Source of the DNA: Candidatus Rokuibacteriota bacterium
Lineage (GTDB): Bacteria; Methylomirabilota; Methylomirabilia; Rokubacteriales; CSP1-6
Direction of reading: 5' to 3'
DNA length: 50,355 bases
Assembly: GCA_003221515.1 (NCBI GenBank)
Contig: QHSI01000113.1
Span: 9,027-59,381 of the forward strand
The translations under genes and the position numbers were made by a program. Positions 1 through 50,355 of this stretch are shown here, one piece after another (position 1 is the first letter of the stretch; every line of letters starts with the position of its first letter). The notes below the pieces were generated by a model, which worked only from the letters and a program-made list of their open reading frames with translations, searched no databases and had not been told where the DNA came from.

Positions 1-70
1 TGTCCGAAACGATGTACGAGCGCCCGGCGGCGTTCACTCCGGTGACGATCCGGCGAACTTTTCCTGGCAT
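1..70 (-). CDS. Cupin-domain protein, N-terminal part only
   Basis: Only the first 23 codons are in the window; the gene runs off the left edge. The start ATG (70-68) follows an AGGAGA ribosome binding site. The N-terminus MPGKVRRIVTGVNAAGRSYI resembles the opening of small single-domain cupins annotated beside MmgE/PrpD and CoA-transferase genes, but the metal-binding core is not visible. It is the last visible member of a minus-strand series that begins at 2702. The family is assigned from the N-terminal pattern alone, so it is tentative. Confidence 0.5.
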   Translation of the reverse strand, partial: MPGKVRRIVTGVNAAGRSYIVSD

Positions 71-87
71 GTCGGTTCTCCTATTTG

Positions 88-143
88 TAGCCGCGCCTCA
101 GCCGGGGGGGCTGCCCGCGACGACTTGCGGCGTGCACCTCCGG
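88..143. repeat. Dispersed hairpin repeat, copy A
   Basis: A segment of about 55 bp with conserved flanks (TAGCCGCGCCTC on the left, CCGCGACGACYTGCGGCG on the right) around a short stem-loop (99-103 pairing with 109-113). Near-identical flanks occur at 35696-35753, and a more diverged copy at 37517-37560. It lies between the broken AtuA-like gene and the cupin start. It looks like a REP-type intergenic element; no coding sequence is evident in it. Confidence 0.6.
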
Positions 144-155
144 AGGATCGCGCGG

Positions 156-374
156 TCAGGGGATCTCGACGTCGAACAGCGGCGCGTATTGCTGCGAGCC
201 GAAGAGATCGCTCTCGCCGCGGTCCGCGCCCAGCGGATAGGGCCCGATGTCGGCGCTGCCGGAATCGGCAACGATGAAATCGGGGCCCATGCCGCAGCCG
301 CGCTCGAAGCTGGCCTTCTCGAGCGGGGTCGTCCCGAGGTGGCCGGTCGGCGTGATGGTGCGGATCGTCTTCAC
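156..374 (-). pseudogene. AtuA-like (acyclic terpene utilisation family) gene, truncated
   Basis: The GTG start at 374 lies 4 nt past the stop of the MmgE/PrpD gene, so the two are translationally coupled. The first 55 or so residues match the usual opening of AtuA-family proteins: an early TPTGHLG, then PDFIVADSGSADIGPYPLGA. AtuA proteins are normally about 400-450 residues, whereas this frame stops after 72, with an unrelated-looking tail ending PLFDVEIP. The tail could be the original C-terminus joined by an internal deletion, or out-of-register junk. A functional 72-residue product is unlikely. Dispersed repeat copy A follows directly downstream. The family call is moderate; the truncation is plain from the length. 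Confidence 0.6.
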
Positions 375-378
375 GCGC

Positions 379-1776
379 TCACGCCTTCTTCAGCGTCAGT
401 CGCACCAGCGCGTCCGCGCGGGCCTGTCGGTCGAGATCGCGGCACGTGGTGATGATCTCCTCGAACTGCGCCGCCGGGATCGGCAACCCAGGAATGACCT
501 CGCGGATGCGGCGCGTCTCCTCGGCGAAGTCCCAGATGAACTCGCGCCCGGTGGACTGCTTCGTGTAGCTCTTGCCGTCCTTCGTGAAGATCGTGATGCG
601 CGGGCCGAAGAGCGTCATCTCGTGCGAGGGGATCAGCTTCACATGCTTCATGAGGTCGAGCACCTCGGGCGGCTCGCCGGCGCCCGTCGGATCGACGTTG
701 GCCTTCAGCACGGGGAAGCCGCGCTTCACGACCGCGTACGCCGAGTAGTACGCGGTGCCACCTGGCTTCCATTCCAGATCTTCACGCCGGCTCGGGAAGG
801 CCGGGCTCGGATACTGCGTCTCCAGCCAGTTCACCACCGCCTCGATGCGGTCGACGTTCTCGGGCTTGATGTCGTGCTCGCGGCACAAGGCCGCCGTCAC
901 GTCGATGTGGGCGATGTTGTAGCCGGCCGTCGAGTAGATCCGGTAGAGCGTCTCGAGGAATATCCACTCGCGGCCCAGCGCGGCCGTGATCTTGTCGAGG
1001 CTCGTCCTCGTGTCGCCCACGAAGCTGTAGGTGAGCTGGCCCCGGTTGTTGCCGGCGTACGCGTGATAGAAGCCGGCGTCGCCCTCGAGCACGGTCTCGC
1101 CGCCGACGTGGCCCTGTTTCGCCAGCGCGACCGCGAGCATCGCGTTGCGCACCGCGCCGCCCTCGCGCAGCGCGCGGCCGCCGCTGCGCGCGCCCTCGAG
1201 GTTGCCGGCGGCCAGGCTCGCGCAGAGCGCGATCGTGCTGTTCAGCTGCTCCTCGGTGAAGCGCAGCATCTTCGCGGCGGCGATGGCGGGACCGAAGATG
1301 CCGAACACGACCCCGGCGTGGAAGCCGCGCGACATCACCGTGGGGATGAAATCGGCGGCCAGCCGCTCCATCACCTCGTAGCCGGCGGCCAGCGCGGTGA
1401 TGAAGTCGCGTCCCGAGGCGGAGCTGGCTTCCGCCCCGACGAAGGCACCGGGGATGATGCTGGTGCCCGGGTGCGTCAGCATGCGGAACGTGTCCCACTT
1501 GCCCCCGGCCATCGCCATCTCGGCGTTGGCGAACGCGGCCCCGCCCTTCGTGACCTTGGCGCCGTCCACCATGATCGTGGCGCCGCTGCGCACGCCGGCT
1601 TCTTCGTCGGTGACGAGCTTCACCGCCTGCTGGCCGCCCGGCGTCAGCGACCCCAGCAGCGCCGACGCCAGGCCCTGCAGCGTCAGGCCCTTGGCACGGT
1701 CGACGACCGCCGGCGGCAGGTCTTCGTACCGCAGGCCGGCGACCCACTGCGCGAGCTGGCGGCTGAGCGAAGGCAT
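379..1776 (-). CDS. MmgE/PrpD family protein
   Basis: A 465-residue protein, the normal length for the MmgE/PrpD family (2-methylcitrate dehydratase, cis-aconitate decarboxylase and relatives). The N-terminal all-helical domain starts with a LAQWVAGLRYEDLPPAVVDR-type helix. It carries the family stretch THPGTSIIPGA (around residues 101-111) and the glycine-rich ALAAGYEVMERLAA region. The C-terminal half contains YNIAHIDV and the segment with SRREDLEW. Family members dehydrate or isomerise small carboxylic acids in the cytoplasm; the substrate cannot be told here. Its ATG overlaps the stop of the upstream aldolase gene by 1 nt (TGATG), and the broken AtuA-like gene follows 4 nt later, so all three form one transcript. 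The pairing with a class I aldolase suggests breakdown of a branched or tricarboxylic acid. Confidence 0.88.
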   Translation of the reverse strand: MPSLSRQLAQWVAGLRYEDLPPAVVDRAKGLTLQGLASALLGSLTPGGQQAVKLVTDEEAGVRSGATIMVDGAKVTKGGAAFANAEMAMAGGKWDTFRMLTHPGTSIIPGAFVGAEASSASGRDFITALAAGYEVMERLAADFIPTVMSRGFHAGVVFGIFGPAIAAAKMLRFTEEQLNSTIALCASLAAGNLEGARSGGRALREGGAVRNAMLAVALAKQGHVGGETVLEGDAGFYHAYAGNNRGQLTYSFVGDTRTSLDKITAALGREWIFLETLYRIYSTAGYNIAHIDVTAALCREHDIKPENVDRIEAVVNWLETQYPSPAFPSRREDLEWKPGGTAYYSAYAVVKRGFPVLKANVDPTGAGEPPEVLDLMKHVKLIPSHEMTLFGPRITIFTKDGKSYTKQSTGREFIWDFAEETRRIREVIPGLPIPAAQFEEIITTCRDLDRQARADALVRLTLKKA

Positions 1777-2702
1777 CAGCGCGCCGCCAGCCCGGGCATC
1801 GTGAACTTCTGCCGGTCGAGCTCGCCGACCAGCGCGCTCGATTGGGCCGAGGTGAGCGCCACCAGCGGCGGGCGCACCGTAGCCCAGCTCACGTCACGCC
1901 CGTGATGCGCGATCGCGGCCTTGAGCGCCGGGATCATCGGGAACTTCTGGAAGATCCCGCGGATCACGTCCAGTCGCGCCTGCTGCGCGTCGGCGTCGGC
2001 GTGCTTCCACGTGTCGAAGAGGTGTGCGATCGGGCCGGGGTTGACGTTGGCGGTCGCGCTGATGCAGCCGGCGCCGCCGTTGCGCATGTTCTGGAGCAGG
2101 AACGTCTCGGAGCCGGCGAACACGTCGAAGCCCGACGTCCCGAACGCGTCGATGAACGCCTTGGTGTTGTTCCAGTCGCCGCCGCTGTCCTTCATGCCGG
2201 CGATCTGGGCGGGATACTTCGCGAGCAGGCGCTCGACGACCCCGAGCGTGATCGGCACCTGCGCGACCGGCGGGATGTGGTAGACGTACACGCGCAGGCG
2301 CGACTCGCCCACGCGCTCGATCACCTCCGCGAAGCTCCGGAAGAGCCCGTCGTCGCTCAGGCCCTTGTAGTAGAACGGCGGCAGCATCAGCACCCCGCCG
2401 CAGCCCACCTTCATCGCGTGCGCGGTCAGGCGGACCGAGTCGGGCAGCGCGCAGCAGCCGGTGCCCGGCATCATCCGCGCCGGATCGAGCCCCGCGGCGA
2501 CCAGACGGTCGAGCAGCTCGATCTTCTCCTCGACCGAGAGCGAGTTCGCCTCGGAGTTCGTGCCGAAGACGGCCAGACCGACGTTCTGGGACAGGAGCCA
2601 GCGGCACTGGCGCACGAAGCGCTCGGGATCCGTCGCCAAGTCCGCCGCGAAGGGTGTCACGACCGGGGAGAGCACGCCCTTGATGCGATGGTGGTCGGTC
2701 AC
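1776..2702 (-). CDS. Dihydrodipicolinate synthase/N-acetylneuraminate lyase family aldolase
   Basis: A class I aldolase of 308 residues that forms a Schiff base with pyruvate or a related 2-oxoacid. Key elements are visible: the GTNSE loop (47-51, in place of GTTGE), the tyrosine of YVYHIPP (Y141) and the Schiff-base lysine in AGMKDSGGDW (K171). The start is the GTG at 2702-2700, preceded by GGAGG; the longer upstream open frame runs antisense to a real gene and is ignored. Because it sits first in an operon with MmgE/PrpD and an AtuA-like gene, it is more likely a catabolic 2-oxoacid lyase than the lysine-pathway DapA. The exact substrate is unknown. Confidence 0.88.
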   Translation of the reverse strand: MTDHHRIKGVLSPVVTPFAADLATDPERFVRQCRWLLSQNVGLAVFGTNSEANSLSVEEKIELLDRLVAAGLDPARMMPGTGCCALPDSVRLTAHAMKVGCGGVLMLPPFYYKGLSDDGLFRSFAEVIERVGESRLRVYVYHIPPVAQVPITLGVVERLLAKYPAQIAGMKDSGGDWNNTKAFIDAFGTSGFDVFAGSETFLLQNMRNGGAGCISATANVNPGPIAHLFDTWKHADADAQQARLDVIRGIFQKFPMIPALKAAIAHHGRDVSWATVRPPLVALTSAQSSALVGELDRQKFTMPGLAAR

Positions 2703-2748
2703 GATATGGCCTCCTGTCGGGGCGGGGCGCGGGGCCCGGCCGTCTGCC

Positions 2749-2766
2749 CGACAGGATATACTGTCG
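2749..2766. promoter_or_regulatory. Inverted repeat overlapping a -10 element in a divergent promoter region
   Basis: CGACAGGATATACTGTCG is a perfect 6-bp inverted repeat with a 6-bp spacer. The spacer contains a TATACT -10-like hexamer (2757-2762) for the plus-strand DUF4129/MoxR operon, whose ATG is only 12 nt further on. The site lies in the 72-bp gap between two divergent operons. An operator role is inference. Confidence 0.4.
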
Positions 2767-2774
2767 CACCCCCG

Positions 2775-3689
2775 ATGAGACGGATGACGATTCCAGGCGC
2801 CGCGGTCGTCGCTGGCGCGGGCCTCCTCCTCGCGCTCGTCGCCCTGCTCGCCGCCCCGCGCTCGTCCGACGAGCTGCCCGCCGTCCGGCTGCGCGTCGAG
2901 GTGCCGGACTCGCTGCTCCTGGCGAGCGGCATCGCCTTCGCGCTCGCCGCGCTCATCGTGCTGGGGATCTCGCTCTCGCGCGACCGCCGCCGCCAGGAGG
3001 CGGAGCTGCTCGCGCGCGAGGAAGAGCCGTCGAAGCTTCCGTGGTGGCTCCAGGGGCTCGTCCGGATGCTGCCGCTCGTGCCGCTCATCGCGAGCCTCAT
3101 CATCTTCTCGTTCGGGTGGCAGTACGTCGAGGGATCGCTGCTCGCGTGGCGTCGCTTCATGCTGCCCGCCGATCCCAGCGCCCTGGACGCCGAGACTCCA
3201 GAGCTCTCGCTCCCACTGGTCGGGTGGCTCCTGGGAACGCTGGCGCTGCTGGCCGGGCTCGCGACGCTGGGCGTGGCGGCGCTGCTGCTCTTCGCCGAGC
3301 GCATCGCGCGGTGGTGGGAGGGGACCAGCGGCCCGTCGGAGGCCCGGCCGCTCACCGAGGCCGTCGACGAGAGCCTCGAGGATCTCGCCGCCGAGCCCGA
3401 CGCTCGTGTGGCGATCATCAAGTGCTACCGGCGCTTCGAGCGGGTGGCGGCGCGCGCGCGGGTGCCCCGCGCGCCCTGGCAGACCGCCGACGAGTTCATG
3501 CGCGAGATCCTCGACCGCCTCGCGCTCCCGCCACGCGCGGTGGATCGGCTCACACGACTGTTCGAGCTCGCGCGGTTCAGCCTGCACCCGCTCGAGTCGC
3601 CCGAGCGCGACCACGCGCGCGCCTGCCTCGAGGAGATCCGAGAAGCGCTCGAGCGCGAAGCGGAGGAGGCACGCGTTGGCCTCGCCTGA
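2775..3689 (+). CDS. Membrane protein with C-terminal DUF4129 domain
   Basis: A 304-residue protein with a first TM segment at about residues 8-28, a second around 50-70, further hydrophobic segments near 100-115 and 155-180, then a soluble C-terminal domain. That domain, from RVAIIKCYRRFERVAA through PWQTADEFMREIL to LFELARFS, is the DUF4129 signature. DUF4129 proteins accompany MoxR ATPases and DUF58 proteins, often with transglutaminases. The ATG at 2775 has no clear ribosome binding site and lies just downstream of a TATACT element, which fits a leaderless or near-leaderless mRNA. It is the first gene of a five-gene operon. Its biochemical role is not known. Confidence 0.8.
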   Translation: MRRMTIPGAAVVAGAGLLLALVALLAAPRSSDELPAVRLRVEVPDSLLLASGIAFALAALIVLGISLSRDRRRQEAELLAREEEPSKLPWWLQGLVRMLPLVPLIASLIIFSFGWQYVEGSLLAWRRFMLPADPSALDAETPELSLPLVGWLLGTLALLAGLATLGVAALLLFAERIARWWEGTSGPSEARPLTEAVDESLEDLAAEPDARVAIIKCYRRFERVAARARVPRAPWQTADEFMREILDRLALPPRAVDRLTRLFELARFSLHPLESPERDHARACLEEIREALEREAEEARVGLA

Positions 3690-4140
3690 GCCGAGCCGGA
3701 TGGCGGCCGTCGCCGGCGTGCTCGTGGTCGTTGCCGCGCTCGTCACCGCCGTCTCGCTGATCGAGTTCCTGGTCGCGAGCCCCTACCGGGCGGGGGCGAC
3801 GCGCCTCGTCGGCGCGGTCGTGCTGGCGCTCGCCGTGTTCCGCGTCCGGACCGTGATCGGCGCGTTCATCGAGCGTCCGTCGCGATGGGGCGGGGGAGCT
3901 CGGGCGCTGCTCCCGCACGTGTCCGATACGCGCTTCGAGCGCTATCACGAGGAGATCAAGTTCAGCGCGCGGAGCCAGTCCTACTTCGACCACATGCTCT
4001 GGCCGAAGCTCGTCGAGCTCTCGCGCGCCGGGGGCGCGTCGACGAAACCGCTCGACAAGCCGCCGGGCCGCTCGTTCGGCCGCGGCCCCTCGCTCGCCGC
4101 GCTGGGCCGGCTCATCGCCTCGCTGGAGCCGCGCCGGTGA
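3676..4140 (+). CDS. Small two-TM membrane protein of the MoxR operon
   Basis: A frame of 154 residues with two hydrophobic segments (roughly residues 10-35 and 43-60) followed by a soluble tail containing HEEIKFSARSQSYFDHMLW. The tail may contact the MoxR ATPase encoded next. I chose the TTG at 3676 because GGAGGAGG sits 6 nt before it; this gives a 14-nt overlap with the preceding gene. ATG at 3700 is the alternative start. Its stop overlaps the GTG of the MoxR gene. I do not recognise a named family, but similar small proteins are common between DUF4129 and MoxR genes. Confidence 0.7.
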   Translation: MASPEPSRMAAVAGVLVVVAALVTAVSLIEFLVASPYRAGATRLVGAVVLALAVFRVRTVIGAFIERPSRWGGGARALLPHVSDTRFERYHEEIKFSARSQSYFDHMLWPKLVELSRAGGASTKPLDKPPGRSFGRGPSLAALGRLIASLEPRR

Positions 4141-5093
4141 AGGTCGGTCGGGTCACCGAGCGCAGCCGCGAGATCCTCGACACACTGGCCCGCGTCATCG
4201 TCGGCAAGGGCGACGTCCTCGAGCGCATCCTCGCCGGTATCCTCGCGAACGGCCACGTGCTGATCGAAGACTATCCGGGCCTCGCCAAGACCCTGATCGC
4301 TCGCCTGTTCGCGCAGGCGCTGGACCTGTCCTTCAAGCGCCTGCAGTGCACGCCCGATCTGTTGCCCGCCGACGTCACCGGGAGCTTTCTGTTCGATCAG
4401 CGCGAGGCCAAGTTCGAGTTTCGCCCGGGGCCGGTGTTCACGCACCTCTTGCTGGTCGACGAGATCAACCGGGCGACGCCCAAGACCCAGGCCGCGCTGT
4501 TGGAGGCGATGCAGGAGGCGCAGGTGACCGTGGAAGGAGAGTCGTTCCGGCTCGATCCGCCCTTCCTGGTCATCGCGACGCAGAACCCGATCGAGCTCGA
4601 GGGCACGTATCCGCTGCCGGAAGCACAGCTCGACCGGTTCCTGATCCGCGTGGCGATCGGCTACCCGAACGCCGACGAGGAGCGGCAGATCCTCGAGCGG
4701 CGGCGCGGGCGGCGCCAGGACGACGTCGAGGTCGGCGCTGTCGTGCCCCGCGCCGAGGTCTTGGGCATGCAGCAGGCGCTCGAGGACGTGTTCGTCGCCG
4801 ACGTCGTCATGCAGTACGTGGTCGATCTGGTTCAGGCGACCCGCGCCGACCATCGCGTGGCGCTCGGCGCCTCCCCGCGGGGCGCGCTGGCCCTGCTGAA
4901 GCTCGCGCGCGCCTTCGCCGCGCTGCGAGGGCGCGACTTCGTCACGCCCGACGACGTGAAGGCCATGGCCGGGCCCGCGCTCGCCCACCGGCTGATTCTG
5001 CAGCCCGAGCTCTGGGTGACGAAGCTGTCGCCCGCCCAGGTCGTGAGCGATCTGCTGACGCAGGTCCCCGCGCCGACGACCGAGGGCCGGTGA
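4137..5093 (+). CDS. MoxR family AAA+ ATPase
   Basis: A 318-residue ATPase, the usual MoxR length. Walker A is in EDYPGLAKT, Walker B in LLLVDEINRA, and sensor 1 in VIATQNPIE followed by the family stretch EGTYPLPEAQLDRFL. A C-terminal lid domain ends near LLTQVP. MoxR ATPases act as chaperone-like unfoldases that assemble or activate partner proteins, usually with VWA/DUF58 proteins such as the one encoded next. Its GTG start (4137) overlaps the previous stop, and its own stop overlaps the next GTG, giving tight coupling. The client here is unknown. Confidence 0.93.
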   Translation: MKVGRVTERSREILDTLARVIVGKGDVLERILAGILANGHVLIEDYPGLAKTLIARLFAQALDLSFKRLQCTPDLLPADVTGSFLFDQREAKFEFRPGPVFTHLLLVDEINRATPKTQAALLEAMQEAQVTVEGESFRLDPPFLVIATQNPIELEGTYPLPEAQLDRFLIRVAIGYPNADEERQILERRRGRRQDDVEVGAVVPRAEVLGMQQALEDVFVADVVMQYVVDLVQATRADHRVALGASPRGALALLKLARAFAALRGRDFVTPDDVKAMAGPALAHRLILQPELWVTKLSPAQVVSDLLTQVPAPTTEGR

Positions 5094-6367
5094 CGACGCG
5101 CCTCACCCCGCTCGCGCTGTCGATCACCACGGTCGGCGCGTGGGGGCTCGTCCTCGCGGTGTTCTCGGGCCGGGCCGAGCTGGTCGTCGTCGTCGTGCCG
5201 GTGCTGCTGGCCCTCCTGGTGACCGCGCGCGCTCCGGCGACGCCCGACTGGTCGATCGCCCACGCGATCTCGTCCGCGCGCGTCTTCGAGGGCGAGCGGG
5301 TCATGGTGACGGTGACCGTGGTCGCCGGTGAGCCGGTCGCGCTGCTGGAACTGTTCGAGCCGCTGCCGTCGGGCCTCAGGGTCGTCAGCGGCCACAACCG
5401 CGGGCTCTTCACGCTCGCCCGGGGACAGCGCGTCGAGTGGAAGTACGAGGTCGAGTGTGTCCGTCGCGGCCGCGTGAGCCTCGGCACCATGCACGCGCGC
5501 TGCTGGGACCGCGCTGGCCTTCACGCCGGCGAGACGGCGATGTGCGCCCCGTGGCAGCTGCGCGTGTACCCGAGCGTGCTTCCGTTGCGCCGTCTGCCCG
5601 GTCCGCGGCGGACCCAGAGCTCGGTCGGCAATTACGTGGCGCCGGCGGTCGGCGAGGGGATCGAGCCCGGCGACATCAGGGCGTTCGTCCCCGGCGATCG
5701 GATCCGCCACGTGAACTGGCGCGCCTCGCTCCGGTTCCGGCGCCTCTTCGTCACGCAATACCATCTCGAGCGCAACGCCGACGTGATCCTGATGCTCGAC
5801 ACGCTCGCCGAAGCCGGCGCGGCGCCCGACACCACCGTCGACGCCTCGATCCGGGCGGCGGCGGCGCTCGCGACGGCGTACCTGGCCCGGAAGGATCGCG
5901 TCGGCCTCATCGAGTACTGCGGACCGTTCCGCTGGGTGCGCCCGGATTCGGGGCGCGCGCACCACGAGCGGTTGCTGGAAGCGCTGCTCCGGGCCGACGT
6001 GATGTTCAGCTACGTGACCCAGGAGGTCGCGCTCGTCCCGCGACGCGTGCTGCCGCCCCAGGCCCTCGTAATCGCGATCAGCCCGCTCCTCGACGCGCGC
6101 TTCGAGAAGGCCGTGGTCGATCTGGCGGCGCGCGGCTTCGACGTCGCGGTGCTGAGCCCGTCGCCGATCCCGCTGGTCCGGCGCGCGCGCCGCGCCTCGA
6201 CCAGCGTCGACCTCGCGTGCCGGCTGTGGACGCTCGAGCGCACTGCCCGCGCCGAGGCGCTGCGCCGCCTCGGGATCGCGATCGTCGAGTGGGATCCGGC
6301 GGAGCCGTTGCAGGCGGCGCTCGTCGGGCTCACCGGGGCGCGGCGCCGCCGCGCGGCGGCGCGCTGA
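5090..6367 (+). CDS. DUF58 domain-containing protein
   Basis: A 425-residue protein with two N-terminal hydrophobic segments (about 8-25 and 30-45), then a beta-rich region. The DUF58 hallmark EPGDIRAFVPGDRIRHVNWR follows, then a von Willebrand-like fold (DVILMLDTLAEAG, with the first metal-site aspartate). DUF58 proteins are the standard MoxR partners, linked to envelope or cell-surface assembly. The start is the GTG at 5090, overlapping the MoxR stop (GTGA). Position and domains together make the assignment secure; the process served by the operon is not evident. Confidence 0.9.
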   Translation: MTTRLTPLALSITTVGAWGLVLAVFSGRAELVVVVVPVLLALLVTARAPATPDWSIAHAISSARVFEGERVMVTVTVVAGEPVALLELFEPLPSGLRVVSGHNRGLFTLARGQRVEWKYEVECVRRGRVSLGTMHARCWDRAGLHAGETAMCAPWQLRVYPSVLPLRRLPGPRRTQSSVGNYVAPAVGEGIEPGDIRAFVPGDRIRHVNWRASLRFRRLFVTQYHLERNADVILMLDTLAEAGAAPDTTVDASIRAAAALATAYLARKDRVGLIEYCGPFRWVRPDSGRAHHERLLEALLRADVMFSYVTQEVALVPRRVLPPQALVIAISPLLDARFEKAVVDLAARGFDVAVLSPSPIPLVRRARRASTSVDLACRLWTLERTARAEALRRLGIAIVEWDPAEPLQAALVGLTGARRRRAAAR

Positions 6368-6369
6368 CG

Positions 6370-6867
6370 ATGCGTCACCTCACGGCCATGCTCGCCTGCG
6401 CGCTCGTCGGCTACCCGCTGCTGATCGCGCCCGCGACCTCGGTGCTGACGCTCGGCGTCGTGGCGCTGGCGCTGTGCGGGCTCGGCGTCCTGCTCGGCAT
6501 GCCGCTGGTGGTTGGGGGCGCCGTGGTCGCGCTCGGCGAATACGCGCTAGCGCTCTGGCTCGCGGGCTCCCCGCCGCGGCTCGTCGGCGCCGCGCTGTTC
6601 GGCGTTGGTGTCACGGTGCTGCTTCAGACCGCGGACTTCGGGTGGCGCGCCCGGCGTGCCACGCTCGGTCCCGGAGTCGTAGCCTCGCAGATCAGATACT
6701 GGGCCCTGTTCGGCGCCGTCGCGGGGGCGACGGCGCTCGTCGCGATCGGCGTCGCGAGCGCGGCCAGCGCCTCGGTGCGGGTGCCCTGGGCGCCGGCCCT
6801 GGCCACCGTCGGTGCGGCGCTCGCGCTGGTGGCCGTCGCGTTCGCCGTTCGCCGCCCCGAGCGCTGA
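6370..6867 (+). CDS. Polytopic membrane protein, last gene of the MoxR operon
   Basis: A 165-residue, almost wholly hydrophobic protein with five or so predicted TM helices (around 5-25, 27-45, 47-75, 112-130, 140-158). It begins 2 nt after the DUF58 stop and so is cotranscribed. I do not recognise a family. A role in anchoring or assembling the MoxR/DUF58 complex is guesswork from position only. The 160 bp after it hold no gene. Confidence 0.65.
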   Translation: MRHLTAMLACALVGYPLLIAPATSVLTLGVVALALCGLGVLLGMPLVVGGAVVALGEYALALWLAGSPPRLVGAALFGVGVTVLLQTADFGWRARRATLGPGVVASQIRYWALFGAVAGATALVAIGVASAASASVRVPWAPALATVGAALALVAVAFAVRRPER

Positions 6868-7027
6868 GCCGCAGATCGCGCGCCCGCGCGAATCCGTCGA
6901 CCTCGGCGGCACTCTCCATCGGGCGCCGCGCGGAACGTCTTTCTCGCTAGGTCGGCGAACGACTGTCACGTTAAGCTGAAAATCTATCCCGCACCCGCGG
7001 GGCGCCCGTCGATTCTGGAGGCCGGTG

Positions 7028-8860
7028 ATGGGCCATTGGGTGAGCGTCCTCTGCTTCGTCTGCTCGGCGTGGGCCGATCCGGTTTCGATCACGCCGACGG
7101 CGCCCCTCGATCCCGCCACGTTCACATCGCTCCGGCGCGAGGACTTCGCCGCTGGGCGCGCCGAGGTCCACGCGGTGTTCGTGTCCTCGCCGTCGTCACG
7201 CATGACCGCGAACGCGGTCCACCCGTATCCGGGACATCCGCCGATCCCGACCGTCGAGGTGCAGGTCGCGGTGATCGACCGGCCGGTGGTCCTCGTGCTG
7301 GGCTCGCATGCGAGCGTCCACTGGCGGCTCGAGGTTCCGCCAGGGGCGCGGGTCGAGAAGGTCATCGCGCAGGGGTACTACCAGCAGTTCGTGTCGGGCC
7401 TGCCCACCGGGGTCAAGCTGCTGAGCTACTACTCCCATCCGCCGTCGGGCGTAGACGGGCTCTACCTCTCCTCCGGGCCGAGCGCGCTCTACAACCTGTT
7501 CGAGAACGTCCGGCGGCTCACCGGCGTGCGCCCCTCGTCGCTCCAGACCGAGACGCGAGAAGGTCGCGTGCTCGTCGACGGCGTGACGACCGTGATCCAA
7601 CCCGGGCCCGAGACCGCGTTCGAGGCCGGGCGTCCGGTGACGCTCGCGCTTGTGCCGATGAGCGGCAGTCGGGCCGCCGACGAGCTGAGCGCGCGGTTCT
7701 GTTGCGAGAAGACGGAGTACACGACCGGCAAGGCCACGCGCGCGTTCGCGAAGGGACGGATCTACTTCGAGGCGACGATCCTGCTCCCGGAGGGCCGGGT
7801 GGGCGAGCAGACCAACGTTGGCCTCCTATCGGTGCCGGCGTCGTCGAGCGCTCGGCTACTGGGGCCGGTGGGACACCTGGGCGGCTACGGGGTCCCGCTG
7901 CTCGATCGCATGACCCGCGCCTCGCTGCGCGACAAGGACGTCGTCGGCGTCGCGGGCGACCTGGACGCCGCGCGCGCGTACGTCCACGTCAACGGCAACT
8001 GGGTCACGATGGCGCCGAACGGTTGGTGGGGACGCGGCATCGCGCTCCGGCCCGATGAGGAGTACGTAGCGGCCGTGTCGCTGACTCCCGATCTCCGAGT
8101 CAAAGGCGTGGCCGGTCTCGAGGGCTGGCGGCTGAACTTCGGCGCGACACCGTTCCGCCACTCGATCCCCCGTGGCTACACCGCGTACGCGGCGCACGGC
8201 GGCGGGATCGAGGCGCAGAGCTACTCGCCATCGGGCGCCATCCCCCCGGGCTCCGTCGTGTCTTCGCCTGGCGCCGCCGTCGCATCGTCTGTCGCCGCGC
8301 CCGCGCCGGAGACGAGAGCCAAGCCGGCCGCGCCCGAGATGGTGCCGATCTCGTCTCACGCGGAGGTTCACGCCGTCGGCGTCTACCATGGCGGGCCCGG
8401 CGGGATCTCCATCAAGGTCACGCGGAGCGGCCCGGTGGTTCTCGTCCTGATGGCGTACGAGCCCGTCGTGTGGCGGCTCGACGTCGCGTCCGGGGCCGTC
8501 GTCGAGCGAGTGGTGACGATGGGCCACCACGCGCAGCAACTCCAGAACGTCCCGGCGAACGCCGAGACGATCTCGTGGTCCTACCGTGCCAACCGCGACC
8601 CGAGGAATTTCCTCTACTACGGCAAGCCGGAGGGCTACGACGGCTTCCAGCGGCACATGAAGGCGGTCTTCGGCCGCGAGGCGAGCTCGTTCCAGGGGGC
8701 CTATCGGGCGACCGAGGCGGTCGTGGACGGCACTTCCCGCGAGCTGGCGCCACCTCCGAAACCGATCGTGCTCAAGTGCGGGCGCACCACGATCGTCTGC
8801 GGCGAGGGCCAGGACCGCGTCATCTGCGGCGGACGCGAGATCCTGTGCGGCAGCCGCTAG
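7028..8860 (+). CDS. Secreted protein: duplicated domain flanking a SPRY-like domain
   Basis: A protein of 610 residues with an N-terminal signal peptide. Residues 46-190 and 446-572 are two copies of one unnamed domain: AEVHAV at the start, PVVLVL followed by VHWRL/VVWRL, then RVEKVIAQGYY/VVERVVTMGHH and a late RVLVDG/EAVVDG. Between them, about 240-385, is a stretch that reads like a B30.2/SPRY fold: RIYFEATIL, NVGLLS, GGYGVPLLD, AYVHVNG, GWRLNFGATPF. A Pro/Ala linker lies at 400-440. The C-terminus has four cysteines (584, 591, 600, 607), probably two disulphides. GGAGG at 7017-7021 favours ATG 7028 over GTG 7025. It is a single gene with no obvious partner; function unknown. Confidence 0.75.
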   Translation: MGHWVSVLCFVCSAWADPVSITPTAPLDPATFTSLRREDFAAGRAEVHAVFVSSPSSRMTANAVHPYPGHPPIPTVEVQVAVIDRPVVLVLGSHASVHWRLEVPPGARVEKVIAQGYYQQFVSGLPTGVKLLSYYSHPPSGVDGLYLSSGPSALYNLFENVRRLTGVRPSSLQTETREGRVLVDGVTTVIQPGPETAFEAGRPVTLALVPMSGSRAADELSARFCCEKTEYTTGKATRAFAKGRIYFEATILLPEGRVGEQTNVGLLSVPASSSARLLGPVGHLGGYGVPLLDRMTRASLRDKDVVGVAGDLDAARAYVHVNGNWVTMAPNGWWGRGIALRPDEEYVAAVSLTPDLRVKGVAGLEGWRLNFGATPFRHSIPRGYTAYAAHGGGIEAQSYSPSGAIPPGSVVSSPGAAVASSVAAPAPETRAKPAAPEMVPISSHAEVHAVGVYHGGPGGISIKVTRSGPVVLVLMAYEPVVWRLDVASGAVVERVVTMGHHAQQLQNVPANAETISWSYRANRDPRNFLYYGKPEGYDGFQRHMKAVFGREASSFQGAYRATEAVVDGTSRELAPPPKPIVLKCGRTTIVCGEGQDRVICGGREILCGSR

Positions 8861-8978
8861 GTCGCGGCGCCCGAGCGCGGCCTTCGTGGGGCCGCGTGGA
8901 CGGAGGGGCCGCCGCGGGCTAGACTGAGCGGCGCGACCACGAGGCCGCGACGCCGGCGACCAGTGAGGAGAGGCCGCG

Positions 8979-9911
8979 ATGACGACCCTAGCCTCCGAGA
9001 CGAAGACGGGATTCGCGGCGGAGCACGACGCGCCGATTCCCTACATGCAGCGCACTCGCGACTACTATATGGCGCTCGGCTACAACCCGTATCGCTGGGC
9101 CCACTTCGCCGACGTCCCGTTCACGCCGCTGCCGGCGCCGCTCGATCGCGCACGGGTCGCGTTGATCACGACCGCCGCGCCGTTCCAGCCGGAGGCGGGC
9201 GACCAGGGGCCGCGCGCGCCGTACAACGCCGGCGCCAAGTTCTACAAGGTGTACTCGATCTCCAGCGCGAGCGTGCCCGATCTGCGGATCTCGCACGTCG
9301 GCTACGACCGCCTGCACACGACGGCGGAGGACATCAACACGTACCTGCCGCTGGCACGGCTCAAAGCGGCGGCCGCGGCGGGTCGCATCGGGTCGCTCGG
9401 GCCGCGCGTCCACGGCGCGCCGACGAACCGCAGCCACCGGGTGACGATGGAGACCGATGTCCCGGAGATGCTGCGCCGCTGCCAGGAAGACGGCGTCGAC
9501 GCGGCGGTGCTCGTCCCGAGCTGACCGGTGTGCCACCAGACCGTGAGTCTGGTCGCCCGGCACCTCGAGGCCCACGGCATCGCGACCGTGATCATGGGGT
9601 GCGCCAAGGACATCGTCGAGCACTGCGGGGTGCCGCGCTTCGTGTTCAGCGATTTCCCGCTCGGCAACTCGGCCGGCCGGCCGTTCGACGTCGCGTCGCA
9701 GACGCAGACACTCGAGCTCGCCCTGCGCGTTCTCGAGAGCGCTCCGGGAGCCCGCACGACCGTGCAGTCGCCGCTGCGCTGGAACGCCGACGCGGCCTGG
9801 AAGCTCGACTACCTCGACCTGACGAAGCTCTCGCCGGAGAAGATCGCGGAGCGGCGCAAGGAGTTCGACGAGGTCAAGTCGATCGCGCGCGGCAAGCGCG
9901 AGGCGTCATGA
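8979..9911 (+). CDS. GrdB-like selenoprotein (glycine/sarcosine/betaine reductase B family), UGA-encoded Sec182
   Basis: One reading frame of 310 residues interrupted by a single in-frame TGA (9522-9524). Both sides read as one family: before it DGVDAAVLVPS, after it PVCHQTVSLVARHLEAHGI, then FVFSDFPLGNSAGRP. Decoding the TGA as selenocysteine gives U-P-V-C-H-Q-T, the UxxCxxT redox motif of the GrdB selenoprotein family, at the place where that family carries Sec. A stem-loop suitable as a bacterial SECIS follows at once (9525-9564). In glycine/betaine reductases this motif performs reductive C-N cleavage. The many stand-alone relatives in aerobic soil bacteria have no proven substrate. A GAGGAG site precedes ATG 8979. 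The stop overlaps the next gene's ATG. It implies that the host has SelA/B/C/D. Splitting it into two genes (8979-9524 and 9528-9911) would be an annotation error. Confidence 0.88.
9525..9564 (+). promoter_or_regulatory. Putative bacterial SECIS element
   Basis: Directly after the UGA codon is a stem-loop. The upper stem is a perfect 7 bp (9535-9541 with 9547-9553) closed by the loop CGTGA (9542-9546). A lower helix pairs 9527-9534 with 9559-9564, with one bulged base and an internal bulge. The apical loop begins 17 nt after the UGA and has G at its second position, within the known limits for SelB-binding bSECIS elements. Folding was done by eye. Confidence 0.65.
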
Positions 9912-11101
9912 GCAAGCCGTTCGCAGGCGTCCGCATCCTCGACTTCACCCGCTACCTGGCGGGGCCGTATGGAACCTACCAGCTGGCGCTGCTCGGCGCC
10001 GACGTGCTCAAGATCGAGTCGCGCGAGGGCGACGACACGCGCGGACAGCTCGCCGACCGCACGTGGGCCGAGCGGAAGATGGCGCCGTCGTTCCTGGCGG
10101 TGAACGGCAACAAGCGCTCGATCACGCTGGATCTGCGCCGCAAAGAAGCGGTGGAGATCGTCAAGCGGCTGGTGGTCGGCGCCGACGTGGTGTGGGAGAA
10201 CTTCCGGGGCGGCGTCATGGACCGGCTCGGGCTTGGCTACGACGCGCTGGCCGGCGTCAATCCGCGGCTGATCTTTTGCGCGGTCTCCGGCTTCGGCCAG
10301 ACCGGACCCGAGAAGACCACGGCCGCCTTCGACGGCAAGCTGCAGGCGATGTCCGGGATCATGTCGATCACCGGCGAGCCGGCCCACGGGCCGACCCGCG
10401 CCGGGTTCGCGATCTGCGACACGATCGGCGGGATGACCGCGGCGCTGGCCGTCGCCAGCGCGCTGTTCCAGCGCACGCACACCGGGCGTGGCCAGCTCGT
10501 GGACGTCGCGATGCTGGACGCCGCGCTGGCCTTCATCCCCGGCACGGTGTCCGAGTACACCGTGGCCGGCATCGAGGCCAAGCAGATCGGCAACGGCTCG
10601 GTGAGCCGCAAACCGACCGCGAGCCGGTTCCGTGCGCGCGACGGCTACCTGGTGCTGGCGGTGCTCACCGAGAAGCAGTTCGCCAGCCTCATGAAGGCGC
10701 TCGGGCGGGCCGACGCGCTCGAGGACCCGCGGTTCAAGGACTGGCCGGCGCGCACCGCCAACGAGCCGGCGCTGCGCGAGATCATCGAGGCCGCGCTGGC
10801 CAGCGACACGCCGAAGAGCTGGGAGGAGCGCCTGACCGCCGCCGACGTGCCGTGCGGCTCCATCTGGAAGATCGACGAGATCGTCCGCCACCCGCAGCTC
10901 GAGCACCGCGACGTGCTGCAGACGATCGACTCGCGCTACGGACCGATGCGCCTGGTCGGCGCCGGGTTCCGGCTCGCCCACGGCAGCCCCGGGCTCGACC
11001 GCGAGCCGCCGACGCTCGGCGAGCACACCGACGAGATCCTGAACGAAGCGGGCTACGGCCCCGAGGAGATCGCGCGGCTGCGGCGCGACGCGGTCATCTA
11101 G
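9908..11101 (+). CDS. CaiB/BaiF family class III CoA-transferase
   Basis: A 397-residue enzyme that moves CoA between carboxylic acids through aspartyl-CoA. It has the family opening FAGVRILDFTRYLAGPY, the stretch VNGNKRSITLDL, and a probable catalytic aspartate at D171 in ICDTIGGM, matching the position of Asp169 in formyl-CoA transferase. The C-terminus has PTLGEHTDEIL. The ATG overlaps the selenoprotein stop (ATGA), so the two are cotranslated. The reductase-like selenoprotein may act on a small acid activated by this transferase. The substrate is unknown. Confidence 0.92.
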   Translation: MSKPFAGVRILDFTRYLAGPYGTYQLALLGADVLKIESREGDDTRGQLADRTWAERKMAPSFLAVNGNKRSITLDLRRKEAVEIVKRLVVGADVVWENFRGGVMDRLGLGYDALAGVNPRLIFCAVSGFGQTGPEKTTAAFDGKLQAMSGIMSITGEPAHGPTRAGFAICDTIGGMTAALAVASALFQRTHTGRGQLVDVAMLDAALAFIPGTVSEYTVAGIEAKQIGNGSVSRKPTASRFRARDGYLVLAVLTEKQFASLMKALGRADALEDPRFKDWPARTANEPALREIIEAALASDTPKSWEERLTAADVPCGSIWKIDEIVRHPQLEHRDVLQTIDSRYGPMRLVGAGFRLAHGSPGLDREPPTLGEHTDEILNEAGYGPEEIARLRRDAVI

Positions 11102-11883
11102 CGCGGCTCGAGCAGGAGCGTCTGGAGCGAGCGTCCCACCAGGCCGGTCGTGTCCCACAGCCGCGCCCGCGCCAGGCCGATCCCGTGGCTCTCGCCGGTC
11201 GTGGCCGCGTCCAGACACATCCACTCCCCGGCCGGAAGACGATGCAGGGCGATCGTCAGATCCCCGTTCACGAACGTCGCGCGGGCGGGGTCGACCGCGA
11301 CCGCCACGCCGCTCGCGGAGTCGGCGGCGGCGACGAGGCATTCGAGCGGCGGGGTCGGCGTCTCGCCCGCGACGAGCGGGACGCGCAGCCTGAGCCATGC
11401 CGCGACCGGCCCTCGTCCCCACGTTCCCTTGGCGAGCCGCCACTCCACCGCGCGGTGATATCCCTCGTCGCCCGACATGAAGGGCAGCTCGAAGGGCGCG
11501 CTCGCCGTGGGCGGTGCCGGACGCGCCCGCGTCTCCGGCGGGACGACGATGCTGTTCCGCGCCACCCGCATGACGAGACACGTCGCTTCGATCACGGCGG
11601 CACCGTCCTCCGCGAGGACGGTGCCCGCGAGGCGCTGGACCTTCGCGCCCGCGCGGACGACGCGCGTGGCGACGGTGAGCGGCGCCAGCGGCACCGGCCG
11701 CAGGAAGTCGAAGGTCAGACGCGTGATCTGCGCGTCGGGCCCCGCCTGGCGCGCGAACGCGCGGGCGAGGAGCGCGGCCGGCGGGCCCCCATGCTGATGC
11801 CGCGCGCTCCACGGCCCGCGCGCCGATGCGGAGGGGATGAACCGGTCGCCGTCGGTGACGAAGAACGGGCTCGAGCGGGTCAG
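11098..11883 (-). CDS. Acyl-CoA thioesterase-like protein (double hotdog), probable CTG start
   Basis: About 261 residues resembling TesB-like/4HBT_3 acyl-CoA thioesterases. The N-terminal hotdog contains ARGPWSARHQHGGPPAALLA and ITRLTFDFLRPVPLAPL, and the C-terminal one DLTIALHRLPAGEWMCLDAAT and GIGLARARLWD. Such proteins hydrolyse acyl-CoAs in the cytoplasm. No ATG, GTG or TTG exists in frame near the start of homology (SPFFVTDGDRF). The only fitting codon is CTG at 11883-11881, which overlaps the upstream stop in the same 4-nt way (CTGA) as the neighbouring ATGA junctions. It ends 4 nt into the convergent CoA-transferase. It is the last gene of the signalling operon starting at 16215. Confidence 0.75.
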   Translation of the reverse strand: MTRSSPFFVTDGDRFIPSASARGPWSARHQHGGPPAALLARAFARQAGPDAQITRLTFDFLRPVPLAPLTVATRVVRAGAKVQRLAGTVLAEDGAAVIEATCLVMRVARNSIVVPPETRARPAPPTASAPFELPFMSGDEGYHRAVEWRLAKGTWGRGPVAAWLRLRVPLVAGETPTPPLECLVAAADSASGVAVAVDPARATFVNGDLTIALHRLPAGEWMCLDAATTGESHGIGLARARLWDTTGLVGRSLQTLLLEPR

Positions 11884-13004
11884 GGCGCCGGCTGCCTCAA
11901 ATCGACAAGCTCGTACGCCGTGATCGGACGGCGGAACCCCTTGAGATGGAGTGGACCGACCGCCTTGACGTTCACCAGCTCCGCTACTCCGGCGTGGATG
12001 GGCTGGCTGACGAGGATCTGGTCCGGCGAGGCCTCGGCGCAGAGACGAGAGGCGAGATTGGTGACGCTGCCGATCGCCGCGTAGTCCTGCCGACCCTCGA
12101 AGCCGATCGCGCCGATCGTCGCGTAGCCCTTGGCGATGCCGATACTCAGGTCCAGGTCGTAGCCTCGCCGGCGCCACTCGGCGCCCAGATCCCGAATCCG
12201 GCTGCGCATGGCCTCGGCCATGCGAATCGCGCGCTCCTCCGGATTCGCGACCGGCACCGGATCGTTGAAGAAGATCATCATGCCGTCGCCGGTGAACCGC
12301 TCGAGCGTGCCCTCGTGCTCGAGGATGAGCCGCCCCATCTGGGCGTGATACGCGGCGAGGACGTCCGACACCTCTTCGGGCTCGGAGGCCTCCGCGAACG
12401 CGGTGAAGCCGCGCAGGTCGAGGAAGACCACGCAGATCTCGCGCCGGTGCGGTCGAAGCGGATCGGCGGCGCCGCCGCCGACGATCAGGTCGGCGAGCTG
12501 CGGCGAGAAGAAGCGCTTGAGGCGCCCGACCCGCTCGAGCTCCGCCACCTGCTCGTCGACGCGCCGCGCGAGCGTCGCGTTCCAACGGGCGATCTCCTCG
12601 GCCTGCGCGGTCACGGTGTCGTGCAGGGACTTGATCCGGAGCATGGAGTGGACCCGCGCGGAGAGCGCGGCGTGGTCCACCGGCTTGGTCAGGTACTCGT
12701 CGGCCCCGGCGTCGAGCCCCGCGACGACGTCCTTCGCGTCCGCCATCGCCGTCACCAGGATGATCGGCGTGAAGGCCACGCCCTGGAGTTTCTTGAGCCG
12801 TCGGCACACCTCGATGCCGTCGATCTTCGGCATCATCACGTCGAGCAGGATCAGGTCGGGCTGCGACTCGTTCGCGACCGCGAGCGCCTCCTCGCCGTCG
12901 CCGGCGGTGACGATCTCGTGGCCGTCGGCGGCCAGACGCATTCTCAAGATGCGGACGTTGGCCGGATTGTCGTCGGCGATCAGGATGCGGGGCGGATTTC
13001 TCAC
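11880..13004 (-). CDS. Response regulator with class III adenylate/guanylate cyclase output domain
   Basis: 374 residues. The N-terminal receiver has the acidic pocket D11/D12, phospho-acceptor D55 (LILLDVMMP) and lysine K107 (EYLTKPVD). A coiled linker runs from about 120 to 165. The class III nucleotidyl cyclase domain follows, with metal aspartates D196 (VFLDLRGFTAF) and D240 (FTGDGMMIF) and the transition-state Asn/Arg in GSVTNLASRL. Phosphorylation probably controls production of cAMP or cGMP. The GTG start (13004) is 7 nt after the superoxide-reductase-like gene, and the kinase encoded upstream in the same operon is the likely partner. Confidence 0.92.
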   Translation of the reverse strand: MRNPPRILIADDNPANVRILRMRLAADGHEIVTAGDGEEALAVANESQPDLILLDVMMPKIDGIEVCRRLKKLQGVAFTPIILVTAMADAKDVVAGLDAGADEYLTKPVDHAALSARVHSMLRIKSLHDTVTAQAEEIARWNATLARRVDEQVAELERVGRLKRFFSPQLADLIVGGGAADPLRPHRREICVVFLDLRGFTAFAEASEPEEVSDVLAAYHAQMGRLILEHEGTLERFTGDGMMIFFNDPVPVANPEERAIRMAEAMRSRIRDLGAEWRRRGYDLDLSIGIAKGYATIGAIGFEGRQDYAAIGSVTNLASRLCAEASPDQILVSQPIHAGVAELVNVKAVGPLHLKGFRRPITAYELVDLRQPAP

Positions 13005-13011
13005 GGCGGTC

Positions 13012-13446
13012 CTAGCGCGTGACGGTGATCTTCTTCGAGCCTTCCCAGGCGGCCGAATGGGTGGGCTCGGCGACGGCGCGCAGCGTGCCGCCTTCGTCGA
13101 GGGCGATCGTGAAGACGGCCTTGGGATACGAGAATACCGGATGGAGATAGACGCGCGCGATCTCCGCGCCGTCCTTGTAGAGCGCGATGTAGCGGACGAA
13201 GTGCTCGGCCAGCGACGGGTGCGCGGACCCGGCGCCCACCGTCACGGTGACCTCGAACCACTGGCCCCGCTTGACCGAGTCCGGCGCCTCGATCTTGGGT
13301 GTGTGCTTCTCGTCGTACGAGCGGCGGAGCTCGCGGTACTCCGGCGTGAACTGCTCGGCCTGGCCCTGCGCGCCCACCCGCGCGGCGCCCGGCGCCAGGA
13401 TCAGGACCGCGGCGGCCACGATGGCCGACGGCGTTCCGTATCTCAT
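13012..13446 (-). CDS. Exported superoxide-reductase-like (class II SORL) protein lacking the Cys ligand
   Basis: 144 residues with an N-terminal signal peptide (about 1-27, ending near GAARVGAQ). The rest follows the desulfoferrodoxin/neelaredoxin iron-binding domain: EKHTP (46-50, Glu and first His), HPSLAEHF (H76 and H82) and a terminal H130. The cysteine that binds iron opposite the substrate in superoxide reductases (the C-x-x-H motif) is replaced by Glu127 (EPTH). Either the site uses another ligand or the protein is no longer a superoxide reductase. It is predicted to be periplasmic. ATG 13446 follows GAGAGGAGACGATCG. It sits in a redox/signalling operon, so a sensor or metal-carrier role is possible. 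Confidence 0.72.
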   Translation of the reverse strand: MRYGTPSAIVAAAVLILAPGAARVGAQGQAEQFTPEYRELRRSYDEKHTPKIEAPDSVKRGQWFEVTVTVGAGSAHPSLAEHFVRYIALYKDGAEIARVYLHPVFSYPKAVFTIALDEGGTLRAVAEPTHSAAWEGSKKITVTR

Positions 13447-13499
13447 CGATCGTCTCCTCTCTCTAAGCCACGTACCGCGCGTCAGCTCGGGTTGCGCCG

Positions 13500-13870
13500 T
13501 CAGTTGTCGGGGAGGAACTTGTGGATCAGCGCCATCAGATCGCGCGGGCTGTACGGCTTGGCCAGATAGGCCGACGCGCCCGCGTCCATCGCGCGCCGGT
13601 CGTCGCCGCTCAGCGCGAACGAGGTCACGACCACGAGCGGGATCTTGGCGGTGCGGGGATCGGCGCGCAGCTGGCGCGTGGCGTCGAGCCCGGACAGCTT
13701 GGGCAGCTGGACATCCATGAGGATGAGGTCGGGCAGCTCGCGCTGCGCCACCGCGACTCCCTCCTCGCCATCGGCGGCCTCCAGCAGCTTGAACGACGTC
13801 CGGCTCAGCAGTTGCCTCACGATTTTCCGATTGTACTCGTTGTCCTCGATGTGGAGCACGGTCCGGTCCC

Positions 13871-13874
<4 letters not shown>
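13500..13874 (-). CDS. Single-domain response regulator (CheY-like)
   Basis: 124 residues forming one receiver domain with phospho-acceptor D54 (LILMDVQLP), switch T84 and lysine K106 (AYLAKPYSP). There is no output domain. Its ATG overlaps the stop of the histidine kinase (ATGA), so it is that kinase's direct partner. It may pass phosphate on, or compete with the cyclase-type regulator encoded two genes later. Confidence 0.9.
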
Positions 13875-15487
<1,613 letters not shown>

Positions 15488-15504
15488 GGAGACCCCCCGC
15501 GCGC

Positions 15505-16215
15505 CTAGCGGGTGGGCATCTCCAGCGTGATGGTGGTTGGATCCTGGTCGCCGACCACGATGTCCTTCGAGATCATCCCGAGCCGCTCCTGCCACGCCCG
15601 CAGGGTGTAGCGCCCGGCCGGCAGCCCCTGCAGCGTGAACTGCCCCTCGCCGTCGGTCAATGCATAGAAGGGATGGTCGGCCACGACGACCCAGCCCCGC
15701 ATCCAGGAGTGGAGGTCGCACGTCACGCGGATGATCTCCGGCTGCGAGAACGAGATGGTGATCGTGCGTCCCTTCGGCTGCGTCCGATTGAACGGCGGGT
15801 TGTTGCTCGGCGTGCTGTGCAGGTTGTGCAGGAGGCGATCGCTGTTCAGGAAGTCGATCCGCCCGCCCGCCGGCACGATGACGACGCGGGGAGCGAACAA
15901 GCAGTCCTTCTGGTCCATGGTGGCCGTGGCCGGCGGCGTCGCGGCGATGGTTCCCGGCGGCGCCTTGTCGAGCCATACGACCGCGTTGCGAATCCCTCCC
16001 TGCGGAGACGCCAGCAGATCCTCGGCATTCTTCTCCTTGCCGCACACGTACTGGTCGATCGTCACCGGGAGCTTCCGGAGATCGGGCATCGCCCCCTTGA
16101 GCACGACCGCGCCCTTGATCGTCCCGCCCGACGCGACGTCGAGTGTCGCCAGGCCCAGCGCGAGCGCGACGACGGTCACGCCGACCAGGATGCCGCGCGA
16201 AGGTGTCACCGCCAT
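15505..16215 (-). CDS. Exported cupredoxin-fold protein with carboxypeptidase-regulatory-like domain
   Basis: About 236 residues with a signal peptide (residues 8-30). It has an early VCGKE, a cupredoxin core with [16 protein letters not shown], a histidine ligand in LLHNLHS (H130 or H133) and the C-x-x-H-x-x-M set C166/H169/M172 (TCDLHSWM), all fitting a type 1 copper site. The C-terminal stretch [20 protein letters not shown] is a carboxypeptidase-regulatory-like beta domain. It is first in the operon and probably periplasmic. AGGAG abuts ATG 16215; a GTG 6 nt downstream (16209) has better spacing and may be the true start. Electron transfer or copper sensing is inferred. Confidence 0.82.
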
Positions 16216-16408
16216 CTCCTCTGTTTGGAGCCGACTCCCGGTGGGTCGCCGGTATGATAGCCCGTCTCGGCGGAGATCGCCGCCTGCGCTCGTGATTTCC
16301 GGAGAGCGGCCGCCGGGCCCAGGGTACACTTCCCGATCACCCGGAGCGCCACGAACTGGGCCCCGCCGGCCGAGGCGCGGCCATGGACGCGGCGATAGAG
16401 AGGACCAC

Positions 16409-17380
16409 ATGAAGGCGATCGTCTTCGACCGAGTAGGCGGCCCCGAAGTCCTGGCGCTCGTCGATGTTCCCAAGCCCGAGGTTCGGGCGGGCGGCGTGCT
16501 GATCAAGAGCCACACGATCGGCGTGAACTTCGCCGACACGCGCTTTCGCCAGGGACAGTACGCCGTCCCGGCCAAGCCGCCCGACACGCCGGGGATGGAG
16601 GCGGCGGGCGTGATCGAGGCGGTCGGAGCAGGCGTCACGAATCTGCGGCCGGGGATGCGCGTGGCCGCCTTCACCAGCAAGGCCTATGCGGAGTACTGCC
16701 TGTCCCCGTCCTTCATGGTCGTTCCGCTGCCGGATTCCGTGAGCTTCAACGACGGCGCCGCGTTCCTGATCCAGGTGCTGACCGCCTATCATCTGCTGCA
16801 CACCGTCGGCTCGACCGGTCCGGGTCGGACCGTGCTGGTCCATTCGGCGGCCGGCGGTGTCGGGCTCGCGGCGGTCCAGCTGGCCAAGGCGGCGGGCGCC
16901 CGCGTGTTCGGAACGGTGTCCAGCGACGACAAGGTCGCGCTCGCGAAGTCCAGCGGCGCCGACGCGATCATCAACTACACCCGTGACAAGTTCGCCGACG
17001 AGGTGCTGCGGCTCACCGACGGACGCGGCGTCGACCTGATCCTGGACGCGGTCGGCAAGCCGACCTTCGAGGAAGGGCTCCGGTGCCTGGCGCCCTTCGG
17101 GCACCTGGCGCTCTACGGGCGCTCCGGCGGCGCCACCGACCCGCTCAACGTGGCCACGCTCTCGCCGAAGTCGCTGAAGGTGAGCGGCTTCTCGCTGCCG
17201 ACGATCACGCGGAACTTCCCCGACAAGACGCGCGAGAGCGCCGAGCGCTGCTTCGCGCTCCTGCGTGAGGGCAAGCTGAAGCTGCACATCGGGAAGATCT
17301 TCCCGCTGGCCGAGGCGGCCGAGGCTCATCGCTACCTCGAGTCGCGTCAGTCGACCGGGAAGCTCCTCCTGATTCCCTAG
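16409..17380 (+). CDS. NADPH:quinone oxidoreductase family protein (zinc-free MDR)
   Basis: 323 residues of the medium-chain dehydrogenase/reductase fold. The N-terminal GroES-like domain has GVNFADTRFRQGQY and PGMEAAGVIEAVG. The Rossmann NADPH site is VLVHSAAGGVGLAAVQLA. The cysteine/histidine zinc ligands of alcohol dehydrogenases are absent, which points to the quinone oxidoreductase/crotonyl-CoA-reductase-like branch. It reduces quinones or enones in the cytoplasm. GAGAGGA precedes ATG 16409. It stands alone, divergent from the signalling operon across a 193-bp gap that holds only promoter-like sequence (TACACT at 16325). Confidence 0.9.
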   Translation: MKAIVFDRVGGPEVLALVDVPKPEVRAGGVLIKSHTIGVNFADTRFRQGQYAVPAKPPDTPGMEAAGVIEAVGAGVTNLRPGMRVAAFTSKAYAEYCLSPSFMVVPLPDSVSFNDGAAFLIQVLTAYHLLHTVGSTGPGRTVLVHSAAGGVGLAAVQLAKAAGARVFGTVSSDDKVALAKSSGADAIINYTRDKFADEVLRLTDGRGVDLILDAVGKPTFEEGLRCLAPFGHLALYGRSGGATDPLNVATLSPKSLKVSGFSLPTITRNFPDKTRESAERCFALLREGKLKLHIGKIFPLAEAAEAHRYLESRQSTGKLLLIP

Positions 17381-17386
17381 TTCGTA

Positions 17387-17494
17387 TCAGGATCCCATCG
17401 AGGAGAGCTCACGACCGCCGGCCGGACGGTCGAGCGTGATGATGACCACGCGGCCGTCGCGCTCGAGCCGCACGGCATCCGAACCAGCGCTCAT
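17387..17494 (-). pseudogene. Enoyl-CoA hydratase/crotonase N-terminal fragment
   Basis: A 35-codon frame, ATG 17494 to TGA 17387, starting MSAGSDAVRLERDGRVVIIT and continuing LDRPA. That is the usual first beta strands of a crotonase, which is normally about 260 residues. The frame then runs into GGRELSSMGS and stops next to the convergent oxidoreductase gene. It is best read as the stump of a deleted gene. It is too short to be found by length-based gene callers. Confidence 0.6.
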
Positions 17495-17575
17495 CGTCGC
17501 CACGATCGCCTCCGTCCCGCGGTGGTGTCCGGTAGACTATCAGAACCAGTCATCCATGTATGAGGAGCTCCTCCC

Positions 17576-18781
17576 ATGACCGAGCATGATGGGCACCTCG
17601 ACGGCGTTCTCACGGGCACGCGCGTCCTCGACTTCGGGCGGTACATCGCGGGCCCGTACTGCGCGGCGCTCCTGGCCGACCTGGGCGCCGACGTGATCCG
17701 CATCGAGCGCCGCGGTGGCGGCGAGGATCGCTGGGTCGCGCCGGTGGCGCCGGACGGCGTCGGCGCGCTGTATCTCGTGATGAACCGCAACAAGCGCGCG
17801 ATGACGCTCGACCCGGCGTGCCCCGAGGGCCGCGAGATCGTCCGCAAGCTCGTGGCGACCGCCGACGTCGTCGTCGCCAACCTGCCGCCCGAAGTCCTGA
17901 GATCGCTCGCCCTCGACCTCGAGAGCCTCCGTCGGGTCAAGCCGGACATCATCCTGACCACGGTCACCGCGTTCGGCGCCGGCGGCCCGTGGAGCCACAA
18001 GCACGGCTTCGACGGCATCGGCCAGGTGATGTGCGGCTCGGCCTACCTGACCGGCACGCCCGAGCAACCGCTGCGGGCGGCGGTGGCGTGGGTCGACTGC
18101 GGGACGGCGTCGCTCGCCGCGTTCGGCACGCTGGCGGCGCTCATGGCGCGCGGCAAGACCGGCCGGGGTCAGAAGGTCGAGGGCGCGCTGCTCCGCACCG
18201 CGGTCGCCTTCAACAATCCGACGCTCGTCGAGCAGCAGGTGGCCCAGCCCAACCGGGTGGCCACGGTGAACCGCGGTCAGACGTCGGCGCCGTCCGATCT
18301 TTACCGGACGCGGGACGGCTGGATCCTCACCGCCGCGATCGGCGAGCCGATGTTCGCGCGCTGGGCCGCGCTGATGGGCGAGCGGCACTGGCTCGACGAT
18401 CCGCGCTTCAAGGACGACCTCGCGCGCGGCGACAACGGTGAGGCGATCTCCAAGCGCATGGCGGAGTGGACCGCGACCCGCACGACGGCGGAGGCGCTGG
18501 CCGGGCTGGAGGGCACGAAGATTCCGGCGGCGCCGCTCTACTCGCCGCAGCAAGCGCTGGAGGACGCGCACATCCGCACCGCGAAGCTCCTCGAGGACAC
18601 GGACTATCCCGGACTCGCGCGCAAGGCGCCGCTCGCGCCGACCCCGGTGGATCTCTCGGAGACGCCCGGACGCTTTCGTCATCGCGCGCCCACGATCGGC
18701 GAGCACACCGCCGAGATCCTGGGCGAACTGGGCTACGATCGCGCGGCCATCGAAGGCCTGGAATCGCGCGGGGTGATCTGA
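17576..18781 (+). CDS. CaiB/BaiF family class III CoA-transferase
   Basis: 401 residues with the family opening LTGTRVLDFGRYIAGPYCAA, then MNRNKRAMTLDP, a probable catalytic aspartate in AVAWVDCGTASL, and the C-terminal PTIGEHTAEILGELGYD. It transfers CoA between organic acids. It is clearly diverged from the CoA-transferase at 9908-11101, so the two probably serve different substrates. GAGGAG lies about 10 nt before ATG 17576, with a TAGACT hexamer upstream at about 17532. The crotonase stump just upstream suggests that a fuller acyl-CoA pathway once stood here. Confidence 0.92.
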   Translation: MTEHDGHLDGVLTGTRVLDFGRYIAGPYCAALLADLGADVIRIERRGGGEDRWVAPVAPDGVGALYLVMNRNKRAMTLDPACPEGREIVRKLVATADVVVANLPPEVLRSLALDLESLRRVKPDIILTTVTAFGAGGPWSHKHGFDGIGQVMCGSAYLTGTPEQPLRAAVAWVDCGTASLAAFGTLAALMARGKTGRGQKVEGALLRTAVAFNNPTLVEQQVAQPNRVATVNRGQTSAPSDLYRTRDGWILTAAIGEPMFARWAALMGERHWLDDPRFKDDLARGDNGEAISKRMAEWTATRTTAEALAGLEGTKIPAAPLYSPQQALEDAHIRTAKLLEDTDYPGLARKAPLAPTPVDLSETPGRFRHRAPTIGEHTAEILGELGYDRAAIEGLESRGVI

Positions 18782-18807
18782 GCCAGTCGAAGAAAGCAGA
18801 GCTGGGA

Positions 18808-19305
18808 GTGTCACGGAGACGAATTCTAAATGGGCGACCGTGGCGTCGGCGATCCATATCTGCATCTGCCCTCGTGGTCGTTCTGGCGATACTTTGTATC
18901 ACCGCCCAGGGAGATCCTGCGGCGAGCTGTACTGACCTACCTGAGGGACTAGAAAACTTTATCCGGTATCACAAGGTCTATCATTTCAATGGCGACCCGC
19001 CTTCGCGCGAACAGGACGAACTCTCCCTCTGGAAGACAAAGAGCGGCACGGCCTGCTTCCTCTTGAAAACCATAGGGGCGAATTACCATCGGTGCGAGAT
19101 CTCGGATACTGCATCGGTGATTGGCCCCAATACGCTCGAATTCAGGAAAGGGACCTGTACGCTCACTTTTCAAAGGGCGGCCCCAGGAACGGTCAAGCTT
19201 GTGGCTTCGCGTGGTTGGGAGCGCTTTGGGCGTGGCGGAACGTGCCCGAAGGGCCATTGTGGAATGTATGGAGAAGTCGAATCCGGCACCTTCCGGGAGA
19301 GGTAG
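18808..19305 (+). CDS. Cys-rich secreted protein of unknown function
   Basis: A 165-residue frame from GTG 18808: a basic N-terminus (SRRRILNGRPWRRRS), a hydrophobic signal segment (ALVVVLAILCIT) and a mature part with six cysteines, including a C-x-x-x-x-C pair (CPKGHC) near the C-terminus. Base composition is visibly richer in A/T than in the neighbours, and the codon choice (AAA, ATA, TTT, AGA) differs. This suggests recent acquisition or weak expression. The start is uncertain because no strong ribosome binding site is present. I recognise no family; it could be a disulphide-stabilised exported protein. Confidence 0.5.
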   Translation: MSRRRILNGRPWRRRSISASALVVVLAILCITAQGDPAASCTDLPEGLENFIRYHKVYHFNGDPPSREQDELSLWKTKSGTACFLLKTIGANYHRCEISDTASVIGPNTLEFRKGTCTLTFQRAAPGTVKLVASRGWERFGRGGTCPKGHCGMYGEVESGTFRER

Positions 19306-19372
19306 CTAAGAAATGTCCTCTACAGAAGGTTGTGGGCGGCTCCCGTCCCGGTGCTCCCATGGAATGTAATCA

Positions 19373-20599
19373 CTATATCCGTCGCACGCGGGGGAACGTC
19401 AGCGCCGCGGCGCCGGCCAGCGCCGTCAGGGCGAGGCCACTGGCGCCGAGGGCGATGCCGACGCCGAACAGCGACGCGAGCGCGCCGATCTGGAGCTGGC
19501 CGAGCGGCGCCAGCCCGATCGCCACGACCCAGGCGCCGCCCGCGCGCCCGCGCAGCCGCTCGGGCACGCTGAGCTGCATCAGGCTCTGCGAGAGCAGGTC
19601 CGAGACGGCGCCGAGCGCGTTCACGGCGACCAGCACGATCACGACGCCGGCATAGCCCACGACGCGCGGCGCGGCGCCGAGCGTGACCAGGCTCGCGCCG
19701 AACGCCAGCAGCACCACCAGGAACCGTGTCCCGCCGCCGCGCACCTGGCCGCGCGCCCCGACGGCGAAGAGGCCGAGGATCCCGCCGACCGCGCGTGCGG
19801 CGTTCATCGTGCCGAGACCCTCGGGCCCGACGCGGAGGACGTCGCGCGCCATGCTCGGGAGCAAGGCCTGGTGCGAGAAGCCGAGGATCTCGGCGCAGGC
19901 GGTGAGCAGCATCAGGATCGGCAGGATCCGATCGGTTCGCATCGCGGTGACGAACCCGACGACCCCGCGCCACAGCGAGCCGGCGGCGGCCCGCCGGATC
20001 CCGGTTGGCGCCGAGGCCGGCAGGAGCGCGGCGGCGCCGGCGAGATAGCCCACCGCGACCGCCACGTACGCGACGCCGGAGCCGAAGTGCGCGATCAGCA
20101 TTCCGGCGCCCAGCGAGCCGACCAGCCAGCCCGCGCGCATCGCGACGCCGAGCAGCGCGAGGGCGTTGATCAGCTCCTTTGGACCGACGACGTCGTGGGT
20201 GTAGCTCTGGCGGGCGGCCCACTCGACGCCGCGGATGACCCCGGCGACCAGGGTCAGCAGCAGGAGGTGCGCGAAGCGCACGCGCCCCGCGAGCGTCAGC
20301 GCGCCGAGCGCAGAGGCCGTGAGCGCCTGGCCGGCGCCCGTCAGCATCAGCAGGCGATGGCGCGGAAATCGATCGGCGAGGACGCCGGCCGGAGCGCCGA
20401 CGAAGAAGAGCGGGAGCGCACGCATTCCGAGCGCCACGCCGACCAGGAACGGGGAGCTCGTCAGCTCGAGCGCCAGCCAGCCGAGCACGACGACCTCGCC
20501 CATCGTTCCCACGGCGTTCAGGACCATGGAGCTCCCGAGCCAGCGGAAGTCCCGAAGACGGAAGATCGAGAGCTGGAGGATGCACGATCGTCCTCGCAC
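19373..20599 (-). CDS. MFS transporter
   Basis: 408 residues with about 12 hydrophobic segments. The loop 2-3 signature of the major facilitator superfamily is present (GVLADRFPRHRLL, residues about 70-82). The N-terminus (IFRLRDFRWLGSSMVLNAVG) resembles the EntS-like efflux branch. It is an inner-membrane exporter of unknown substrate. The start is the GTG at 20599. It is divergent from the DUF1989 gene across 57 bp. Confidence 0.85.
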   Translation of the reverse strand: MRGRSCILQLSIFRLRDFRWLGSSMVLNAVGTMGEVVVLGWLALELTSSPFLVGVALGMRALPLFFVGAPAGVLADRFPRHRLLMLTGAGQALTASALGALTLAGRVRFAHLLLLTLVAGVIRGVEWAARQSYTHDVVGPKELINALALLGVAMRAGWLVGSLGAGMLIAHFGSGVAYVAVAVGYLAGAAALLPASAPTGIRRAAAGSLWRGVVGFVTAMRTDRILPILMLLTACAEILGFSHQALLPSMARDVLRVGPEGLGTMNAARAVGGILGLFAVGARGQVRGGGTRFLVVLLAFGASLVTLGAAPRVVGYAGVVIVLVAVNALGAVSDLLSQSLMQLSVPERLRGRAGGAWVVAIGLAPLGQLQIGALASLFGVGIALGASGLALTALAGAAALTFPRVRRI

Positions 20600-20642
20600 T
20601 CTCCGGCGCTGTCAAGGCTCGGGCGGGCGCGCGGAGGTCGGC

Positions 20643-20648
20643 TATACT
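20643..20648 (+). promoter_or_regulatory. -10 element (TATACT) for a leaderless-type start
   Basis: TATACT ends 8 nt before ATG 20657, and no Shine-Dalgarno sequence lies between them. The expected transcription start would fall at or next to the start codon. The same arrangement is seen before 2775, 48863 and 49587. Confidence 0.45.
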
Positions 20649-20656
20649 CGGCCCCG

Positions 20657-21310
20657 ATGGGCCGCGGGAGGGGACCGGCCGCGAGCGTGGTCGAGGATCG
20701 CGTGATCCCGCCCGGGCAGTGGTGGGCGCGCGTGATCCCGCGCGGGCACACGCTCCGGATCGTCGATCTGGAGGGCAAGCAGGCTGTGGACTTCCTCTGT
20801 TACAACGCCGCGGACCCGGAGGAACGCTACAACGCGGCGGACACGATGAAGTACGCGAAGACGATCTTCCTCACGCGCGGTCACGGCATCTACTCGGATC
20901 GGGGCCGCCGCCTGTTCACGATCGTGGAGGACACGTGTGGCCGACACGACACGATCGGCGGTTGCTGCAGCGCCGAGAGCAACGAGGTCCGCTACGGCGT
21001 GAAGGACTCCCCGAGCTGCCGGGCCAACTTCCGGATGGCGCTCGCCACCTTCGGGCTCGGGCCGAAGGACATCGTCGCGAACATCAATTTCTTCATGAAC
21101 GTTCCCGTGGAGTCGGACGGGGCGATGGGGATCGTGGACGGGCTCTCGAAGGCGGGGGACTACGTGGACCTGAGGGCCGACTTGGACGTGCTGGCGGTGA
21201 TCTCGAACTGCCCTCAGGTCCACAACCCGTGCAACGGCTTCAATCCGACGCCGATCCGGGTGGTGGTGACGGAGGGGCCTACCGGGCGAACGCCGGCGTC
21301 CCCTGGATAA
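20657..21310 (+). CDS. Urea carboxylase-associated family protein (DUF1989)
   Basis: 217 residues. Family motifs are IPRGHTLRIVDLEGKQAVDF near the N-terminus, the Cys/His-rich EDTCGRHDTIGGCCS in the middle, and CPQVHNPCNGFNPTPIRV near the C-terminus, which supply the probable metal ligands. Relatives lie beside urea carboxylase or aminomethyltransferase genes, and some have guanidine- or carboxyguanidine-related deiminase activity. No such partner is present here. The final 32 nt overlap tail-to-tail with the VOC gene. Confidence 0.85.
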   Translation: MGRGRGPAASVVEDRVIPPGQWWARVIPRGHTLRIVDLEGKQAVDFLCYNAADPEERYNAADTMKYAKTIFLTRGHGIYSDRGRRLFTIVEDTCGRHDTIGGCCSAESNEVRYGVKDSPSCRANFRMALATFGLGPKDIVANINFFMNVPVESDGAMGIVDGLSKAGDYVDLRADLDVLAVISNCPQVHNPCNGFNPTPIRVVVTEGPTGRTPASPG

Positions 21311-21788
21311 CCTCGTCCCAGGGCCCGGGGAAGCGACCCTTGTCACCCGTGCCCGAGAACGGCCGCTCCCGGCGCCATTCGCTCCTCGGCAGCTCGTAGT
21401 AGACCTCGAGCCCGTTCCCGTCGGGATCCGAGAAGTACACGCCGATCGAGACGGTGTGGTCCGAGACGCTGACCGGCACGCCCTTGTCCTTGAGCCTCAG
21501 GTAAATCTCCTTCAGATCGTCGAGGCATCCCATTCGCCAGGCAAAGTGGTTCAGCCCGACCTGCCGCTTCTGCGGCCCGGGGGCGTCCTCGCCGACCTCG
21601 AAGAGGGCGACGTCGTGGGCGTGGGCCGGGTCGCACGCGAGGAACACCGCGCGCACCCTTCCGGTGTCCTTGAAGTACATCGTGTCCTGGGTGTGCAGGC
21701 CCAGGATGTCGGTGTACCAGCGGTGCGACTGCTCGGCGTTGCGCACGAAGATGTTGACGTGATCGAGGGACACCGGCCTGTACGCCAT
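21279..21788 (-). CDS. VOC (glyoxalase/extradiol dioxygenase) superfamily protein
   Basis: 169 residues forming two beta-alpha-beta-beta-beta modules. Probable metal ligands are His in SLDHVNIFV, His in GLNHFAW and Glu in GNGLEVYYE, the 2-His-1-Glu set of type I extradiol dioxygenases and glyoxalases. The segment SDPDGNGLEVYYELP is typical. ATG 21788 has AAGGAG correctly placed upstream, so the longer upstream frame is rejected. It is divergent from the sigma-54 activator, with a rich regulatory region between (21789-21950). The substrate is unknown, probably an aromatic diol or a small carbonyl compound. Confidence 0.85.
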   Translation of the reverse strand: MAYRPVSLDHVNIFVRNAEQSHRWYTDILGLHTQDTMYFKDTGRVRAVFLACDPAHAHDVALFEVGEDAPGPQKRQVGLNHFAWRMGCLDDLKEIYLRLKDKGVPVSVSDHTVSIGVYFSDPDGNGLEVYYELPRSEWRRERPFSGTGDKGRFPGPWDEVIQGTPAFAR

Positions 21789-21799
21789 GTTCGTTCTCC

Positions 21800-21831
21800 T
21801 TCCGACACGATCGAGTTCCGACACGATCGAG
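21800..21831. repeat. Perfect 16-bp tandem direct repeat
   Basis: TTCCGACACGATCGAG occurs twice with no spacer (21800-21815 and 21816-21831). It lies between the TATACT -10 element and the ribosome binding site of the VOC gene, i.e. in its 5' untranslated region. It may be a slippage duplication or a two-site regulator target. Confidence 0.7.
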
Positions 21832-21839
21832 CGGGCGCA

Positions 21840-21909
21840 AGTATACCGCACCAGGGTTCCCGGTCATCCGATTCAGGTGTTCACCTGATTGTCCACTGTG
21901 AAATCGGAT
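21840..21909. promoter_or_regulatory. Divergent control region with nested inverted repeats
   Basis: On the minus strand TATACT (21845-21840) is a -10 element for the VOC gene. Upstream of it lies TCAGGTGTTCACCTGA (21873-21888), a near-perfect 16-bp palindrome. This is nested inside a second inverted pair, ATCCGATT (21866-21873) and AATCGGAT (21902-21909). The block sits between the VOC gene and the sigma-54 activator. A dimeric regulator binding here is likely, but its identity is unknown. Confidence 0.5.
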
Positions 21910-21950
21910 TCCAGTATTACACCGTCGAGTTTCCACATATGGAGGTGACC

Positions 21951-22934
21951 GTGAGTATCGTGGACTTGGCGCTCCAAGAGCCGCTCCTCGACGGGAGCCG
22001 CGAGATGCGGGCGATCCAGTCGGTGGTCGCGAGCGTCGCGGACACGGACGCGACCGTGCTGATCCGCGGTGAGAGCGGGGTCGGCAAGGACGTGATCGCC
22101 CGTACCATTCACGTCGCGTCGGCCCGCCGAGACCACCCGTTCGTCAAGGTCAACTGCGCCGCTATCCCGACGGGGCTGCTGGAGTCGGAGTTCTTCGGGC
22201 ACGAGCGCGGCGCGTTCACCGGAGCGCACCGGCGCAAGCTCGGCCAGTTCGAGCTGGCGCACCGGGGGACCATCTACCTGGACGAGGTCGGCGACCTGCC
22301 GCTGGCGCTCCAGGCCAAGCTCCTGCACGTGCTCCAGGACCTCCGCTTCTGCCGCGTCGGCGGGCACGGGATGGTCGACGTGGACGTGCGGGTGATCGCG
22401 GCGACCAACGGCAACCTGGAAGGGGCGATGGCCCAAGGCCAGTTCCGCCAGGATCTCTACTATCGGCTCAACGTGGTGGACATCCGGGTTCCGCCTCTGC
22501 GCGAGCGGACGGAGGAAATCCCCCTGCTCGCGTCCACCATGCTCGCGCGATTCAACCGTCAGTATCGGCGAGCGAAGGAACTGTCGCCCGAGACGATGGC
22601 CCGTCTTACAGATTATTCGTGGCCGGGCAACGTCCGGGAATTGGAGAACGTTATGCGACGTCTTGTGGTACTGGCCGACGGGGAGCAGGCGTTCGAGGCG
22701 CTGGTCGCGCAGGACCGGAACGGGCACGCTTCGGCGAGCCGCGCTCCGGCCGACACGTTGAAGGACGTGGCGCGGCGCGCCGCAGGCGACGCCGAGCGCC
22801 GAATCATCGAGGAAGTCCTCGAGCGCGTGCACTGGAACCGCGCCGAGGCGGCGCGCTTCCTCAAGGTCAGCTACAAGACGCTGCTGAACAAGATCGCCGA
22901 GCATCGGCTGGCGCCGCCGAGCCACGCCCGCTGA
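21951..22934 (+). CDS. Sigma-54-dependent activator without an N-terminal sensor domain
   Basis: 327 residues that are almost all AAA+ and DNA-binding domain. Walker A is GESGVGKD (40-47), the sigma-54 contact loop GAFTGA lies at 87-92 and Walker B DEVGD at 111-115. The arginine region FRQDLYYRLNV and the WPGNVRELENV lid follow, and the C-terminal Fis-type helix-turn-helix is WNRAEAARFLKVSYKTLLNKI. It remodels sigma-54 RNA polymerase to open promoters. There is no receiver, GAF or PAS domain, so control must come from expression level or a partner protein. GTG 21951 is preferred because GGAGGTGACC precedes it; ATG 21939 lacks such a site. Confidence 0.92.
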   Translation: MSIVDLALQEPLLDGSREMRAIQSVVASVADTDATVLIRGESGVGKDVIARTIHVASARRDHPFVKVNCAAIPTGLLESEFFGHERGAFTGAHRRKLGQFELAHRGTIYLDEVGDLPLALQAKLLHVLQDLRFCRVGGHGMVDVDVRVIAATNGNLEGAMAQGQFRQDLYYRLNVVDIRVPPLRERTEEIPLLASTMLARFNRQYRRAKELSPETMARLTDYSWPGNVRELENVMRRLVVLADGEQAFEALVAQDRNGHASASRAPADTLKDVARRAAGDAERRIIEEVLERVHWNRAEAARFLKVSYKTLLNKIAEHRLAPPSHAR

Positions 22935-23030
22935 CCGCCGCGCGCGCTACGCGGGTCGGCGGCGCGGCACTCGGCTTCCGGCAGCCCGAGCTCGCGGCGC
23001 ACGAGCGCCGTGCCTCCGGTGGCCTGGGCC

Positions 23031-23400
23031 GAGGCGCGCCAGACCGGCTTCCGACGGGCGTTCATCGATCACCCGTTCAGCGAGGTGTTCGAGTTCGACG
23101 TGCCGAAGATGAAGCGCTAGGCGGCCGCCGGCGTACGCTTCGCGCTCACCTGGGACGAGCTCTCGCCGCTCCTGGGCGTGGACACGCAGGATATGGTCGC
23201 GGCGATCCGCGCGATCGGCCCGGAGCACTTCATGCTGTCGAGCGTCGCCGGGATCCCACTGCTGCCCCAGACGGTCGAGGCGTACCGCCGGCTGGCCGCG
23301 ATGTTCCGCGCCTACGGGATGACCGAAGTCGAGATGCGCCAGCTCATGACGGGCAGCGCCAAGGAGCTGCTGACGCTCTCCCGAGCGTCACTTGCCCCGA
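23031..23400 (+). pseudogene. Amidohydrolase-superfamily (DUF6282-like) gene remnant with internal stop
   Basis: One frame carries FIDHPFSEVFEFDVPKMKR, then TAG (23118-23120), then in the same frame AAAGVRFALTWDEL, VAAIRAIGPEHFMLSS and MTEVEMRQLMTGSAKELL. The order (HP near a strand end, AIRAIGPE..LSS, then a helix ending in xNPA/GSAKELL) is like the C-terminal half of TIM-barrel amidohydrolases of the DUF6282 type. The N-terminal half is missing and the nonsense codon breaks what remains. The family is tentative; the decay is clear. Confidence 0.5.
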
Positions 23401-23486
23401 GCCTTTTTCAGCTCGGCAACTCGGCGCCGCCGCTTGAGACGTCGGAGTCTTTCGACCGCACGCCGCGTTTTCGAGTGCGTAGCCAT
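23388..23486 (-). CDS. Small basic peptide, unrecognised
   Basis: A 32-residue frame (ATG 23486, TGA 23388) starting MATHSKTRRAVERLRRLKRR and ending ELKKARGK; about half the residues are Lys or Arg. GAGGAGG lies 7 nt before the ATG, a good ribosome binding site. It follows the UbiD gene on the same strand by 58 nt. It overlaps the decayed amidohydrolase on the other strand. It may be a nucleic-acid-binding micropeptide, or chance. Confidence 0.4.
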   Translation of the reverse strand: MATHSKTRRAVERLRRLKRRRRVAELKKARGK

Positions 23487-23544
23487 TGGATCGACCTCCT
23501 CGCCCTGTGTCTGAAGAGACGACACCACCGGGCGCGCGTGAGCT

Positions 23545-24951
23545 TCATACCATCGATGTCAGGTGCCTGAGCAAGGCCTGGAGGGCGGGATCGTCGGCGC
23601 CCTTCGGCTTGATTCGCGTGAACTCTTCCCGCTCTTTCTTGCGCCACAGCGGCGGCTTCGTCGCGTCGATCGCCATCTTGCCGCCAACGCGCATCACCGT
23701 CACCTCGGAGCGGTCGACGTTGGGCGCGGAGATGTCGAGCGGGTGGATGCGCTCGTACGGGATCACGATGACGTCGCGCTCCGGGTTCACGCGCGTCGAG
23801 ATCGCCCAGAAGAGCTCGCGCGGGTCGTAGATGTTCACGTCCTCGTCGACGGCGATGGCGATCTTCGGATGCAGATACGGGCTTGACAGCACGCCCAGCA
23901 GCACATCGCGCGCCTGACCGTCCCAGCGCGGGGTCATCTGCACGAACACCGTGAACATCGTCACCCACGGCGGGATGTAGACGTCGTGGATCTCGGTGCG
24001 GCCGTGGATCTCGCTGAGCCGCCGATAGAGGCTCGCCTCCATCGGCACCGAGACCAGCGGCTGGTGGTCGGTGAAGACCGTCGCCTGCATGTGGCGGTAG
24101 ATCGCATCGCGCCGCCGGGTGATCGCCGTGACCTCGAAGACCGGCGCCGGCCCCTCGGCGCCCTTGCTGTAGCCGGTGAACTCGCCGAACGGCCCCTCGG
24201 GCTCGCGCACGCCCGGCGGCACGATGCCTTCGATCACGATCTCGGCCTGCGCGGGAACCTCGAGGTCGATCGTCTCGCACTTCACCAGCTCGAGCGTCTC
24301 GCCCAGGACGCCCGCGCCCATCTCGAGCTCGTCGTACCCTTCGTGCCGCCCGCTGAAGTTCGCCAGGATCTCGTAGCCGGGATGGAGACCGATCGCGAAC
24401 GCCATCGGCGCCGGCCGGTTCCGCTCCTGGTACTTCATGAGGTGCGCCCAGTTGTGGCGCGCCGCCATCCAGAAGCCCATTTTCCGCGGCCCGCGCACGA
24501 GCGCCCGGATGATCGCTTCGTTGCGCACGCCGGTGTCCGGATCGCGGGTGATCGTGACCCCGGAGCCGAGATAGCGGCCGGCGTCGCCCTCGGAATGAAT
24601 GGGGATCGGCAGCGTCGTGATGTCGGCGTCGTCGCCGAGGAGCTTCACTTCCTTGCACGGCCCGTCGGCGACGATCTTCGAGCCGCCGGGGACGCGCGTG
24701 AACATGCGGTCGGAGAGCTCGCGCACCACGTGCTGCGGGCTCGTCCCGAGCGCCTTGGCCTGGCGCGCGCGGTCCTTCACCAGGACGTCGCAGAGCTTCC
24801 AGCCCGGAAATCCTCGGAGCCGGTTCAGCATGATCGGGCGCGGGCTCGCCGAGCAGAGCGCGCCGGCCTGGGTGATCGGATCGATCTCGTCGTCGACGCG
24901 GATCAGGTCGTCGCCGAGCGCCTTCAGGAAGTCGCGGAGATTCAGTGCCAT
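23545..24951 (-). CDS. UbiD family decarboxylase (prenylated-FMN dependent)
   Basis: 468 residues, within the UbiD range of 450-500. Motifs are the prFMN/Mn site in GSGVTITRDPDTG (R136) and the catalytic acid pair in REPEGPFGEFTGY (E252 and E257), completing the E-R-E triad. The C-terminal region has VDRSEVTVMRVGGKM. It decarboxylates (or carboxylates) an aromatic or alpha,beta-unsaturated acid, using prFMN made by a UbiX not seen here. The start ATG 24951 is preceded by GAGGAGACGACG. It lies 13 nt after a small lipoprotein gene and is divergent from an HpaB-type hydroxylase, which suggests aromatic acid breakdown. Confidence 0.93.
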   Translation of the reverse strand: MALNLRDFLKALGDDLIRVDDEIDPITQAGALCSASPRPIMLNRLRGFPGWKLCDVLVKDRARQAKALGTSPQHVVRELSDRMFTRVPGGSKIVADGPCKEVKLLGDDADITTLPIPIHSEGDAGRYLGSGVTITRDPDTGVRNEAIIRALVRGPRKMGFWMAARHNWAHLMKYQERNRPAPMAFAIGLHPGYEILANFSGRHEGYDELEMGAGVLGETLELVKCETIDLEVPAQAEIVIEGIVPPGVREPEGPFGEFTGYSKGAEGPAPVFEVTAITRRRDAIYRHMQATVFTDHQPLVSVPMEASLYRRLSEIHGRTEIHDVYIPPWVTMFTVFVQMTPRWDGQARDVLLGVLSSPYLHPKIAIAVDEDVNIYDPRELFWAISTRVNPERDVIVIPYERIHPLDISAPNVDRSEVTVMRVGGKMAIDATKPPLWRKKEREEFTRIKPKGADDPALQALLRHLTSMV

Positions 24952-24964
24952 CGTCGTCTCCTCT

Positions 24965-25237
24965 CTACTTCGCCTTGTCCCCACGTCCGGCCGCTTGCAG
25001 GGTGACGTCGTCGCCGACGATCAGGAAGATCACCTCGCCGTTCGAGGCCTGGTAGCGCCAGGTCTCGACGGGCCCGAGCTTGGTGATGTCGTCGGGCTTG
25101 CCCAGCACCTGCTCGAGGTCGGCGCGCTTGGAGACGTCGCGGGCCTTGGCGACGATGTCTTCCTTCGTCCCCCGGCCGCAGGCCACCAGGCCCAGCACGA
25201 CCGACACGCACACCAGCGCTCTCAGCGTCGCCATCAT
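24965..25237 (-). CDS. Small lipoprotein, BamE/SmpA-like fold
   Basis: 90 residues with a signal peptide and lipobox LVAC (cysteine about residue 20), so it is probably anchored in the outer membrane. The mature part ([22 protein letters not shown], then [15 protein letters not shown]) follows the pattern of the small BamE/SmpA/OmlA fold. The start is ATG 25237 after GGGGAGGTGCCCG. It precedes UbiD by 13 nt in the same operon; a functional link to the decarboxylase is not obvious. Confidence 0.7.
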
Positions 25238-25287
25238 CGGGCACCTCCCCGAACACCGCACTGCCCACAGCCTACCGGATTTCGGCC

Positions 25288-25315
25288 TTGACCGACGCGC
25301 GGTCCAGGGTATTAG
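25288..25315 (+). promoter_or_regulatory. Sigma-70-type promoter for the HpaB-type gene
   Basis: TTGACC (25288-25293) and TATTAG (25310-25315) are separated by 16 bp. Two GAGCGTTC direct repeats (25320-25327 and 25335-25342) follow, between the -10 element and ATG 25356. Confidence 0.5.
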
Positions 25316-25355
25316 TGGTGAGCGTTCTCGGACTGAGCGTTCAGGGGGTGCGAAC

Positions 25356-26954
25356 ATGGCGGGTCCCGCGAAGCCGAAATCCTCGAAGCGCCCCGAGGCG
25401 GCCGCGCCGGCCGCCGGCAAGGGTCCGACGCTTCCGTACACCGGCAAGGAGTTTCTCGCGAGCCTGGACGACGACCGCGAGGTCTGGATCTACGGCGAGC
25501 GCGTGAAGAACATCACCACCCATCCGGCCTTCCAGAACTGCGCCCGGATGCTCGCGCGCCTCTACGACGCGCTCCACGAGGACCACACGAGCGGCAAGAA
25601 CGTGCTGACCGAACCCACCGAGTGGGGCGGGTTCACGCACCGCTACTTCCGCGCGCCCCGGACGGTGGAGGAGCAGGTCGCCGGGCGCGACGCGATCGCC
25701 GCGTGGGCGCGGATCACCTACGGCTGGCTCGGCCGGTCGCCCGACTACAAGGCGGCGTTCCTCGGGACGCTCGGCGCCAACGCGGAGTTCTACGCGCCCT
25801 ACCAGGAGAACGCGCGCCGCTGGTATCGGTTCTCGCAGGAGCGCGTGCCATTCATCAACCACGCGATCATCCATCCACCGGTCGACCGCCACATCGCGCC
25901 GGGCGCGCCCGGCGGGCCCACCGACATCTACGCCCGCGTCACCAAGGAGACGGACGGCGGCCTCTACGTGACCGGCGCCAAGGTGGTGGCGACCGGCTCG
26001 GCGCTGACCCACTTCACGTTCGTGGCGCACCACGGGCTCATCCCGGTGCAGGGCCGGAACTTCGCGGTCGTGTTCATGGTGCCGACGAACGCCAAGGGCG
26101 TGAAGCTCATCTGCCGCGTGTCGAACGAGATGCGCGCCGCCATGCTGGGAAGCCCGTTTGACTATCCCCTCTCGAGCCGGCTCGACGAGAACGACGCGAT
26201 CTTCGTGATGGACAACGTGTTCGTGCCCTGGGAGGACGTCTTCGTCTACGCCGACGTCGAGAAGGCGAATAACTTCTTTCCGCGCACCGGCTTCCTCCCG
26301 CGCGCGTTGATCCACGGCTGCACGCGGCTCGGCGTCAAGCTCGACTTCATCACGGGCCTCCTGATCAAGGCCACCGAGATCACCGGCGCCAGAACGTTCC
26401 GCGGCGTGGAGGCGAACATCGGCGAGGTCATCGCCTGGCGCAACATGATCTGGGGGCTCTCGGACGCGATGGCGAAGAACGCGGACCCGTGGACCGGCGG
26501 GTGCGTCCTGCCGGCCATGGAGCCGGCCGCGGCGTACCAGGTGCTGGCGCCGGAGGCCTACGTCCAGGTCAAGAACCTCATCGAGAAGACCGTGGCCAGC
26601 GGCCTCATCTACCTGAACTCGCACGCCAAGGACTTCAAGCAGACCGACTTGCGCAAGTACCTCGACCTCTACCTGCGGGGCTCCGGCGGCGTGGACGCCG
26701 TCGAGCGCGTGAAGCTCATGAAGCTCCTGTGGGACGCGGTCGGGACCGAGTTCGGCGGCCGGCACGAGCTCTACGAGATCAACTACTCGGGCAGCCACGA
26801 GGAGATCCGGCGCTACGCGCTGTTCGGCGCGCTCGCCTCCGGCCAGTACGACCGCTGGAAACAGTTCGCCGAGACGTGCATGGCCGAGTACGACCTGGAC
26901 GGGTGGACGGTGAAGGACCTCGTCAACACGGGCGGGCTCGGCGCGCTCCGTTGA
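25356..26954 (+). CDS. 4-Hydroxyphenylacetate 3-hydroxylase (HpaB) family monooxygenase
   Basis: 532 residues, the usual length of HpaB/HadA/TftD oxygenases, which use FADH2 from a separate reductase to hydroxylate phenols. The stretches [71 protein letters not shown] and the C-terminal [20 protein letters not shown] are family landmarks. The start is ATG 25356 after GGGGGTG. The stop overlaps the PrpB-like gene by 1 nt. With UbiD opposite, it points to degradation of a hydroxylated aromatic acid. No flavin reductase gene is in the window. Confidence 0.92.
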
Positions 26955-27838
26955 TGGCTCGTCCGTCCGCCGGCGCCCGCTTCCGCGCCGCGCTCGCCGC
27001 CGAGCGGCCGCTGCAGGTCGTGGGCTGTGTCTACGCGTACGCCGCGCGCATGGCCGAGCGCGTCGGCTTCAAGGCGATCTATCTCTCGGGCGGCGGCGTC
27101 GCGGCGGGCTCGCTGGGGCTTCCGGATCTCGGCATCTCCACGCTCGACGACGTCCTCACCGACGTGCGCCGCATCACCGCGGTGTCGGATCTGCCGCTCC
27201 TGGTCGACGCCGACACCGGGTTCGGGAGCGCGTTCAACATCGCCCGGACCGTGCGCTCGCTGATCGCGTCCGGCGCCGGCGCGGTGCACATCGAGGACCA
27301 GGTGCAGGCCAAGCGCTGCGGCCACCGGCCCGGGAAGGCGATCGTCTCATCGGGAGAGATGGTCGATCGCGTCAAGGCCGCGGTCGACGCGCGGACCGAC
27401 GCCGAGTTTGTGATCATGGCGCGCACCGACGCGATCGCGGTGGAAGGGCTGCCCGCCGCCATCGAGCGCGCCGGCGCCTGCGTGGAGGCGGGCGCCGACA
27501 TGATCTTCCCCGAGGCGGTCGCCGAGCTTGCCGTCTATCGCGAGTTCGCGGCTGCGGTCGGGGTGCCGATCCTCGCCAACATCACCGAGTTCGGCGCGAC
27601 CCCGCTCTTCACCGTCGAGGAGCTGGCCGGCGCCGGCGTCAGCGTCGTGCTGTACCCGCTGTCCGCTTTCCGCGCGATGAACGGCGCCGCGCTCGAGGTG
27701 TACCGGGCGCTGCGGCGCGACGGCACGCAGCAGCGCGTCGTCGGGCTCATGCAGACGCGCGCGGAGCTCTACGAGTTCCTCGACTACCACGCCTACGAGC
27801 AGAAGCTCGACGAGCTCTTCGCCCGGGAGAAGGAGTAG
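26954..27838 (+). CDS. prpB: Methylisocitrate lyase/PEP mutase family (PrpB-like)
   Basis: 294 residues, matching PrpB. Motifs are [20 protein letters not shown], the metal site VDADTGFG (85-91), the catalytic loop KRCGHRPGK with C122 (the KKCGH motif with Lys121 replaced by Arg) and [10 protein letters not shown]. It cleaves 2-methylisocitrate to pyruvate and succinate or acts on a related 2,3-disubstituted acid. ATG overlaps the stop of the HpaB-type gene (TGATG). No prpC or prpD is adjacent, so its substrate in this operon could differ from methylisocitrate. Confidence 0.88.
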
Positions 27839-27864
27839 CCCCCGACCGGGGCGGCGCCGCGCCG

Positions 27865-28524
27865 CTAGACCAGACCGCGCCGGAGCGCCGTGGCGACGAT
27901 CTCCGTGCGCGAGCCCACGTTCAGCACGGCGCGGATCTTCTCGAGGTGATCCTTCACGGTGTGCGGGCTCAGGTGGATCCGTCCGGCGATCTGCTTGTCG
28001 GTCAAGCCCTCGGAGAGATGCCGGAGGATCGCCAGGTCCGTGTCGGAGAGCGCAGTGACGTGCCGCGACCCGCCCGGTCGGACGGCTGGCGTCTCGCCGG
28101 ACGCGGTCGCCGTGAGGATGATCTGACCCGTGACCTTCGGATCGAGCACCGAGCCTCCGCGGTACACGGAGCGGATCATCTTCTTCAGCTCGGAGAGCTG
28201 CACGTCCTTGATCACGTAGCCCTTGGCGCCGGCCATCAAACTGCGCAGCACGAGCCCGTCTTGAAGGTAGTTGGTCAGCATGATGACCGCCGTGCGCGGC
28301 ACGACGTCCAGGATCTGACGGCACACCTCCGGGCCGTCGGCGCCCTCGAGCCGCACGTCGAGCAAGACCACGTCGGGGGTGCTGTCGCCGACGATCCGCA
28401 GCGCGTCCTCACCGGTCCGGGCCTCGCCGACCACGGCCATGTCGGGCTCGAGCTCCAGGGAGAGGCGGAGACCGTGGCGCACGACCTCGTGATCATCGAC
28501 CACGACGATGCGGATCCTGGGCAC
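27865..28524 (-). CDS. NarL/LuxR-type response regulator
   Basis: 219 residues. The receiver has D10/D11, phospho-acceptor D56 (DVVLLDVRLEG) and lysine in GYVIKDV. The C-terminal LuxR helix-turn-helix (about 155-215) contains LSEGLTDKQIAGRIHLSPHTVKDH. The start is GTG 28524 with GAGGG 7 nt upstream; the longer frame reaching 28587 would overlap the kinase gene. It lies 10 nt after the kinase stop and is its partner. Confidence 0.92.
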   Translation of the reverse strand: MPRIRIVVVDDHEVVRHGLRLSLELEPDMAVVGEARTGEDALRIVGDSTPDVVLLDVRLEGADGPEVCRQILDVVPRTAVIMLTNYLQDGLVLRSLMAGAKGYVIKDVQLSELKKMIRSVYRGGSVLDPKVTGQIILTATASGETPAVRPGGSRHVTALSDTDLAILRHLSEGLTDKQIAGRIHLSPHTVKDHLEKIRAVLNVGSRTEIVATALRRGLV

Positions 28525-28534
28525 GACCGCGCCC

Positions 28535-30232
28535 TCACTGACCGTCGAGGCGGAGCGGAAACGCACCGCGGACGGTGACGCCGGCACCCGGGCGGCCGAC
28601 GACCTCCAGGCGACCGCCCACGCCCTCGATCCGTTCGCGCATTTGCCGCAGCCCGAAATGCCCGGGCTGGGCGCCGATCGCTTCGGTGCCGCCGGCGGAC
28701 AGGCCCACGCCGTCGTCGGTCACTTCGATGGTCGCCTCGTCGCCCTCGATGCCGACGTCGACGGCGGCGCGCCCCGCGTGGGCGTGCTTGGCGATGTTCA
28801 CCAGCGCTTCCTGGAGCGTTTTCTGGAGCACGTCGCGGGCCGTCGGCGACAGACCGGCCGGATCGCCACGTAGCGTGAAGGGGACCGCCATTCCCGTGAG
28901 CTCGCCGAAGTCGCGGACGAGCCGCTCCAGCCGGTTCGCGAAGGTCGTCTCCACCAGTCCTTCCGGTGAGAGGTGCCCGATGAGCTGCCGGATCTGCGCC
29001 ATCATCAGCCCGGTGTCGCGGCGAATGTCCTCGAGCTTCGGATAGAGGGGCGAGGTCGAGCCGGTCCGATGCAGGCACCAGTCGAGCTTCAACCCCACCG
29101 AGAACGCGAGCTGGCTGAGCGTGTCGTGTAGCTCGTTCGCGATGCGAACCCGCTCGCGGACCCGGACCGCCTCCGCCACCTGCGCGTGCAACCGCGCGTG
29201 CTCGAGCGCGACCGCGGCGTGATCGGCCGCGGCGCGGAACACCTCGATCTGTTCCTGCTGGAATACCCGCCGCGAAATGTCCCCGACGGAGAGGATCCCG
29301 ATCGGGGCGTCGTCGTGGAAGAGCGGGATCGCGAGCATCGCGCGAATCGGCGCCTCGCCGGCCTCGCGCCCGTGCTCGCGCCCGGGCATTCCGGGATCCG
29401 CGAGGAAGTCGGACGTGGCCAGGAGACGCCGGTCGTTCAGCGCCCGCGCCTCGACCGGACCGAGCCCGGGTCCCGTGAGGTCGTCGGCGGCCTCGAACCC
29501 GCTGGCGCGGGCGACGGCGACGAGCCGGAAGCCGTCGTCGGTCAGCTCGAAGAGCGTGGCCCGCGCGCAGCCGAGGAGCAGCAGCAGCGTGTCGACGATC
29601 TCGCGGCCGAGCGTGGTGACGTCGAATGACCGGGACGTGGCGTGCGCCATCAACGCGAGGGCCTCGGCCGTCCGGCGTCGCTGGCGGCTCTCGGTCACCA
29701 GGCGGGCAGTCTCGAGCACGATTGCCGCCTGGTCCGCGAAGATCCTCGCGAGCCTCACGTCCTCCCGGGTCCACAGGCCGTAGCGCCTTCGGACTTCGAG
29801 GACGCCGGTCGTCCGGTCTCCGCAGAACAGGGGAAGCGCCAGGACCATGGCACCGTCGGGCGCGCTCACGATTCGCCGCTCGCGGAACGCTCGGCCCACG
29901 GCGTCGTCGTCCGTGGGCAGCTCGGGGATTTCCCCGATGGGACTCGTCGCGAGCCGCTGAAGATCGGACGCCACCTCGACGGCATAGAGCCGGCAGCCGT
30001 CGGCGCCGAGCAGTCGCCGCAGTCCGTCCACGATGTGCTGGCCGACTTCTTGACGGTGCGGGGCGACGTCTCCCTCGTCGAGGGGGCGGGACATGAGCTC
30101 ACCGAGCGCGGCCAGCTCTTCCTCGACCGCGACCTGCGGCGCTCCGTTCCGCCTGATGGTATCTGTCTGTGTATAGCCGCGCATCTGGTTTCGATCGGGC
30201 GCGATGCCGGACGACCGTGACGTGGCGCTCAT
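28535..30232 (-). CDS. Soluble sensor histidine kinase with two GAF domains (HisKA_3 type)
   Basis: 565 residues without TM segments. GAF 1 spans about 45-180 and GAF 2 about 195-350. The dimerisation domain has H369 in RIANELHDTLSQLAFS, the NarX/DesK-type motif, and the ATPase domain has EALVNIAKHA, DDGVGL and GHFGLRQMRERIE. The GAF domains should bind a small molecule, haem or nucleotide in the cytoplasm. The start is uncertain: ATG 30232 has no ribosome binding site, and ATG 30184 is possible. It phosphorylates the LuxR-type regulator encoded directly downstream. Confidence 0.9.
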   Translation of the reverse strand: MSATSRSSGIAPDRNQMRGYTQTDTIRRNGAPQVAVEEELAALGELMSRPLDEGDVAPHRQEVGQHIVDGLRRLLGADGCRLYAVEVASDLQRLATSPIGEIPELPTDDDAVGRAFRERRIVSAPDGAMVLALPLFCGDRTTGVLEVRRRYGLWTREDVRLARIFADQAAIVLETARLVTESRQRRRTAEALALMAHATSRSFDVTTLGREIVDTLLLLLGCARATLFELTDDGFRLVAVARASGFEAADDLTGPGLGPVEARALNDRRLLATSDFLADPGMPGREHGREAGEAPIRAMLAIPLFHDDAPIGILSVGDISRRVFQQEQIEVFRAAADHAAVALEHARLHAQVAEAVRVRERVRIANELHDTLSQLAFSVGLKLDWCLHRTGSTSPLYPKLEDIRRDTGLMMAQIRQLIGHLSPEGLVETTFANRLERLVRDFGELTGMAVPFTLRGDPAGLSPTARDVLQKTLQEALVNIAKHAHAGRAAVDVGIEGDEATIEVTDDGVGLSAGGTEAIGAQPGHFGLRQMRERIEGVGGRLEVVGRPGAGVTVRGAFPLRLDGQ

Positions 30233-30304
30233 CGAGTCTAGGCAGCACGCGGCAAGCGTGTCAACGCGACGACGCGCGCGGGCCGGCCCCCACGCTTGGG
30301 GGAT

Positions 30305-30335
30305 GCCGGCCGCGAAGCACCCCTTCGCGGCCGGC
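30305..30335 (-). terminator. Strong hairpin downstream of the CBS gene
   Basis: A perfect 13-bp GC-rich stem (30305-30317 with 30323-30335) with a 5-nt loop, 14 nt after the CBS-gene stop. No T-run follows on either side, so it may stabilise the 3' end rather than terminate intrinsically. Confidence 0.5.
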
Positions 30336-30348
30336 CGATCACGAGCGA

Positions 30349-30774
30349 TCAGAGGTTGGGCGGCGCCGCGCTCACGTCGGCCAGCGCCGAGCCGCGGTCC
30401 TGCTCGAGCGCCAGGTCGCCGAGCGTGACGATGCCCACGGGACGCCCGCGCGCCACGACCGGCAGGCGGCGGACCGCGTTCTCCCGCATGAGGCGCACCG
30501 CCGTGCCGACCTGATCGTCCGGCGAGACGGTGGTGAGGTCGCGACTACAGATGTCGATGAGCGTGGTCGATTGCGCGTCGCAACCGTCGGCGATCCCGCG
30601 CACCACGATGTCGCGATCGGTCACGATGCCCAGCACCTCGTCGCCGTCGACCACGACGACGTCCCCGATGCCCACGTCACGCATCGTCTTGGCGGCGTCG
30701 ATCAGCGACGCGCTCAGCGGCAGGGTGATGGGATCGGGAGTCATCACGTCCTGTACGGTCTTGTGTTTGGCCAT
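30349..30774 (-). CDS. Tandem CBS-domain protein
   Basis: 141 residues forming two CBS motifs (a Bateman module): VQDVMTPDPITLPLSASLID...VVVVDGDEVLGIVTDRDIV and ICSRDLTTVSPDDQVGTAVR...RLPVVARGRPVGIVTLGDLA. It probably binds an adenine nucleotide. It carries no catalytic domain. GGAGG precedes ATG 30774 with 7-nt spacing, favouring it over GTG 30780. It starts 12 nt after the HesB-like gene and is cotranscribed with it. Confidence 0.9.
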   Translation of the reverse strand: MAKHKTVQDVMTPDPITLPLSASLIDAAKTMRDVGIGDVVVVDGDEVLGIVTDRDIVVRGIADGCDAQSTTLIDICSRDLTTVSPDDQVGTAVRLMRENAVRRLPVVARGRPVGIVTLGDLALEQDRGSALADVSAAPPNL

Positions 30775-30786
30775 GCTCACTCCTCC

Positions 30787-31128
30787 CTAGTGTTCGACCT
30801 CGTCCTCCTCCTCGTCTTCCTCACCGTCCTCGTCGTCCTCGTCGTCCTCGATCTCGGCGGTAAGGAACAGCTCGACGTCGCCCTCGGCCGTCTCCAGGCA
30901 GTCCACCCGGACGCCGTCGAGAGCTTCCTGCGCCACGGGGTCGACGAGCAGCACAGTGGATCCCATGTGCTCCACGACCTGATCGTCGCCACGCACATGG
31001 TCGGCCACCAGCATCCACTGGCCGGTCGGCGCCGCGGCGACTCTCAGCCCGATCGCCGACTCGGCGATGTTCGCGGCCTGCTTCTGCTCGAGCAGCTTCT
31101 GTTTCGCGCGCTCGCTCACTGCCACCAT
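30787..31128 (-). CDS. HesB/IscA-like protein without cluster cysteines, acidic tail
   Basis: 113 residues. Residues 3-90 follow the A-type iron-sulfur carrier pattern: VSERAKQKLLEQ, then IGLRVA, then VLLVDPVAQEALDGVRVDCLE. The three conserved cysteines (C...C-G-C) are missing; one unrelated cysteine remains. The last 22 residues are almost all Asp/Glu (EIEDDEDDEDGEEDEEED and on). It is unlikely to carry a cluster and may be a regulatory or chaperone-like relative. ATG 31128 has GGAGGG 7 nt upstream. It is in an operon with the CBS protein. Confidence 0.7.
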   Translation of the reverse strand: MVAVSERAKQKLLEQKQAANIAESAIGLRVAAAPTGQWMLVADHVRGDDQVVEHMGSTVLLVDPVAQEALDGVRVDCLETAEGDVELFLTAEIEDDEDDEDGEEDEEEDEVEH

Positions 31129-31444
31129 CGCTGTTCCCTCCATCTGGGTCCCGGTTCGTGGGTTGGTTTCCCGCGGGCTCGATCGTGCCCTGGTGCGATC
31201 TCCTACGAACCCAGCGTGACCGCACCCCCGGTCCGCGTCGACCTCGGAGTAGGGGATTCGGGGTCCCGGGATCGGGGGGCCTTGGACCCTCGAAATGGCG
31301 ACTGGATAAAAGCAGCTGTGGGTGATCAGAAACTGACCGGATCAGCACGGTCCACGGCGTGAGCGGATTATTTAGTTTTACCGGAATTTCACTATGTTGC
31401 CCTCCCGACTCGTCTGGCACCCCACGTGCTTCTTGTGAAGCGGC
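31129..31444. other. 316-bp non-coding gap with divergent control sequences
   Basis: It lies between the HesB-like gene (minus) and the GGDEF gene (plus). No convincing reading frame is present. An A/T-rich patch (GATTATTTAGTTTTACC, 31367-31383) stands out from the background. A TGGCAC-N8-TGCT string at 31415-31430 has the GG-N10-GC spacing of a sigma-54 promoter but lies only 14 nt before the annotated ATG. Confidence 0.5.
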
Positions 31445-32554
31445 ATGGACGTAAAGGACGCGGGCGCTGGGAACTCCAACCTCTTCGAGGTCATCGGCGC
31501 CGCCACGTCGGACCGCGGCGCCCAGATGCTCGAAGAGCTTCTCCAGTTGGGCATCGCCATCAGCAGCGAGGGGGATCTCTACCCTCTCCTCCAGCGCATC
31601 GTCACGCAGGCCCGCCGGTTCACCGGGGCCGAGGCGGCTACCCTCTTTCTCCGCGAGGGCTCCTGCCTGCGGTTCGCGGTCGTCCAGAACGAGATCGCCG
31701 GCCGCGCGCTGGGCGTCCAGGACAAACAGCAGCGCCTCGAGGCCGAGCGGCTGCCGCTGGAGGTGCCGAGCCTCGCCGGCTACGTCGCCAAGTCGGGCTC
31801 CGTCCTCAACCTCCCCGACGCCTACGCGATCCCCGCGAGTGCGCCCTACGCCTTCAACTGGCGGGTGGACGTCGCTACGGGCTCCCGGACGCGTTCGGTG
31901 CTCGCCGTCCCGCTGCGCGACACCTCGCGCCGGGTCCTCGGCGTGCTCCAGCTGATCAACGCCATCGGCCTCGAGGGCCAGCCGATCCCGTTTCACCCGC
32001 GCCTGGAAGAGGTGGCCAGCTCGTTCGCCGCGTACGCGGCGATCGCAGTCCGCAGCGCGCGGCTCGAGGAGCTGTCCTTCAAGGACCCGCTCACCGACGG
32101 CTACAACCGGCGCTATCTCATGCTCCGGCTCCACGAAGAGGTGAACCGGGCGAGCCGCTACCAGCAGCCGCTGTCGCTGATCCTGATCGACCTCGACGGG
32201 TTCAAGACCGTCAACGATCGCTTTGGCCACGGGGCCGGCGACGAGGTGCTCAAGCAGGTCGTGCAGTTGCTGACCAGCCAGTCGCGCCGCGACTCGGTCG
32301 TGGCCCGCTACGGTGGTGACGAATTCGTCGCGCTGCTCCCCAGCACGCCGAAGGCCGCGGCGATCGTCTACGCCGAGCGGATGCGCGCGATCATCGAGCG
32401 CTATCCGTTCCCCTATGGAAAGCTGACCGCGAGCTTCGGTGTGGCCGGCCTGCCCGACGATACCGAGAGCGTCCCGGAGCTGCTCAAGACCGCCGACCAC
32501 GCCCTGTACGAGGCAAAGCGGCAAGGACGAAACCTCGTAGGAGGTCGCAAGTGA
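31445..32554 (+). CDS. GAF-GGDEF diguanylate cyclase
   Basis: 369 residues. A GAF domain spans about 45-205 (FTGAEAATLFLREG, SVLAVPLRD, GVLQLINA), and a GGDEF domain about 210-365 with DPLTDGYNRRYL, LILIDLDGFKTVND and an intact active site RYGGDEFVALLP (290-294). It makes cyclic di-GMP under control of the GAF ligand. No RxxD inhibitory site is seen at the usual place. Its stop overlaps the GTG of the following response regulator (GTGA). Confidence 0.92.
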   Translation: MDVKDAGAGNSNLFEVIGAATSDRGAQMLEELLQLGIAISSEGDLYPLLQRIVTQARRFTGAEAATLFLREGSCLRFAVVQNEIAGRALGVQDKQQRLEAERLPLEVPSLAGYVAKSGSVLNLPDAYAIPASAPYAFNWRVDVATGSRTRSVLAVPLRDTSRRVLGVLQLINAIGLEGQPIPFHPRLEEVASSFAAYAAIAVRSARLEELSFKDPLTDGYNRRYLMLRLHEEVNRASRYQQPLSLILIDLDGFKTVNDRFGHGAGDEVLKQVVQLLTSQSRRDSVVARYGGDEFVALLPSTPKAAAIVYAERMRAIIERYPFPYGKLTASFGVAGLPDDTESVPELLKTADHALYEAKRQGRNLVGGRK

Positions 32555-32985
32555 TCCCGACAACCGCGTCGATCGCCCCGGCGCGGCCCACCAAGGCCGT
32601 GCTGATCGTCGACGACGAGCCGGCCATCGTTCGCATGCTGCGCGACGCGTTGGGCGTGTTCCGGCACGAGCACGCCTACAAGGTCGAGACCGCCGCCGAC
32701 GGAATGGACGCGCTCGACGCGATGAAGCGTGACCACTTCGACGTCGTCCTGCTGGACATGCACATGGCACGAATGGGCGGCCTCGAGGTCCTCGAGCACA
32801 TGAAGCGCATGCAGCTCCGGACGCCCGTGCTGATGCTGACCGGCAACGACGACGCGAAGGCCTCGGCGGACGCGCTCTCGCGGGGCATCCTAGCCTACGT
32901 CCCCAAGCCGTTCGACCTCCTGCAGCTCGAGCACCTGATCTCGCTCGCCGTCTGCTCCCACGCCGACTCCACCAAGCCCGCCTGA
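32551..32985 (+). CDS. Single-domain response regulator
   Basis: 144 residues, a receiver domain with D21/D22, phospho-acceptor D69 (DVVLLDMHMAR), a switch Thr in LMLTGND and lysine in YVPKPFD. It has no output domain. It is translationally coupled to the diguanylate cyclase gene, so it probably feeds phospho-signals into cyclic di-GMP control. The paired hairpin repeats lie directly downstream. Confidence 0.9.
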   Translation: MIPTTASIAPARPTKAVLIVDDEPAIVRMLRDALGVFRHEHAYKVETAADGMDALDAMKRDHFDVVLLDMHMARMGGLEVLEHMKRMQLRTPVLMLTGNDDAKASADALSRGILAYVPKPFDLLQLEHLISLAVCSHADSTKPA

Positions 32986-33027
32986 CCCGTGACCGGCCTC
33001 CGCGCGCGTTACAGCGCGGCGGCGAAT

Positions 33028-33175
33028 CGGCCGGGGGGAGGTGCGAGGGGGGCGCGACGACCACGCGGCACGCGTGCGCTGCTCCGTCGCGGCTGGGCTC
33101 CATCTGGGCGCGCATCTCCCGTCGCCACTCGTCGGGAACGGGTCGCTGCGCCCCCCTCGCACCTCCCCCCGGCCG
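33028..33175 (+). repeat. Long-arm hairpin element, unit 1
   Basis: A 148-bp element bounded by perfect 28-bp inverted arms (33028-33055 and 33148-33175) around a 92-bp core (33056-33147). The core begins GACGACCACGCGGCACGCG and ends GGGAACGGGTCGCT. The same core, about four-fifths identical, forms the loop of unit 2 in the opposite orientation. There is no transposase, and the short frames in it are not convincing genes. It could be a MITE-like or REP-like mobile unit or a structured RNA. Confidence 0.85.
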
Positions 33176-33249
33176 GCCTCGCCGACGACTCACGCCAAGA
33201 TCGTTAGTCGCGTCGCGCCCCGCCTGCGCGCCACTCGCCGCACAGCGTT

Positions 33250-33408
33250 GAGTCCGGCGGGGGTGGGGTGCGGAGGGGTCGCAGCGATCCGTTCCCGACA
33301 AGCGGCGACGGAACAAGGCGCGCCCGGATGGAGCCCAGCCGCCCACGGGCAGCGGACGCGTGCCGCGTGGTCGTCGCGACCCCTCCGCACCCCACCCCCG
33401 CCGGACTC
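33250..33408 (-). repeat. Long-arm hairpin element, unit 2
   Basis: A 159-bp element with perfect 33-bp inverted arms (33250-33282 and 33376-33408) and a 93-bp core (33283-33375) that is an inverted copy of the unit 1 core. The arms share only a GGTGCG(G)AGGGG-like theme with those of unit 1 but are perfectly self-complementary, so changes have been matched on both sides of the stem. It ends 41 nt before the hyuB GTG. Confidence 0.85.
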
Positions 33409-33448
33409 ACGGTTGACCGCGAGCGGCTGATCGCGTAAGTCTGGGGGC

Positions 33449-35089
33449 GTGACGGATCCAGTGACGGTGTCCGTGCTCACGCATCGCCTGGAAGCGATCG
33501 TCCAGGAGATGGGCGAGGCCATGCTGCGCACGGCGTACTCGCAGATCCTCAACTCGAGCCGCGACTTCTCCACCGCGCTCTGCGACGCCCAGGCGCGGCT
33601 GATCGCGCAGGCCGAGCACGTGCCGATCCACGTGGGCGCGATTCCGTGGGCGGTCGAATCCGTGCGCGACGCCTTCAAGGACCGCATCAAGCCGGGCGAC
33701 GTGTACCTGTTAAACGATCCCTACCACGGCAACAACCACCTGCCGGACCTGACCGCGTTCGTGCCGGTGTTCGTGGGGGGCGAGGTCGCCTTCTGGTCCG
33801 TCAACCGCGCGCACCAGAGCGACATCGGCGGCTCGACCCACGGCGCCTACAACCCGGGCGCGACGGAGATCTGGCAGGAAGGGCTGCGGATCACGCCGCT
33901 CAAGCTGTACGACGCGGGCGAGCTGCGCGACGACGTGCTGCGCATGATCACGACCAACGTGCGTCACCCCCACGACTTCATGGGTGACCTGCGCGCGATG
34001 ATCGGCTCGGCGCGTATCGGCGAGCGGCGGCTGCTCGCCCTGATCGAGGACTACGGCGCCGCGACGGTCGTGGCGGCGGTGGACGAGATCCTCGACGGCG
34101 CCGAGCGCCAGGCGCGGGCGTGCGTCACCGGCTGGCGCGACGGCGTCTACCGCGGCGAGTCGGTGCTGGACGACGACGGCCACGGCTTCACTGACATCTG
34201 GATCCGCGCCACCGTGACCAAGAAGGGCGGCGCGCTCACGATCGACCTGAGCGACTGCCATCCGCAGGTGCACGGCTTCGTCAACTCGTCGTTCCCGAAC
34301 ACGATGTCGGCGGTGCACATGGCGTTCGCGTATCTCATCGACCCGCGCACGCCGAAGAACTCGGGGACGTTCCGGCCCGTGCGGGTGATCGCCAAGCAGG
34401 GGACGATCGTGTGGCCCTATCCGCCCGCGCCGGTGACGCTCGCCACCAACCACTGCGCCCAGGAGATCGCCGAGGCGATCATCAAGGCGCTGGCGCCCGC
34501 GTGCCCCGATCGCGCGATCGCGGGCTGGGGGCGACGGTTCCGCGTCGCCATCAAGGGCACGAACCCCCGGACGGGCAAGCCGTTCATCTGGCACCTGTTC
34601 CACGCGCGGCCCGGCGGCGGTGCGACCGCCGCGGGCGACGGCTGGGAGACGGCCGGCGAAGGCCAGGCCGCCGGCGGGATCAAGTTTGGCAGCGTCGAGG
34701 TGGCGGAGGCGCGGTTCCCGCTGACGTTCGAGCATCACGAGTTCCGCGCCGACTCGGCCGGAGACGGGATGCATCGCGGGGGCGTCGGGGCGGAGCTACG
34801 ACTGCGCGTCGACGTCGAGGAGCCGGCCGTCGCGAACACCGCCGGTGACGGCGTGCGCCACGCTCCGTACGGCCTCCTCGGCGGCCGGGACGGCCGTCCC
34901 CACCGCTACCGCCTCCGCTCGCGCGGCCGGCCGGACCGCGTCCTGAAGACCAAAGAGGTCGGGATCCAGGTGCGTCCGGGCGACGTGTTCCTGGTCGAGT
35001 CGTCCGGTGGCGGCGGCTACGGCTCGCCGGCGAAGCGATCGCGCGCCGCGCGCGCGCTCGACCGCGACGGCGGCTTCGTGCGCCGCTAA
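33449..35089 (+). CDS. hyuB: Hydantoinase B/oxoprolinase family protein
   Basis: 546 residues, the usual length of HyuB. Landmarks are AMLRTAYSQILNSSRDFSTA, IHVGAIPWAVE, GDVYLLNDPYHGNNHLPDLT, AHQSDIGGSTHGAYNP and the glycine-rich C-terminus ESSGGGGYGSP. With HyuA it forms an ATP-dependent amidohydrolase or carboxylase acting on hydantoins, 5-oxoproline or ketones such as acetone. The GTG start follows GGGGGC. Its HyuA partner lies 3.1 kb downstream rather than adjacent. Confidence 0.92.
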   Translation: MTDPVTVSVLTHRLEAIVQEMGEAMLRTAYSQILNSSRDFSTALCDAQARLIAQAEHVPIHVGAIPWAVESVRDAFKDRIKPGDVYLLNDPYHGNNHLPDLTAFVPVFVGGEVAFWSVNRAHQSDIGGSTHGAYNPGATEIWQEGLRITPLKLYDAGELRDDVLRMITTNVRHPHDFMGDLRAMIGSARIGERRLLALIEDYGAATVVAAVDEILDGAERQARACVTGWRDGVYRGESVLDDDGHGFTDIWIRATVTKKGGALTIDLSDCHPQVHGFVNSSFPNTMSAVHMAFAYLIDPRTPKNSGTFRPVRVIAKQGTIVWPYPPAPVTLATNHCAQEIAEAIIKALAPACPDRAIAGWGRRFRVAIKGTNPRTGKPFIWHLFHARPGGGATAAGDGWETAGEGQAAGGIKFGSVEVAEARFPLTFEHHEFRADSAGDGMHRGGVGAELRLRVDVEEPAVANTAGDGVRHAPYGLLGGRDGRPHRYRLRSRGRPDRVLKTKEVGIQVRPGDVFLVESSGGGGYGSPAKRSRAARALDRDGGFVRR

Positions 35090-35289
35090 CTCGCGTTGCT
35101 CACCTGATCATCGCCGCGGTCTCCGACGACCCGACGGCCGAGGCCGATCAGCGCCAGCCCCAGCGTGACGCGCCACGGCCGGCGTGGCGGACGCAGCGAC
35201 CGGAGCCACACCTCGCGCGCCACCCTCGCGCGTGCGTCGGCGAGCCGCTCTCGAGCCAGCCACTCGACCGAGTAGACGTTCAGGTCCAT
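35086..35289 (-). CDS. Small hypothetical protein
   Basis: 67 residues: an N-terminal MDLNVYSVEWLARERLADA helix, a basic stretch RSLRPPRRPWR and one short hydrophobic segment (VTLGLALIGLG). It overlaps the end of the preceding minus-strand gene by 10 nt and the HyuB stop by 3 nt. I do not recognise a family; overlap with a like-strand partner supports it being real. Confidence 0.5.
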   Translation of the reverse strand: MDLNVYSVEWLARERLADARARVAREVWLRSLRPPRRPWRVTLGLALIGLGRRVVGDRGDDQVSNAS

Positions 35290-35681
35290 GACACCGACTC
35301 CCCTCCGGCTGCACCCGCCGCGACCGCGGCGCGCTCACGCTGCGGCGCGAATTTCTCGCGCGGGCTCAGCACGATCTCGAAGCGCCCCGGTCGCGTTCCC
35401 TCGTGGGCGTCGAAAACGCCGCGGGCCGCGCGAACCACTTGCGTCACCGTGTCGGCGTTGTCGAGCTCGAGGGGGATGAAGACCTGCCACCGCCCATCCA
35501 GTCGGTGACGCACCACGGGCGAGACGACCGCGCCCAGCGCGGCGTGGATCGCGTCGGTGACCTCGATCTGGCGCGCGATCGTCGCCTCCGCACGGCGCTG
35601 GAATCGACCCGAGAACAGAAGCAGCGCCACCACGAACGCGGGCGGTAGGAACACGAGCAATCCGATGAACACTGTCAGCAT
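35280..35681 (-). CDS. Membrane-anchored hypothetical protein
   Basis: 133 residues: one N-terminal TM helix (LTVFIGLLVFLPPAFVVALL), then a soluble alpha/beta domain containing RWQVFIPLELDNADTVTQVV and a Ser/Ala-rich tail. No family recognised. The start is ATG 35681. It is followed in the same direction by the 67-residue frame, so the two form a small operon. Confidence 0.6.
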   Translation of the reverse strand: MLTVFIGLLVFLPPAFVVALLLFSGRFQRRAEATIARQIEVTDAIHAALGAVVSPVVRHRLDGRWQVFIPLELDNADTVTQVVRAARGVFDAHEGTRPGRFEIVLSPREKFAPQRERAAVAAGAAGGESVSWT

Positions 35682-35695
35682 GTCGACCTCCCTGA

Positions 35696-35753
35696 TAGCC
35701 GCGCCTCGGCCGGCCGAGCCCCAGCCCCGCGACGACCTGCGGCGCGCACTTCC
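35696..35753. repeat. Dispersed hairpin repeat, copy B
   Basis: Nearly the same flanks as copy A (TAGCCGCGCCTC on the left, CCGCGACGACCTGCGGCG on the right), with a different self-complementary centre, CTCGGCCGGCCGAG (35705-35718). It lies in the 124-bp gap between two minus-strand genes. Confidence 0.65.
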
Positions 35754-35805
35754 GTCGCTCTCTGTGACACCGCGGAGCGGTCGACGTGAAACGCGCGAGG
35801 CGGGG

Positions 35806-36771
35806 CTACGCCGAGAGCGGGTGCAGATCCGGGCGGCAGGCGGTGCAGGGCGCCAGGCCGGCCGACTCGGCGCGCTCGCGCGAGGCGAACAGCGTGAGGT
35901 CGGCGAGCGTGCGCGAGGGGAGCCCGCCGCACGTGGGCAGGCAGTACTCGACCTCGTTGCGGTCGCGCACGTACATGGTGTCGCGCGCCACGCGCGGATC
36001 GCGGTGCGCGCTGAGCGTGGGCACGCCTTCCAGGCCCAGGAGCCGCGTCTTGAGCGAGAGCTTGTCGCCCGCGTAGCCGGTCAGCAAGCCGGAGCTCCCG
36101 ATGATGCGGTGGCAGGGCACGACGATCGGCAGCGGATTCCAGCGGAGCGCCTGCGCGACGGCGCGCACCGCCGAGCGGTTGCCGACGTCAGTGGCGATGC
36201 CCGCGTACGAGGCGACCGCGCCGTAGGGGATCGCCACCGTCGCCTTCATCACCGCGCGCTGGAAGTCGCTGCGGGCCAGCCGGAGGTCGAGCGGCCACTC
36301 GAGCCGCGTGCGCTTGCCCTGCAGGTACTCGAGCAGCTCGCGGTAGAGCGCCTCGACCTCGAGACCGTCTTCCTGCGCCTCGACGCCCGCCACCTGCGCG
36401 AGCCGTGAGAACTTGAAGCCGGTGCGCTCGCCCAGGTACTCCACCAGCGACACGCCGTGCTCCGAGCGCGCGATGAGGATGTTGCCGAGCGGCGAGGGGA
36501 ACACGCGGTACATCATCAGCCGCGATCTCAGGTCCGCCAGCCGCGACTCGAGCCGCTCGCGAGCGCGGACGGCGCCCTCCATCGCCGGCTCGCGCCGGAG
36601 CACGCCCACGACGCCGTCGATCTCGCGGTAGCGCTGGAAGTCCCCGCGGCAGGCGGCGCAGAACCCAATGTGGTCCTCGACCCGCCCGCGGACCACCGGC
36701 TCAGCGTCCCCCGTCGCCGTGGCGATCAGGTCGGCTTCGATCTCGCGGCAGGACTGCGGCTTGTGCTTCAT
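35806..36771 (-). CDS. Anti-sigma zinc finger / O6-alkylguanine-DNA methyltransferase / Ada-type Cys4 fusion
   Basis: 321 residues in three parts. Residues 1-50 are a zinc anti-sigma domain with the exact C8-x25-H34-x3-C38-x2-C41 pattern. Residues about 88-250 are an Ogt/MGMT methyltransferase with PYGAVASYAGIA, acceptor C220 in IVVPCHRIIG, and GLLTGYAGDKLSLKTRLL. Residues about 265-315 match the N-terminal zinc domain of Ada: C277-x3-C281 and C309-x2-C312, the same spacing as Ada Cys38/42/69/72, but at the other end of the protein. The first cysteine of that set is the methylphosphotriester acceptor in Ada. ATG 36771 overlaps the ECF sigma gene stop (ATGA). Inference: it holds the sigma factor until DNA methyl groups are transferred to it, then releases it. 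Confidence 0.93.
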   Translation of the reverse strand: MKHKPQSCREIEADLIATATGDAEPVVRGRVEDHIGFCAACRGDFQRYREIDGVVGVLRREPAMEGAVRARERLESRLADLRSRLMMYRVFPSPLGNILIARSEHGVSLVEYLGERTGFKFSRLAQVAGVEAQEDGLEVEALYRELLEYLQGKRTRLEWPLDLRLARSDFQRAVMKATVAIPYGAVASYAGIATDVGNRSAVRAVAQALRWNPLPIVVPCHRIIGSSGLLTGYAGDKLSLKTRLLGLEGVPTLSAHRDPRVARDTMYVRDRNEVEYCLPTCGGLPSRTLADLTLFASRERAESAGLAPCTACRPDLHPLSA

Positions 36772-37310
36772 CGTGATGGCTCCATGTGCGCAAATTCGTG
36801 CCCGTCGAGACTCCGCCGGATCTTACGGAGCGCCTGAAAGACATGGGCGCGCGCGCTCTCCGCCGAGCAGTCGAGGCTTTGCCCGATCGTTTCGTAGTCG
36901 AGGTCGTGCATCTTTCGGAGGGTGAACGCCGCCCGCTGCTTCAGCGGCAGCCCCCGGATCGTGGTCTCGAGCAGCGTCCGGGCTTCGCCGAACAGCGCCA
37001 CGCTCTCCGGCCCCTCGAGGTCGGTCTCGCGCTGTTCCACCGCGGCCGAAGCGTACGCGAGGCGGCGGCGCTTCTCGCCGCGGAAGTGGTTCCGACTCAG
37101 GTTCGTCGCGATCGCGAAGAGCCAGGCCCGGACGTTGGCCTCCGGAGTCAAGGTGCGGTAGGCGCGATACGCGCGCAGAAACGTCTCCTGGGAGAGATCC
37201 TCGGCCTCGCTCGTACGCGACGTGACGCGCCGCAGATATCGGAAGATCTCCGCGTGATGCGCGGCCACGATGGTCTCGAACGGCTGTGCGCCCATCATTG
37301 GTGAGAACAC
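36768..37310 (-). CDS. ECF-family RNA polymerase sigma factor
   Basis: 180 residues: region 2 (IFRYLRRVTSRTSEAEDLSQ, with the -10 recognition helix after it) and region 4 (GLPLKQRAAFTLRKMHDLDY, ETIGQSLDCSAESARAHVFQA). There is no extra domain. The likely start is GTG 37310, though ATG 37298 or 37295 is possible; none has a clear ribosome binding site. It is translationally coupled to the anti-sigma/methyltransferase fusion, so that protein is its cognate regulator. Target promoters are unknown but would be expected to include DNA-repair genes. Confidence 0.93.
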   Translation of the reverse strand: MFSPMMGAQPFETIVAAHHAEIFRYLRRVTSRTSEAEDLSQETFLRAYRAYRTLTPEANVRAWLFAIATNLSRNHFRGEKRRRLAYASAAVEQRETDLEGPESVALFGEARTLLETTIRGLPLKQRAAFTLRKMHDLDYETIGQSLDCSAESARAHVFQALRKIRRSLDGHEFAHMEPSR

Positions 37311-37429
37311 CGCACCGGCTCGGATGTGAAACGGCCCGCGGGCTCACCACATGATAAGGTATCTTGCTTCGACGACATCGCCGCCCGGCTCGCGCGCGGC
37401 GAGCAGCCCTAGCGGATCGCGGAGGCGCG

Positions 37430-37486
37430 ATGACAAACATGATCGACACGGCCGACGTCGTCGTGATCGGAGGCGGAGTCGATTGA
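37430..37486 (+). pseudogene. FAD-dependent oxidoreductase, first 18 codons only
   Basis: After a good GGAGG site, ATG 37430 encodes MTNMIDTADVVVIGGGVD and then TGA. That is exactly the dinucleotide-binding start (VVVIGGG) of DAO-type oxidoreductases, cut off inside the GxGxxG loop. The rest of the gene (about 350-400 residues) is missing, and dispersed repeat copy C begins 30 nt later. A further short open stretch ends in TAG at 37410-37412, perhaps another remnant. The 299 bp between 37311 and 37609 hold nothing else. Confidence 0.6.
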
Positions 37487-37516
37487 CTTGACCGCACGAG
37501 CCGTCTACCTTTTTCA

Positions 37517-37560
37517 CAGTCGCGCCTCGGCCGGCGGGTCCCCCCGCGACGGCCGGTGGC
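37517..37560. repeat. Dispersed hairpin repeat, copy C
   Basis: It shares CGCGCCTCGGCCGG and CCCCGCGACG with copies A and B; its own stem is GCGGG with CCCGC around a TCC loop. It is shorter and more diverged on the right. It lies between the oxidoreductase stump and the PPOX-family gene. Confidence 0.55.
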
Positions 37561-37609
37561 GCGGACCACGGACGCAATAGCGAGATTGCGCGGCGTCCAG
37601 GAGGATCCA

Positions 37610-38233
37610 ATGTTCAAGCGCGTGGTGACGTCGGAGAGCGAGCTGCGGCAGCTCATGGGCACGCCGAGCGAGCGGGCGGTGAAGAAAGAAAGCGCGAACG
37701 TCGACGAGCACGGCCGCGACTTCATCGCGCGCTCGCCGTTTCTGTTGCTGGCGACGTCGAGCGCCTCCGGCCGCTGCGACGTCTCGCCCAAGGGCGACGC
37801 GCCCGGCTTCGTCCGCGTGCTCGACGAGCACCACCTCGCGATTCCCGACCGGATCGGCAACAAGCGGCTCGACGGCATGCGCAATATCCTCGAGAACCCG
37901 CACGTCGGGTTGATCTTCCTGATCCCCGGGCGCGAGGAGACGCTGCGCGTGAACGGACGCGCGTGGATCGTCCGCGACGAGGCGCTGCTGACGACGCTGT
38001 CGGCCCAGGGCAAGCTGCCCCAGCTCGCGATCGGCGTCGAGATCGAGGAGTGCTTCTTCCACTGTCCCAAGGCCTTCCGGCGCTCCAAGCTGTGGGAGCC
38101 GGCGAGCTGGCCCGATCGCGACGCGCTGCCGACGATGGCGTGCGTGCTGTACGAGAAGCTCCAGCCGGCGGGCAAGACCCTCGAGGAGTACTTGCGCGAG
38201 AGCGAGGAAGGGCTCCAGAGGACGCTCTATTGA
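37610..38233 (+). CDS. Pyridoxamine 5'-phosphate oxidase-like FMN-binding protein (MSMEG_1061-like)
   Basis: 207 residues of the split-barrel flavin-binding fold. Landmarks are ARSPFLLLATSSASGRCDVS, PKGDAPGFV, IPDRIGNKRLDGMRNILENP and GLIFLIPGREETLRVNGRA. These are hallmarks of the MSMEG_1061-type FMN-dependent PPOX family, which binds FMN or F420 and reduces small molecules. AGGAGGATCCA precedes ATG 37610. The hyuA GTG follows 7 nt after its stop, so it is cotranscribed with hyuA. Confidence 0.88.
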   Translation: MFKRVVTSESELRQLMGTPSERAVKKESANVDEHGRDFIARSPFLLLATSSASGRCDVSPKGDAPGFVRVLDEHHLAIPDRIGNKRLDGMRNILENPHVGLIFLIPGREETLRVNGRAWIVRDEALLTTLSAQGKLPQLAIGVEIEECFFHCPKAFRRSKLWEPASWPDRDALPTMACVLYEKLQPAGKTLEEYLRESEEGLQRTLY

Positions 38234-38240
38234 TGGCGCG

Positions 38241-40286
38241 GTGAGCCGCCGCTACCGCATCGGGATCGACGTCGGCGGCACCTTCACCGACCTCGTCGCC
38301 GCCGACGAGCGCGGCACGGTCACGATCGCCAAATCTGCTTCGACTCCGGCCGATCCCTCCGACGGCCTCGTCGACGGGCTCGGGCTGCTCGCGGTCGAGC
38401 TCGGCACGGACCTGCGCGGGCTCCTCGCGCAGACCGATTCGATCGTGCACGGCACGACCGTCGCGACCAACGCGCTGCTCGAGCGCAAGGGCGCACGCGT
38501 CGGGCTCCTGACCACCGAGGGACACCGCGACGTCATCGAGATGCGCGAGGGCCTGAAGGACGATCGCTACAACCTCCGCATGGCGCCGCCCGTGCCGCTC
38601 GTGCCGCGCGCGCGCCGCCTGGGCGTGCGCGAGCGCATGCGCTTCGACGGCACCGTGGCCACGCCGCTGGGCGCCCGGTCGCTCGAGACGGCAATCACCG
38701 CGCTCGAGAAGGCGCGCGTCGAGGCGGTCGCGGTCTGCTATCTCCACTCGTACCGGAATCCCCGGCACGAGTCGCTGACGGGCCGCGCCCTCGCCCGGCG
38801 CCTGCCCGGCGCGTACGTGTCGCTCTCGTCCGAGGTCTTGCCGCAGATCAAGGAATACGAGCGGGTCTGGACGACCGTGGTGAACGCGTACGTGGGCCCG
38901 GGGCTGTCGCGCTATCTCGCGAGCCTGGCGGCGCGCCTGAAGGGCCACGGCTATCGCGGCGACGTGCTGATCATGCAGTCGCACGGCGGCGTGGCGCTCG
39001 TGCGCGAAGCCGCGCGGCTCGCCGCCGGCGCGGTGCTGTCGGGGCCGGCCGGCGGCGTCGCCGCCGGACGCTACAGCGCACGCCTCCTGGGCGAGGGCGA
39101 CCTGATCACGTTCGACATGGGCGGGACCTCGACGGACATCGCCCTCCTGCGCTCGGGCGAGCCCCAGCTCACCAGCGAGAAGACCGTCGGAGTGGCGAAG
39201 GTCGCGCTTCCGGCGATCGACATCCACACGCTCGGCGCCGGCGGCGGCTCGGTCGCGTCGGTGGACGCGGGTGGAATTCTCCACGTCGGGCCCGAGAGCG
39301 CCGGGGCCGAGCCGGGGCCGGCGTGCTACGGCAAGGGCGGCACGCGCGCGACCGTGACGGACGCCAATCTGGTGCTGGGGTTCCTGGATCCCGGGAATTT
39401 CCTGGGCGGGCGCATCGCGCTCGACGCCGCGGCGGCGCGCGCGGCCGTCGACGCGGTCGCCGCCCGGCTGGGCACGACGCCGCTGCGCGCGGCCGAGGGC
39501 ATCTCGAAGGTGGTCAACACCAACATGGCCGAGGGGATCAAGATCGTCTCGGTCCGCCGCGGCGTGGACCCGCGCCGGTTCGCGCTGGTGGCCTTCGGCG
39601 GGGCGGCCGGGCTCCACATCACCGAGGTCGCGCGCCTCCTCGAAATCCAGCGTGTGATCGTGCCCTCCGCCGCCGCGGTGCTGTCGGCGTGGGGCATGCT
39701 GGCGACCGATCTGCGCTACGAGATGGTGCGCTCGCACGTCAGCGAGGTCGGGCGCATGACCGCCGCGGGGCTGCGCAAGCTCTTCGCGTGGCTCGAGCGA
39801 GAGGGCCGCAAGCGCCTCGCGCGCTTCGCGGGAGACGTCACCGTGCGCCGCGCGCTCGACATGCGCTACGGCGAGCAGATCTTCGAGATCTCGGTGGACC
39901 TCGACGGCGTGGATCCGGCGGCGGCGGACCTTTTGGATCAGGCCGCCGCGCGCTTCCACCGTCGTCACGAGGAGCTCTACGCGTACAGCGCGCCGGGCCA
40001 GGAGGTCGTCATCGTCAACGCGCGCGTCGCGGTCATCGGCGCGCTGCCGGTGTTGCCGGCCGGCGCCGGGACGGTCGAACGGCGCGCCGCCGCGCCGCCC
40101 GCGCGCCGGCGCGTCTGGCTGGGCGACTGGGTCGAGGTCCCGGTGCGCCGGCTGGACGGGCTCGTCGCGGGGCTCGAGGCCAAGGGGCCGGCCATCTTCG
40201 AGTCGGCGACCACGACCGTGCTCGTCCGCGAAGGCGAGCGGGTCACCGTCACGCCCCACGGCTGGCTCGACATCCGGCTCGGCTGA
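38241..40286 (+). CDS. hyuA: Hydantoinase/oxoprolinase N-terminal family, subunit A
   Basis: 681 residues, typical HyuA. The N-terminal ATPase of the actin/ASKHA fold has IGIDVGGTFTDLVA and HGTTVATNALLE, then QSHGGVALVREAA, LSGPAGGVAAG, TFDMGGTSTDIAL and LGAGGGSVASVD. The C-terminal part contains FGGAAGLHITEVA and ARFHRRHEELYAY. It supplies ATP-dependent activation for a HyuB partner; the only HyuB here is at 33449-35089, separated by four unrelated genes. The GTG start is 7 nt after the PPOX gene. The MFS gene follows by 4 nt, so uptake may be coupled to hydrolysis. Confidence 0.93.
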   Translation: MSRRYRIGIDVGGTFTDLVAADERGTVTIAKSASTPADPSDGLVDGLGLLAVELGTDLRGLLAQTDSIVHGTTVATNALLERKGARVGLLTTEGHRDVIEMREGLKDDRYNLRMAPPVPLVPRARRLGVRERMRFDGTVATPLGARSLETAITALEKARVEAVAVCYLHSYRNPRHESLTGRALARRLPGAYVSLSSEVLPQIKEYERVWTTVVNAYVGPGLSRYLASLAARLKGHGYRGDVLIMQSHGGVALVREAARLAAGAVLSGPAGGVAAGRYSARLLGEGDLITFDMGGTSTDIALLRSGEPQLTSEKTVGVAKVALPAIDIHTLGAGGGSVASVDAGGILHVGPESAGAEPGPACYGKGGTRATVTDANLVLGFLDPGNFLGGRIALDAAAARAAVDAVAARLGTTPLRAAEGISKVVNTNMAEGIKIVSVRRGVDPRRFALVAFGGAAGLHITEVARLLEIQRVIVPSAAAVLSAWGMLATDLRYEMVRSHVSEVGRMTAAGLRKLFAWLEREGRKRLARFAGDVTVRRALDMRYGEQIFEISVDLDGVDPAAADLLDQAAARFHRRHEELYAYSAPGQEVVIVNARVAVIGALPVLPAGAGTVERRAAAPPARRRVWLGDWVEVPVRRLDGLVAGLEAKGPAIFESATTTVLVREGERVTVTPHGWLDIRLG

Positions 40287-40290
40287 CCGC

Positions 40291-41565
40291 GTGACCGCGC
40301 ATCTGCGCCACAACGTGGCGGCCCTCGGCGCCGACTACGCGTTCTTCGTCGTGGGCCTGACGCTCGCCTCGCAGTCCACGCTGCTGCCCGCGTTCGCGGC
40401 CTACCTGGGCGCGCCCAACGTCGTCGTCGGCGCGATTCCGGCCGTGATGACGCTGGGCTGGTTCCTGCCCTCGCTGTTCGCGGCGGGCCACACCGAGGCG
40501 CTTCCGCGCAAGCTGCCGTTCATCCTCCGCTACACGGTGTGGGAGCGTGTGCCGTTCGCGATCCTGGCCCTCACCGCGTTCTTCATCGCGGGACCCGCGC
40601 CGGTGCTGGCGCTGGTCCTCTTACTACTGATGCTGCTGGTGACCACGGGCGTCGGTGGTGTGCTCATGCCGGCGTGGATGGATCTGATCGGTCGGGTGAT
40701 TCCCGTGACCGCGCGCGGGCGCTTCTTCGCGTTCGCGAACCTCGCGGCCAGCGCCGGTGGCTTCGCCGGGAGCTTCGCGATCGCGTCGATCCTGGCGGCG
40801 GTCGCCGCGCCCGCGAGCTACGGCGTGTGCTTCGCCTTCGCCACGGTCTGTATGATCCTCTCGTATATCGCCCTGGCATTCGTGCGCGAGCCGGCGGCCA
40901 TCGCCACCGCCGAGCGCGTGACGCTGCGCGCCTATCTGTCGCGGATGCCGGCGCTACTCGGCCGCGACCGGAACCTGGCCTGGTATCTCGGCGCACGGGC
41001 GTTTGCGGTCGTCGGCTCGGTCGGCGGTGGCTTCTACACCGTCTACGCGCTCGCCGCGTGGCAGGCGCCGCCCTCGCAGGTCGGGGTCTTCACCACGCTG
41101 ATGACCCTCGGGCAGATGGGGGCGAACGTGGTCCTCGGCTGGCTCGCCGACCGGCACGGTCACCGCCTGGTGATCATCACGGGCCTCCTGGCGACGCTCG
41201 CCGGCAACGTCATCGCGCTCGCGGCTCCGACCCTCGGCGTCTTCGGCGCGGTCTTCGTCCTCATGGGCGTTCATCTCGCCGCGATGAACGTCTCGACGCT
41301 GAACGTGCTGCTGGAATTCGCGCCGGCCCCGGCGGAGCAGCCGACCTACATCGGTCTCGGGACGACCTTGATGGCGCCGATCGCCTTCGGCGCGCCGCTG
41401 GCCGCCGGGCTACTGGCCGACGCGCTCAGCTACTCGGCGGTGTTCGGGGTCGCCGCCGTGGCCGCCGTGATCGCGATCGGGGTCATGATCGCGCGCGTGC
41501 GCGATCCGCGCTGGTCAGTCGCGACGTCCGCCATCGTCCGCGATAGGATGGAGACCACGACGTGA
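40291..41565 (+). CDS. MFS transporter
   Basis: 424 residues with about 12 TM segments (LTLASQSTLLPAFAAYLG, LALVLLLLMLLVTTG, LGWLADRHGHRLVIITGLLA and others). The loop motif WLADRHGHRL lies between segments 8 and 9. It is an inner-membrane transporter of unknown substrate. It starts 4 nt after hyuA and its end overlaps the aldo/keto reductase start (GTGA), so it belongs to the hyuA operon and may import the HyuA/B substrate. Confidence 0.85.
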   Translation: MTAHLRHNVAALGADYAFFVVGLTLASQSTLLPAFAAYLGAPNVVVGAIPAVMTLGWFLPSLFAAGHTEALPRKLPFILRYTVWERVPFAILALTAFFIAGPAPVLALVLLLLMLLVTTGVGGVLMPAWMDLIGRVIPVTARGRFFAFANLAASAGGFAGSFAIASILAAVAAPASYGVCFAFATVCMILSYIALAFVREPAAIATAERVTLRAYLSRMPALLGRDRNLAWYLGARAFAVVGSVGGGFYTVYALAAWQAPPSQVGVFTTLMTLGQMGANVVLGWLADRHGHRLVIITGLLATLAGNVIALAAPTLGVFGAVFVLMGVHLAAMNVSTLNVLLEFAPAPAEQPTYIGLGTTLMAPIAFGAPLAAGLLADALSYSAVFGVAAVAAVIAIGVMIARVRDPRWSVATSAIVRDRMETTT

Positions 41566-42365
41566 TCAAGCGTCTCTTCGGCGCCACTGGCGTGCAGGTG
41601 CCGGTCATCGGCCAGGGCACCTGGCGCATGGGCGAAAGCCGCTCGAGCCAGAAGCAGGAGATCGCCTCGCTGCGCCTGGGCATCGAGCTCGGGCTGACCC
41701 ACATCGACACCGCCGAGATGTACGCGGACGGCGGGGCCGAGCGCATCGTGGCCCAGGCCATCAAAGGGGTCCCACGCGAGAGCCTCTTCCTCGTCACCAA
41801 GGTGCTGCCGTCGAACGCATCCGCGACCGGCACCGTCAAGGCGTGCGAGCAATCGCTCAAGCGCCTGGAGACCGATCACGTCGACGTCTTCCTCGTGCAC
41901 TGGTGGTCCTCCCATCATCCGATCGCCGACACGATGCGCGCCATGCAGACGCTGGTGACCCGGGGGCTCACGCGGTTCGTCGGCGTGTCGAACTTCAGCG
42001 TCGCCCAGATGCGAGAGGCGCAGACGGCGCTGGGCGCCACCCGCCTGGCGTGCAACCAGGTGCTCTACCACCTGCGCGACCGCGGGATCGAGAGCGAGCT
42101 CTTGCCGCACTGTGGCCGCGAGCGCGTCGCGGTCGTCGGCTACACGCCGCTCAACCGCGGCGGGTTCCTGCGCGACGCGGTGGCCGAGATCGCCAAGCGC
42201 CACGGGCGCACGACGCGGCAGGTGACGCTGAACTTCCTGACCCGGCGCGCCCCGCTCTTCACCATCCCGAAGGCGAGCCAGCCCGACCACGTGCGCGAGA
42301 ACGCCGCCGCGCTCGACTTCAAGCTGACGCCGGACGAGCTCCGCGCGATCGACGAGGCGTTTTGA
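41562..42365 (+). CDS. Aldo/keto reductase
   Basis: 267 residues, slightly shorter than the usual 270-330. The full AKR catalytic tetrad is visible: D49 and Y54 (HIDTAEMYADG), K80 (LVTKVLP) and H113 (LVHWW). The strand GVSNFS and the C-terminal NADPH site (TIPKASQPDHVRENAAA) are present. It reduces aldehydes or ketones with NADPH. It is the last gene of the hyuA operon. Confidence 0.93.
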   Translation: MIKRLFGATGVQVPVIGQGTWRMGESRSSQKQEIASLRLGIELGLTHIDTAEMYADGGAERIVAQAIKGVPRESLFLVTKVLPSNASATGTVKACEQSLKRLETDHVDVFLVHWWSSHHPIADTMRAMQTLVTRGLTRFVGVSNFSVAQMREAQTALGATRLACNQVLYHLRDRGIESELLPHCGRERVAVVGYTPLNRGGFLRDAVAEIAKRHGRTTRQVTLNFLTRRAPLFTIPKASQPDHVRENAAALDFKLTPDELRAIDEAF

Positions 42366-42380
42366 TGCTCACCACAACAT

Positions 42381-42501
42381 GGGGGCCTCGAAGGGCCCCC
42401 CAAGCCCCCCCGCGCGCTCGGACGCGCCCCGACGGAGCCGTGGCGCGCCTCGGGTTCGCGTTGCGTGTCCGTGGGCCTCGAAGGGCCCAGGCGCTCGGAC
42501 G
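42381..42501. repeat. Tandem hairpin repeat between convergent genes, possible bidirectional terminator
   Basis: GGGCCTCGAAGGGCCC occurs at 42383-42398 and 42473-42488, each followed by GCGCTCGGACG (42415-42425 and 42491-42501). The first forms a 7-bp stem (42381-42387 with 42394-42400). It fills the gap between the ends of the aldo/keto reductase and carboxymuconolactone decarboxylase-like genes and may stop transcription from both sides. Confidence 0.6.
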
Positions 42502-43059
42502 TCACGGCGAGGGCAGGGGGGAGGCGAAGGGCTCGGGCGCGAGCTTGACGCCGTTCGCGAAGAACGACACGGTGTGGTAGAAGCCGACCAGCGCGATCGC
42601 CTCGAAGACCTGCTCGAGGCAGAAGGCCGCGGCCAGTTCCTTCCAGAGCCCATCGGTGATCGAGGCCGAGTCGTGCAGCTCGTCGACGAGGCGGATCAGC
42701 AGCCGCTCCTCCGCGCTCCACGTCGGGTCCGCCGCGTCGCCACGCAGGGTCGAACGCACCTGCTCGGGCGTGAGCGCGACGCGCTGAGCGAAGAACGCGA
42801 CGTGGACGCCCCATTCGTAGGCGCAGCCGCAGCGCGCGCAGGTGCGATCGATCACGATCTCCCGGTGGCGCAACGAAAGAGGACCGCGGTCGAGCAGGCT
42901 ACCGGCGCGAAAGCGCTCGTAGACGCGCGGCACGCGCGCCAGCGTCGTGAACAGCGAGAGCGGCGGCACGCCGGGCGGCATGACCCTGTCGAAGATCGCC
43001 TGCAGCTCGGGCGGGTAGGGCGGCACGACGGGCTCGACGCGGGGCGGCGACGTGGTCAT
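42502..43059 (-). CDS. Carboxymuconolactone decarboxylase/AhpD-like family protein
   Basis: 185 residues, all helical. The peroxidase-type site C74-x2-C77 with H86 lies in DRTCARCGCAYEWGVHVAFF, preceded by SLRHREIVI. Such proteins act as alkylhydroperoxidases or lactone decarboxylases; the CxxC/His set favours the AhpD-like redox role. Start ATG 43059 overlaps the stop of the SnoaL-like gene (ATGA). Confidence 0.87.
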   Translation of the reverse strand: MTTSPPRVEPVVPPYPPELQAIFDRVMPPGVPPLSLFTTLARVPRVYERFRAGSLLDRGPLSLRHREIVIDRTCARCGCAYEWGVHVAFFAQRVALTPEQVRSTLRGDAADPTWSAEERLLIRLVDELHDSASITDGLWKELAAAFCLEQVFEAIALVGFYHTVSFFANGVKLAPEPFASPLPSP

Positions 43060-43409
43060 CCCTCTCGACTCCTCGATGTCGGCTCGCGAATCTCCATGGT
43101 GCGGATCAGGCCGTCGCGAAGGTCGTAGACGTGGTGGACCACGCAGTCCGCCATGACGGTTCCGGCACGATCGCCGACCACCTGATGGACTTCGACGACG
43201 ATCCGCCCGGCGTCGTCGGCCTCGAAGCGCAGCGGCTCGACGTGCGGATCGATGCCGCTCCACTGGCGCGTCCAGTAGTCTCGGACGCCCCCGTGGCCGT
43301 GAACGTGGCCGCCGTCCATTCCATTCGGCCAGACCACGTCGGGATGCATCGTCGCCAGGACCGACTCGACGTCGGGGGAGTTGAACGCCTCGTACGCCGC
43401 GAGCAGCAC
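43056..43409 (-). CDS. SnoaL-like/NTF2-fold protein
   Basis: About 117 residues of the NTF2 cone fold: AAYEAFNSPDVESVLATMHP, DVVWPNGMDGGHVHGHGGVR, DYWTRQWSGI and VVHHVYDLRDGLI. Family members are small isomerases, hydrolases or ligand-binding proteins. The only in-frame start near the expected N-terminus is GTG 43409, which trims a few residues of the first helix. It follows the frameshifted cupin gene and overlaps the AhpD-like gene. Confidence 0.75.
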   Translation of the reverse strand: MLLAAYEAFNSPDVESVLATMHPDVVWPNGMDGGHVHGHGGVRDYWTRQWSGIDPHVEPLRFEADDAGRIVVEVHQVVGDRAGTVMADCVVHHVYDLRDGLIRTMEIREPTSRSREG

Positions 43410-43431
43410 CGCGCGGTCCGTGCGCGCGGGC

Positions 43432-43687
43432 TCACACGAGCGGGACGTAGTCGTACTCGCCGAGACCCTGGAGGACCAGGGAGACCGCCGAGGCGTCACC
43501 GCCGTTCGTGACGAGGTGTGGCCGGCGCGCCCGAACCGTGTAGGTCTCGCCCGGCTCGAGGCGCACTTCTTCTTTCGGGTCGCGGAGGAAGAGCCGCAGG
43601 CGGCCCTGCAGAACGTAGAAGGTGTCCTGGACGTTGCGCGCGGCGCTCGACTTCGTAGAGGTGGCTCGCGTCCTTCACCGCTTCCAT
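43432..43687 (-). pseudogene. Cupin-domain protein gene, frameshifted
   Basis: ATG 43687 opens MEAVKDASHLYEV, but the cupin body (ARNVQDTFYVLQGRLRLFLR, then LEPGETYTVRARRPHLV and GLGEYDYVPLV) is in another frame. The switch falls near 43640-43655, and the residues that normally carry the first metal-binding histidines are missing. The span is not a multiple of three. A small deletion is more likely than a simple sequencing slip because conserved residues are lost too. The product would have been a small single-domain cupin. Confidence 0.6.
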
Positions 43688-43749
43688 GCTCGGCGCCTCC
43701 TTCCCGTCGCGATGGTACCATCGCGACACTGCCACCTGGGAGGATCGCC

Positions 43750-44544
43750 ATGGGCCAGGACCTGCTGGAAGTCGTCACGGATGGAGTCGCCGTGCTCACG
43801 CTCAACCGTCCCGACCGCTTGAACGCCATGTCGGGGCCGATGCTCGACGCGATGCTCGAAGCGCTCCCGCGTCTGGCCGACGACTCGGACGTCGGCGTTG
43901 TCGTGCTGACCGGCGCCGGCCGCGGCTTCTGCGCCGGCGGCGACGTGAAGGCGATGGCCGAGGGCCGCGAGTTCGGCGGGACGACGCTCGAGGACAAGGC
44001 GCAGGCGCTCCGCTCGCGCATGGAGGTCTCGCGCTGGCTCCACGAGATGCCCAAGGTGACGATCGCGATGGTGCGCGGCGCGGCCGCGGGCGCCGGGCTC
44101 TCACTGGCGCTCGCCTGCGACCTGCGCGTCGCCGGTGACACGGCGCGGTTCGCCACGGCGTTCGCGCGCGTCGGCTACTCCGGCGACTTCGGCGGCAGCT
44201 GGTACCTCACGCAGCTGGTCGGCAGCGCCAAGGCCCGCGAGCTCTACTACACGGCGGACATCGTCGACGCGCCCCAGGCGCTGGCGCTCGGCATCGTCAA
44301 CCGCGTGGTGCCCGACACGCGGCTGGAGGAGGAGACGCTCGCGCTGGCCGGGCGGCTGGCGCGCGGGCCGCGGGTCGCCTACCGGTACATGAAGCGCAAC
44401 TTCAACGCCGCCGAGAGCGGGTCGCTCAAGGATTCGCTCGACCTCGAGGCGTGGCACCACACGCGCTGCGGCATGACGGAAGACCACCGCGAAGCGGCCA
44501 AGGCCTTCGTCGAGAAGCGCGAGCCGGTGTTCAAGGGACGCTGA
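43750..44544 (+). CDS. Enoyl-CoA hydratase/isomerase family protein (PaaG-like)
   Basis: 264 residues of the crotonase fold. The oxyanion-hole segments are CAGGDVKAM (61-69) and RGAAAGAGLSLALACDLR (109-126). At the catalytic position there is aspartate (D146 in GYSGDFGGSW) rather than the glutamate of true hydratases, as in PaaG-type isomerases. It acts on an acyl-CoA in the cytoplasm. GGGAGG precedes ATG 43750. Its stop overlaps the tenA ATG (TGATG). Confidence 0.92.
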   Translation: MGQDLLEVVTDGVAVLTLNRPDRLNAMSGPMLDAMLEALPRLADDSDVGVVVLTGAGRGFCAGGDVKAMAEGREFGGTTLEDKAQALRSRMEVSRWLHEMPKVTIAMVRGAAAGAGLSLALACDLRVAGDTARFATAFARVGYSGDFGGSWYLTQLVGSAKARELYYTADIVDAPQALALGIVNRVVPDTRLEEETLALAGRLARGPRVAYRYMKRNFNAAESGSLKDSLDLEAWHHTRCGMTEDHREAAKAFVEKREPVFKGR

Positions 44545-45206
44545 TGGCCTTCACCGACGAGCTGTGGAAATCGATCGGTCCGATCTACGCCGCGATCCTG
44601 CATCACCCGTTCGTGCGTGGGCTCACCGACGGCTCGCTACCGCGCGAGAGCTTCAAGTTCTACGCGGTGCAGGACGCCCTCTACCTGCGCCAGTTCGCCC
44701 GGGCGCTGTCGCTGGCTGCGGCGCGCGCGCCCGAAGACGACTGGATCATCATGTTCAACGAGCACGCCGCCGGCGCACTGAAGGTCGAGCGCACGCTCCA
44801 CGAGTCGTTCTTCAAGGACTTCGGGCTGACGCCGGCAGACGTCGCGTCGACGCCGCTGGCCCCGACCAACCTCGCCTACACGAGCTATCTCCTGGCGGTC
44901 GCCTACGGCTCACCTTTCCACGAAGCGATGGCGGCGCTGCTCCCGTGCTACTGGATCTACTGGGAGGTCGGCAAGGAGCTCGAGCGCTCCGGCTCCGCGG
45001 ACCCCCTCTACAAGCGCTGGATCGGCACCTACGCCTCCGAGGACTTCGGCGGCGTCGTCAGGGCGGTGCTCGCGGCCACCGACCAGGTGGCGGCGCGTCT
45101 GACCCCGACGGAGCGCGAGGCGATGCGGGCGCACTTCGTCACCACTAGCCGCTACGAGTGGATGTTCTGGGACATGGGCGTCCGGCGAGAAGACTGGCCA
45201 GTCTAG
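44544..45206 (+). CDS. tenA: TenA family thiaminase II/aminopyrimidine aminohydrolase
   Basis: 220 residues. The residues that define active TenA fall at the same numbers as in the Bacillus enzyme: D44 (AVQDALYL), C135 (LLPCYWIY) and E205 (RYEWMFWD). TenA salvages the pyrimidine part of thiamin from degradation products (aminopyrimidine to HMP). It overlaps the crotonase gene by 1 nt. No other thiamin gene and no TPP riboswitch are visible nearby. Confidence 0.93.
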   Translation: MAFTDELWKSIGPIYAAILHHPFVRGLTDGSLPRESFKFYAVQDALYLRQFARALSLAAARAPEDDWIIMFNEHAAGALKVERTLHESFFKDFGLTPADVASTPLAPTNLAYTSYLLAVAYGSPFHEAMAALLPCYWIYWEVGKELERSGSADPLYKRWIGTYASEDFGGVVRAVLAATDQVAARLTPTEREAMRAHFVTTSRYEWMFWDMGVRREDWPV

Positions 45207-45208
45207 GA

Positions 45209-45691
45209 ATGGACTCCGAGCAGCTCAGGCGGGCGACCGAGATCTGGCAGGAGGCCTATCGCCACCAGATGCAGGGCGAGCTCGAGCGCGCGATCGAGCT
45301 TTACCGGAGCTCGATCGAGGTCTGCCCGACCGCGGAGGCGCACACGTTCCTGGGGTGGACCTATAGTTTCCAGGGCCGCCTCGACGAGGCCACGCAGGAG
45401 TGCCTTCGGGCGATCGAAGTCGACCCTGACTTCGGCAATCCCTATAACGACATCGGCTGCTATTTGATGCAGCAGGACAAGATGGACGAGGCGATCCCCT
45501 GGCTCGAGCGGGCCAAGATCGCCAAGCGGTACGAACCCAGGCAATTCCCCTATATGAACCTCGGGCGTATCTACGTGAGGCAGGGCCGGTGGTTCGACGC
45601 GCTCCGGGAATTCGAGGTGGCGGTGCGCCTAGCGCCGTCCGACGCCGAGCTGAGACGCGCGCTGCACTCGCTGCGCGCACGGCTGAACTGA
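45209..45691 (+). CDS. TPR-repeat protein
   Basis: 160 residues with about four tetratricopeptide repeats: EAYRHQMQGELERAIELYRS, TFLGWTYSFQGRLDEATQEC, NDIGCYLMQQDKMDEAIPWL and NLGRIYVRQGRWFDALREFE. It is soluble, with no signal peptide, and is probably a protein-protein adaptor. ATG 45209 lies 2 nt after the tenA stop. Confidence 0.9.
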   Translation: MDSEQLRRATEIWQEAYRHQMQGELERAIELYRSSIEVCPTAEAHTFLGWTYSFQGRLDEATQECLRAIEVDPDFGNPYNDIGCYLMQQDKMDEAIPWLERAKIAKRYEPRQFPYMNLGRIYVRQGRWFDALREFEVAVRLAPSDAELRRALHSLRARLN

Positions 45692-45698
45692 CGGTCCC

Positions 45699-45733
45699 GT
45701 CAGCCGGCTGACTCCCGCTGTCGCGAAGCGGGA
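45699..45733 (+). terminator. Two adjacent hairpins after the TPR gene
   Basis: GTCAGCCGGCTGAC (45699-45712) is a perfect palindrome. It is followed at once by a 7-bp stem (45713-45719 with 45727-45733) with a 7-nt loop. A T-rich stretch appears about 30 nt further on (45762-45768). It probably ends the crotonase-tenA-TPR transcript. Confidence 0.5.
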
Positions 45734-45789
45734 CACCGCCCGTCCCCTCGCTAGTACGTTTTCTCAGAAAAAACACGACACTTCACATC

Positions 45790-45805
45790 TGGCGACTTGG
45801 TTGCA
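45790..45805 (+). promoter_or_regulatory. Sigma-54-type promoter for the OmpA lipoprotein gene
   Basis: TGGCGACTTGGTTGCA keeps the TGGC (-24) and TTGCA (-12) blocks with exactly 10 bp between the GG and GC pairs. It is 48 nt before ATG 45854. A sigma-54 activator gene lies elsewhere in the window (21951), but no link between them is shown. Confidence 0.5.
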
Positions 45806-45853
45806 CTCCGCGACCCCGAGCCCGGCGTTTCCGGGCATTGAGAGGAGGGCGTT

Positions 45854-46516
45854 ATGCATTCCGCGTGGAAGGTGGGACTGGTGCTGCCGGCGGTGGCGCT
45901 CATGGTGAGTGGATGCGTCGCCACGAGGAACTGGGTTACGGAGACCGTCAACAAGAAGGAAGTCGAGATCGATCAGAAGATCGGGGGGGTCGATTCCAAG
46001 GTGGCCGCCCAGTCCCAGCGGGTCGACGGCGTCGACACCCGCCTGAAGACCGCCGAGGGTGGGCTGGTCGAGACCGGCCAGGTGGCCAAGGGCGCGCGCG
46101 AGCGGGCTGACGGCGCCTTCACTAAAGCCGACGAGGTCGACGGTCGCCTGACCCGGCTGTGGTCGAACCGGAACGTCCGGGACCTGGTCGAGACCCAGCA
46201 GATCCTGTTCGGCTTTGACAAATGGGAGCTGAACGACAACGCGCAGACGTCCCTCCTCTCGCTGGTTAAGGAGATGAAGGAGAACGTGCGCCTCACGGTC
46301 GATCTCCAGGGCTACGCCGACCCGGTCGGGACGTACGCCTACAACGTGGGGCTGAGCCAGCGGCGCGTCGAGGCGGTACGTCGCTTCCTGGTTGAGAAGG
46401 GCGTCGAGTTGCCGCGGATCCACCTGGTTGGCCTGGGCCCGATCACCGAGAAGGGCACGCCCAACGACCAGAAGCGCCGGGTGACCGTGAACCTGATGGT
46501 GGCGAAGGAGAACTAG
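45854..46516 (+). CDS. OmpA-family outer-membrane lipoprotein
   Basis: 220 residues. A signal peptide ends in lipobox LMVSGC (cysteine 21). A helical, coiled-coil-like region (about 30-105: VNKKEVEIDQKIGGVDSKVA and on) is followed by an OmpA peptidoglycan-binding domain (about 115-218: ILFGFDKWELND, LQGYADPVGT, YNVGLSQRRVEAVRRFL, GPITEKGTPNDQKRRVTVNL). It tethers the outer membrane to peptidoglycan, like Pal. AGGAGGGCGTT precedes the ATG. Confidence 0.93.
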   Translation: MHSAWKVGLVLPAVALMVSGCVATRNWVTETVNKKEVEIDQKIGGVDSKVAAQSQRVDGVDTRLKTAEGGLVETGQVAKGARERADGAFTKADEVDGRLTRLWSNRNVRDLVETQQILFGFDKWELNDNAQTSLLSLVKEMKENVRLTVDLQGYADPVGTYAYNVGLSQRRVEAVRRFLVEKGVELPRIHLVGLGPITEKGTPNDQKRRVTVNLMVAKEN

Positions 46517-46520
46517 CAGC

Positions 46521-47396
46521 TCAGGGAAGGCGCCCGACGAACGACGCGATCGCGCGGCCGATCTCGTCGGGAGAATCTTCCTGGATGAAGTGGTTGCCCC
46601 TGACCGTGACCTCCTGCTGATTGGGCCAGGCACGGCAGAAGTCGCGCTGGGGTCCGGTGAGAATCGACCCCGGCTCGGCGTTGACGAAGAGCTTGGGTAG
46701 CGGGCTGGCGGCGAGCCAGTCGGCGTAGGCCTGGACCAGCCGGGCGACGTCGGCAGGCTCGCCCTCCAGCGGGATCTCGCGAGGCCAGGTGAGGGTCGGT
46801 CGCCGCGCCTCGCCTGGCTCCCGATAGCGGGCACGATACCGCTCCATCTCCTCCGGCGTGAGCCCGCGGATGACGCTCGCCGGAAGGATCCGGTCGACGA
46901 AGACGTTTTTCTGCAACACCATCTCCTCGCCCGCCGGCGAGCGCATAGCCTGGAAGATCTTGCGCGCCGCCTCCGGCCACTCCTGCCAGGTGACCGGCCT
47001 CACGATCGCCTCCATGTAGACCAGTCCCCGCACGTGAGCCGGATACCGCCGCCCCCGGTGGAAGCCGAGCGCCGAGCCCCAGTCGTGGACGACGAGGACC
47101 AGGTTCCGGTGCAGTGCGAGCGCGTCGAACCAGGCGTCGAGATATCTCACGTGGTCGGCAAGCCGGTAGCCGCTGCTCGAGGCACCGGACTCCCCCATGC
47201 CGACGAGATCGGGCGCCAGACACCGGCCGAGACTGGCGACGTGCGGGATGACGTTGCGCCAGAGGTACGACGACGTCGGGTTCCCGTGGAGGAACACGAC
47301 CGGGTCGCCCGCGCCCGTGTCGACGTAGGCGATTTCGGTGTCGAGGACCTTGACGCGCTTGCGCGGGTGCGGATCGGCGACGGACAGGGGAGTCAT
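46521..47396 (-). CDS. dhaA: Haloalkane dehalogenase (HLD-II type alpha/beta hydrolase)
   Basis: 291 residues from ATG 47396. The catalytic set matches Rhodococcus DhaA by position and context: N39 ([12 protein letters not shown]), nucleophile D105 with halide-binding W106 ([12 protein letters not shown]), acid E129 (VYMEAIV) and base H269 (RGNHFIQED). The cap domain segment [17 protein letters not shown] also fits. It should hydrolyse C-halogen bonds of haloalkanes. No ribosome binding site precedes the ATG; the frame is open upstream into an SDR remnant, so a longer fusion starting at GTG 47468 is possible. It ends 4 nt from the OmpA gene (convergent). Confidence 0.9.
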
Positions 47397-47540
47397 GGCC
47401 CAATTGTAAGCGTAGCCGCGCGTCATCTCGGTCTGCACCGGCCCGGGCGCGACGGCGTTGACGCGCACACCGTAGCGGCCGGCGTCCCGCGCGAGCCAGC
47501 GCGTGAAGGCGATGACACCACCCTTGCACAGCCCCGCCTC
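47397..47540 (-). pseudogene. Short-chain dehydrogenase (SDR) C-terminal segment fused in frame to the dehalogenase
   Basis: In the dehalogenase frame, upstream residues read [20 protein letters not shown] then [18 protein letters not shown]. These are the SDR stretch that follows the catalytic lysine and leads into the nucleotide-binding NAVAPGP loop. The Rossmann start and the YxxxK tyrosine are missing, and the remnant ends at the divergent MFS gene. It appears to be a deletion scar that joined an SDR to the dehalogenase. Confidence 0.7.
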
Positions 47541-47578
47541 CCGGGAGGATACGCTGCTACGGGCCTGCCTACGAGATA

Positions 47579-48790
47579 ATGGTCCGGATGATCGGGTCCC
47601 GTTTCACCCCCGAAGTGCGTCGAGCACTCAGGATCGACATCTCCGCGACGCTGCTGTTCACGGTCTTCGCGGGGCTCACGGGCCCGTTCATCGGCCTGAT
47701 CTTGCGTCGCGAGCTCGGCGCCACGCCGCTTCAGCTGGCGATCATGTCCTCGGCGGGCGGCGCCTGCCTGCTGCTCTCGCTCCTGTGGGCGCGCGCGTTC
47801 CGCGGTCGTCCGCCCCTTCCGTATCTCGTGTGGCCGGGCGTGGTGGCGCGCGGCGTGTTCCTGCTGGTCCCGTTCGTGAGCTCGGCGTGGTCGTTCGTCG
47901 GCCTCGTGATCGCGCGCGACTTCTTCGGCGCCGCCGCGGGGCCGGCGCAGGCGGCCGTCGTCGAGCGCGTGTACCCGCGGGACATGCGCGGCCGCGCCCT
48001 GGGGCTCGTGCGCATGATCGGCGCCGTCCTCGGCATCGGGCTGGCCCTCGCCGCCGGCCAGCTGTTCGAGCACTTCGACTATCGCTGGATCTTCGCCGTC
48101 GCCGCCCTGCTCGGGATGGCCGCGAGCCTCCGCCAGCGCCGGCTCGACGTGCCGCAGCCGGACCCTGACGGTGAGGCGCCGCCGGCCGGGTTGCTCGACG
48201 CGTGGCGGGCCGTGTGCGACGACCACGCCTTCCGGAGGCTGCTGATCGCGTCGTTCCTGTTCGGCTTCGGCTGCTGGATCCAGACCCCGGCGAATCCCCT
48301 CTTGCTCGTCGACGTGTTGCACGTCGGCGCGGCGCAGGTGGGCGTGCTCGCGGCGGTGGCCGCGGTGGCGACGCTCGTCGGCAGCGTCTACTGGGGATGG
48401 CTCGTCGATCGGCGCTCGAGCGTCGAGGCGCTGCGCATCATGTACCTCATCGGCTCCGCCACGCCGCTGATCTACTACATCGCGTGGAACCCCTGGGTCC
48501 TGGTGGCGAGCTCGGTCACCGATTCGCTCCTCTCGGTGGGGCTCGAGCTGGTGTGGATGATGGCGGTCATCGACGCCGCCGGACCGCAACGCACCGCGCA
48601 CTACGTCGCGATCGGGTCGACGCTGGCGGGCGTTCGCGGCATCGTGGGGCCGCTCGTGGGCGGGCTGGTGATCCAGTCCTATGGCGTCCACGCCGTGTAC
48701 CTGCTCGCGGCGATCCTCATGCTCTCGGGTACGTTGCTCGTCACTCGGGAGCCGAGCGTGCGCGTGTCGGCGCCGGTGCCCGCGGCGTGA
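47579..48790 (+). CDS. MFS transporter
   Basis: 403 residues with about 12 TM helices ([74 protein letters not shown] and others). It has typical MFS internal symmetry and a charged central loop (about 190-210). It is an inner-membrane transporter of unknown substrate. It is divergent from the SDR/dehalogenase locus. ATG 47579 has a GATAAT-like hexamer overlapping it; ATG 47588 is an alternative start. Confidence 0.85.
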
Positions 48791-48847
48791 GCGCCGGCCG
48801 GCACCCCCTCGAGTGCGCCTAGTTTCGGCCTGGGTGGAGGGCCGGCG

Positions 48848-48853
48848 TATACT
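48848..48853 (+). promoter_or_regulatory. -10 element (TATACT) for mlaC
   Basis: TATACT ends 9 nt before ATG 48863 and no ribosome binding site is present. The sequence around it (GGCGTATACTCGG) closely matches that before the DUF1989 gene (GGCTATACTCGG). It fits leaderless transcription. Confidence 0.45.
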
Positions 48854-48862
48854 CGGGCTCGT

Positions 48863-49444
48863 ATGCGTTACCACATAATGAAGACCATCGTCATCGGAGC
48901 CCTGCTCGTGATCGCGGCGCCGGCATGGGCCGGCAGCCCCACCGACCAGCTTCGGGAATACACCGACAAGGTCATCAAGGTCCTCGACGATCCGGCGCTG
49001 GCGGGGACCGACCGCCGCGCCGCGGTCCGCAAGGTCGCGCTCGAGGCGTTCGACTCCACCGAGACGGCCAAGCGCGTGCTCGCCCGACATTGGCAGGCCC
49101 GCACGCCGGCCGAGCGCGACGAGTTCATCCAGCTCTTCGCCGAGCTGCTGGAGCGCACCTACATCACCCGGATCAACGAATACGGCGGGGAGAGGATCAA
49201 ATACGTCGGCGAGTCGATCGACGGCGACATGGCCATCGTCCGGGCCCGGATCCTGACGAAGAACGGCACCGAAGTCCCGGTCGAATCGCGGATGCTTCGG
49301 CACGGCGACCGCTGGCTCATCTACGACGTCGTCATCGAGAACGTGAGTCTCATCGCGAACTACCGATCCCAATTCGACCGGATCGTCCGGACGAGCTCCT
49401 ACGAGGAGCTGGTCCGGCGCCTGAAGAGCAAGCCGGCCCCGTAA
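48863..49444 (+). CDS. mlaC: MlaC/Ttg2D family phospholipid-binding periplasmic protein
   Basis: 193 residues with a signal peptide (about 1-23, ending APAWAG). The mature part has LREYTDKVIKVLDDP, ARHWQARTPAERDEFIQLFA, LLERTYITRINEYGGERI and DRWLIYDVVIENVSLIANYR, all family hallmarks. MlaC carries phospholipids between outer and inner membrane. No mlaD, mlaE, mlaF or vacJ gene is adjacent, so this copy is solitary. ATG 48878 is an alternative start. Confidence 0.9.
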   Translation: MRYHIMKTIVIGALLVIAAPAWAGSPTDQLREYTDKVIKVLDDPALAGTDRRAAVRKVALEAFDSTETAKRVLARHWQARTPAERDEFIQLFAELLERTYITRINEYGGERIKYVGESIDGDMAIVRARILTKNGTEVPVESRMLRHGDRWLIYDVVIENVSLIANYRSQFDRIVRTSSYEELVRRLKSKPAP

Positions 49445-49573
49445 GGCCCGCAGGTGGATCGACGGCCCGAGCCTCCGCACCACCTTCCGGGAAGACTACG
49501 GACCGGAGCCGGCTCGCATCCCTCTCAGGCCACCCTCGGTACAAGCCGGCCTCCAACGCACCCGCTCCAATGA

Positions 49574-49579
49574 TAGATT
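49574..49579 (+). promoter_or_regulatory. -10-like element before the ArsR gene
   Basis: TAGATT ends 7 nt before GTG 49587, with no Shine-Dalgarno sequence between. It is the fourth example of this leaderless-type layout in the window. Confidence 0.35.
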
Positions 49580-49586
49580 TGGAAAC

Positions 49587-49886
49587 GTGAAGACCCTTCC
49601 GCTCGCTCGGCTGCAGGCTCGCGAGGATCATGTCGAGGCGTTCAAGGCGCTCGCCCACCTCACGCGCCTCGAGATCTTCTTCTTGCTGGTTCGCCGTGGG
49701 CGCGAGGTCCCGGCCGGCGAGATCCAGGCCGAGCTCGACATCCCGGGGCCGACGCTCTCGCACCACCTCGACCTGCTGCGGCGCGCCGGGCTGGTCCAGA
49801 GCCGCAAGGAGGAGCGTTTCGTCTATTACTCGGCACGCTCCGATATGGCGTCGGAGCTGGTCCGCCTGCTGACGGCCTGCTGCTGA
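49587..49886 (+). CDS. ArsR/SmtB-family transcriptional regulator
   Basis: 99 residues, a winged helix-turn-helix: FKALAHLTRLEIFFLLVRRG, the recognition helix in GPTLSHHLDLLRRAGLV and the wing EERFVYYSA. The ELCVCDL-type arsenic site is absent, but the protein ends in two adjacent cysteines (TACC), which could bind metal or sense thiols. The start is GTG 49587. The MoaD-like gene follows by 10 nt, so it probably autoregulates this operon. Confidence 0.9.
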   Translation: MKTLPLARLQAREDHVEAFKALAHLTRLEIFFLLVRRGREVPAGEIQAELDIPGPTLSHHLDLLRRAGLVQSRKEERFVYYSARSDMASELVRLLTACC

Positions 49887-49896
49887 CGGATCCGCC

Positions 49897-50214
49897 ATGA
49901 GCCCCGCTCCCGCCACGGCCGCAACGATTCCGGTGGAGGTCGCCTCCTGGGTCACGAAGTTCGTCGGTGGCGACGGGACGGGGCGCCGCATCCTCGAGGA
50001 GCCGCTCACGCCGGGCGCGACCGTTCGCAGCATCCTGGCCGGCGCCTCGGCAAAGTTTCCGGAGCTCCACGGCGCCCTGTGGCACGGCAACGAGCTCGGC
50101 GAGCACATCGAGGTGCTCGTGAACGACGCCGTGCTGGGCATCGACCACAGCCTCGATTCACCGCTTCGGCCCGGGGACCGCATCACGCTGCTCGCCCAGT
50201 TCATGGGCGGCTGA
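49897..50214 (+). CDS. MoaD/ThiS-family sulfur carrier protein
   Basis: 105 residues with a ubiquitin-like fold and the C-terminal Gly-Gly (QFMGG) used for adenylation and thiocarboxylation. Landmarks are LTPGATVRSILAGASAKFPEL, IEVLVNDAVLG and LRPGDRITLLAQF. It delivers sulfur for molybdopterin, thiamin or another pathway; the exact route is not visible. It precedes the virulence-factor-family gene by 2 nt. Confidence 0.88.
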   Translation: MSPAPATAATIPVEVASWVTKFVGGDGTGRRILEEPLTPGATVRSILAGASAKFPELHGALWHGNELGEHIEVLVNDAVLGIDHSLDSPLRPGDRITLLAQFMGG

Positions 50215-50216
50215 GC

Positions 50217-50355
50217 GTGGCCACCTACCAGATCGTCGTCTGGAAGGATGTTCCGGCGATGGTCGAGGCGCGCGACGAGGCGGAAACCGTCACGCGCCCG
50301 CTAAGCGATCGATTCCAGCAGCTCATCGACTCGGTCGCGATGCAGCTCGGCATCC
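50217..50355 (+). CDS. Virulence-factor family protein, N-terminal part
   Basis: From GTG 50217 the frame reads MATYQIVVWKDVPAMVEARD and continues RFQQLIDSVAMQLG to the window end (46 codons). This opening matches the small bacterial virulence factor family (about 90-100 residues), whose function is unknown despite the name. It is cotranscribed with the ArsR and MoaD/ThiS genes. It is cut off by the window edge. Confidence 0.65.
   Translation, partial: MATYQIVVWKDVPAMVEARDEAETVTRPLSDRFQQLIDSVAMQLGI

Follow-up and report, generated by a model that had tools for sequence, protein, structure and literature searches.

The locus lies on the minus strand of the window, by which we mean the whole 50,355-nucleotide stretch of DNA that was analysed, from a soil-dwelling member of the Rokubacteria. 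It comprises an ECF sigma factor gene, a gene encoding a three-domain fusion protein, two promoter sites and a predicted target gene:

36768..37310, minus strand: ECF sigma factor gene, 180 aa as listed (Pfam; upstream neighbour in 47/47 loci)
35806..36771, minus strand: anti-sigma/Ogt/Ada fusion gene, 321 aa (Pfam; 44 non-redundant homologues aligned)
36520..36771, minus strand: class-I zinc anti-sigma domain, residues 1-84, C8-x25-H34-x3-C38-x2-C41 (zf-HC2 in homologues; AlphaFold2; Foldseek)
36022..36519, minus strand: O6-alkylguanine-DNA alkyltransferase domain, residues 85-250, acceptor C220 in PCHR at 36114-36112 (Pfam 3e-27; Foldseek; conservation)
35827..36006, minus strand: Ada-type Cys4 domain, residues 256-315, C277-x3-C281...C309-x2-C312, C277 at 35943-35941 (Pfam 8e-6; phmmer)
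37305..37331, minus strand: predicted autoregulatory promoter of ECF type, TTTCAC-N13-CGGTGTTC (spacing identical in 51/51 loci)
35765..35791, minus strand: second predicted site, TTTCAC-N13-CGGTGTCA, in the gap that separates the fusion gene from its downstream neighbour (one mismatch; 10 relatives have an equivalent site before a gene of the same family)
35280..35681, minus strand: predicted target, a protein of 133 aa whose single hydrophobic segment is N-terminal; no Pfam match

The stop codon of the ECF gene and the start codon of the fusion gene share the sequence ATGA, giving a 4-nt overlap. The initial annotation had described an ECF gene overlapping in this way a gene for a zinc anti-sigma, an Ogt/MGMT and an Ada Cys4 domain in that order. 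Both open reading frames are present there on the minus strand, the domain order agrees with conservation and with the predicted fold, and the motif positions (C8-x25-H-x3-C-x2-C, C220, C277/C281 and C309/C312) are correct. The ECF protein matches Sigma70_r2 (4e-17) and r4_2 (3e-11) in Pfam, and its content of sigma regions 2 and 4 only, together with an autoregulated promoter of fixed spacing, is that of an ECF sigma factor. ATG 37298 or 37295 is a more probable translation start than GTG 37310, since the latter sits within the promoter -10 element. The system is flanked on the opposite strand by hydantoinase B-like (33449-35089, plus strand) and A-like (38241-40286, plus strand) genes, and a pyridoxamine-oxidase-like gene is found at 37556-38233 on the plus strand, all named by eye from the sequence.

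Pfam places Methyltransf_1N (6e-7), the MGMT DNA-binding domain (DNA_binding_1, 3e-27) and Ada_Zn_binding (8e-6) in that order along the fusion protein. The N-terminal domain of the window protein alone matches zf-HC2 weakly (E 0.03-0.08, below the cut-off), and 21/21 homologous N-termini match the same family, the best at 9.7e-8. The AlphaFold2 model of the whole fusion, built with 29 homologues, has a mean pLDDT of 88.5, with a value of 90 for the anti-sigma domain, which is predicted to form helices at residues 6-19, 25-37, 39-60 and 64-84, the last of these passing directly, with no linker, to the strand that opens the alkyltransferase (residue 85). A class-I anti-sigma domain is defined by three helices that contact sigma region 4, a fourth helix for sigma region 2 and an Hx3Cx2C signature across helices 2 and 3 (PMC7406223). 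Residues 1-84 show this arrangement in the model, with H34 in helix 2 and C38 and C41 at helix 3, matching the signature described there. When the isolated domain was compared with 350,542 PDB chains using Foldseek, ranks 1-17 were all anti-sigma entries (RsiW, MucA, RslA, DdvA, and ChrR), with E-values of 0.46-3.7, the weakness of the single values being expected because the query consists of 84 helical residues. The alkyltransferase domain has the Ogt fold and the PCHR acceptor cysteine of the Ogt/MGMT family (Pfam, Foldseek and conservation), with Foldseek values for the fusion model of 2e-12 against Mycobacterium tuberculosis Ogt and 6e-12 against the C-domain of Escherichia coli Ada. The C-terminal domain aligns with E. 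coli N-Ada over all four cysteines (phmmer, E 0.007) and carries the C-x3-C...C-x2-C pattern with its first cysteine, C277, at the acceptor position occupied by Cys38 of E. coli Ada. No AraC-type helix-turn-helix was detected in the fusion protein by Pfam, and the E. coli-type Ada regulator architecture of N-terminal Cys4, AraC helix-turn-helix and C-terminal Ogt is absent, the order being reversed.

Full or nearly full fusions were found in 47/95 genomes of the phylum (E ≤ 1e-33), G052 and G094 holding only contig-end fragments; the named records among fusion-bearing genomes are Candidatus Rokubacteria. Outside the phylum, no window-type fusion was detected at the same threshold in a 388-genome sample. 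Residues C8, H34, C38, C41, C220, H221, C277, C281, C309, and C312 are invariant in 44/44 non-redundant homologues, which share 54-89% identity with the window protein. The possibility raised earlier, that homologues might never neighbour an ECF gene, was not borne out, as the ECF gene lies directly upstream of the fusion in all 47 loci with enough DNA (three further fusion genes at contig ends stand outside this count), and in 44 of these 47 the two genes overlap by 4 nt. The fusion is thus encoded beside an apparently cognate ECF gene, as is typical of class-I anti-sigma domains. Residue conservation and ECF pairing rule out a chance open reading frame or a misread motif, and the presence of the fusion in 47 of the 95 genomes rules out the oddity of a lone lineage. 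Type-1 (window-type) fusions were also seen in two genomes of another family (G006 and G007, family f5), which have 7-10% contamination and may owe these genes to contaminating contigs.

The promoter and its regulon are new here and were absent from the initial annotation. The consensus 5' of the ECF gene is TTTCAC-N13-CGGTGTCT, and the N13 spacing is exact in 51/51 loci holding TTTCAC upstream of ECF, a set that includes duplicates. The exact sequence was matched 67 times in the 95 genomes, compared with 2 matches for the reversed control. Autoregulatory sites make up 25 of the 67, and 38 of the other 42 precede five recurrent families: DUF2652 (19 sites), a ~130-aa protein with one hydrophobic segment (10), DinB/DUF1706-type proteins (5), another ECF (2), and Usp (2). 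The DUF2652 protein is the commonest target (L118, L120, L123, L124 and others), and in the source genome a DUF2652 gene (L140, G000:C53) is likewise preceded by an exact site. Genes of the ~130-aa family lie directly 3' of the fusion gene in the examples checked. A one-mismatch site at G000:C71 is inside an apparent membrane-transporter gene and was taken as chance. Another, about 280-300 nt upstream of the AlkB-like Oxygenase-NA gene, is found only in the three closest relatives and is absent before other stand-alone copies, so type-1 control of this oxygenase was set aside as a weak lead.

The source genome carries a second ECF and Ogt-Ada pair, type 2 (G000:C50, L002; 831-1289 and 1294-2001, plus strand), in which no zinc anti-sigma domain was recognisable. 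Both alkyltransferases of this genome that retain an acceptor cysteine are therefore ECF-paired; its third MGMT match resembles an ATL protein in that PCHR is replaced by PWHR. A remnant or frame-shifted AdaA-like gene, with an Ada Cys4 end followed by an AraC-type helix-turn-helix, is also present (L067, G000:C130). Type 2 occurs in about 49 genomes of the phylum, usually with a short helical stub as its N-terminus, although family f7 retains the ZAS motif, and its promoter, TTCCACCC-N16-CGTATA, gave 22 exact matches and 0 for the control. In eight genomes (L203-L205 and L207-L211) Oxygenase-NA (PF09859), for which the Pfam description gives damaged DNA as the substrate, directly follows the type-2 genes in an operon; before stand-alone oxygenases the type-2 promoter was not found, except for one exact site ~250 nt upstream of one G050 copy. 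Three Ogt-Ada proteins of family f10 (L109, L110, and L117) had no ECF neighbour detected in the flanking DNA examined.

Pairs of overlapping or abutting ECF and Ogt-Ada genes also exist beyond the phylum, in Actinomycetota (Nonomuraea, Rubrobacter and two Streptomyces plasmids) and in 12 genomes belonging to a single genus of another phylum, where one pair is split by a contig end. On the Streptomyces plasmids (L243 and L244) the ECF and Ogt-Ada genes are followed by a separate methyltransferase gene beside metF, with metH too in one, and the annotation of the Ogt-Ada gene names nothing beyond an Ada metal-binding protein. A recognisable anti-sigma domain is lacking in most of the partners from type 2 and from Actinomycetota. 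The full Hx3Cx2C is present in L276 and L280 of the other-phylum genus and in the related L282 of another genus; in many ECF-paired Ogt-Ada proteins (type 2 and the G205 phylum) the zinc ligands are eroded, while PCHR and the Ada cysteines are kept. A tree of the alkyltransferase domain, thinly sampled, does not place the ECF-paired types 1, 2 and actinobacterial in one clade apart from uncoupled Ogt. A single origin for all the pairs is not supported by this tree, whose topology appears consistent with repeated coupling or with losses.

Sequence supports the domains, the invariance of the catalytic residues, the pairing with an ECF gene, and the promoter with its regulon; sigma binding, repair activity, an alkylation trigger and the direction of the response are inferred. 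It is likely that the pair constitutes an alkylation-responsive ECF sigma/anti-sigma switch in which the fusion is both inhibitor and alkyltransferase. With healthy DNA the fusion protein would hold the sigma factor at two places, sigma region 4 being bound by the zinc bundle of three helices and sigma region 2 by helix 64-84. Repair would proceed by irreversible transfer to C220 from O6-alkylguanine and to C277 from methylphosphotriester, and alkylation of one or both cysteines would deform the fusion, destabilise it or mark it for degradation, the deformation or the degradation of spent protein releasing the sigma factor. We propose that such a change could free sigma because the putative sigma-2-binding helix joins the first alkyltransferase strand without a linker. 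By analogy with the methylation switches at Cys38 of E. coli Ada and Cys267 of Cada2 (PMC10957082), and with alkylated OGTs, which are destabilised and then degraded (PMC5751216), release of sigma by methyl transfer is plausible. Free sigma would transcribe its own operon from TTTCAC-N13-CGGTGTCT, refilling the spent repair protein, as well as the genes for the one-helix membrane protein, the DUF2652 protein and, in some lineages, DinB/DUF1706-type proteins. Several findings count against an alkylation switch: other than the fusion, the type-1 regulon contains few genes of classical alkylation repair; most type-2 and actinobacterial partners have no anti-sigma domain that can be recognised; the zinc-ligand spacing equals that of RsrA; and the individual Pfam and Foldseek scores for the window anti-sigma domain are weak.

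The Cx25Hx3Cx2C spacing is that of the redox sensor RsrA, and the zinc site could for this reason be the real sensor, its thiolates being oxidised or directly alkylated to release sigma, with Ogt and Ada as induced cargo. We judge such a redox or thiol-electrophile sensor unlikely. All four zinc ligands are invariant, some of the target genes encode DinB-superfamily/DUF1706 proteins that match mycothiol-type domains, and soluble zinc class-I anti-sigma domains are often redox-linked (PMC7406223); however, zinc may have a structural role only, RsiW being an example (PMC7406223), and the loss of zinc ligands from many type-2 and G205-phylum partners that keep PCHR and the Ada cysteines suggests that the common element of ECF and Ogt-Ada systems is the alkyltransferase, which argues for this domain as the sensor. 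The alkylation switch in turn overlaps strongly with homeostatic titration, from which it differs only in the manner of sigma release. Here sigma and fusion, translated together, would keep the repair pool constant, sigma being freed in proportion to spent and degraded alkyltransferase with no signal-specific allosteric switch. Suicide chemistry and the degradation of OGT after alkylation in other organisms (PMC5751216) would fit titration, as would the overlapping genes and autoregulation, but titration alone explains neither the retained second acceptor in the Ada Cys4 domain nor the targets outside the operon, and we consider it quite improbable as the full account. For the co-regulator reading, in which the fusion, once alkylated, would remain bound and work together with sigma at promoters instead of inhibiting it, there is the ability of the E. 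coli Ada Cys4 domain to bind DNA. Despite the precedent of methylated Ada and Cada2, which activate transcription (PMC10957082), this reading is very unlikely given the anti-sigma fold of the N-terminus and the lack of an AraC-type helix-turn-helix.

E. coli Ada and the fusion both combine an Ogt-type alkyltransferase (PCHR) with an Ada Cys4 domain, and both are presumably autoregulated and damage-inducible. In the fusion, however, the Cys4 domain is C-terminal, and an anti-sigma domain and ECF partner take the place of the AraC helix-turn-helix. With RsrA, ChrR, RsiW, and RslA the fusion shares an N-terminal four-helix class-I domain, the Hx3Cx2C motif and a gene beside that of an ECF factor; none of these class-I zinc anti-sigma factors is known to use a DNA-repair enzyme for sensing. 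Cada2, the Caulobacter adaptive-response regulator, likewise has an alkyltransferase domain in which methylation of the PCHR cysteine is the activating switch (PMC10957082), but it is a DNA-binding activator with neither Cys4 domain nor sigma partner. The closest match in the literature is a remark in a review that ECF122 neighbours 6-O-methylguanine DNA methyltransferases, has no cognate anti-sigma factor and is uncharacterised in mechanism (PMC8999054). The window pair resembles ECF122 in the conserved methyltransferase gene next to the ECF gene and, in a comparison by description only, differs in that the methyltransferase itself bears the anti-sigma domain (PMC8999054). No description of an Ogt/Ada alkyltransferase as an anti-sigma factor was found in the open full-text literature, the main ECF classification lying outside this search. 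The earlier statement that no described system has this layout was nearly right, and is qualified by the methyltransferase neighbours of ECF122 (PMC8999054) and by the occurrence of the Ogt-then-Ada order elsewhere.

The chances seem to us evenly balanced that these pairs represent a third way in which bacteria wire their adaptive response to alkylation, one in which the suicide repair enzyme is itself the anti-sigma factor and its consumption by damage releases an ECF sigma factor in stoichiometric amounts. Such a wiring may have evolved repeatedly (two separate families of Rokubacteria, and a further one each in Actinomycetota and another phylum) and would explain ECF122-like control. The defined promoter allows a simple reporter test in a laboratory host. 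If true, this arrangement would join Ada-type methyl-cysteine switching with sigma/anti-sigma control, two textbook systems not connected until now, and would provide a concrete, testable mechanism for ECF122 and its relatives, which are listed in the literature without known regulation. It predicts a damage sensor that would count its own spent molecules.
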